A DNA stretch of 34,222 nucleotides, from NCBI GenBank assembly GCA_000747625.2, contig JQDQ01000177.1, positions 1 through 34,222 of the forward strand. The letters are read 5' to 3'. This stretch comes from Smithella sp. SCADC (lineage in GTDB: Bacteria; Desulfobacterota; Syntrophia; Syntrophales; Smithellaceae). Shown here in pieces: positions 1-34,222 of this stretch (positions are counted from its first letter, which is position 1; the number at the start of each line of letters is the position of its first letter). Both the position numbers and the translations under genes were made by a program. Under the pieces are notes generated by a model. It saw nothing but the letters and a program-made list of their open reading frames with translations, ran no database searches and was not told where the DNA came from.

Positions 1-88
1 CCAGAGCATCATATTTCCCCTCAGGGGTTCCGGTTTCAAATACGTTAATAACGCGCTTGATCAGTTGTTTTGTTTTTTCGTCTATCAT
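1..88 (-). CDS. Unknown protein, N-terminal fragment (runs off window)
   Basis: Only the first 29 codons are in the window; the reading frame is open to the left edge. The ATG at 88 is preceded by AGGAG at good spacing. The peptide begins MIDEKTKQLIKRVIN and continues with an FETGTPEGKYDAL stretch. That stretch reminds me of the N-terminus of chitosanase/GH46-like lysozyme-fold proteins, but too little is present to assign a function. It lies 34 bp downstream of the hemopexin-repeat gene on the same strand and probably shares its transcript. Confidence 0.55.
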   Translation of the reverse strand, partial: MIDEKTKQLIKRVINVFETGTPEGKYDAL

Positions 89-122
89 AGCATGCTCCTG
101 ATTAAATGTGACTGCATCCAAA

Positions 123-470
123 TTACCATTGAAGATTTTCATCAGGGTTTGGACAACGAGGAACTGGCTTGCACACAAAAGCCAGGATAAAAATATTGTC
201 ATCCTCGGTTGTTGTTTGTTTTGTATTTTGTGGTGGTTTCGGCTGAGTGTCCGGGAGCTTCTTTGTAAGAACCGCGTCCGTTAAGACAGGCGTCAAAACC
301 GGTAGTGAAGACGCCCGGTAGATTCCAGGCGCTGAGAGGCTGTGGATACCCCGCATCGATACGTTCAGTAGTCCAGTCGTAGCGGAAGTACTGGTCGCCT
401 TTGAAAAAGTAGGATTTAGCGGCGTATGGGCCACCGCGTTGAGGCTTGCATCGATCCATTGACCTGTCAT
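123..470 (-). pseudogene. Hemopexin-repeat protein, frameshifted twice
   Basis: The ATG at 470 has a strong Shine-Dalgarno site (AAAGGAG, 8 nt spacing) and starts MTGQWIDASLNAV, the end of a hemopexin-like blade. The next blade is then in another frame: KSYFFKGDQYFRYD, followed by IDAGYPQPL and FDACLNG (about 270-425). That is the classic (K)AYFFKGDQYxRYD...DxGYPxPI...DAxLN hemopexin pattern. After this the original frame resumes with a Pro/Thr/Gln-rich linker and a Cys-containing tail ending NPDENLQW. The shifts compensate: about one base is missing near 425-435 and one is extra near 265-280. Unshifted, the frame reads through 115 residues of mostly non-homologous sequence. It could be a true pseudogene or two sequencing errors. 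Bacterial hemopexin repeats usually bind ligands or metals in secreted proteins. The gene follows the conserved promoter/leader shared with the lipoprotein operon. Confidence 0.7.
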
Positions 471-597
471 AATTTGTTCTCCTTTCAGGTGTTTGATTCT
501 GCGTTACTTGTTTGTTGATCCCTGTATGTTTAGGGTCAGAGATTGAAAGATAAGTTTTCAGTCTCCAGCTTAAGTTGCAGATTTATTTTAATGAAAC

Positions 598-633
598 ATG
601 CGGAACCAAAGGCATCATCGACGCCCTCCGCAT
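598..633 (-). other. Conserved 5' leader hairpin (copy 1)
   Basis: On the minus strand an outer stem ATGCGGA/TCCGCAT encloses an inner stem GGGC/GCCT around the loop GTCGATGAT. The same element occurs at 4674-4709, with the inner stem changed to GGAC/GTCT; the third pair switches from G-C to A-U and keeps its pairing. Similarity to copy 2 extends on both sides, over about 570-690. It lies inside the untranslated leader of the hemopexin-repeat gene, about 130 nt before its start codon. Confidence 0.6.
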
Positions 634-660
634 AGAGCTGGACTTTTATTGAATCGCATT

Positions 661-689
661 TTAATAACTCCATTCAATATAAAATGCAA
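661..689 (-). promoter_or_regulatory. Promoter of the hemopexin-gene transcript
   Basis: TTGCAT (684-689) and TATTAA (661-666) are separated by 17 bp, a sigma70-like arrangement. The same boxes and spacing recur at 4737-4765 (TTGCAA, TATTTA), with the spacer end AATGGAGT also conserved. The predicted transcription start is near 654, giving a leader of about 185 nt. Confidence 0.6.
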
Positions 690-737
690 GAAAAAAGTCA
701 AAAGAAAGCATTAAGATTTAAGGGTTAAGAGTTAAGA

Positions 738-755
738 GTGAATGGTGAAGCGTGA
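738..755. repeat. Extragenic GTGAAT-type repeat
   Basis: The 18-mer GTGAATGGTGAAGCGTGA occurs exactly here and again at 32985-33002. Degenerate relatives (GTGAAGAGTGAAGAGTG near 6283-6299) lie in other intergenic regions. It appears to be a dispersed noncoding repeat. Confidence 0.55.
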
Positions 756-770
756 CTTAAAAGAGACTGG

Positions 771-813
771 ATTCCCGCTCCCCGATCAGGTCGAGGACAA
801 GCTTCGCGGGAAT
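771..813. repeat. Extragenic palindromic repeat
   Basis: The arms ATTCCCGC (771-778) and GCGGGAAT (806-813) flank an imperfect CCCCGATC/GTCGAGG core. It resembles the ATTCC...GGAAT intergenic repeats common in related genomes; a divergent relative is at about 33024-33055. It lies between the patatin stop and the hemopexin promoter and could form a hairpin at the 3' end of the patatin mRNA. Confidence 0.5.
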
Positions 814-877
814 GACAAAGAAGAAATATTTCACCCTTACTCAACCCCTTCCCTCCCTCAAGCAAAAAAAAGAGGAT

Positions 878-3184
878 TTATATTTCCATGACTTCTTTCA
901 CGATTAAATCGTCCATGACATCTTTATCCTTCATCATACTCAAGGCAATATGATAGCCTAATTCGCGATATGCCTCGAATTGTTTTTCATTGAAAAATTG
1001 ATCGCTTGTCGGTTCCTCGGGAAAAGAAGGATGCTCTCTCTTATAACCGTAGAGGTCGGCGCTCAGCTCTTCGCAGAACGTCGTATTAATATAAATTAAT
1101 ATCCCCTTGCTGTTGTCGGCATATATTATTTTAGCCTTCAGAAAGCCCTTTTTCGCCACTTTAACCTGATTTATTTCCTGTGATGGCGTAAGATCTTTCA
1201 GATCTTCATTATTAATTGTAATTAGAGCTCCAAAGTCGGTGCGCACCTTTTGCATTGCATTAGCTAGCTCGGAAAAAGTGTATTGGGGATCAACCGCGCC
1301 GTCGCAGACAATGATTAGTTTCAATCTGCGGCGAATCATTTCATACAGGGCAAGATTTTCAAAATGACCGCCATCCGTCAGCTGGAGAAAATATGCCTTC
1401 TCATTTAATCTGTAACGAAAGATAATTTCCCACAGGCCGGGCCAAAAATAATTCGGCACGGGAGGTCTGATCGCGCCTTCCGATTCGTGAGGATTAGGAT
1501 TGGGTACCCAGTAACCAAGACGTAGATTTAACATCCCCATTAGTATTGATAAAAACGGCTGACGCGTAATTCCATCTCCGCCGCCACCCGCATCCGGATT
1601 TACGGCAGCTCCCGAAATTGCCATAGCGGAAGCAAGGGTCATTTCTCCCCCCATGTATTTCTCGGTTTTGAGCCATCCCGTAGCATTGCCGCCGCAATAC
1701 AGGGGACTCATAATAAAATTGTCACCACCGCGACCGCGGAATTTCGCTCTTTTGGCGGATGCAAGAACCACGTTTGTATTGATGATGTGATACGGACCGG
1801 AATATTCGGCATTTTCTTCGTTGCCGCACATTTCATGTAGCCTTTTTGCATTCGCTTCTTCGGTCTTGTGCGACCTTTCATAATTGTCTGCTAATATACT
1901 TGCCACATCGGGCATGAATGTTTCCATCAGCCGGTCACGGTAATAACGGTGGACGGACACATGATTTAAATTGACCACAAGCGCAAAGATTACAACCACA
2001 AGCGCGAGGATCACAGCCACATTAACTGGAAACAAAATTGGTATAACCAGTGATGCCTGATAGGCAAGAATCAGTATCCCGAATAAAAGGGCAGCGGCGC
2101 CGACACCTGCAAAAAGACCAATGGGAATTTTACTCGCCTTGACTTTGTTTGTTTTGAAAAAGGCCGCAATGCTGGATATGACACCGATAATACCGGATAT
2201 GATACCGATAATGATGGAAATAACAGAAAAAGATTTTAATTCCTTCCCTGTGATTAAGGGATATATGGTTTTTAAATTATCTGGTGTCAGATTTTCTTTT
2301 ATCCATACACTTACAAAGGGTATGCTGCCCAAAACGGCCAATGCGAGAGCCAAAGGCAACAGAAATCCCGCTAATTTTTCATAACCGCGGCGCATTAAAT
2401 AAGCCCGGTTCTTTGTACGTCTGAAAAAATATGTTCCGAGGGAATAAAGCGGTAGGGTTACAAGATATGTTGCCAACACCAAAGATGCTATTAACAGGAA
2501 ACAGTTTAAATCCGGAGGCACACATAAGAATTTAAACTTATTAAGAAATAAAAAAAGAAGAACGCACAACGCAAAATACGTGACCAGTCCCAGGGCAATT
2601 CCGCGCAGCAAAACCGCTATAAGCGAAAAGATGTTGATGCCGCCGCCGGGAGTAAGGTATTTGGCATTTTGCCGTAGATAATGCAGCAGTTTACCGCGGA
2701 TATTCGTGCTTATAGAGCCGTTTATCCATTCTAGCAGAGAAACGCCAGGCAGAGACACATCAGCTTGCTTGCCATACTCTTTACCGCACATCGGATAAGT
2801 TACATAAGGAAAATTTTTGGGGCTGGTATCGAAGGGAATCGGACTGCCGTCTTTCAATTTCCATTTTTTGCTCAAAAGCCAGGTGAGACTGGTACCGATA
2901 TATCCGCCGCCGGATACTGTTGAAAGATAGTCTATTTTACTCAACCAGTTTTTGTAAGCCAGCGCCTGCATGATGCCCAGAGAAAAACTGGCGGAACGTA
3001 TTCCTCCGCCGGAAAGAGCGAGGCCCGCGAGATTATTTGTTTCCGTTATTTCCTTTCCTTTTCTTTTGCTGATTAACTTCAATTCGGCATCGATAACTTT
3101 TTGTGCTCCAAAATAAATGGGGTCTTCACTGTTGCCTGCCACATAAGAACTGTTTTTGTCCTGTTTCTTAACGCCTTTCCCCAT
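878..3184 (-). CDS. Patatin-like phospholipase, multi-pass membrane protein
   Basis: A predicted lipid acyl hydrolase of 768 residues. The oxyanion-hole motif SGGGIRS is at about residues 58-64, and the nucleophile Ser sits in STVSGGGYIG at about residue 91, a variant of GxSxG. The partner Asp is in TDGGHFEN at about residue 606, giving the patatin Ser-Asp dyad. Between the two halves are several hydrophobic segments (about residues 190-420), so the catalytic domain is split by a membrane region. This is much longer than single-domain patatins (about 300 residues). The ATG at 3184 is chosen over one nine codons upstream because AGGAGG lies 7 nt before it. It follows the small helical-protein gene by 126 bp, with an inverted repeat between. 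The catalytic family is clear; the substrate and the role of the membrane insert are unknown. Confidence 0.88.
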   Translation of the reverse strand: MGKGVKKQDKNSSYVAGNSEDPIYFGAQKVIDAELKLISKRKGKEITETNNLAGLALSGGGIRSASFSLGIMQALAYKNWLSKIDYLSTVSGGGYIGTSLTWLLSKKWKLKDGSPIPFDTSPKNFPYVTYPMCGKEYGKQADVSLPGVSLLEWINGSISTNIRGKLLHYLRQNAKYLTPGGGINIFSLIAVLLRGIALGLVTYFALCVLLFLFLNKFKFLCVPPDLNCFLLIASLVLATYLVTLPLYSLGTYFFRRTKNRAYLMRRGYEKLAGFLLPLALALAVLGSIPFVSVWIKENLTPDNLKTIYPLITGKELKSFSVISIIIGIISGIIGVISSIAAFFKTNKVKASKIPIGLFAGVGAAALLFGILILAYQASLVIPILFPVNVAVILALVVVIFALVVNLNHVSVHRYYRDRLMETFMPDVASILADNYERSHKTEEANAKRLHEMCGNEENAEYSGPYHIINTNVVLASAKRAKFRGRGGDNFIMSPLYCGGNATGWLKTEKYMGGEMTLASAMAISGAAVNPDAGGGGDGITRQPFLSILMGMLNLRLGYWVPNPNPHESEGAIRPPVPNYFWPGLWEIIFRYRLNEKAYFLQLTDGGHFENLALYEMIRRRLKLIIVCDGAVDPQYTFSELANAMQKVRTDFGALITINNEDLKDLTPSQEINQVKVAKKGFLKAKIIYADNSKGILIYINTTFCEELSADLYGYKREHPSFPEEPTSDQFFNEKQFEAYRELGYHIALSMMKDKDVMDDLIVKEVMEI

Positions 3185-3249
3185 AACTTTCCTCCTGCAA
3201 TTATACGGCAATTGATATTTTATTAAGTCTATCGGTTATGATGTCGGTT

Positions 3250-3272
3250 AATGGACATTACCGATGTCCATT
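3250..3272. other. Perfect 9-bp inverted repeat upstream of patatin gene
   Basis: AATGGACAT and ATGTCCATT are separated by five bases. It lies between the small helical-protein gene and the patatin gene, 66 bp before the patatin start. No T-run follows on the minus strand, so it looks more like an operator or an mRNA hairpin setting the expression ratio than an intrinsic terminator. Confidence 0.45.
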
Positions 3273-3310
3273 CGAATATCGCAGAGATGAAACTTTTCTA
3301 ATGCTTTATT

Positions 3311-3637
3311 TTAAATACATGCTGAGGCGGCTGCTATCTCTACTACTTTAGTTATCAGATCGATAGCCTGCTTTACCCGTTTGATCGCGTCACCAACTTT
3401 AGAAATATTCTTATCCGCTTCATTAACTGCCGTTATTGCTTTATTTAGACCATCTATGGCTTTTTTGTACGCTGGCTTTTCGCATTCGAGATCTTGAACA
3501 ATAGCAACCATCGCAAGCTTGATCAGCTTATCCTGTTGAATCAACAACTGCCTGCTGGAAATACCTGACTGTTTAACAGCAAGGTTGTTGACGCGCGATG
3601 CCAGGCCGGCAGTTTTTTCCACTAATTCATGACTCAT
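3311..3637 (-). CDS. Small all-helical protein of unknown function
   Basis: 108 residues, starting MSHELVEKTAGLASRVNN; the ATG at 3637 has GGAGG 8 nt upstream, better than the GTG five codons earlier. The sequence is Ala/Lys/Val-rich with heptad-like spacing and predicts long amphipathic helices (KKAIDGLNKAITAVNEADK and later). It ends ...VVEIAAASACI. It has no signal peptide and I do not recognise the family. It starts 18 bp after the lipoprotein stop, so the two are surely cotranscribed, and both have a four-helix or coiled-coil look. It may be a structural partner or chaperone of the lipoprotein or the patatin, but that is inference. Confidence 0.7.
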   Translation of the reverse strand: MSHELVEKTAGLASRVNNLAVKQSGISSRQLLIQQDKLIKLAMVAIVQDLECEKPAYKKAIDGLNKAITAVNEADKNISKVGDAIKRVKQAIDLITKVVEIAAASACI

Positions 3638-3655
3638 GGTATCTACCTCCACTTA

Positions 3656-4546
3656 TTATTTTGTCTGAGACAGGCTTCTATAGAATTTATTCACTCTCTG
3701 GACCTCCTGTACCAAGCCTTTCAGCGCTTCAATGCTATTTTGTTTTTGATCTAATGAAACTCTTATTTCTTTATGCGCGGCAGGTATTTTTTCTATTCCT
3801 TTGTTGATTGCATCCAGTGATGCCGATATCTCCTCGATTTCCTGCAATTGATCGGCAATATTTTTGTCATAGTCATAACGAAGGGGCGAGTTGTATTGGG
3901 GCCTGGCTGCATTTGCATGTAAAATGATTGATTCGCGGGCCTTTTCAATAAACCCTTTAATTTTTGTATTGCTTCCCGTTAGGAGCTTCGTAAGTGTTTG
4001 CAAATCCTCCTGTGACGAATCCATGATGGTTTTTAATGCATCAATTCGCTTTGCTTCAACGATGGGCCGGCTTAATGTATCAACCAGTGTTCCAAAAATT
4101 CCTGCAACTTTTGCGGCGTTAGCAGCATCAACAGCATTTGTTTTTTCTATCAATGTTTGCAGGCTGCTTGAAAGTTCTATGGAAGCCTTGTCGATATCTG
4201 ACGCATAATCTTTTGAAGCCAGTACACTCAATACATTCAGGTATTTTACAAGAACCTCGAAAGCTTGCTCTCTGTATCTCAGAGAAGGGGTAATATCAAA
4301 ACTCTGTCCACCTATCAACGGCTTGAAGGTGTTTAAATCTATCGGCTTGTCTTCAGCCGCGGTTACGACAAAACGTGCCTGAAGTTTTTCAATTCGCGTG
4401 TACGTGTCCGTTGTATTCGTTAAAAGAGACTGGCTTGAATCCTTCAGCACCTTGTATTTGCCAACCGGTGCACTTGCGCAGGCCGAAAGAACTATGACGC
4501 AGAATAAAGACATCAGAGTAAGTCGACCAATTTTTATCTTTTTCAT
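3656..4546 (-). CDS. Coiled-coil lipoprotein of unknown function
   Basis: 296 residues. The N-terminus is a lipoprotein signal with positive residues, a hydrophobic stretch and the lipobox LSAC (Cys at about residue 22), so the mature protein should be lipid-anchored. Position +2 is Ala, which favours outer-membrane sorting. The remainder is helical with coiled-coil-like runs (about residues 225-290) and no enzyme motif. AAGGAG lies 10 nt before the ATG. It is first in the minus-strand operon with the small helical protein and the patatin phospholipase, and is driven by the promoter/leader at 4674-4765. I do not recognise a named family. Confidence 0.8.
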   Translation of the reverse strand: MKKIKIGRLTLMSLFCVIVLSACASAPVGKYKVLKDSSQSLLTNTTDTYTRIEKLQARFVVTAAEDKPIDLNTFKPLIGGQSFDITPSLRYREQAFEVLVKYLNVLSVLASKDYASDIDKASIELSSSLQTLIEKTNAVDAANAAKVAGIFGTLVDTLSRPIVEAKRIDALKTIMDSSQEDLQTLTKLLTGSNTKIKGFIEKARESIILHANAARPQYNSPLRYDYDKNIADQLQEIEEISASLDAINKGIEKIPAAHKEIRVSLDQKQNSIEALKGLVQEVQRVNKFYRSLSQTK

Positions 4547-4673
4547 AACGAAATTACTCCTTTTAGTTAATTTGACATAATTTGAAAAATTGTAATATAC
4601 AGGTCACGGGGTCAGGCCTTTAAATATAAAATTTCAGCTCTCCGTTAACATTGCTAATTTATTTCAGTGAAAC

Positions 4674-4709
4674 ATGCGGAACCACAGACATCATCGACGT
4701 CCTCCGCAT
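4674..4709 (-). other. Conserved 5' leader hairpin (copy 2)
   Basis: Same architecture as 598-633: outer stem ATGCGGA/TCCGCAT, inner stem GGAC/GTCT, invariant loop GTCGATGAT. Conserved flanks continue downstream (TGTTTCA, AAATAAAT) and upstream to the promoter. It lies about 130 nt before the lipoprotein start codon. No known riboswitch class matches by eye. Confidence 0.6.
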
Positions 4710-4736
4710 AATGCAGGGTAAATTCGAATCGCGTAT

Positions 4737-4765
4737 TAAATAACTCCATTTAGAGATCATTGCAA
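4737..4765 (-). promoter_or_regulatory. Promoter of the lipoprotein-patatin operon
   Basis: TTGCAA (4760-4765) and TATTTA (4737-4742) with a 17-bp spacer, mirroring 661-689. The predicted start is near 4730, leaving a leader of about 185 nt. The rest of the 4547-4913 gap holds no supportable gene. Confidence 0.6.
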
Positions 4766-4913
4766 GAAAAAACAGGAAATCAATGACAAAATCCCTCTTT
4801 CGAGGGGGGTAAGGTGGAGATAGAAATTAGTTATTCAATAACACCATCCTTTTATAGAGGGTTGGAAAGAATTTTTATTCCTGAGTTTCCCTTGGGCAAG
4901 GAAACTGATCTGG

Positions 4914-6109
4914 TTATTTGCTTTTCAACACGGGGAAAACCAACTTGCCTCCATGCTCGCCGATGAGTGAGACCACCGGCAGGCAAAAGAAAATCAAGGC
5001 CGGCACAATCAAATCCGGCCCGGCAGGGTTTTGCAGGATTGCGGGCTTGACTATGAGGGCCGCCATAATGATCAGATCGGCAATCAACAACAAAAAGGAA
5101 AAAATAGTTTTCCTTTGAAAAGCACGGGCACGGCAGCCGGCAGATAAAAAGCTGCCAGAAGCAGCAAAGCAAAAAAGGCCGGCCGGAATTCGCGCTGATT
5201 TTGCATTCCCTGAATGAGATAGGCAATGATTAGCAATATTCCTGTCAGATGATGAACACGGATGGTCAGCAAATTTGCCGGTATCAGCAGAGATGGTTCG
5301 TTGAAGTACTTGCTCAGGATTCTGAATGCCCGCACTGTCCAGGGCAGAGTTACAAAAGCAAGATAAATCCAAAAACTTGCCATATTCAATAGCGGTGCAA
5401 ATAAAATTGTTGAATATGCCAAAGTCATGGCGATACCGTAAAGCCAGAGAGCTTTTTCCGCGCCGAACCTGACAACCAGATTATTTTTACCTGCCGCTGC
5501 GTCGTCGTTTCTGTCCGGTATTTCGTTGATTATTATCATGGCAAACATCATGAAGCCCGGAGGTAACAAAACCAGAAAGGCCTCCCGGGAAAAAGAAATC
5601 GTCTGCACGACAAAGGCTCCCATGCCGATGGTGAAACTGAAATTGATTAATTGAGAAATTTCTCCAAGACCGCGGTAGCCGTAGCGGATCGGCGGCGCTG
5701 TGTAGAAGTAGGAACTTCCCATGCCGAGGCAACCGAAGGCAAGTATCCACCATGTCTGAACCGCGCAAAGATACAGTCCGATGAAGATGGTCAACAGATA
5801 GAAAGATGTAAAAACCATGCGCATATGTTTGTGCTGAATCATGCCTCTGGTTAATGTGCCGCTGCCGCCGGCATAGGGATTTTTTTTACCGGGGCAATCG
5901 ACGGCGGCGTGATAATCGAAATAGTCGTCAGTCATATTCAACGCGATATGGTTGAGCGTCACTCCCAGCACTGTCAGCAAGAAAAACCATTGATTCATGA
6001 AACCGGTGAGCGCCCAGGCCACAACTGTGCCCAAAATGGCCGGCAGAAAACTGGCAGGGACAAAATGATAACGAAAGGCAATCCACCATACTTTAATCAA
6101 TTCTCGCAT
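4914..6109 (-). CDS. UbiA-family prenyltransferase, frameshifted near the 3' end
   Basis: A multi-pass membrane protein that transfers an isoprenoid chain to an aromatic or quinone-type acceptor. The first Asp-rich motif is in NMTDDYFDYHAAVD, followed by the YAGGSGTLTRG stretch; the second is NEIPDRNDDAAAGK. These are typical of the MenA/UbiA superfamily. The uninterrupted frame stops at 5084 after GKLFFPFCC. In another frame, from about 5105 to 4914, two more hydrophobic helices continue (TIFSFLLLIADLIIM and later). This implies one base is missing in the A4 (5108-5111) or T6 (5099-5104) run of the coding strand. Repaired, the protein has about 398 residues, longer than the usual 290-310. 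The start at 6109 (MRELIKVWW) is chosen by homology-like content; its ribosome site is poor. Acceptor substrate unknown; menaquinone synthesis is one option. Confidence 0.75.
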
Positions 6110-6206
6110 TCCCCGTGCTTCAGCAAGTGCGTTACTGTGTCGTATTCGTAAATCTTTCAGCGACTTTATTGCGGTTAGTGAAAGGATTTTGTTTTTCACG
6201 CCTAAT

Positions 6207-6235
6207 TTGTAACACAAGGATAATCAGTCTGTCAA
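6207..6235 (-). promoter_or_regulatory. Promoter for the UbiA-family gene
   Basis: A consensus TTGACA (6230-6235) and TTACAA (6207-6212) are 17 bp apart on the minus strand. The predicted start is near 6200, upstream of the UbiA-family gene. This supports an internal start codon such as 6109 rather than the TTG at 6217, which would lie within the promoter. Confidence 0.5.
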
Positions 6236-6336
6236 AAGAGATTTACCGGCAACGGTATGATAAACGATCAACGTTTAAACGGTGAAGAGTGAAGAGTGTC
6301 CCACTCCGCTTGCTCTCAGCGAGTGTCAATATGCTA

Positions 6337-6368
6337 TTTCCCCCTGCGGCAGAGGCCGCAGGGGGAAA
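6337..6368. terminator. Strong 14-bp GC-rich hairpin
   Basis: TTTCCCCCTGCGGC (6337-6350) pairs perfectly with 6355-6368 across the tetraloop AGAG. It lies between the nickel operon end and the UbiA gene. On the plus strand an AT-rich but not uniform T stretch follows (TATTTATTTTC). It may be a terminator or mRNA-stabilising stem; without a clean U-tract the call is tentative. Confidence 0.4.
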
Positions 6369-6578
6369 CTAAGCAAACTATTTATTTTCTATCATAAGAT
6401 TCAAGTATTTATTACGGATTGAAATCTTGCATATTTGCGAAGATTGATGGTTTGTTTTTTACAGGAAGTTATCGATTAAATTTACACTCACTGTCAGACC
6501 AAATTCTGTTTGAGGCAACTTAATGAATGCGTCGGATCGGCGCAATGTAATTTAATCCCCAAGTTACCTCGATTGCAA

Positions 6579-6742
6579 CACCCTTTTCCCTTCAAAGGAT
6601 AACGAGGCGGCAAAGAGGAGGCTCCGCATGCGTATTATACATACGTTGAGGACCCGGCATACGCCGGGCAAGATGCCGACAACCCCGGCCTGCGCCGGGG
6701 CAGGTTGCGCCAACAAAGTTAGCCACAGAAGGGAAAAGGGTG
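6579..6742. repeat. Structured element bounded by 15-bp inverted repeats
   Basis: CACCCTTTTCCCTTC (6579-6593) is the exact reverse complement of 6728-6742. Inside are several palindromes: CGTAT/ATACG (6631-6645), CCCGGC/GCCGGG (6653-6668), CCCCGGC/GCCGGGG (6683-6700) and GTTG/CAAC (6704-6714). The right arm abuts the nikR stop codon. The layout fits a MITE-like insertion or a composite REP element; as RNA it would fold into a multi-branched structure at the end of the nikR mRNA. No coding frame is supported. The remainder of the gap (6369-6578) is AT-rich and without a recognisable feature. Confidence 0.5.
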
Positions 6743-7159
6743 TCAGGGTAAATCTTTCCCCTTCGTTGCCATCATAAACCCCGCGTGCTTTACGCTCTTG
6801 ATGGACTTCAGTTTCTGATAAAGCTCCTCAATTTCTTTTGACTTGCCTTTGGTCACGATAATTTCAAAACAATTATGATGATCGAGATGAATATGCTGTG
6901 TGGAGAGAATGCAGGCATGATAATCATGCTGGACATCTAAAACCTTGGTGACTAATTCTCTTGTATGGTGATCATAAACGAGCGTTATCGCGCCGGTAAC
7001 TTCCTTATTTTCCGTCCATTCCTTCTTGACCAGTTCCTCACGAATCATATCGCGCAAAGCTTCGGACCGATTGGTGTATTTATGTTTTTTAATATGATTG
7101 TCAAATTTTACCAAAAGATCTTCTTCCAGTGATACACCAAAACGAACAAGATTGGACAT
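6743..7159 (-). CDS. nikR: Nickel-responsive regulator NikR
   Basis: 138 residues, the normal length. An N-terminal ribbon-helix-helix DNA-binding domain (VRFGVSLEEDLLVKFD...NRSEALRDMIRE, about residues 5-45) is followed by an ACT-like metal-binding domain. The nickel ligands line up with E. coli NikR His76/His87/His89/Cys95 as His78, His89, His91 and Cys97 (in QHDYHACIL, THIHL-type and HHNC contexts). NikR represses nickel uptake genes when nickel is sufficient. The gene has its own promoter with an overlapping palindrome (7185-7224), consistent with autoregulation. It is last of the nickel-uptake block on the minus strand, 86 bp after the radical SAM gene. GGGAGG precedes the ATG. Confidence 0.93.
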   Translation of the reverse strand: MSNLVRFGVSLEEDLLVKFDNHIKKHKYTNRSEALRDMIREELVKKEWTENKEVTGAITLVYDHHTRELVTKVLDVQHDYHACILSTQHIHLDHHNCFEIIVTKGKSKEIEELYQKLKSIKSVKHAGFMMATKGKDLP

Positions 7160-7184
7160 AATAGTTCCTCCCTTTCCAGAGTGC

Positions 7185-7224
7185 GTGTTTTACAAAGATA
7201 CAAATAACACTACCCAATAGTCAA
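7185..7224 (-). promoter_or_regulatory. nikR promoter with candidate NikR operator
   Basis: TTGACT (7219-7224) serves as -35, with a weaker -10 around 7195-7201. Overlapping it, 7185-7210 contains GTGTTAT, 12 bp, AAAACAC: an inverted repeat of GTGTT/AACAC spanning 26 bp. A second site with the same span lies upstream of the TonB receptor (13131-13156). NikR sites in non-enteric bacteria are reported as GTGTTAC-type half-sites, so autoregulation is likely. Confidence 0.55.
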
Positions 7225-7245
7225 GAAAATTTTGCCATTCGTCAG

Positions 7246-7983
7246 CTACAATATCCGTGTCACCGCAAAACGATCGTCTCTTTCTGACAAGCTGAGTGCA
7301 TGATCAGGCTCCAGCCTGGAACTAGCCACATTTTGGAGATGCCGCCGGCTAAGATTCTCAGCCATCATCATCTGTTCAACCGTGGGCTGTGGATAGGGTT
7401 GACCGGGAACGGGAATGTATCCCATGATGTGAAAAGGAATATTCTTGTCCACTGAGGCTAGCCAGGCGGCGACGTCTTCCACCTGATCGAGATCAACAAG
7501 TCCCGGAACATAAACCACATTAATTTTAAGATTCATTCCTACTTTGTGGGCGGCAGCCACATTTGCAAATATTTGATTTCTTTCCTGTCCCGTAATGGTC
7601 CGATGAAGATCTTCATCCCAGGCCTTAAGACCGATATTGGCCCCGTCCAAGTAAGGCAAAGGAATTTTACTGCCGTTTGTATGTCCCAATCGAGTGCCGA
7701 TATGGAGTTCTTCCTTGGCAAAGCGAAGTATTTCGGGCAAATCCTTTGCCACTGTTGGTTCTCCGCCCATGAAATAGAGATTCTTGATAGGAAGTTTCCG
7801 GAGGGCTTCCTTGATTTCTTCTGTTTTCAAATACTGTTTCGGGGCCGGAAAGGACAAACCGGGTTTTCCAGATGGGCCACTATGAAGTTTATAGCTGCAT
7901 GTCGGGCAACGGAACGTGCATCCATAGTTGTGGACGGTAGCGAAACAATACTTTTCATTGCAGGTTATTTTGTAAAAAGCCAT
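7246..7983 (-). CDS. Radical SAM protein of the nickel-uptake cluster
   Basis: 245 residues. The motif CTFRCPTC near residue 22 supplies the three cysteines (CxxxCxxC) that hold the SAM-cleaving 4Fe-4S cluster. GGEP at about residues 75-78 is the SAM-binding GGE motif; later strands (LKINVVYVPG, IPFHIMGYIP) fit the partial TIM barrel. It resembles compact pyruvate-formate-lyase-activase-like radical SAM enzymes with no added C-terminal Fe-S domain. It lies between the ECF S-subunit gene (22 bp away) and nikR, which suggests a role in nickel metabolism. Possible roles include modifying a metallophore or a nickel enzyme, but no substrate can be read from the sequence. AAGGA precedes the ATG. 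Confidence 0.85.
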   Translation of the reverse strand: MAFYKITCNEKYCFATVHNYGCTFRCPTCSYKLHSGPSGKPGLSFPAPKQYLKTEEIKEALRKLPIKNLYFMGGEPTVAKDLPEILRFAKEELHIGTRLGHTNGSKIPLPYLDGANIGLKAWDEDLHRTITGQERNQIFANVAAAHKVGMNLKINVVYVPGLVDLDQVEDVAAWLASVDKNIPFHIMGYIPVPGQPYPQPTVEQMMMAENLSRRHLQNVASSRLEPDHALSLSERDDRFAVTRIL

Positions 7984-8005
7984 GATTCATTCCTTTCTTG
8001 TTTTA

Positions 8006-8626
8006 TTAGATTCCTCCGTAGCGGACGGCGTTAATGATTGGTTTGCTAAGATATATGCCGATTAAGGCGCCGATTATTGATCCAACTATTCCTTGCGCGG
8101 TCTGGATAAAAATATACCAAGGGGCATAAAACTGATGCCAGATATAGGGCGCAGAAAAACAGTAAAAATAAGTATAAACTGTCAGCCCCCGAAGAAATCC
8201 GGCGCCGAGGGCATTCTTCATGGTATGCAGATAATTCCCTGTAATGATGAAATATAATTCCAGGGCAAATGAGGCCAAAAGCGCATACGGCCACCATAGA
8301 GGATTAAGACCACTGGAGATGATCTGAGATAAGATGCTATGACCGCAAATGATCATGGTTGTTGTCCCTGCCCGAGGAATGAGACGAATACCGATGAAGA
8401 GTGTTGCCGTATAGGGTATGGAAAAAAAGAATGACTGAATCAGGGGGATACGGCTCAGACCGAATTTAAAAGGTAAGATAGTAATATAAAGCAAACTGCA
8501 AAACAGGGCTATGGTCGTCAAGTCTACGGTACTGAAAGACGGGATTGCCTTGCGTGTCCAAAGAAGATGAAATACTATCCCGCCCAGGATGGCAATGAAT
8601 ATCACTGATCCGATGTAGAGATTCAT
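8006..8626 (-). CDS. ECF transporter S-like membrane subunit
   Basis: About 206 residues with five to six hydrophobic helices (IGSVIFIAILGGIVFHLLW, LTTIALFCSLLYITIL, LWWPYALLASFALELYF, IVGSIIGALIGIYLS). It follows the T-subunit gene with an ATGA overlap, which is why the ATG at 8626 (AGGAG 8 nt upstream) is chosen. Position and topology indicate the substrate-binding S component of the ECF importer. It lacks the N-terminal MHIPDG-type sequence that coordinates nickel or cobalt in CbiM/NikM, so it is either a new metal-type S component or binds a metal complex or vitamin-like ligand. The NikR context favours a nickel species, by inference. Confidence 0.7.
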   Translation of the reverse strand: MNLYIGSVIFIAILGGIVFHLLWTRKAIPSFSTVDLTTIALFCSLLYITILPFKFGLSRIPLIQSFFFSIPYTATLFIGIRLIPRAGTTTMIICGHSILSQIISSGLNPLWWPYALLASFALELYFIITGNYLHTMKNALGAGFLRGLTVYTYFYCFSAPYIWHQFYAPWYIFIQTAQGIVGSIIGALIGIYLSKPIINAVRYGGI

Positions 8627-9414
8627 GGCAATATCTCCTGGCACAGGATGAGTATGAACATGCCCGCGGTGGAAAGGCCTAAAAAAGTCCAGTCGCGTGA
8701 AGACAAGGTCAGTTCTTTTAAATTAGTTCTTTTGCCGGTAAATGCACGCACCTCAGCAGCAAGAGCGATACGACGGGCATTGCGTAGACTATCGATAATT
8801 AACGGCGGCAGGAGGCGGTAAAAAGCCCGAAACCAGCCCATTAATCCTTTTACCTTTAGTCCCCGCAGCCTTTGAGCCAGAAGGATGCGTCTTGCCGCAT
8901 CCAACAGAGAGGGAATAAAGCGAATGCTGACCGTAATAACAAAACCAATTCTTTTAGGCATACCCATACTCTCCATGCCCAGCAGCAGATCAGAAGGATA
9001 TGTGGACATAACAATGACTGCACTGAGCAGCATTGCTGAAAAAAGCCGAAGACTCTGCAACGCTCCGTAAATGATACCCTCACGGTATAGAGAGATTCCA
9101 CCGGTTATATTTCCCAGGAATCCCGAATCAGGTGGTAATATTGTAATGATAATTGTGCGCGGTTCAAACGAATAGAAGAATCCTTGTGAAGTCATGGTAA
9201 AAATCAAGGTGGTAATCATAATAATAAACATTGCCTTTACCGTGCTTTTTGCCGGACGCAGAATTCCAAAGAGAATCAGAACGGCAAAACAAAGCAGGAA
9301 CAATTCCAACGGGTTCTTCAAAACAACTATAAGGATGGCGACCATCAAGCCCAGAAGAATCTTTGTCCGGGGATCAAGCCGATGCAGGTATGTTTTCTTA
9401 TCCAGATATTTCAT
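8623..9414 (-). CDS. ECF transporter T component (transmembrane)
   Basis: 263 residues with about five membrane helices. The N-terminus (YLHRLDPRTKILLGLM) is the typical start of EcfT/CbiQ proteins. The cytoplasmic coupling region includes LAQRLRGLKVKG and a later ALAAEVRAF, which corresponds to the Ala-Arg-Gly coupling motifs that contact the ATPases. It overlaps the ATPase gene by 17 bp at its start and the S gene by 4 bp at its end, so the three subunits are translationally coupled. Confidence 0.88.
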   Translation of the reverse strand: MKYLDKKTYLHRLDPRTKILLGLMVAILIVVLKNPLELFLLCFAVLILFGILRPAKSTVKAMFIIMITTLIFTMTSQGFFYSFEPRTIIITILPPDSGFLGNITGGISLYREGIIYGALQSLRLFSAMLLSAVIVMSTYPSDLLLGMESMGMPKRIGFVITVSIRFIPSLLDAARRILLAQRLRGLKVKGLMGWFRAFYRLLPPLIIDSLRNARRIALAAEVRAFTGKRTNLKELTLSSRDWTFLGLSTAGMFILILCQEILP

Positions 9415-10762
9415 CGCTGATGATCCTGCCTTTGCGCATGGTTATTTTACGTTCCGCCAGAGCAGCCGCACGTTCGTTATGGGTTGAAAAGACAATTGTT
9501 CCTCCCCGGTAGGCATAGTCATAAAGCAGAGCCATAAGTTTATGCCATGTTCTATCGTCGAGTCCTGTTGTCGGCTCATCAAGAATGATGATTTCCGGCT
9601 CCATCGCCATAATGGAAATTACCGCCAGGATTTGTCGTTGTCCCCGCGAGATGGTCTGCGGATGGCGCAGTCGGTGATCTTTCAGACCGGCGATTTCCAG
9701 ATATCGCTCCACATCTGTTTTCTGGCTCAGACAACCAGGCCCGAAGGCAATTTCTTCTTCCACAGTTGCAGCGAAAAGTTGTTCATCGGGGTTCTGAAAA
9801 AGAAAACCCACGCGGCCCACCAGATGTTCCAATGCCGGTTTATGAATATTTAAAATCGTGATTTCTCCATGATCGGGTTGCAGGATTCCGCTTATAATTT
9901 TTAAAAGCGTTGTCTTCCCGGAACCGTTATCGCCACAGAATGCAACGATTTCTCCTCTCCGGATCATGATATCAATGTTTTCTAAAACATTGATTTTCTG
10001 GTCATAGCCGAAACAGACATGACACATGGCGATTACGGATGATTCAGAGAGCGCCTTTGCTTTTCTGTCCGGTAGAAAAGTTGTTGCCGATACAGGATTT
10101 TCTATGATCCGCCCGCCCTCCATGTTAATAATATTGTCCATAATGGAGAGATAATCTTCATACTGATGCTCGACCAAAACGACTGTCTTGCCCTTATCCT
10201 TAAGCCCCTTGATAATTCTGAAAAACTCTTTTCGCCCTTCGCCATCCAAATCTGTTGTCGGTTCGTCAAAAAGGAAAATATTGGGGTGCATTGCATAGAT
10301 GGAACTGACGGCTAGACGTTGTTTGTATCCTCCTGAGAGCTTGAATGTTTCCTTGCGCCTCATATCCCATAAACCCATGAAACGCAGGGCTTCATCCCGG
10401 CGGCTGATGATCTCTTCTCTAGGCAGACACAGGTTTTCACAGCCGAATGCCACGTCATCTTCCACCCGCATCATAAAAATTTGACTTTCCGGATTTTGAA
10501 AGACCGTGCCTGCCGTCCTGGCGATCTCGCTCAGAGGCTTTTCCGACGGGGTGAAGCCATTTAATTTGACCGAGCCGTTAGATGATCCGGCAAAAACATG
10601 GGGAATAAGACCGTTCAGACAGTAAAGAAGGGTCGTTTTTCCTGATCCTGAAGCGCCGCGGATCAAAACCGTTTCGCCAGATTCGATTTGCAGACTGATA
10701 TCCTGCAGAGAAGGAGCATCCGCGCCTGGATAGGTATAGCTGAAGGAGTCCATTGTAATCAT
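9398..10762 (-). CDS. ECF transporter fused double ATPase (A component)
   Basis: About 454 residues with two complete ABC ATPase domains in one chain. Domain 1 has Walker A GASGSGKTT, signature LSGGYKQR and Walker B IFLFDEPTTDLDG. Domain 2 has Walker A GDNGSGKTT, an unusual signature ISRGQRQ, and Walker B IIILDEPTTGLDD. It replaces the usual EcfA1/EcfA2 (CbiO) pair and energises import through the T and S subunits. Start: the TTG at 10771 is possible, but the ATG at 10762 has better spacing to GTGAG. It begins 58 bp after the receptor stop on the same strand. Confidence 0.9.
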   Translation of the reverse strand: MITMDSFSYTYPGADAPSLQDISLQIESGETVLIRGASGSGKTTLLYCLNGLIPHVFAGSSNGSVKLNGFTPSEKPLSEIARTAGTVFQNPESQIFMMRVEDDVAFGCENLCLPREEIISRRDEALRFMGLWDMRRKETFKLSGGYKQRLAVSSIYAMHPNIFLFDEPTTDLDGEGRKEFFRIIKGLKDKGKTVVLVEHQYEDYLSIMDNIINMEGGRIIENPVSATTFLPDRKAKALSESSVIAMCHVCFGYDQKINVLENIDIMIRRGEIVAFCGDNGSGKTTLLKIISGILQPDHGEITILNIHKPALEHLVGRVGFLFQNPDEQLFAATVEEEIAFGPGCLSQKTDVERYLEIAGLKDHRLRHPQTISRGQRQILAVISIMAMEPEIIILDEPTTGLDDRTWHKLMALLYDYAYRGGTIVFSTHNERAAALAERKITMRKGRIISDEISG

Positions 10763-10820
10763 ATCAGGCAAATCTCACTGTTATTACTAAAGTCTTGTGC
10801 ACCAAATTTATTTAATTTAA

Positions 10821-13073
10821 TTAAAATTTCACTTCCAGTCCGCCAAACCATGATCTGCCGGGCGCTACGTAAGATGAAAAATAAGATTCATTAAAAATAT
10901 TATCGACGGAAAAAGATAACGTGGCAAATTTGGTGATCTTATAAGATACTTTTGCGTCCGCTGTTAAAAAAGGATCATAGGATAAAAACACATTATTTAC
11001 CTGATCCGTGTTGGTATCTGATGAGTAACGCTTGCCTACATATCTGCCTGTTAAAGAAGCGGAAAAAGATCCTACTTCGCACGCTGCTCCCGCATTAATC
11101 ATTGTATCAGGAATATAAGTCATACGTTTCTCTACAGAAGCCGGATTTGCACTGTTTTCTTTTATCCTGGCGTCGGTATAAGTGTAGTTTGCAAACAGCC
11201 TTACATATTTATCGAAGCGCTGCTCGATTTCCAGCATCACACCTTTGCTTTCGGCCTTACCCGCATTCATGTATTTCTTTTCTGTTGAAGATATTGTCGT
11301 GGTATAAATGAGATCCTTCATATAATTTTCAAAATACGTGGCGCTGACTTTTGCCCCTTTCCAGAGACCCTGTGTAATTTCCGCGTCCCATGATCTCACT
11401 GTTTCGGGGTTCAGATCGGGATTACCGCTGTAGGTTGTGGTACCCGATACATATGTGCCGAATAATTCATAAACCGTGGGTCCCCGGAATGCCTGACCGG
11501 CAGATGCCCTAAGTGTCATGTCATCAAACGGTTTATAGACTACCGCCAACTTTGGACTGAACGAATTGTCGCTTCTGGAATCATATGTCGCCGCAAAAGC
11601 TCCGGTGCCGAACTGATTGGCATAGCCGTCTTTTGTTTCCCACCAGTCTTCCCTGAAGCCGATGTAGGCGGTAAGATTATTCAGAATTAATATTTCATCC
11701 TGGACAAAGACGGCATATGTAATGTCCTTGCCGCCGTAATTATTTGTAAGTATGAGCGTGGAGGTCTCATCTTTCCATTCACTAAGCGTTGATTTCTCAG
11801 TGTTCGCCGTATCGTTTTTTAATGAACCTCCGAAGGTCAGGATGTTTCTGGTGAAAATGGGTATGGTGAACTGAATGTCCGCATTATAATTCTGGTTAGG
11901 AGTGCTGGATACCGTGCCGCCGGCCCCTCCGGCTATATAAGTGCCTGCCTGAGTGTACCAGTTTTTGACTTCATCATTAAGACCTAAAGAGAGTTTGGTT
12001 TTGACAATGCCTATTTCCGTTTCCAGATTCACGTTGTATTGATTTATTTCTTTCGCACCGGCCCCCGTATAGGAAACGAAGGTGCCTTCTTTAACACTCG
12101 TATAGGAATAGACGGGATTTCCTGATGCGTCCTGTAAATAAGTATGTGGATCATCGTAATTATATTTATAACGGACCCTTGCAAATGATGCATTTATTTT
12201 CGAAACCTTGGAAAAATCATACCGCGCCCGGATACCTATATTTTCGTCCCACCAGATATTGTCACCTTTATCGCCTATCAGATATTTGGTGTTTCCTGCA
12301 GTATCCGTAGTAGATGACCAGCCTGCAAGACCGGCACTAGGGTGTGTCGACGTAACATTAAGGTATTTAGAGAAACCGTTTGTCGACTCATATCCGTAGT
12401 TAAAGAGAAGATGGAATTTATCAGCAAATTTATCACCGTAAGACAGATAATATTTTTGAAGATCATCCAGGCTTTCTCCTCGGCTCCAGCTTGAACCATA
12501 TCCGCTTTTTAAAGTGAATTCCCTCTTTTCCGGCATTTTAGTTATGATATTTACTACGCCGCCCATGGCATTACCGCCGTAGAGACTGGAAGATGGACCC
12601 TGAACAACTTCGATTCTTTCGATATTTTCCGTCGATAATCCCGTGAAGCTTACCGAACCGTCATAGCCGTTGTTCAGCGTTATTCCATCCCTTATGATCA
12701 AAGTCCTTTTCTGATCGGAAATACCGTGCAGCAAAATCGATGATTGAACATCTGTCATAGACTGCCGCCTGTTAAAGACACCCGGCAGAGTATTTAAAGC
12801 TTCATCAACTGTCTTGATATTCCTTGTTTCCATTTCTTTTTTTTTCACCACCTTCACGAATCCCGGCGCAGTCGCTACATCTTTTTCCACCCTTGTTGCT
12901 GTAACAACAACCTCTTTCATTGTTATTACACTCTTATCTGCTTCGTTGGTTGAGTTTTCATTTTCCACTTTTGTTACATTCTTCTCTTCTGTGTTGGTTG
13001 TGCCTTTTTCTTCTGCAAAAGATGTCAAAGAAAATACAATTAAAAATAATACAATTAAATACTTTTTTCGCAT
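10821..13073 (-). CDS. TonB-dependent outer-membrane receptor, probably for a nickel species
   Basis: 750 residues. A signal peptide (MRKKYLIVLFLIVFSLTSFA) is followed by an unusual Glu/Asn/Thr-rich linker (about residues 21-48), a TonB-box-like KEVVVTATR, and a plug domain with LPGVFNRR, IRDGITLNNGYDG, ERIEVVQGPSSSLYGG and GGVVNIIT. The rest is a beta-barrel, ending in Phe (GGLEVKF) as outer-membrane barrels do. The N-terminal plug signature is of the BtuB/FepA type. Substrate: a NikR-like operator upstream and an ECF importer directly downstream suggest uptake of nickel or a nickel chelate, by inference. The start is fixed by AGGAGG 7 nt upstream. Confidence 0.9.
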   Translation of the reverse strand: MRKKYLIVLFLIVFSLTSFAEEKGTTNTEEKNVTKVENENSTNEADKSVITMKEVVVTATRVEKDVATAPGFVKVVKKKEMETRNIKTVDEALNTLPGVFNRRQSMTDVQSSILLHGISDQKRTLIIRDGITLNNGYDGSVSFTGLSTENIERIEVVQGPSSSLYGGNAMGGVVNIITKMPEKREFTLKSGYGSSWSRGESLDDLQKYYLSYGDKFADKFHLLFNYGYESTNGFSKYLNVTSTHPSAGLAGWSSTTDTAGNTKYLIGDKGDNIWWDENIGIRARYDFSKVSKINASFARVRYKYNYDDPHTYLQDASGNPVYSYTSVKEGTFVSYTGAGAKEINQYNVNLETEIGIVKTKLSLGLNDEVKNWYTQAGTYIAGGAGGTVSSTPNQNYNADIQFTIPIFTRNILTFGGSLKNDTANTEKSTLSEWKDETSTLILTNNYGGKDITYAVFVQDEILILNNLTAYIGFREDWWETKDGYANQFGTGAFAATYDSRSDNSFSPKLAVVYKPFDDMTLRASAGQAFRGPTVYELFGTYVSGTTTYSGNPDLNPETVRSWDAEITQGLWKGAKVSATYFENYMKDLIYTTTISSTEKKYMNAGKAESKGVMLEIEQRFDKYVRLFANYTYTDARIKENSANPASVEKRMTYIPDTMINAGAACEVGSFSASLTGRYVGKRYSSDTNTDQVNNVFLSYDPFLTADAKVSYKITKFATLSFSVDNIFNESYFSSYVAPGRSWFGGLEVKF

Positions 13074-13091
13074 TCGTTTCCCTCCTGTTGT

Positions 13092-13097
13092 TTACAT
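13092..13097 (-). other. Start-stop mini-ORF in the receptor leader
   Basis: On the minus strand a strong Shine-Dalgarno site (AAGGAGGTGGT) is followed by ATG TAA. It lies eight codons upstream of, and in frame with, the receptor start, which has its own ribosome site. A ribosome initiating here would terminate at once. It could be a translational control element, or a former longer N-terminus. Confidence 0.45.
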
Positions 13098-13130
13098 ACC
13101 ACCTCCTTTATGTTATAAATCACTGAGGAG

Positions 13131-13156
13131 GTGTGATGCTATTTGTGTTGTTACAC
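13131..13156. promoter_or_regulatory. Candidate NikR operator upstream of the receptor gene
   Basis: GTGTGAT, 12 bp, GTTACAC: an inverted repeat of 7-bp half-sites spanning 26 bp, matching the span and half-sites of the site at 7185-7210. It lies 58 bp before the receptor start and could also affect larE. A possible receptor -10 (TATAAC on the minus strand) is at about 13113-13118. Confidence 0.5.
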
Positions 13157-13163
13157 TTCTTTC

Positions 13164-13327
13164 GAGGCAGGGGATCCTCGCCAAAGGTAATACCCTGCCT
13201 CTCTATTTATTTGATGGTCTGGTCTATCCTTAATAAATAATCACTATCTTCCAAATCAACGCTGCCCAGAGGGGCTTCCAATATCGAAGCTTGGAGGACC
13301 TTGGCAAGAGGTACCCCTCTGAACAGC
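13164..13327. other. Two related stem-loops between the receptor and larE genes
   Basis: Stem-loop 1 pairs GAGGCAGGG (13164-13172) with CCCTGCCTC (13193-13201). Stem-loop 2 pairs CAGAGGGG (13267-13274) with CCCCTCTG (13314-13321), extended by GCTG/CAGC (13261-13264 and 13324-13327). Their 3' halves are similar: CCTCGCCAAAGGTA..CCC at 13176-13195 and CCTTGGCAAGAGGTACCCC at 13299-13317. They may form a regulatory RNA or terminators (TCTATTTATTT follows loop 1 on the plus strand). I do not recognise a known riboswitch. Nothing else is evident in 13328-13470. Confidence 0.45.
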
Positions 13328-13494
13328 TTTATTCCGTGCTATGAAAACGATAATCGTAATAATGCGGGCCATCAGTAGCACGTATGTATAAAAAATATTA
13401 CGAAAATGTCAAGAAATATTTAGCAAGATAAGACGACGAATCGGCGACTGCTTCTTACTTAAAAATCAGCGGCATTGAATATCTATTTATGTTA

Positions 13495-13500
13495 TATAAT
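13495..13500 (+). promoter_or_regulatory. larE -10 box, possible leaderless mRNA
   Basis: A perfect TATAAT is placed so that transcription would begin at about 13506-13508, on the larE start codon. No Shine-Dalgarno site precedes that ATG. A good -35 is not evident: TTGAAT at 13475 is only 14 bp away. Confidence 0.4.
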
Positions 13501-13507
13501 CATATTT

Positions 13508-14335
13508 ATGGAACTTCAGGATGCTTTAAAACAACTTGAGTATAATATCGGAGAAAAAGGTTCTTTGGCTGTGGCTTATTCCGGTGGCGTCGACAGCACG
13601 TTTCTATTGAAGGTTGCCCATGATGTCTTACAAGATCGAGTCATTGCTGTAACAGCGCGATCTTCAATTCATCCGCAAAGAGAGTTTAAGGAAGCCGCAG
13701 AATTTGCCCGTAGCGCCAGAATCAAGCATATTGTCATTCAATCAAAGGAATTGGAGATTGAAGGTTTTACTAATAATCAGCCTAACCGATGCTATTTGTG
13801 CAAATACGCATTGCTTTCCAAAATAAAAGGAGTAGCTGAAAAATGCTACATACAACACATTGCCGAAGGATCAAACATCGATGACCTTGGTGATTACCGC
13901 CCCGGGATGAAGGCGATTAAAAAACTGGGAATTATCAGTCCACTTCAGGATGCCGGCTTAAATAAAGACGCCATTAGAAAATTATCAAAAAAAATGAGAT
14001 TGCCCACGTGGGATAAACAATCTTTTGCCTGCCTGGCGTCACGCTTTCCTTACGGTGAAAAAATAACAAAAGAGAAACTGGCAATGGTGGATAGGGCTGA
14101 GCAATGTCTGCTCAGTTTTGGATTCAAACAGGTGCGAGTGCGTCACCATGGTGATACAGCGCGGATTGAAGTGGCTGAAGCCGAACGGCCTAAATTTTTC
14201 GATCTGGAACTGATGGATAATGTATACAAACAATTCCGGGAAATTGGTTTTGCCTATACTGCTTTGGACCTGCAAGGGTACCGCACCGGCAGCATGAATG
14301 AAGTGATTGATACGCGCCTAGAGATACTTGAGTAA
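13508..14335 (+). CDS. larE: Pyridinium-3,5-biscarboxylic acid sulfurtransferase LarE
   Basis: 275 residues, a PP-loop ATP pyrophosphatase. SGGVDST at about residues 25-31 binds ATP. LarE adenylates the biscarboxylated nicotinate mononucleotide made by LarB and installs sulfur on the way to the nickel-pincer cofactor of lactate racemase. Cys95 and Cys98 (NRCYLCKY) and Cys175 (SFACLASRFPYGE) are present. Cys175 sits where the sacrificial Cys176 of Lactobacillus LarE is expected; the added CxxC suggests the cluster-binding type in which a 4Fe-4S cluster carries the sulfur. The start at 13508 is chosen because the PP-loop spacing is normal and the upstream extension reads through the promoter. 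It converges on larB, with 15 bp between the stops. Confidence 0.9.
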   Translation: MELQDALKQLEYNIGEKGSLAVAYSGGVDSTFLLKVAHDVLQDRVIAVTARSSIHPQREFKEAAEFARSARIKHIVIQSKELEIEGFTNNQPNRCYLCKYALLSKIKGVAEKCYIQHIAEGSNIDDLGDYRPGMKAIKKLGIISPLQDAGLNKDAIRKLSKKMRLPTWDKQSFACLASRFPYGEKITKEKLAMVDRAEQCLLSFGFKQVRVRHHGDTARIEVAEAERPKFFDLELMDNVYKQFREIGFAYTALDLQGYRTGSMNEVIDTRLEILE

Positions 14336-14350
14336 AACGATTCTCTGGAT

Positions 14351-15100
14351 TTATTTCAGTTTATTGATCATGCTGGCTATGCAGGCTGCACCGAAGCCAT
14401 TGTCGATATTCACAACCGACACTCCTCCCGCACAACTGTTGAGCATTGCCAGCAAAGCGGCTACGCCCTGAAAGCTTGCTCCATAACCAACAGAAGTGGG
14501 CACCGCGATTATCGGTTTATCCACCAGGCCGCCGACGACGCTGGGCAGGGCTCCCTCCATTCCGGCAACGACAACGATGACACGTGCTCCACGGATTAAA
14601 TCCAACTTGTCCAATAAACGGTGCACACCGGCCACACCGACGTCGACAATTCTTTCCACACGATTACCGAAAATTTCGGCAGTAACGGCTGCCTCTTCGG
14701 CAACGGGCAAATCGGACGTTCCTGCTGTCACAACGGCGATGTAATTTTCGGACAGAGGTAGTTCTTTTCTTGTTAGCGTAATTGTCCGGGCAAGCGGATG
14801 ATACGCAGCAGCAGGACAAATCTCTTTGACTGCGGCAAAAACTTCTTCGCTGGCGCGTGTAGCTAGAATGTTGGCATCTCCGGCCATCATGGCCTGTATA
14901 ATAGTTTTTATCTGCTCATTAGTTTTGCCAGGGCAAAAGATCACCTCCGGATAACCGATACGCATCTCGCGGTTTGTATCGAGTTTGGCGCAACCCAAAT
15001 CAATGTAAGATAGATTTCGCAACTTGAAGATACCAGCTTCGACATCTATTTCCCCGTCGCGTATATTTTCCAGAAGAACTTTTAATGCATCAGTATTCAT
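14351..15100 (-). CDS. larB: Pyridinium-3,5-biscarboxylic acid mononucleotide synthase LarB
   Basis: 249 residues, the normal size. The C-terminal half has the PurE-like fold motifs: TAGTSDLPVAEEA, VDVGVAGVHRLL, VVAGMEGALPSVVGGL, AVPTSVGYGASFQG and NIDNGFGAA. LarB carboxylates and hydrolyses nicotinate adenine dinucleotide as the first step of nickel-pincer nucleotide synthesis. The start overlaps the larC stop (ATGA), so larC and larB are translationally coupled. Confidence 0.93.
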   Translation of the reverse strand: MNTDALKVLLENIRDGEIDVEAGIFKLRNLSYIDLGCAKLDTNREMRIGYPEVIFCPGKTNEQIKTIIQAMMAGDANILATRASEEVFAAVKEICPAAAYHPLARTITLTRKELPLSENYIAVVTAGTSDLPVAEEAAVTAEIFGNRVERIVDVGVAGVHRLLDKLDLIRGARVIVVVAGMEGALPSVVGGLVDKPIIAVPTSVGYGASFQGVAALLAMLNSCAGGVSVVNIDNGFGAACIASMINKLK

Positions 15101-16305
15101 TTTTTGTTCCTTTTTGCAACGCGAATACTTTCATAAATATCCTGGATGGTAACATCGTTTTCTTTTGCCAGCTTCTTGCAATCTTCATATTCCGTCTTGG
15201 ATTTGATTACTCGTCCTTTTAAGTAGCCATTTTTTATCGTTATTTCGCCATACTTGGTTTTGACTTTTACCATTTTTCGCCGCAGCATAGACTTGGCAAC
15301 TTTGTAAGAACGCAGGCCGAAGGTGGATGAATTCAGCCATAGAACCTCTTCCATCGCTTTTTGTTTTCCAACATCACAAAGCACAGATACTGTTACCGCC
15401 GGACGGGATTTTTTCATAATGATCGGTGTGAAGAAGACATCATGAGCACCAGCGGAAAAAAGACGCTCCATCAATGTGTCATAGAGTTCTGGATTCATAT
15501 CATCAATATTGCATTCGATAATAACAGCTTCGCCGGTTTCCAGATCATCTGATTTTGCTGCACCGGTGGATATCTCGCCCAAAAATAAGCGCAGGACATT
15601 AGGTATAGTAGAATCTTTACTGCCCAGACCATAACCGATTTTCTGTGGAGTGAAATCAATTTTATCGGTAAAAGATGAAGCTGTTGCAGCAATTATCGCC
15701 GCTCCGGTTGGAGTTGTTGCCTCAAAAGGCACAAGACCGGTTTTAATGGGAATGCCCTGAAGAATTTCCGCCGTGGCCGGCGCCGGGACAGGCAGGATGC
15801 CGTGGCTGCAATTAATTATACCGGAACCAACCTGAATGGGTGAGAAGATAACCTTGTCGACTTTTAAATAGTCCAGACAAATTGCCGCACCGACTATGTC
15901 GACAATCGAATCGATTGCACCTACCTCGTGAAAATGTACATCTTCAATTTTATGTCCGTGGATTTTTGCTTCAGCTTGCGCAAGACAGGTGAACATATCA
16001 AGACTGATCTTTTTGACATGGGCAGATAAATTGCTCTGCTTAATTATTTTTGTAATGTCTCTGAATGAGCGTTTATTGAGACCGGTTTGTTGAGATGTTT
16101 TCTTTGGAGAAGAAACCTCAACATCAACTTTTGTTCCGGTAATACCCCCACGCTTATCTTTATAAATTTTTAGTTGATAGGAATCAAAAGGCAGCTTTCC
16201 GAGTTCTTTTAATAAATATTTTTGGTCAATACCAAGATCAAGCATGGCTCCCAGGTTCATGTCGCCGCTGATGCCGGCAAAACAATCATAGTATAAAATT
16301 TTCAT
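15097..16305 (-). CDS. larC: Nickel-pincer nickel insertase LarC
   Basis: 402 residues in one continuous frame; in some lactobacilli LarC is made as two parts by frameshifting, which is not the case here. The start MKILYYDCFAGISGDMNLGAML is the conserved N-terminus, with ATG at 16305 after GAAGGGA. Further conserved stretches are HFHEVGAIDSIVDIVGA, CSHGILPVPAPATAEIL, TPTGAAI and ECNIDDMNPELYD. LarC uses CTP to insert nickel into the dithiocarboxylated nucleotide. An open extension upstream to 16464 lacks conservation-like sequence. Together with LarB and LarE this completes cofactor synthesis; the racemase LarA is not in the window. Confidence 0.92.
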   Translation of the reverse strand: MKILYYDCFAGISGDMNLGAMLDLGIDQKYLLKELGKLPFDSYQLKIYKDKRGGITGTKVDVEVSSPKKTSQQTGLNKRSFRDITKIIKQSNLSAHVKKISLDMFTCLAQAEAKIHGHKIEDVHFHEVGAIDSIVDIVGAAICLDYLKVDKVIFSPIQVGSGIINCSHGILPVPAPATAEILQGIPIKTGLVPFEATTPTGAAIIAATASSFTDKIDFTPQKIGYGLGSKDSTIPNVLRLFLGEISTGAAKSDDLETGEAVIIECNIDDMNPELYDTLMERLFSAGAHDVFFTPIIMKKSRPAVTVSVLCDVGKQKAMEEVLWLNSSTFGLRSYKVAKSMLRRKMVKVKTKYGEITIKNGYLKGRVIKSKTEYEDCKKLAKENDVTIQDIYESIRVAKRNKK

Positions 16306-16483
16306 CAAATCATTCCCTTCACTGCATTCATGGGAAATATGGTCGAAACTATTCTTGAAGTCAAGTCCGTTTTCTTCATAACGACGGATATGACGTAGAA
16401 AGGTTGGGCTGGTCTGAAAATTTCTAGTGGACAAGTGGCTTATGTGCCGTTCATGGCCAAGCAAAAGGAAAGAATTTATTAAA

Positions 16484-16888
16484 TCAGATTAGTGTAATCT
16501 CCAGAGTTGCCGAAGAAAGAACAAAACAACGTTCGTTATTGGAGTCCGGGTCGGCAGGAACGACAAAAAATCCCGGCCGGTCCTTCTGATATCCAACTGT
16601 AGTGCCGACCATTAATTCTCCATCTTTAAAAAGTATCTTGATCTTGCGTCCCACTACAGGTATGGACGGATTGAACTCTTTTTTTTCATGATAATCAGGC
16701 TTTCCAAAATAATCCTTAACATAAAACAATCCTTTCAGTCCGGTGATGGTTAATTCCAAAGGCTTGCTGTCCGGTGGATCAGTCATCAGCACCAAATGAA
16801 AAGTATCTTTGTTAGGGGAAAAATTACAGGTAACTCCTTTATATAATTTTCCTCCTTCATAATGCAGTACAATTTTATTCTTAAGCAA
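16484..16888 (-). CDS. Conserved hypothetical protein (possibly DUF6982-like)
   Basis: 134 residues, no signal peptide or membrane segment. The first half resembles the second (LHYEGGKLYKGVTC and LFKDGELMVGTTVGYQ), suggesting a duplicated small beta domain. The second half contains RPGFFVVPADPDSNNERCFV, a pattern I associate with a deltaproteobacterial domain of unknown function (possibly DUF6982, from memory). The start is TTG at 16888 with AGGAG at 7 nt. Function unknown; possibly a PilZ-like adaptor, but no RxxxR motif is visible. Confidence 0.65.
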   Translation of the reverse strand: MLKNKIVLHYEGGKLYKGVTCNFSPNKDTFHLVLMTDPPDSKPLELTITGLKGLFYVKDYFGKPDYHEKKEFNPSIPVVGRKIKILFKDGELMVGTTVGYQKDRPGFFVVPADPDSNNERCFVLSSATLEITLI

Positions 16889-16940
16889 TGTTTTTCTCCT
16901 GTCTCTTAAAGTGATAAAGCGGCTCTAATTAATATTGTAA

Positions 16941-17282
16941 TTAAAGCCTCTGCCTGATTTGATTGGAAATCAAATACCACTTTTGTACGCCATTTTCGAT
17001 TCGGTAATAATGGATAATATACGCAAGCGATAAGATTAGGAGCAGTCCTGACAGAACAATAGAAGGCGTGGAAGTTTCAATAACAGTGAAGCCAAAAGAA
17101 AGCAAGGTAAAAAGACAAACAAAGAGCATAACAATAAGATGTACAAGTCTTTCGTGTTGGATCCATTGAATCTGTTTGTCATGATAGGCGAGAAGTTCTT
17201 TTAATTTTTCCTCACCCTGTTTTCCCCCGAGTATCTCGTTTACATACTTTTCATGCTTTTTCATATAATCGATCATCAACAT
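16941..17282 (-). CDS. Small two-helix membrane protein of unknown function
   Basis: 113 residues: a charged helical N-terminus (KKHEKYVNEILGGKQGEEKLKELL) followed by a membrane hairpin (LIVMLFVCLFTLLSFGF and SIVLSGLLLILSLAYII) and a short basic tail. Any of the three early ATGs could be used; ribosome sites are weak. Not recognised. Confidence 0.6.
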   Translation of the reverse strand: MLMIDYMKKHEKYVNEILGGKQGEEKLKELLAYHDKQIQWIQHERLVHLIVMLFVCLFTLLSFGFTVIETSTPSIVLSGLLLILSLAYIIHYYRIENGVQKWYLISNQIRQRL

Positions 17283-17477
17283 ATATCCATAGATAATTAC
17301 TTTATCTAGTTAAAAGATTAACACATTTCATAAAAAAATATAAAGTTCTTTTTGAATTTGTAACTCATTATAACGACTCGTTTAAGTCTATATCTTGCTT
17401 TGCGCCGGATATTTCTCATTGACACAAAAGTTCTAATTTCTTATCCTTTACCCGATTTTAAGAATAAGGAGCTTATT

Positions 17478-19163
17478 TTGACAAAACTGAAATTGCTCAT
17501 CGGACAATGGCTGGCTCAAACCACAAGAAAACTGCAAAATAATTTTTATATTTATCTCGGGGTTTTGCTTACGCTGTTTGTTTTTGTTGATGCCGGTGTA
17601 TTTCATGTGGGCGAGAACATGCGCCAAAAGGCTTTTGATTTAATGGTGCGCAGCCGCCTGATTATGCCCAAACCGGACAAAGATATTGTTATTGTGGATA
17701 TTAATGAAGCCTCTCTGGCGGCAATGGCGAAAGATTTTGGACGATACCCGTGGCCGCGTCAGGTCTTTGGAGAATTTCTGGACAATATTGAAGCACAAAA
17801 TCCCAAGGCGGTTATATTTGATATCTTGTTCAGCGACGCCGATATAGCCAATCCCGACAGCGACGCTTATTTCGATAACGCCATTGCCGCAACAAGCAAT
17901 ACTTTCTTTCCTTTTATCCGCTTATCGGAAGATCAGGATAACCTAAGCAAGGTAAAACCATCGATGATTCCCGGCGTGAAGGAAATGATTCAGGAAAAAG
18001 CAGACAAAAATGCGACCCTGGCGGTTATATTACCGCACTTCCCCGCTGCGATTAATTCCGGTCGTCTGGGATTCAATAACATTTATCCGGATAAAGACGG
18101 CATCGTGCGTGAATATAATTTATACAGAAATGACTATGGATGGAAAGTGCCGTCGCTGCCGTTTTCCGTAGGCAGCATGCTGGGCTACAATTTACCGGAG
18201 AAACAAGGTGTGCTTCTTAACTGGCGCGGCAAGCCCTTCACTTATCACTATGTAACTTTCAGCGATGTGATGCTGGATTTGAGCAGTAAAGAGAAGAAAC
18301 GACCGCCGAATGAATTTACCGGGAAAACGGTGATCATCGGCTCTACTGCTCCCAGCCTCTTTGATCTTAAAGCCACGCCGATGGCTAAAATTTATCCGGG
18401 CGTTGAAGTTCTGGCCACGGCCATTGATAACGTCAAACATGGAGATTACCTGCATGTCTGGCGAGGCGCGCTGACTTATGTCCTGTTTAGTTTACTGCTT
18501 ATCTGGCTGACAGCCGCGGCGTTTTATAAGCAGGCGGATCGCGATAAATTAAACAAGGTTTTCAGCAGCAGCCAGATTGGTTTGCTGGTGATTTCCTACG
18601 TTATTATTAATGTCACCAATAATTATTTTGATATCAGCGGACCGATTATCTGGGCGGTCGCGTATTTCAGTGTCGCCAAGGTTTACGCGCTGGCCAATGA
18701 TCTGGCGTTGCAGCGCTGGCTGGCTTTCGGCGTAAAAGCCGGTGAAGACGGCTCGATGGTTTTGATCATGCCTGTTCTGGTGGAAAGCAAAGAGCCGCTG
18801 GGCGATGCTCTGCTTAAAAAACTGAAACGAAGAATTGAACTTACCTGCAAGACTCCTAATACGGTTGATGTGCTGAAAGGTTCGCAAAGCGGTATCTGGG
18901 GTCTGTTTGGCGATATGGCGGTTGTCTGCTGGACCTATGCCGAAAAACAGGAGGAATACGCGAAACAGGCAAAGCAGGACGCCGATCAGCTTGCTTCGCA
19001 AATGCCGATGATATTGATTGATATCGGTTTGCCCGGCAATACGAAAATCCGTTACACAAAGCATGAAGGAGGATTGGCCGCCGGAATTCCTCTGGCCGGT
19101 CAGTGGCGAAGTTTATTCGCGCAGGCTGTCATCAAAATGGAACACATCGGGCAGAACGAATAA
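17478..19163 (+). CDS. CHASE2-domain membrane sensor without recognisable output domain
   Basis: 561 residues from the TTG at 17478 (AAGGAG 6 nt upstream; the frame is open to 17400 but lacks a ribosome site there). One N-terminal helix (YIYLGVLLTLFVFVDAG) leads into an extracytoplasmic CHASE2 domain (FDLMVRSR, DIVIVDINEASLAAM, YPWPRQVFGEFLD, IFDILFSDAD, GKTVIIGSTA, YPGVEVLATAIDN). Three membrane helices follow (about residues 325-420). The remaining 140 residues are cytoplasmic but show no kinase, cyclase, GGDEF or phosphatase motif. CHASE2 proteins sense unknown extracellular signals. First gene of an operon with an SH3b protein and an M48 protease. Confidence 0.85.
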   Translation: MTKLKLLIGQWLAQTTRKLQNNFYIYLGVLLTLFVFVDAGVFHVGENMRQKAFDLMVRSRLIMPKPDKDIVIVDINEASLAAMAKDFGRYPWPRQVFGEFLDNIEAQNPKAVIFDILFSDADIANPDSDAYFDNAIAATSNTFFPFIRLSEDQDNLSKVKPSMIPGVKEMIQEKADKNATLAVILPHFPAAINSGRLGFNNIYPDKDGIVREYNLYRNDYGWKVPSLPFSVGSMLGYNLPEKQGVLLNWRGKPFTYHYVTFSDVMLDLSSKEKKRPPNEFTGKTVIIGSTAPSLFDLKATPMAKIYPGVEVLATAIDNVKHGDYLHVWRGALTYVLFSLLLIWLTAAAFYKQADRDKLNKVFSSSQIGLLVISYVIINVTNNYFDISGPIIWAVAYFSVAKVYALANDLALQRWLAFGVKAGEDGSMVLIMPVLVESKEPLGDALLKKLKRRIELTCKTPNTVDVLKGSQSGIWGLFGDMAVVCWTYAEKQEEYAKQAKQDADQLASQMPMILIDIGLPGNTKIRYTKHEGGLAAGIPLAGQWRSLFAQAVIKMEHIGQNE

Positions 19164-19214
19164 ATATCAACTGATATTTTAATTCAGGCGTTCCGCCTAA
19201 TAGAAGGGGTGATT

Positions 19215-19712
19215 ATGAAAACATACAAAATTTTATGGTTGCTGCTGGCAGCTTTATTTCTGCCGGTTGTTTCGCTGGCGGCGGAATCGGGCAGCGCGCT
19301 CAAGGCGGATGTTCTCCGCGCGCAACCTTACTCAGATGCAAAAAAAACAGCTGATATTAAGCGCGGCGAAAAATTGCAAATTCTTGGGAAAAAGGGAGCA
19401 TGGCTGAATGTGAAAACAACGAAAGCCGGCGGATGGGTGCGCCTGCTATCAGTTAAGCGCGGTGCAGCCAGCAGCGGTGGTCAGATTAAAGGTGTGCTGG
19501 ATGTGGCCAGCGGCAGGGCAGGGACAGGTAAGGTAGTTGCCACAACCGGTGTGCGCGGCTTGAATGAAGAAGAGCTTAAAAACGCCAAATATAGTGAGGC
19601 CGAAGTGAAAAAGCTGGAGAGTTTTACAATAACTTCCGGACAGGCGCAACAGTTTGCCAAAAGCGGCGGTCTTAAAGCGGTCAAAATTAACTACCTGCCT
19701 GCATCAAAATAA
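19215..19712 (+). CDS. Secreted SH3b-domain protein
   Basis: 165 residues. The signal peptide (MKTYKILWLLLAALFLPVVSLAA) is followed by a bacterial SH3 fold at about residues 28-75 (ALKADVLRAQPYSDAKK, IKRGEKLQIL, GAWLNVKTTKAGGWVRL). The C-terminal half is Gly/Ala-rich, then NEEELKNAKYSEAEVKKLES. SH3b domains commonly bind cell-wall peptides. The ATG at 19215 follows AAGGGG; 51 bp after the CHASE2 stop and 14 bp before the protease gene. Confidence 0.8.
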   Translation: MKTYKILWLLLAALFLPVVSLAAESGSALKADVLRAQPYSDAKKTADIKRGEKLQILGKKGAWLNVKTTKAGGWVRLLSVKRGAASSGGQIKGVLDVASGRAGTGKVVATTGVRGLNEEELKNAKYSEAEVKKLESFTITSGQAQQFAKSGGLKAVKINYLPASK

Positions 19713-19726
19713 AGAAGGAGAAAAAT

Positions 19727-20605
19727 ATGCGTGTAATTTACTTTTTTCTTGTTTTCATATTTGCCACATTTATATCACAAGCTCAGGCATTTGATCTTGG
19801 TGAAACATTAAAAGATGTAGTCAAAGAAAGTACTACCGGTAAAACAACTTCAACCAGCAATGCCACAGGCAGTGAAAGTAGTAAAAAAGCATTTAACTGG
19901 AAAAGCCCCTCTCCACAGGAAGAAATTCAAATAGGACGGGAAATTACCGGCAACCTGCTGGGCGCTTCTCCTCTGGTAAAAGATGCGGCACTGCAAAAAT
20001 ACGTCAATCAGGTTGGACGATGGGTTGCTAATCAGAGTGAACGTGCTGATTTGCCCTGGCATTTCGGAGTTATTGAAAGCGAAGATATCAATGCTTTTGC
20101 CGCGCCCGGTGGTTATGTAATCATCACTAAAGGACTTTATCGCAAACTGGAAAATGAAGCGCAACTGGCAGGGGTGCTTTCACACGAAATCGCCCACGTT
20201 GTCAGAAGCCATCACCTGAAGATTCTGCAAAAATCTCAACTGCTGGATTTGGGTGCGGGCCTGCTTGGCAAACAAATCGGCAAGGATAATCAGGTCATCC
20301 GAAAAGTAATCGGCAGCGGTGCGGAGATCTGCGCCCGAAGTCTTGATAAAAATGCCGAATTTGAAGCTGACCGTATGGGCGTGGCGCTGACCACAAGAGC
20401 TGGCTACGAGCCTTATGGATTGCCCGAAGTATTGCAAACTATCGGGCAGACGGGCAAAGATGAAGGCAGTGTCGCGCTGCTTTTTAAAACACATCCGCAT
20501 CCGGATGACAGATTGTTAAAACTGGATGAGGCAATCGGCAACCGGTTGGATAATGTTAAAGATGGAAAAACTTTAACCAACAGGTTTTATAAATTGAAGA
20601 ATTAG
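19727..20605 (+). CDS. M48-family zinc metalloprotease, exported
   Basis: 292 residues with a signal peptide ending near AQA (about residue 22). HExxH is in LSHEIAHVVRSHH at about residue 150 and the third zinc ligand is in EFEADRMGV at about residue 222, the M48 arrangement. The preceding FAAPGGYVIITKGLY and the later THPHPDDRL are typical of periplasmic BepA/LoiP-type members. It has no TPR domain. It follows a good ribosome site (GAAGGAG) and ends the CHASE2-SH3b-M48 operon. Likely role: periplasmic or outer-membrane protein quality control, possibly linked to the sensor. Confidence 0.9.
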   Translation: MRVIYFFLVFIFATFISQAQAFDLGETLKDVVKESTTGKTTSTSNATGSESSKKAFNWKSPSPQEEIQIGREITGNLLGASPLVKDAALQKYVNQVGRWVANQSERADLPWHFGVIESEDINAFAAPGGYVIITKGLYRKLENEAQLAGVLSHEIAHVVRSHHLKILQKSQLLDLGAGLLGKQIGKDNQVIRKVIGSGAEICARSLDKNAEFEADRMGVALTTRAGYEPYGLPEVLQTIGQTGKDEGSVALLFKTHPHPDDRLLKLDEAIGNRLDNVKDGKTLTNRFYKLKN

Positions 20606-20681
20606 AAAATAAATTAAATTGGTTCCCACGGCATAGAAGAAGCTAACCTTTTTTTGTTTGTCGCGAGATGTTGATTAATAG

Positions 20682-20719
20682 AAGAAAACCGGCTTTGATT
20701 TCTCAAAGCCGGTTTTCTT
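20682..20719. terminator. Bidirectional intrinsic terminator
   Basis: A perfect 17-bp stem (20682-20698 with 20703-20719) and the loop TTTC. The core is CCGGCTTTGA, flanked by A-rich and T-rich arm ends, so both the M48 operon on the plus strand and the minus-strand gene ending at 20776 can terminate here. Confidence 0.85.
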
Positions 20720-20775
20720 AATTGTGTTGTTAAGCGGTCGTGTGCATTGCTGCCGCTTTGTCTTTTAATTCTTGC

Positions 20776-21339
20776 TTATCTTCCTGGTCCATGACCGGGG
20801 GGATTATGTCCCGGGCCGGGGCCTGATCCAGGGCCGCCTTTAGGTCCCGGAGGGTTGACATTTCTTTTACCTCTGGGAGGCATTCCCTTCACGCCCCAGG
20901 AATTCTGTCTTTCCCAATGTCTGTTTCTTTCCCAGCCGCGCCAATTACGTTGAAGGTCTCTGTGAGGGACCCTTTGATGCTGCCATTCATATCCTCTCCA
21001 CCGGTGATCGCGGTAATCGTTTCTCCATCCGGGAGGAATATGTCTATGAAAAGGTGGAACGTACCTGTAATGACCCCAACCCCTATCGTAGTAATGGGAA
21101 CGGTACCAGCGGCCTTCCCAGGGACGCCACCACCACCCGCCATAAAAGAATATATCTTCCTGAATATCGGGTACGGCATAGACATTTGTTTCCGGTATTA
21201 CTACCACTTCAGGGGGCCCCGGAAAAACAATCGGCGGAGGCAGGGGTATATTAACATGTACACTTACCCCGGCCATTGCCGAAACCGGCACAAAAATTAC
21301 CAATGTTAAAAACAATATTTTTAAAATTAATTTCTTCAT
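20776..21339 (-). CDS. Exported Trp/Arg/Gly/Pro-rich protein
   Basis: 187 residues. A signal peptide (ending near AMA, residue 24) precedes a proline-rich stretch (PLPPPIVFPGPPEVVVIP), then a region dense in Trp, Tyr, His and Arg (GGWWWRPWEGRWYRS onward) and a Gly/Pro-rich tail. Similar exported proteins of unknown function are common in Deltaproteobacteria. AAAGGAGG lies 8 nt before the ATG at 21339. Composition suggests a basic, extended envelope protein; no enzyme motif. The following 21364-21551 gap shows nothing supportable. Confidence 0.7.
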   Translation of the reverse strand: MKKLILKILFLTLVIFVPVSAMAGVSVHVNIPLPPPIVFPGPPEVVVIPETNVYAVPDIQEDIFFYGGWWWRPWEGRWYRSHYYDRGWGHYRYVPPFHRHIPPGWRNDYRDHRWRGYEWQHQRVPHRDLQRNWRGWERNRHWERQNSWGVKGMPPRGKRNVNPPGPKGGPGSGPGPGHNPPGHGPGR

Positions 21340-21551
21340 CAGATAACCTCCTTTGTTCATCATTAATTCAAACTTACAACATAAACATCTTAAATCTTGC
21401 GTTTGACATCATGATCAAACATTTCCAACATGCGGTTAAAATATAAGAGACAAGCAGCTTGATGTCAAGATAATCTTGACTGGTAAAATAGCAATTTGGG
21501 CAGAGCGTTGTCTCCTTATCTAAATCCTTAAATAAAACAATTTCATAAAAA

Positions 21552-22397
21552 TTACTGTGCTTTATCCAGTCCAGCGCGGAATTTCAAGTAATCATCAGCG
21601 GATTGACGCGGCTGTTCGATCATCGGCAAATGTCCCAGTCCTTTCATGATGATGACCTCGGAGCGGGGTATCAACTTGTGCAGGATATCTGCTGTGGCCG
21701 GATTGATGGCGCGGTCTTTGTCGCCGAAAACAATCAAAGCGGGCGCTTTCAGACCTGTTGAGTACTTCTCTGCCGACGCAGTCACCATCTCTTTGAAGAT
21801 ACGTTTCTCCAGTTCATAATTACGAATGCGTTCCTGAGCCATCACATTCAGTATGGGACGTGGAATAAAAGGCGGATCAGACATAACAAAAGCGAATATT
21901 CCGGCGAACTCATCTTCGTTTTTGGCCATAAGAGGGTTTTTCCCGGTCTTGACGATAATATCACGTAATTCGCTGGGAGGCGCACTCCAGATTCCGGCCG
22001 GATCAATCAACCACAAGCTCTTTACATCATCGGGATAAAGAGATGAGTACATCATGGAAATAAAGCCACCCATAGAACTTCCACCGAGGTGCACTTTGGT
22101 GATGCCCAACGCCTGCGCCAGGAGTCTAATTCTTGCCGCCTTCAAGATAAACATAATGGAGCCCACCAGGCAGATTGATTTCTTTGCGCTCAAGACCGGA
22201 GTGCCTGGAGAGTTAACTTTCCCTCTGGCCAGAAGCTCTGCTTTCTGGAGAAGATCATTTGGTGTCAGCACTCCGGTCATCGCTGGTTTTGCGGGAGCAT
22301 TATAAGCGACAGGATTTACTGGTGACGGTAACGTGATCAAGGTGATTATTAATAGAATGGCAATTCCTGCAACGGCCAAAGCAATTTTTTTAAACAT
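21552..22397 (-). pseudogene. Alpha/beta hydrolase with internal deletion
   Basis: The frame is open for 281 residues but appears damaged. An N-terminal anchor (IALAVAGIAILLIITLITL) and the nucleophile elbow GGSSMGGFISMMY, the Asp of IVFGDKDRAI and the His of GLGHLPMIEQP are intact. The part that should carry the HGFG oxyanion loop and the PDLPGFG strand is absent. Around 22150-22200 another frame reads KEINLPGGLHYVYLEGGKN, the usual lead-in to HGFG, then stops and is joined directly to RLLAQALG. So about 55-60 residues are deleted and the preceding stretch is out of frame. The product probably does not fold as an active hydrolase. GAGGAG precedes the ATG at 22397. Confidence 0.72.
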
Positions 22398-22453
22398 ATC
22401 CAACTCCTCATGTTTTTTTGTTTAGCTTCTGCATTACCATCCTTTCATTAATC

Positions 22454-22482
22454 TTGACAATTATTGTGCAATCCATTAGCGT
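22454..22482 (+). promoter_or_regulatory. Possible promoter of the PTS-rimI-pyrKD block
   Basis: TTGACA at 22454-22459 is consensus; the -10 at 17 bp (TAGCGT) is weak. It lies 70 bp before the IIA gene. Confidence 0.3.
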
Positions 22483-22551
22483 ACCGCTTTAATTTCAGAA
22501 AATGGCAAAAACAGCATTATTACTTGAATGCCTTTTCGGAGGGAAATAATA

Positions 22552-22962
22552 ATGATTGGTGTACTTATTACGACGCATGGTAATTTGGGAAATGAGTTGA
22601 TAAAATCGGCAGAATTAATCAAGGGGCCATTAAGCGATATATTGCACATTTGTGTTGATCAGGCAAAAGATGTTGAAGATTTAAAAAAAGAAATCAGCAA
22701 TGCCATCAAAAAACTGGATAAAGGCAAAGGCGTGCTGGTTCTTACAGACCTCTTTGGCGGGACGCCTTCCAATATTTCGCTTTCTTTCATGAAAGAAGGA
22801 AAAGTTGAAGTTCTCACTGGAGTTAATTTGCCAATGGTGCTTAAGTTGGCGGAAGTCAAAGAAGATATGACTTTACGTGATTTTGCCTGTCTTGTTAAAA
22901 ATTACGGGGAAAAAAATATTATGCTGGCTAGTGAAATTTTAAGCAAAAAAGCCAGCCGGTAA
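22552..22962 (+). CDS. Mannose-type PTS EIIA component
   Basis: 136 residues, a stand-alone IIA-Man domain. The phosphorylated His is His9 in LITTHGNLG; LTDLFGGTPSN is the family signature near residue 65-75. It receives phosphate from HPr and passes it to IIB. GGAGGG lies before the ATG at 22552. Followed by IIB and IIC, but no IID, HPr or EI is in the window, so a regulatory rather than transport role is possible. Confidence 0.92.
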   Translation: MIGVLITTHGNLGNELIKSAELIKGPLSDILHICVDQAKDVEDLKKEISNAIKKLDKGKGVLVLTDLFGGTPSNISLSFMKEGKVEVLTGVNLPMVLKLAEVKEDMTLRDFACLVKNYGEKNIMLASEILSKKASR

Positions 22963-22998
22963 TTATTTTGCGATTGTTCCTGCCGGAGGTGGCTCCAT

Positions 22999-23511
22999 TT
23001 GGCGAAAGATTTGAATATAGTTTTGGTTCGAGTTGACAGCAGGCTTGTCCACGGTCAGATATTGGAAGCCTGGGTGCCCCATGTCAGGGCAAGATGTATT
23101 ATTGTTGTTGATGACAAAGTGGCCGGTGATTCTTTTATGGAGACCATAATTAGAATGGCCGTTCCCAGCGAAATCGAATTAATCGTCAGCTCTGTAGAAG
23201 ATTTTGTCCGGAATTATAGTTTCACCCACGGTCATGGTAAAAAAACAATAGTGTTGTTCAGTAATATTGCTGATGCCTGCGATGCTTTTCATCAGGGATT
23301 TCATTTTGACAAGTTAAACATCGGAAATGTTTATAATAATGAATACAAAATTTGTTGCTCTCCTTCCGTTTTTTTATGTGATAAAGAAATTAAATGCATA
23401 GAATACCTGTTAGAAAAATCCGAAGTTATTGTTGAATTAAAAGTTGTGCCCAAAGGAAAAACTGTTAACATTAAAGACGCCCTTCGGAATTATTGGAAGA
23501 AGAAATCATAA
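22999..23511 (+). CDS. Mannose-type PTS EIIB component
   Basis: 170 residues. The active His is in VDSRLVHGQILEAW (about residue 18), the site phosphorylated by IIA. The TTG start at 22999 follows GGAGG. Length and motifs fit the IIB domain of mannose/sorbose-family systems. Second of three PTS genes in order A-B-C. Confidence 0.92.
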   Translation: MAKDLNIVLVRVDSRLVHGQILEAWVPHVRARCIIVVDDKVAGDSFMETIIRMAVPSEIELIVSSVEDFVRNYSFTHGHGKKTIVLFSNIADACDAFHQGFHFDKLNIGNVYNNEYKICCSPSVFLCDKEIKCIEYLLEKSEVIVELKVVPKGKTVNIKDALRNYWKKKS

Positions 23512-23550
23512 AGGTGTCAGGGGGCTTTCGACTCCTCGCGGAGGCTTTAT

Positions 23551-24246
23551 TTGTTTACTGAAATTATTTTAGTATCTTTTTGCGGTAGTTTACTGTGTCT
23601 TGATCGTGTTTTTGTTCAAGCCATGATTTCCCGGCCTGTAGTAATTGCCCCTCTTATCGGACTTCTTTTGCATGATCCTTATGCAGGATTGATAATCGGA
23701 GCGTTTATTGAACTTATTTGGATTGATCGTATACCCATAGGAACTTACATTCCGCCCAACGATTCCCTGACTGCCGTTGTGGCTACCTCAACTGCTTTGA
23801 TCGCCGGATCGAGACTGGGAGGCGCTTCTCCGGAATTAATCGCGCTTTGTATTCTTATAGCCATCCCTTGCGGAAATTTAGCCAAGCAGATGGATGTTCA
23901 AATCATTAAATCCAACGATTCTCTATCCGACAAAGCTTTGGAAGACGCGAAAGAAAATAACATCAGGGCAATAGAACAAAAAACTTTTCTGGGACTGATC
24001 AAAGTATTTTTATTGTATGCTTTGTTTCTTCTGACAGTGCAGGCTATATTTGTTCCTTCTGTAATCTGGGTGTATCCAAAATTAAACACCATAACCATAA
24101 AAACACTGTCTTTAACATATTATTTTCTGCCGCTTCTGGGCATAGCCGTAGCCATTAATATGCTCAAACTCCGCAAAGCAATCCCTGTTTTCTGCGCTAT
24201 ATTTTTAATTGCGGCAGTGTTTTTGGAACTTTTTCATATCCTATGA
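23551..24246 (+). CDS. Mannose-type PTS EIIC component
   Basis: 231 residues, polytopic. Family features are the N-terminal LDRVFVQAMISRPVVIAPLIGLLL, then IGAFIELIWIDRIPIGTYIPPND and a series of membrane helices. The TTG start follows GGAGG by 6 nt. In known systems IIC forms the channel with IID; here the next gene is rimI, overlapping by ATGA, and no IID follows. Confidence 0.88.
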   Translation: MFTEIILVSFCGSLLCLDRVFVQAMISRPVVIAPLIGLLLHDPYAGLIIGAFIELIWIDRIPIGTYIPPNDSLTAVVATSTALIAGSRLGGASPELIALCILIAIPCGNLAKQMDVQIIKSNDSLSDKALEDAKENNIRAIEQKTFLGLIKVFLLYALFLLTVQAIFVPSVIWVYPKLNTITIKTLSLTYYFLPLLGIAVAINMLKLRKAIPVFCAIFLIAAVFLELFHIL

Positions 24247-24713
24247 AAAATACCTCTGAGGTGACAATTGATCTGATGGATAAGGCTGACCTGCCTCAGA
24301 TACTGGCAATTGAGCGGCAATCCTTTCCCTTACCATGGACGGCGGGTATGTTTACAAGAGAGCTGGAAAGTTCTCATTCCGTGTGTCTTACCGCAAGGCT
24401 AAACGTAAAAGGTAAGAGCGTCATCGGGGCGTATATAATTTTCTGGCTTGTTGCCGACGAAGTACATTTGCATAATCTTGCTGTAAAAAAAGAGTTCAGA
24501 AGGCAGGGACTCGCTTTCGGACTTATGGAAGTAATGAAGGAAATTGCCGGGAAAAATGAAATTACCGCCCAGACGCTGGAAGTGAGAGAATCAAATATCG
24601 AAGCAATAAAGCTTTACCAGAAATGCGGTTTTGTAGTAGAAGGAATAAGGCCGCTTTATTATGCGGAAACTCATGAGGATGCCTTAATCATGTGGGCGAA
24701 TGTGAAAAAGTAG
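24243..24713 (+). CDS. rimI: Ribosomal-protein N-terminal acetyltransferase RimI-like
   Basis: 156 residues, GNAT fold. Motifs: AIERQSFPLPWTAGMF near the start, VHLHNLAVKKEFRRQGLAFGLM (acetyl-CoA pyrophosphate loop, RRQGLA), LEVRESNIEAIKLYQKCGF. These match RimI, which acetylates the N-terminus of ribosomal protein S18. The start codon overlaps the IIC stop (ATGA). Confidence 0.88.
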   Translation: MKNTSEVTIDLMDKADLPQILAIERQSFPLPWTAGMFTRELESSHSVCLTARLNVKGKSVIGAYIIFWLVADEVHLHNLAVKKEFRRQGLAFGLMEVMKEIAGKNEITAQTLEVRESNIEAIKLYQKCGFVVEGIRPLYYAETHEDALIMWANVKK

Positions 24714-24805
24714 CTTTGTCATTGCGAAGAGTGCAAAGCGCAGAGCCTGCCCTCGATGTAATCGGGGCGGCAACTAATTAAAAGGATAATAATTCTTAGG
24801 TTAAT

Positions 24806-25618
24806 ATGGCAAAAAACATCTACATCGGAGAAATTTCAAAAAACAAAGAAATTCAGGAAGACTGTTTTCTGATGAAAGTTAAAGTTGCTGCTTCCTTTGA
24901 AACTCCGCTGCCCGGCCAGTTTGTCATGATTCGCATAGCCGGATTAAATGATCCATTTCTGTCCCGTCCCATCAGTATTTATTCCTTTTCCCGCAGAAAT
25001 AATTTTTGTTTGATTGAATTGCTGTATCGTGTAGTAGGTAAGGGAACACAGATCATGGCGGGGTTAATTGAAGGTTCTCAGGTGGAAATCAATGGTCCAC
25101 TGGGCAACGGTTTTGAAATACAGGCTGTCGGAAAGAATGTAGTCTTTATTGCCGGAGGAATCGGAATAGCTCCCCTGTCGTTATTGATTGAAAATTTGTC
25201 TCGTAGATTTCCTTCGTCTTTAATGACGTTGTATTTCGGAGCTCAAAGAGAAACTGCTGTGGTCGGATTGGATAAACCGCAAAAACTTTGTCACGATGTT
25301 AATGTCTGTACTGATGACGGAAGCCTTGGTGAAAAGAATCTGGTGACGCGGGCTTTTCAAAAAGACATGAAAAAGTTTTTGCCGGCAAACACTTCCATAT
25401 ATGCTTGCGGTCCCAGGGGAATGCTCCTATCACTGGCGAAGATATTGAACAAAAGTAAATTTAACTGTCAGGTATCGCTGGAAGAACGAATGGCTTGTGG
25501 CACGGGCGCCTGCATGGGTTGCGCAGTAGCAGTAAAAGATAAAAAAAACACCCTCGCTTATCAGCGGGTATGCGCTGATGGGCCGGTGTTTAATCTGCGA
25601 GATCTTATCTGGGAATAA
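24806..25618 (+). CDS. pyrK: Dihydroorotate dehydrogenase electron-transfer subunit PyrK
   Basis: 270 residues. FAD binding: RPISIYS (residues 52-58); NAD-binding half: [13 protein letters not shown] and YACGPRGML. The 2Fe-2S cysteines are in [15 protein letters not shown] with a fourth in [11 protein letters not shown]. PyrK shuttles electrons from dihydroorotate oxidation in PyrD to NAD. Stop and pyrD start are one base apart. The 24714-24805 gap contains CATTGCGAAGAGTG, similar to a widespread extragenic repeat, and a short hairpin. Confidence 0.93.
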
Positions 25619-25619
25619 A

Positions 25620-26546
25620 ATGAAATCAAAAATATCTCCGCAAATAGCCGTGCATCTGGGACGACTGAAATTGAAAAATCCGGTAATGACGGCATCCGGA
25701 ACTTTCGGTTACGGTGAAGAATACGCCGATTATGTTGACCTGAACAGATTGGGCGCTGTTGTTGTAAAAGGATTGTCGCTGAAGCCACGTCTGGGAAATC
25801 CACCGCCGCGCATCATGGAAACAACCGGTGGCATGCTCAATGCCGTAGGTTTGCAGAATATCGGAGTAGACGCATTTATAGAAGAAAAACTTCCCTTCCT
25901 GCGCAAATATGATGTAGCGCTTATTGCCAACATCTACGGCGAAACCTGTGATGAATACAAAAAAGTGGCGAAGAAATTAAGTGCGGCAAAAGGCGTACAC
26001 GCTCTGGAACTAAATATTTCCTGCCCTAATGTGAAAAAGGGAGGAGTGAGTTTTGGTTCCGATCCTAAAGTTGCCGCCAGAGTGACGCAAGCGGTAAAAG
26101 AAGAAACCTCTTTGCCCGTCATAGTCAAGCTTACTCCCAATGTAACTGATATTGCTGTTATCGCTCAGGCTGTGGAAAAAGCAGGAGCGGATGCGATATC
26201 ATTGATTAATACACTGACGGGAATGGCTGTTGATTTAAAAACAAGAAAACCTTATTTGAGAAATATTACCGGTGGATTATCAGGTCCGGCAATCAAGCCT
26301 GTTGCCCTGCGCATGGTTTGGGAGGTCGTGAAAAAAGTTTCCGTGCCCGTTATCGGCATCGGCGGAATAATGACGGCTGAAGATGCGCTGGAATTTTTGA
26401 TTCTGGGCGCTAAAGCGGTGCAAATAGGCACGGCAAATTTTATTAATCCCCATGCCACAATGGAAGTTATTGAAGGAATAAAAGATTACCTCACCGCAAA
26501 CAAAATAAAAGACGTCAACGAAATAATCGGAACATTTCAGCCGTAA
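25620..26546 (+). CDS. pyrD: Dihydroorotate dehydrogenase catalytic subunit, class 1B
   Basis: 308 residues. FMN TIM-barrel enzyme that oxidises dihydroorotate to orotate in pyrimidine synthesis. Landmarks: [36 protein letters not shown], catalytic Cys in [50 protein letters not shown] and [12 protein letters not shown]. The Cys (not Ser) and the pyrK partner define class 1B. The ATG at 25620 directly follows the pyrK stop. Confidence 0.95.
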
Positions 26547-26551
26547 ACCAT

Positions 26552-26609
26552 ATTTATCCTCCGCTGGCGGAGGTGTCCCGATACTGCATCAGGACGGAGG
26601 TGGATAAAT
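26552..26609. repeat. Dispersed palindromic repeat (copy A)
   Basis: An imperfect palindrome: ATTTATCC...GGATAAAT ends, nested TCCGC/GCGGA and GTCC/GGAC. An inverted relative lies at 28955-29008. Between pyrD and the MBL gene, overlapping its ribosome site region (CGGAGGTGG). Confidence 0.55.
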
Positions 26610-26619
26610 AAATCCCAAT

Positions 26620-27306
26620 ATGAGGATAGATACTGAAGAAATTATAAGCGGCGTTTATCTAATCGGTGGTCCCGGAATAACGTCAGCCGATGACGCGGCA
26701 GTTTATCTGATAGATTTCGCTGGAGAGTTGGTTTTGATTGACGCGGGAGCCGGCAAAAGCTCATCCCAGATTGTCCGTAATATTGAAATGCTCGGTTTGA
26801 ATCCCTCCAATCTTTCTTTCTTGATATTAACCCATTGCCACATAGACCATATCGGTTCGGCGCCTTTTTTCAAAAAGCAATACGGCACAAAAATACTGAT
26901 TCACGAATTGGACGCCCAAGCAGTGGAGAATGGTGATTCCCATAAAACAGCGGCAAATTGGTACGGCACGACTTTCCCACCTATGGCAGTTGACCGAAAA
27001 CTTAAAGGTGAACATGAGACATTAAAATATGGTCAGGAGGAATTGCATTGCCTGCACACACCCGGCCACACACCCGGTTCTATTTCTCTTTATCTGGACA
27101 GGGGCGGGAAGAGGGTTCTTTTCGGGCAGGATATTCATGGGCCGTTTCACAGAGACTTCGACTCCGATATTAAAGCATGGAAGAAATCCATGCAGAATTT
27201 GTTGGCGTTGGATGCCGATATTCTCTGCGAAGGCCATTTCGGAATCTTTTATTCCAAAAAACGTGTGCGCTCATATATTGAGCGTTATCTGGAAGAATAC
27301 GAATAA
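26620..27306 (+). CDS. Metallo-beta-lactamase-fold hydrolase
   Basis: 228 residues. The metal motif HCHIDH is at about residues 72-77; further ligands are in HTPGHTPGS, GQDIHG and CEGHFG. This set fits glyoxalase-II-like or related MBL hydrolases with a two-metal site. No export signal. The substrate cannot be read from sequence. Confidence 0.88.
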   Translation: MRIDTEEIISGVYLIGGPGITSADDAAVYLIDFAGELVLIDAGAGKSSSQIVRNIEMLGLNPSNLSFLILTHCHIDHIGSAPFFKKQYGTKILIHELDAQAVENGDSHKTAANWYGTTFPPMAVDRKLKGEHETLKYGQEELHCLHTPGHTPGSISLYLDRGGKRVLFGQDIHGPFHRDFDSDIKAWKKSMQNLLALDADILCEGHFGIFYSKKRVRSYIERYLEEYE

Positions 27307-27324
27307 TAACGTATTCTCTTGATT

Positions 27325-28878
27325 CTACCGCCAGCCGAAATCAAGATTAAGATCACTCGGCGCTTCCAGTTCGATATTGTTCTGGATTGTTTTTTTCTGC
27401 CCGGCGGGAACATCCAGAAGCCAGACAAATTTGGCATGGTCCTTTTCCGCCGGTTCCGGATTTTGCTTGAAGTTCAATTTTATTCTTTTGTCGCGTGCCT
27501 GCGGTACCGGTTCTTCGATGCGCAGTTTAATATCGGCATTGCCGGAATTTTTAGCCTCAATAAGCCACTGCCAGCTTCTGGTTTGCTTATCCTGAAAAAT
27601 TGTTTTTTCGCCGGACTGATCCGCTAACGTTGTGGAGGTAACGGAAACAAGCGGGCTTGTTCCAAAAAAGAGCTCTCCTTCGGAGCCGGCAAAGGAAAAT
27701 TCACGTTTTCCCAATACTGCTCCATCAATAACGAATGTTGCCTGTCCGTGAGGAATTTCTGCGGGCTTATCCAGCTTTACCTGCGCGCGAACAAAAGCCA
27801 GTGGATTTATGGCTGGACGAGCCAGAAAAAGAAATTCAGCAGGCCATAATTCATCTTTGATTTTTAATCGCTGTTTGCTTCCGGCCGTAATGTTCTTTTG
27901 CCCCAGCGACCAGACGGAATAGGTTGTGTTTCTCGTTTCCGTGGGAGCCACGCCCAAAGTTTCATCTTCCGCGGAAAATTCCTGCTGCAATAATGCCGGT
28001 GCTGCCGCATCTTTGTTTCGTGCCGCTTTGTAAAGCTTTCTGGGTTTGATAATCCATCCCGGCATATCCGGAGGACTGACATTTATTATCGGTTGAAGAG
28101 TGGCTAAATTTAACTGCACACGTTTCCAGTCTTCACCGGATGACTGCCAGATTTCCGCCTCCCAGGAAAAGGAAACGTTTTTGTTTGCGGGTAGAGCTTC
28201 AATACGGTAGAGAGGAAGCCAGCCGCAACCGGCAAGCGTGTATGCGTAGTTTAAAGATACTTCATTTTGAGTGGAACCGGACAGTGTTAATGTTATTTCC
28301 CAGGCAGTTTCTTTGCGACCTGCGGCTTGATTTAGTTCCTCTTGAAGTTTCTTTATTTTTTTATCTAATTTTTCCAACTGAGTTTCAGCAGCAAATTTTT
28401 CCTGGCTGGATTTCTGGACATTTTTCCCGATAGCATCAGCCAGTTTATAGGAATCAGCAACGGTTTTTGTCTTTGCTTTTGTCTGCGCCTGCCAGAACTG
28501 AAGCTGTGTTTCGAGTGCCTGCAGTTTTGCCAAAATTTCTTTTTTTTCACTTTCCAGTCCTGCTAGCTGCTTTCGTAACCCGGCGATTCTGACTTCATCC
28601 TGAACCTGCACAGATTTTGTTTGAATATCGTCAATTTTTACTCGACTGTCCGGAGCAGGAGAAACTACAAAAGATTCGATATCCGTCTGCGGAGGCAGAG
28701 TGAAAACAGCGCTGCATTTTCCCTTATCGCATTGAGGATGAATTTTGGCAGTTTCTGATATTTTTGCAGAATGGGGAAACAGTGTGACTTCCTTTACAGT
28801 CGCCATGGAACACAGCGGAAACAGTATAATTAACACAATAATCAGCTTATGGCGGATAGAATAATTATGCGCATTCAT
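27325..28878 (-). CDS. Mucoidy-inhibitor MuiA-family (DUF4139) secreted protein
   Basis: 517 residues. A signal peptide (LIIVLIILFPLCSMA) is followed by an N-terminal beta domain (TLFPHSAKISETAKI), a long coiled coil (about residues 100-185), then the C-terminal DUF4139-type domain with NYAYTLAGCGWLPLYRIEA, WEAEIWQSSGEDWKRVQLNLAT and IKPRKLY. The order matches MuiA/DUF4140-DUF4139 proteins, whose biochemical function is unknown. AGGAG precedes the ATG. Confidence 0.85.
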   Translation of the reverse strand: MNAHNYSIRHKLIIVLIILFPLCSMATVKEVTLFPHSAKISETAKIHPQCDKGKCSAVFTLPPQTDIESFVVSPAPDSRVKIDDIQTKSVQVQDEVRIAGLRKQLAGLESEKKEILAKLQALETQLQFWQAQTKAKTKTVADSYKLADAIGKNVQKSSQEKFAAETQLEKLDKKIKKLQEELNQAAGRKETAWEITLTLSGSTQNEVSLNYAYTLAGCGWLPLYRIEALPANKNVSFSWEAEIWQSSGEDWKRVQLNLATLQPIINVSPPDMPGWIIKPRKLYKAARNKDAAAPALLQQEFSAEDETLGVAPTETRNTTYSVWSLGQKNITAGSKQRLKIKDELWPAEFLFLARPAINPLAFVRAQVKLDKPAEIPHGQATFVIDGAVLGKREFSFAGSEGELFFGTSPLVSVTSTTLADQSGEKTIFQDKQTRSWQWLIEAKNSGNADIKLRIEEPVPQARDKRIKLNFKQNPEPAEKDHAKFVWLLDVPAGQKKTIQNNIELEAPSDLNLDFGWR

Positions 28879-28954
28879 AGTTACATCTCCTATAACAGGC
28901 TCTATTATTTATTTTTGTCCCCCGTTGGCGGGGGCAGGGAGTGGATGTATTAAT

Positions 28955-29008
28955 ATTGAATCCACCTCCGTCACTGTGTGACACCTCCGCAAGCGGAGGA
29001 TAATTAAT
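28955..29008. repeat. Dispersed palindromic repeat (copy B, inverted)
   Basis: Reverse complement of the type at 26552-26609: the shared parts are TCCTCCGC, GCGGAGGTGTC and GACGGAGGTGGAT. It lies between the MTA/SAH deaminase and MuiA-like genes. Another short palindrome (CCCCCGTTGGCGGGGG) is adjacent at 28919-28934. Confidence 0.55.
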
Positions 29009-29017
29009 GAAATGTTA

Positions 29018-30361
29018 TTATTCCCGAAGACTTTGTTTAACCTTCACAGCAATTTCTCTTACCTTATGCATGACTTCTTCTTCGTCAATAGTCAGCAATC
29101 GGCGGTTTTCCATCACAACTTTACCATTTATTATTACAGTGTCGACATCGGCGCCGCTTGCCGCGTATACAAGATGAGAATACTCGCTGTAAAGCGGCGT
29201 CAAATGCGGCTTGTTCAGGCCGATTATGATTATATCGGCTTTTTTCCCGATTTCCAGAGAACCTGTTGTCCTTTCCATGCCCAGAGCTTTTGCGCCTTCA
29301 ATCGTTGCCATACGCACAACCGTTTGGGCATCCATTACAGTCGGATCAAGTCTGGCGACTTTGTGAAGTTTTGCGGCTGTCGACATTTCTTTTATTATGT
29401 CCAGATTGTTGTTGCTGGCGCAGCCGTCAGTTCCCAGACCGACAGTAATTCCTGCTTCAATCATTTCCGGCACCGGAGCCACACCGCTGGCCAGTTTCAT
29501 ATTGCTTGCCGGATTGTGGACAACTTTACAGCCATGATCGGCAAAAATCTTCATGTCCTTATCCGAAAAATAAACGCAATGAAACGCGATGAGCTGTTCA
29601 TCGAGGTATCCTATATCTCCTAAAAAAGAGACTGCGCTTTTTCCGAACTTTTCTTCAAGCTGTTTTTTTTCGGCGGCGTTTTCCAGCAGGTGCAGCCCTA
29701 TCGGCAGATGATAATCTTCGGCAAGCCTTTTCGCTTCGGCGAGTTCTTTTACCTCAGTCAGCAGAGGCGTCGAGCAGGTATAGAGCGCGTGCGGCTCGAT
29801 AATTATGTTGACCAGAGGGTCATCTTTCCATTTCTCGATTAGCATTTTTGTGTAGGCAATACCTTCGGCGATAGTTTTAAAGTTGGGCGAGGGAAAATCA
29901 AAAAGCACTTCTCCTACAAGACAACGCATCCCGGTCTCTTTAGCCGCGCGGGCGGTTTCATCTTCAAATATGTACATATCGCAAAAAGTGGTCGTGCCGG
30001 ATTTGATCATTTCGGCGGCTGCCAGCAGCGAGCCCCAGTAAGCAAGCTCTTTATTCACATTTTTGGCTTCGGCGGGGAAAATGTAATTATTGAGCCAGTC
30101 CATAAGTTCCAGGTCATCGGCGATGCCGCGAAAACAGGTCATTGCCGCATGCGTGTGACAATTGACAAAGCCGGGCATAATCAATGAATCATTGGCCGTG
30201 ATGGTTTTTTTAGCGCGATATTGTTTTGTTATTTGTTCAGTATGACCAACAGCAATAATATTGCCCGCGTTAATCGCGATAGCGGCGCGATCAAGACAAG
30301 TGTTTTTAGAGTCGAGCAGAAGTGCTCTCTCGCCGGTGATGATTAAATCAACTTCGCGCAT
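29018..30361 (-). CDS. mtaD: 5-methylthioadenosine/S-adenosylhomocysteine deaminase
   Basis: 447 residues, amidohydrolase superfamily. Zinc ligands: NCHTHAAMTCFRG (about residues 60-72), GLHLLENAAE, the His of LIAFHCVYFS and Asp of GLGTDGCASNNNLD. The pattern of HTHAAMT, GTTTFCDMY and TDGCASNNN matches MtaD, which deaminates methylthioadenosine and adenosylhomocysteine in SAM salvage. The start at 30361 follows AAAGGAAG. The other amidohydrolase option (chlorohydrolase-type guanine deaminase) is less likely. Confidence 0.88.
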   Translation of the reverse strand: MREVDLIITGERALLLDSKNTCLDRAAIAINAGNIIAVGHTEQITKQYRAKKTITANDSLIMPGFVNCHTHAAMTCFRGIADDLELMDWLNNYIFPAEAKNVNKELAYWGSLLAAAEMIKSGTTTFCDMYIFEDETARAAKETGMRCLVGEVLFDFPSPNFKTIAEGIAYTKMLIEKWKDDPLVNIIIEPHALYTCSTPLLTEVKELAEAKRLAEDYHLPIGLHLLENAAEKKQLEEKFGKSAVSFLGDIGYLDEQLIAFHCVYFSDKDMKIFADHGCKVVHNPASNMKLASGVAPVPEMIEAGITVGLGTDGCASNNNLDIIKEMSTAAKLHKVARLDPTVMDAQTVVRMATIEGAKALGMERTTGSLEIGKKADIIIIGLNKPHLTPLYSEYSHLVYAASGADVDTVIINGKVVMENRRLLTIDEEEVMHKVREIAVKVKQSLRE

Positions 30362-30457
30362 ATTCAACTTCCTTTCCAAGGTGAATCATGCTTATCATAT
30401 AAGCCGTGAAATCTTCAAGAAACAAAAAAACAAAGAGAAAAATTAATCAGTAAGCTC

Positions 30458-30486
30458 TTGACAGTGCAACGCAAAAATAATATAAG
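30458..30486 (+). promoter_or_regulatory. tRNA-Leu promoter
   Basis: TTGACA (30458-30463), 17 bp, TATAAG (30481-30486). It ends 30 bp before the tRNA, in the proper orientation. Confidence 0.8.
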
Positions 30487-30516
30487 CCCAATCGCTTATC
30501 ATATTTTAATTCTCAT

Positions 30517-30604
30517 GCCTGGGTGGCGGAATTGGTAGACGCAAGGGACTTAAAATCCCTCGGTCCTTGAGGCTGTGCGGGTTCAATTCCCGCCCCAGGC
30601 ACCA
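30517..30604 (+). tRNA. tRNA-Leu, anticodon UAA
   Basis: Acceptor stem GCCTGGG/CCCAGGC, anticodon stem GGGA/TCCC with loop CTTAAAA giving TAA, a long class-II variable arm, and TpsiC GGGTTCAATTCCC. CCA is encoded at 30602-30604. The 3' end lies 5 bp from a decayed integrase gene, so it is the likely attachment site of a former island. Confidence 0.96.
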
Positions 30605-30608
30605 ATTA

Positions 30609-31436
30609 TCATTGAGATTTTAAGGATTGATTTTGATTTGCTTCGATAGGAATTTTTAACACTGTGCCCGCAATTGTGCCCATTTGTGCCTGAAGATAGG
30701 CTTCTTGTTTTTGCGCGGCAAGTTTTAAATCGGTTTCACTTACTATATTGTATCTTTCAAAGACTGACCTTGTTCTATGCCCCGAAATAGCCATTGCAAC
30801 ACGTTCAGGCACGCCCGCCCTGACCATGTTTCTGACAGCCGTTCGCCGGAAATCGTGAAACAATTTATTTCCATTTTTAGAATCGGTGCAAGCTTTCGCC
30901 CATGCACCCCGAAAGTCTTTGATCTTGTCGGTTCCTGATTCATTCATAAAAACATAATGCGATATTTTGCCAAGTTATTTTTGCCGTTCTTTCTGATTAA
31001 GGAATACAGTTTTTAGTTCATCATCAAGATAAACTGTGCGGGCTTCATTGTTCTTTGTTTCGTCTGATTCAAGTCTGACAATATTATTATCAAGGTCAAC
31101 TTGTGCCCATTTCAAACTTGTAATTTCAGAAACGCGCCACCCGGATTTATAGGCAAAAGTGACCAAGCTTTGCAGATATGACGGCAATGCTTCGCGCAAT
31201 GCACAAATCCAAGATTCAATATTCTTTTGAGCGCGGCCAGTTCCCTGTTGATCGTGGCATTACTTTTTTTATCTGCTAATCTCTCTTCAATATAGCCTTG
31301 AATTTTCGGTGTCGTGATTTCCGGCACTCTATAACCATCAAAGAATTTTTTTAATTGATTTGCACTACGTTCAGCGCGGTTTAATGACTTCTTTTCGTTA
31401 ACGCGATAATCAGACACAAAGTCTTTCGCAAGATCC
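30609..31436 (-). pseudogene. Decayed tyrosine recombinase/integrase
   Basis: Three pieces cover one integrase. N-terminal core-binding part (about 31436-31215): DYRVNEKKSLNRAER, TPKIQGYIEERL and NRELAALKRILNLG. Middle part in another frame (31199-30975): REALPSYLQSLVTFAYKSGWRVSEITSLKW, with the first catalytic Arg. C-terminal part in frame with the middle but after an in-frame TAA (30975-30977): [22 protein letters not shown] with the Arg, His and Tyr catalytic residues. About 45 residues between LNLG and LREALPSYL are missing. The gene is non-functional. Its C-terminal end abuts the tRNA-Leu 3' end, the usual position for an integrase of a tRNA-integrated element. Confidence 0.85.
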
Positions 31437-31664
31437 CTTTTCGGTTCCGTGCTGCGGGAAGACTTCCGACCTGACAGCGATATTGATGTGCTTGTAAGTT
31501 TTGATGTGACGGTGCGTTGGAGTCTCTACGATGTCGTGGATATGAAGGATGAACTCAAAGCCATTTTCATGCGCGATGTTGATATTGTGGAGAAGGGAGC
31601 TGTCCGCAACCCTTTTCGCCGTCGTTCAATTATGACTAATAGAGAGGTTCTCTATGCAGCCTGA
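31437..31664 (+). pseudogene. Truncated MNT-type nucleotidyltransferase (antitoxin of HepT)
   Basis: The frame enters homology abruptly at LFGSVLREDFRPDSDIDVLVSF: the GS...DxD catalytic motif of minimal nucleotidyltransferases. The N-terminus is missing and the junction with the integrase end is at about 31436/31437 with no spacer. It continues to a normal end (NPFRRRSIMTNREVLYAA), overlapping the HepT start. Probably a pseudogene unless a start further inside works. Confidence 0.75.
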
Positions 31665-31899
31665 AGAGCGCGATGCCGCTTACTTGTGGGATATGCTTGA
31701 TGCAGCGATAGCTGTTAGGGAGTTTGTTTCAGCCCGAACGTACTATGATTATCAGAATGACCGTATGTTGCGCGGCGCTGTTGAACGTCATATCGAGATA
31801 ATCGGCGAAGCCGCAAATCACGTTTCCGTTGATTTTAAGAAGGTGCATCCCGAAATCCCATGGCGAAGTATTATTGAGACACTAGCGTGGGACAATTAA
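31654..31899 (+). pseudogene. HepT-like RNase toxin, truncated
   Basis: 81 residues: MQPEERDAAYLWDMLDAAIAVREFV, YYDYQNDRMLRGAVERHIEIIGEAA, PEIPWRSII. HepT/DUF86 proteins are about 115 residues and carry an RxxxxH active site just after WRSII. Here the sequence turns into ETLAWDN and stops, so the catalytic motif is lost. It overlaps the MNT gene by 11 bp. Confidence 0.75.
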
Positions 31900-31927
31900 T
31901 TAAGTTTTAAGTAAAAAGGTGATGTAA

Positions 31928-32194
31928 TTAAGGGAGATGTTTATAGATATCTTTTCTGTGGCCGATCTTTACTACAAGAATCACAAGAGTGTCATTATGA
32001 ATTTCATAAATGATGCGATAATCTCCCACTTTTATTTTGTGAAATTTATTGTTTCCCTTCATTTTTGTTGTAGTTTGGTCTGGCAGATTTTCAGCGAGAG
32101 AGTCAATTTTACTCTTTATTCGTATTAATTCTTTCTTGGGAAGTGTTCTAAGATTCTTTAATACTGCAGGTCTGAACTTTATTGCGTATGTCAT
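31928..32194 (-). CDS. RelE/ParE-family toxin
   Basis: 88 residues: YAIKFRPAVLKNLRTLPKKELIRIKSKI at the start, then HKIKVGDYRIIYEIHNDTLVILVVKIGHRKDIYK. The last stretch is the RelE-type core; RelE toxins cleave ribosome-bound mRNA. Starts directly after the antitoxin stop. The length is normal and it seems intact. Confidence 0.9.
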   Translation of the reverse strand: MTYAIKFRPAVLKNLRTLPKKELIRIKSKIDSLAENLPDQTTTKMKGNNKFHKIKVGDYRIIYEIHNDTLVILVVKIGHRKDIYKHLP

Positions 32195-32195
32195 T

Positions 32196-32447
32196 TTAGA
32201 GGCCTAATTTTTTCCAGAACTGATCGGCAGGTATGTCCTCACCCTGGTCTTTAATTGCCTTGATTGCATCGGAAATATCAATATGGTCTTCTATTTCTTG
32301 TAGCAGTTTGAGTTCGTCCATTCCGATTAGTGCGGCAATTTCCTCGCCTCTTCTGGTCAAAATAATCGGTTCTTTCCCAAATGATACGCGATTAACAATA
32401 TTAGAAAGGTTTTTTCTGGCATCCGCCGTGGATATTTTTGTGGGCAT
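32196..32447 (-). CDS. Phd/YefM-family antitoxin
   Basis: 83 residues from the ATG at 32447 (AGGAG 8 nt upstream). MPTKISTADARKNLSNIVNRV and EPIILTRRGEEIAALIGMDELK are the typical Phd/YefM DNA-binding domain. The C-terminus (EDIPADQFWKKLGL) wraps toxin. An AT/GTAC palindrome lies just upstream. Confidence 0.9.
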   Translation of the reverse strand: MPTKISTADARKNLSNIVNRVSFGKEPIILTRRGEEIAALIGMDELKLLQEIEDHIDISDAIKAIKDQGEDIPADQFWKKLGL

Positions 32448-32462
32448 TGCAGTATCTCCTGT

Positions 32463-32484
32463 GTACATTTTGTACAAATGGTAC
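32463..32484. promoter_or_regulatory. Likely autoregulatory operator of the Phd/RelE pair
   Basis: A near-palindrome of 22 bp with three GTAC tetramers (GTACATTTTGTACAAATGGTAC spans it as 10+12 bases), centred 26 bp before the antitoxin start. Phd-type antitoxins bind such sites. Confidence 0.55.
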
Positions 32485-32544
32485 AACATTGTAGATGGCA
32501 TGTCAAGAAGAAAATGTTCTATTCAGGACGAGGGACATTAGAAG

Positions 32545-32988
32545 ATGTTAAATGGGGAAATGAGGACTTGGCTACCACAGGGCTACATGTGGAGCAAGAT
32601 GTGGGAAAGGATTGATGAGCAACCGCTGCTAGGTTATGGTGCCAATGCCTCAGAATCTTTTATCAGCAAATTGACCAGAGGTTTAAAACATCCGCACAAT
32701 GATTGGCTACGGTTGTTGTTTGATTTTGGATATGTCGGGGTAATTATTTTTGCTTTGAGTCTTTTGATGCAGGCGTTGCATGCCTATCGGATGGCAAAGC
32801 GTACTGTCGGTGAAATTTCGCTTCTGTTCTATGCCGGTGCATCTTCTATCTTGTCGTTCATCCTCTTTATGTTTACTGATAATATTCTTCTGTACGCTGC
32901 ATTCTTCGGGAATCTGCAATTTGCGATTCTCGGGTTGGCCTATGCGGCGCGCGCTACTGCTGCGGAGGGCGAACACTTAAAACTGTGA
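32545..32988 (+). pseudogene. O-antigen ligase/polymerase, C-terminal fragment
   Basis: About 147 residues. WERIDEQPLLGYGANASESF and KHPHNDWLRLLFDFGYVG are the conserved C-terminal periplasmic-loop region of the Wzy/WaaL O-antigen ligase family, followed by three membrane helices. These proteins normally have 400+ residues and 10-12 helices. A stop lies just upstream of the first ATG, so the N-terminal half is lost. Confidence 0.8.
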
Positions 32989-33060
32989 ATGGTGAAGCGT
33001 GAATAGTGAAGTACCGCATCTGTCATTCCAGCGTGGTCTTGGCCGGAATCCAGGAACAAT
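32985..33060. repeat. Extragenic repeats
   Basis: Contains the 18-mer also at 738-755, a GTGAATAGTGAAG variant and an ATTCC...GGAAT palindromic repeat (about 33024-33055). A further GTGAAAAGTG and GAATAGTGAAAGG occur at 33086-33142. Confidence 0.5.
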
Positions 33061-33149
33061 AATTATTAGTACCGCTAAAAGATAAGTGAAAAGTGCTTTC
33101 CTCCCCCTGTGCCCCCTCCAGAGGACAATGAATAGTGAAAGGTAAAAAG

Positions 33150-33311
33150 ATGAAGGTATTTTTAGTTGCAGGGGCACGGCCTAATTTTATGAAGATTGCG
33201 CCTATTTACAGGGGGGGCGTTGGCGGTTTCCGGCGTCAATTGCCGATTTCATATAGATTTGCAGAGCACATATTTTTGCTTGCATTTTATATCTGTTCAG
33301 GTATAAAGTAG
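33150..33311 (+). pseudogene. wecB 5' fragment (UDP-GlcNAc 2-epimerase)
   Basis: MKVFLVAGARPNFMKIAPIYR is the conserved N-terminus of WecB-type UDP-N-acetylglucosamine 2-epimerase, which has the substrate-contacting GARPNFMK. After 21 residues homology ends at a G-run (33210-33217) and the frame stops at 33309. The full enzyme has about 370 residues. A weak ribosome site (GAAAGG) precedes it. Confidence 0.75.
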
Positions 33312-33313
33312 TT

Positions 33314-33682
33314 GTGACGAATAGAAAAGAAAAAACGCTTGTATGGATAGGTAGTAGCAAAAAAGATTTAATGGCGCTGCCATCTGGTGTTCGCAAGTTT
33401 TTTGGTCATGCCTTGTATTTTGCTCAATGTGGAGAGCAACACGTTGCGGCCAAAGTACTTAAAGGCTTTGGGAGTGCGGGCGTCTTGGAGATTGTTGAAA
33501 ATGCTCAAGGCGGTACTTTCCGTGCAGCATACACTGTCAAATTCCAGGAGGCGGTTTTCGTGTTGCATGTGTTCCAGAAAAAGAGCAAGGGCGGCATAGC
33601 AACACCAAAGCCGGAGATGGATATCATCCGCGCGCGTCTGAAAGTCGCGGAAAAACTTTCACAGGAGATGCGTGATGCATAA
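33314..33682 (+). CDS. HigB/Gp49-like RelE-superfamily toxin
   Basis: 122 residues from GTG at 33314. LVWIGSSKKDLMALPSGVRKFFGHALYFAQCG, AKVLKGFGSAGVLEIVEN, TFRAAYTVKFQEAVFVLHVFQKKSKGGIATPK. These are hallmarks of the phage-derived Gp49/HigB-like family; the toxin precedes the antitoxin, as in higBA. The ribosome site is weak. It overlaps the XRE gene by 8 bp. Confidence 0.87.
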   Translation: MTNRKEKTLVWIGSSKKDLMALPSGVRKFFGHALYFAQCGEQHVAAKVLKGFGSAGVLEIVENAQGGTFRAAYTVKFQEAVFVLHVFQKKSKGGIATPKPEMDIIRARLKVAEKLSQEMRDA

Positions 33683-34010
33683 GCAAAAGATTGATGGCGT
33701 CGAAGTTGAGATGAGCTCAGGTAATGTTTTTGCCGATGTCGGTTTGCCTGATGCTGATAAACTGAAAATCAAATCGGGGCTCGTGATTGAGATCAGTAAG
33801 GCGGTGCGCAATCTTGGCTTGTCGCAAGGGGAAGCCGGTCGCCGTATGGGGTTACCTCAACCCAAACTATCTGGACTGCTCCGTGGTGATTTTTCTAACG
33901 TATCTGAGCGCAAATTGATGGATTGTTTGAACCGGCTAGGATACGATATTGAGATTATGGTTAAGCCTGCCACCAAGCCAGTTGGTCATGTAATGCTGGC
34001 CGTAGCATGA
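33675..34010 (+). CDS. XRE-family antitoxin (HigA-like)
   Basis: 111 residues from the ATG at 33675 (AGGAG upstream). N-terminal linker (VFADVGLPDADKLKIKSGL), then a helix-turn-helix: NLGLSQGEAGRRMGLPQPKLSGLLRGDFSNVSERKLMDCLNRLG. This is the antitoxin type paired with HigB/Gp49 toxins, which also represses the operon. Confidence 0.88.
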   Translation: MHKQKIDGVEVEMSSGNVFADVGLPDADKLKIKSGLVIEISKAVRNLGLSQGEAGRRMGLPQPKLSGLLRGDFSNVSERKLMDCLNRLGYDIEIMVKPATKPVGHVMLAVA

Positions 34011-34192
34011 TCTTCTCAAATAGAAAAAAAGATGAAGACGGAGAGTTCTGGTTCCTGGATACCGGTCTCCGCCAGACAGTAGAGCTCGATCTCCCCGGCA
34101 TCCGGATTATTGATCAGCGCCGCCCGGATCAGCCTGCGTTTGTCCTCCCTGACCGTGACCATCTCCAGGTGTCACCCTTCACAATAACCTGA
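34007..34192 (+). CDS. Hypothetical small protein after the HigBA-like pair
   Basis: 61 residues starting in an ATGA overlap with the antitoxin stop. FWFLDTGLRQTVELDLPGIRIIDQ and FVLPDRDHL are not recognised. The overlap argues for translation, but the sequence might be a remnant of another gene. No membrane or signal segment. Confidence 0.35.
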   Translation: MIFSNRKKDEDGEFWFLDTGLRQTVELDLPGIRIIDQRRPDQPAFVLPDRDHLQVSPFTIT

Positions 34193-34222
34193 ATGAAAGT
34201 CTTGTGTATTTATCAGAATGTT
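34193..34222 (+). CDS. Start of a possible gene (runs off window)
   Basis: An ATG directly after the previous stop begins MKVLCIYQNV and the frame is open at the window edge. The peptide is like the N-terminus of some glycosyltransferases, fitting the polysaccharide fragments nearby, but 10 residues do not support an assignment. No clear ribosome site. Confidence 0.3.
   Translation, partial: MKVLCIYQNV

Follow-up and report, generated by a model that had tools for sequence, protein, structure and literature searches.

In CbiM and NikM the metal site is an N-terminal Met-His, and among the ECF transporters with other cargo, YkoD has two ATPase domains. HutW belongs to the radical SAM route of anaerobic haem use. 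Little is known about how anaerobes that live beside methanogens acquire nickel when free nickel is scarce. The accessible part of a survey of nickel and cobalt use from 2009 lists the transporters known and suggests new systems in organisms without any of them (PMC2667541), and PMC7689651, in the part that is accessible, treats cobalt and known transporters. A survey from 2024 on how cable bacteria handle nickel contains, in its available text, no radical SAM or ECF term (PMC11247825). In the anaerobic release of iron from haem, as far as the accessible text of PMC12583661 goes, two routes free the metal, one through the CobN-like de-chelatase HmuS and the other through a radical SAM pathway of the chu operon. 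Our literature searches found no description of a nickel ECF transporter with a radical SAM enzyme and NikR, of a NikR regulon with TonB and ECF components, of F430 uptake or salvage, or, of this kind, of CbiZ or CobN with an ECF transporter; among the matches listed there was none on nikR, radical SAM and TonB nickel uptake together (subscription papers being mostly outside the scope) and none on nickel tetrapyrroles with TonB. The initial annotation of the locus described here had likewise known of no system of such composition, and the searches, among the matches listed for some of them, found none.

The window, that is, the whole stretch of DNA analysed (34,222 nucleotides), belongs to a genome of 3.19 Mb in 244 contigs with a completeness of 94.68 and a contamination of 8.22. 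A TonB receptor, ECF A-T-S subunits, a radical SAM enzyme and nikR had been annotated in one direction, and all are present at the given place, on the minus strand with the receptor first. The gene for the TonB-dependent outer-membrane receptor (10821..13073, minus; PF00593, 169.5 bits; PF07715, 86.4 bits) is followed by those for an ECF ATPase with two ABC domains in a single chain (9398..10771, minus; TIGR04520, 361.7 bits, two stretches), a T subunit of the CbiQ family (8623..9414, minus; PF02361, 106.4 bits), an S subunit of an unclassified family with an S-component fold in the model (8006..8644, minus), a 245-aa radical SAM enzyme with a CxxxCxxC motif (7246..7983, minus; PF04055, 64.2 bits) and the nickel-responsive repressor NikR (6743..7159, minus; NF003381, 174.9 bits, cut-off 105; NikR_C PF08753, 99.4 bits), in which His89, His91 and Cys97 fit the nickel-site pattern. 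For the receptor, the best NCBIfam models are haem and B12 receptors, and none of the 25 among the matches listed reaches its cut-off.

Beyond the receptor promoter lie three neighbours for nickel-pincer cofactor synthesis: larE on the plus strand (13475..14335; TIGR00268, 328.7 bits, cut-off 150; probable start ATG 13508), then larB (14351..15100; NF033503, 306.8 bits, cut-off 175) and larC (15097..16464; PF01969, 485.2 bits; TIGR00299, 222.7 bits; probable start near 16305, the Pfam match running from residue 57) on the minus strand. Being present in 2 of 14 cassette loci, the lar genes are ruled out as part of the cassette; a LarA-type isomerase is encoded elsewhere in the genome (L019; NF052515, 558.2 bits, cut-off 400), so larE, larB and larC would serve a purpose of their own. 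A riboswitch at 13070-13520 was also ruled out, the single Rfam match there having an E of 0.88, far under the gathering score. At the far side of the window, a tRNA gene (30517-30601) is followed by ORFs (30609-31417) that by eye resemble pieces of a phage-type integrase, as at the end of a genomic island, and two adjoining ORFs at 33314-34010 resemble, also by eye, a RelE/HigB toxin and an XRE-type antitoxin.

With a threshold of E 0.001, the S protein has matches in 8 of the 99 relatives, the genome of the window counted, and seven of these were kept; G037 (E 1.3e-4, 38% over ~60 residues, chance-like in the alignment) was left out, as was a second match in G081, the same gene cut by a contig end. 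At wider ranges, S occurs in 8 of 155 genomes of the class, in 7 of 395 of a phylum draw (two distant) and in 2 of 285 of an Omnitrophota draw (one distant). A scan of a species-level collection gave 11 loci, Syntrophorhabdus and two Omnitrophota among them, eight of which appear to coincide with our G-numbered genomes, making 14 distinct cassette genomes in total. In Smithella sp. D17 (contig JQOA01000023.1) the S protein is 99% identical to that of the window, and none of the 106 pattern matches in viral contigs was confirmed. Two C-terminal fragments of the S gene (G249:C65:71728-71913 and G431:C21:8253-8456), of which one contains a TGA, appear to be relics of a second copy and were not counted.

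Composition was scored by tblastn at 1e-8 over stretches of 4.9 to 37 kb. All 14 cassette loci encode the ATPase and the T subunit, 13 the radical SAM enzyme, 12 the receptor and 10 nikR; lar genes occur in two of the loci, and none encodes a corrinoid gene of the set looked for (CobN, ChlI, CbiZ, CobB, PduO, BluB). G103, whose locus is without radical SAM and nikR, is represented by a 4.9 kb contig with one end at S and the other in the receptor gene. No receptor was seen in G006, in which the contig ends inside the ATPase gene, or nearby in G536; in G535 the contig begins inside the receptor gene. Cassettes linked to nikR occur in both Thermodesulfobacteriota and Omnitrophota, and nikR was present in 10 of the 11 genome handles searched, G535 being the one that misses it (G052 and G539, with the same nikR match, are one genome); in G053 and G052 it lies elsewhere in the genome, unlinked to the cassette. 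The cassette of G053, with antisense ORFs at the locus, was found by tblastn, as was nikR of G534 and of G249. The proposed link of S, radical SAM and nikR therefore recurs, with radical SAM in 13 and nikR in 10 of the 14 loci. Because co-occurrence with nikR holds, the contrary picture, an S subunit of a vitamin family that does not co-occur with nikR, was not what we found.

Two cassettes have a small protein beside them (L025:2998-3399 and L026:8856-9230; 124-133 aa, 41% identity, containing Cys residues and hydrophobic stretches), which in the case of L025 has no Pfam or NCBIfam match. As a common client of the cassette, [NiFe]-hydrogenase was not supported: PF00374 matches eight of the 12 genomes searched, the exceptions being G008, G006 (71% complete), G052 and G431.

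The delta-proteobacterial NikR consensus, GTGTTAC-[N13/14]-GTAACAC, is taken from the accessible part of PMC545781. The cassette of the window had been described as flanked by NikR-like sites, and two putative operators are indeed present on the minus strand, GTGTTAT-N12-AAAACAC upstream of nikR (7185..7210) and GTGTAAC-N12-ATCACAC upstream of the receptor gene (13131..13156). Each agrees with the consensus at 11 of 14 positions, with a spacer of 12 bases in place of the published 13 or 14, and for each the score is equalled in 6 of 200 shuffles; taken alone, the sites of the window are therefore suggestive, and it is across loci that enrichment appears. In 210-base upstream stretches (n=15, 12-base spacers allowed too; the window and G006 share a near-identical site), at least 11 of 14 positions are matched in 8 of the 15, against 1.87% of random and 2.1% of shuffled stretches, and 12 of 14 in three, against 0.43% and 0.1%. 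The best site stands 37 to 40 bases before the start in the nikR-led operons of G081, G303, G536, G431 and G534, the last two scoring 10. Four upstream regions, those of the receptor gene and of nikR in G009 and in G008, gave no NikR-like site; in G008 the promoter before tonB-exbB-exbD scores 12. Positive controls were the NikMNQO operons of G009, G065 and G000, with scores of 14, 12 and 12. The NikR of the window shares 97% identity with its counterpart next to NikMNQO in G007, which makes its gene native to the genus, and the cassette NikR proteins of Omnitrophota and Syntrophorhabdus are ~58% identical to it. The linkage of cassette and nikR has therefore probably arisen, or been renewed, more than once.

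In one genome the cassette stands where relatives have NikMNQO. The order in G007 is three marker genes, a site-2 protease, a porin, NikMN, NikQ, NikO and nikR, and in G002 it is porin, NikMN, NikQ, NikO, nikR, larE, larB and larC; in G008 the same marker genes and protease are followed by nikR, radical SAM, S, T, A, receptor, exbD, exbB, tonB, larE, larB and larC. The ancestral order is pieced together from G007 for the protease side and G002 for the lar side, as neither stretch spans both flanks. A CbiM match is absent in G008 (completeness 99). A CbiM protein is found in 38 of all 99 relatives and in four of the seven S-positive ones (G000, G006, G009 and G053; absent in G008, G052 and G081), so the cassette is often an addition. 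In G000, the NikMNQO region lies on two contigs, C188 (L073) and C207 (L074), with matching genes, and the assembly seems to contain duplicated or mixed-strain sequence.

At the level of sequence, a role of the cassette in nickel supply is well supported. The NikR link and the NikMNQO slot would also suit the import of free Ni ions or of a simple chelate such as nickel-histidine, in which case the radical SAM enzyme would modify a nickel enzyme, chaperone or transporter, or activate a glycyl-radical enzyme standing in for a nickel enzyme when nickel is limiting. There are known TonB receptors that act on nickel, according to the accessible part of PMC11247825. We nevertheless regard such an arrangement as unlikely, owing to features of the S subunit and of the radical SAM enzyme.

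That the S subunit is not of the CbiM type, as initially annotated, was borne out: a Pfam and NCBIfam search gave no CbiM domain (PF01891), nothing in NCBIfam at E 0.01 and nothing above cut-off in Pfam. With the CbiM match absent, a free-ion S subunit of the CbiM kind is ruled out. A search of the PDB by sequence found no relative. The structure model (mean pLDDT 87.4, 12 aligned sequences) resembles an ECF S component in its predicted fold; its best PDB match is the S component 5edl, which we take to be YkoE (probability 1.00, TM 0.56, E 3.3e-3, 18% identity), the best structural rows further include ThiT and RibU entries, and no structural match reaches E 0.001 or better. Several homologues begin at the residue aligned with Met7, base 8626, in the alignment. 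Invariant in the 13 aligned cassette S proteins are Y53, K60, W117, W118, Y120, R152, Y157, Y161, W169, H170, W176 and Y177, among others; there is one invariant His, with another nearly invariant, and the invariant residues include many aromatic and some basic ones. A single invariant His, together with the absence of His at position 2 from all 13 aligned N-termini (two of these being T-S fusions), argues against transport of the free ion, and we infer that the invariant aromatic and basic residues would be more suited to an organic acid as ligand than to a bare ion.

A wider S profile placed the subunit in a larger family: it detects S domains in 16 genomes of the 395 and in 4 of the 285, and sisters outside the cassette account for 11 and 3 of these, respectively. 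The loci of these 14 sister genomes hold a receptor in 10 cases, CobN in seven, CbiZ in five (all confirmed as PF01955, 182-193 bits) and ChlI in four, and that of G568 holds a CobB-PduO-BluB set, each above its NCBIfam cut-off. Thus CobN, ChlI/ChlD, CbiZ or CobB-PduO-BluB occur in 11 of 14 sister genomes compared with none of the 14 cassette loci; the sisters lacking a corrinoid or chelatase marker are G222 (5 kb contig), G169 and G306. Conversely, nikR and the cassette-type radical SAM gene are found in none of the 14 sister loci. Sister S proteins are mostly open frames of 500-670 aa with an additional N-terminal part, and the five proteins scanned from this family (L052, L053, L092, L112-L123) have no Pfam and/or NCBIfam match; they are probably uncharacterised corrinoid importers, to judge from their gene neighbours. 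One corrinoid-type locus encodes a different radical SAM protein of 332 aa between CobN and CbiZ (L121:5580-6578).

In the S tree, 14 cassette proteins stand on one side of a branch (94/97) and 13 sister proteins, several of them long-branched, on the other; the nearest sister, G568, itself has a long branch. G219 was kept out of the tree because contig ends truncate its S gene, and the L053 row of one alignment, being in a wrong frame, was not used. The receptor tree contains 16 receptors only, so that closer ones may exist; in it, 7 of 8 cassette receptors group with the receptor of G337 (ChlI; 98/97), all eight group with those of G337 and G219 (CobN; 98/99), the Omnitrophota receptor of G534 pairs with that of G219 (91/93), and the cassette receptors are not a single clade. 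CbiZ, CobB, PduO and BluB act on corrinoids, and the cargo of the S family is therefore most likely a metal tetrapyrrole or a related compound. Since the ligand of an S component can change, kinship to corrinoid loci is no proof of a tetrapyrrole. The distant S relatives in corrinoid loci could also mean that the cassette is a corrinoid importer incidentally under NikR control, with a radical SAM enzyme that remodels corrinoids. This seems very improbable to us, as the corrinoid genes tested occur in 0 and nikR in 10 of the 14 cassette loci, the cassette occupies the NikMNQO slot in G008, and Rfam at gathering scores returned one tRNA and no other match in the window, hence no cobalamin riboswitch.

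The radical SAM enzyme was proposed to be dedicated to this system, and its distribution agrees: at E <1e-100 it is found in exactly the same 7 of 99 relatives as S, besides its presence in 13 of 14 cassette loci. A paralogue of 33-34% identity occurs in two further genomes of the 99. The cassette enzymes fall into two subfamilies with different operon positions and 26-32% identity to each other's first member; the CxxxCxxC cysteines are kept in all nine aligned proteins, the 13 cassette enzymes and two orphan paralogues (G078, G062) form one group in the tree (96/90), and holding the 13 together is not rejected (p 0.21). The orphan paralogues lie at L075:9256-10020 and in L076 near 9836-10822, and one adjoins genes that by eye resemble methylmalonyl-CoA mutase and its chaperone. 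In an Omnitrophota draft genome the radical SAM gene appears as two ORFs (L029:2356-3084). Close relatives on plasmids were ruled out, the 181 matching records all being below 60% identity and the ten matches listed at 25.5%.

Pfam matches of the enzyme are limited to Radical_SAM, Fer4_12 and Radical_SAM_2, no auxiliary-cluster domain being found, and none of the 23 NCBIfam models among the matches listed reaches its cut-off; the glycyl-radical activase models TIGR02493, TIGR02494, TIGR04041 and the others listed are all below theirs. Haem-opening enzymes of the HutW/ChuW type are HemN-like and expected to have HemN_C, and a match to this C-terminal domain was not found in Pfam. The structure model (mean pLDDT 83.0, low confidence at the ends) is nearest to the PFL activating enzyme 3c8f (TM 0.70). 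This enzyme acts on a protein, as the import of free ions or a simple chelate with modification of a protein would have it; like the absent HemN_C match, the resemblance weighs against a ligand-cleaving role. Two results go against that explanation here: no glycyl-radical enzyme was seen by eye as a conserved neighbour in the cassette maps, and the close radical SAM enzyme is absent from S-negative relatives, six of which have nikR beside NikMNQO.

A TonB receptor, a transporter and a modifying enzyme together form a pattern of metallophore systems. The content of the cassette matches this pattern, as it would if the radical SAM enzyme made or finished a nickelophore that is secreted and then re-imported via the receptor and the ECF transporter. 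We consider this improbable, since inspection of the cassette maps by eye revealed no conserved second biosynthetic gene, precursor gene or exporter. The initial annotation had suggested import of a nickel chelate, with the radical SAM enzyme either making or processing the ligand. Because the corrinoid-locus relatives of S point to ligands of the tetrapyrrole type and no conserved biosynthetic gene or exporter was seen, import and processing are favoured over making.

The genes of the cassette and their recurrent linkage, the enrichment of NikR-like operators, the position in the NikMNQO slot of one genome and the relationship of S (and of the receptor, in a limited tree) to corrinoid or chelatase loci may be read jointly as a nickel-acquisition cassette that imports an organic nickel complex, alters its ligand by the radical SAM enzyme and releases the nickel; for this reading we judge the balance to be even. 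NikR would repress the cassette when nickel suffices, the TonB receptor would carry the organic nickel complex over the outer membrane, the ECF A-T-S transporter with its new kind of S subunit would move it into the cytoplasm, and the radical SAM enzyme would cleave or alter the organic ligand so that nickel is freed for the nickel enzymes of the cell. The cargo would then be nickel in a tetrapyrrole-like organic complex, with the radical SAM enzyme acting on the imported ligand and, by analogy, perhaps holding the place that CobN, ChlI/ChlD or CbiZ has in the sister loci.

More tentatively, it is possible that the cassette is a means of piracy, in which coenzyme F430 that methanogens shed, or what it breaks down into, serves as the nickel source and the ring is opened, or the nickel stripped off, anaerobically by the radical SAM enzyme; in this equally tentative picture the receptor and S would descend from a corrinoid-type importer and NikR would switch the cassette on at nickel shortage. 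F430 is the nickel tetrapyrrole that suggests itself for syntrophs with methanogens as neighbours; that it is the cargo is a guess. The accessible parts of PMC12622379 and PMC8123684 deal with F430 biosynthesis and contain nothing on uptake by bacteria. If import and processing of an organic nickel complex is correct, an S-subunit family outside CbiM/NikM is used for nickel, an organic nickel source, maybe from partner archaea, is exploited, and a radical SAM subfamily of unknown function is given a substrate class; the wider S family would be an unnamed set of probable corrinoid importers. If F430 is the source, the cassette would be the nickel counterpart of anaerobic haem piracy.

Compared with known systems, the cassette resembles the thiamin-precursor transporter YkoEDC in the predicted fold of S (5edl, TM 0.56), whereas identity in the structural match is 18% and the cassette has a nikR link, not thiamin genes. 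The radical SAM route of haem-iron release concerns iron and HemN-like enzymes of the HutW/ChuW type, whereas nickel is the proposed metal of the cassette and its enzyme is small and resembles PFL activating enzyme. What the two would have in common, on the cassette side as a proposal only, is a metal freed from an imported tetrapyrrole inside an anaerobe (PMC12583661, in its accessible part). The corrinoid-linked ECF loci share a homologous S domain, the double ATPase, the T subunit and, in 10 of 14, the TonB receptor; they differ in that their S proteins are mostly longer, with the extra N-terminal part, and in having neither nikR nor the cassette radical SAM gene. With NikMNQO/CbiMNQO the cassette shares the ECF A and T subunits, the NikR link and, in G008, the chromosomal slot, whereas its S subunit is without CbiM domain or family match, and it is accompanied instead by a TonB receptor and a radical SAM enzyme.
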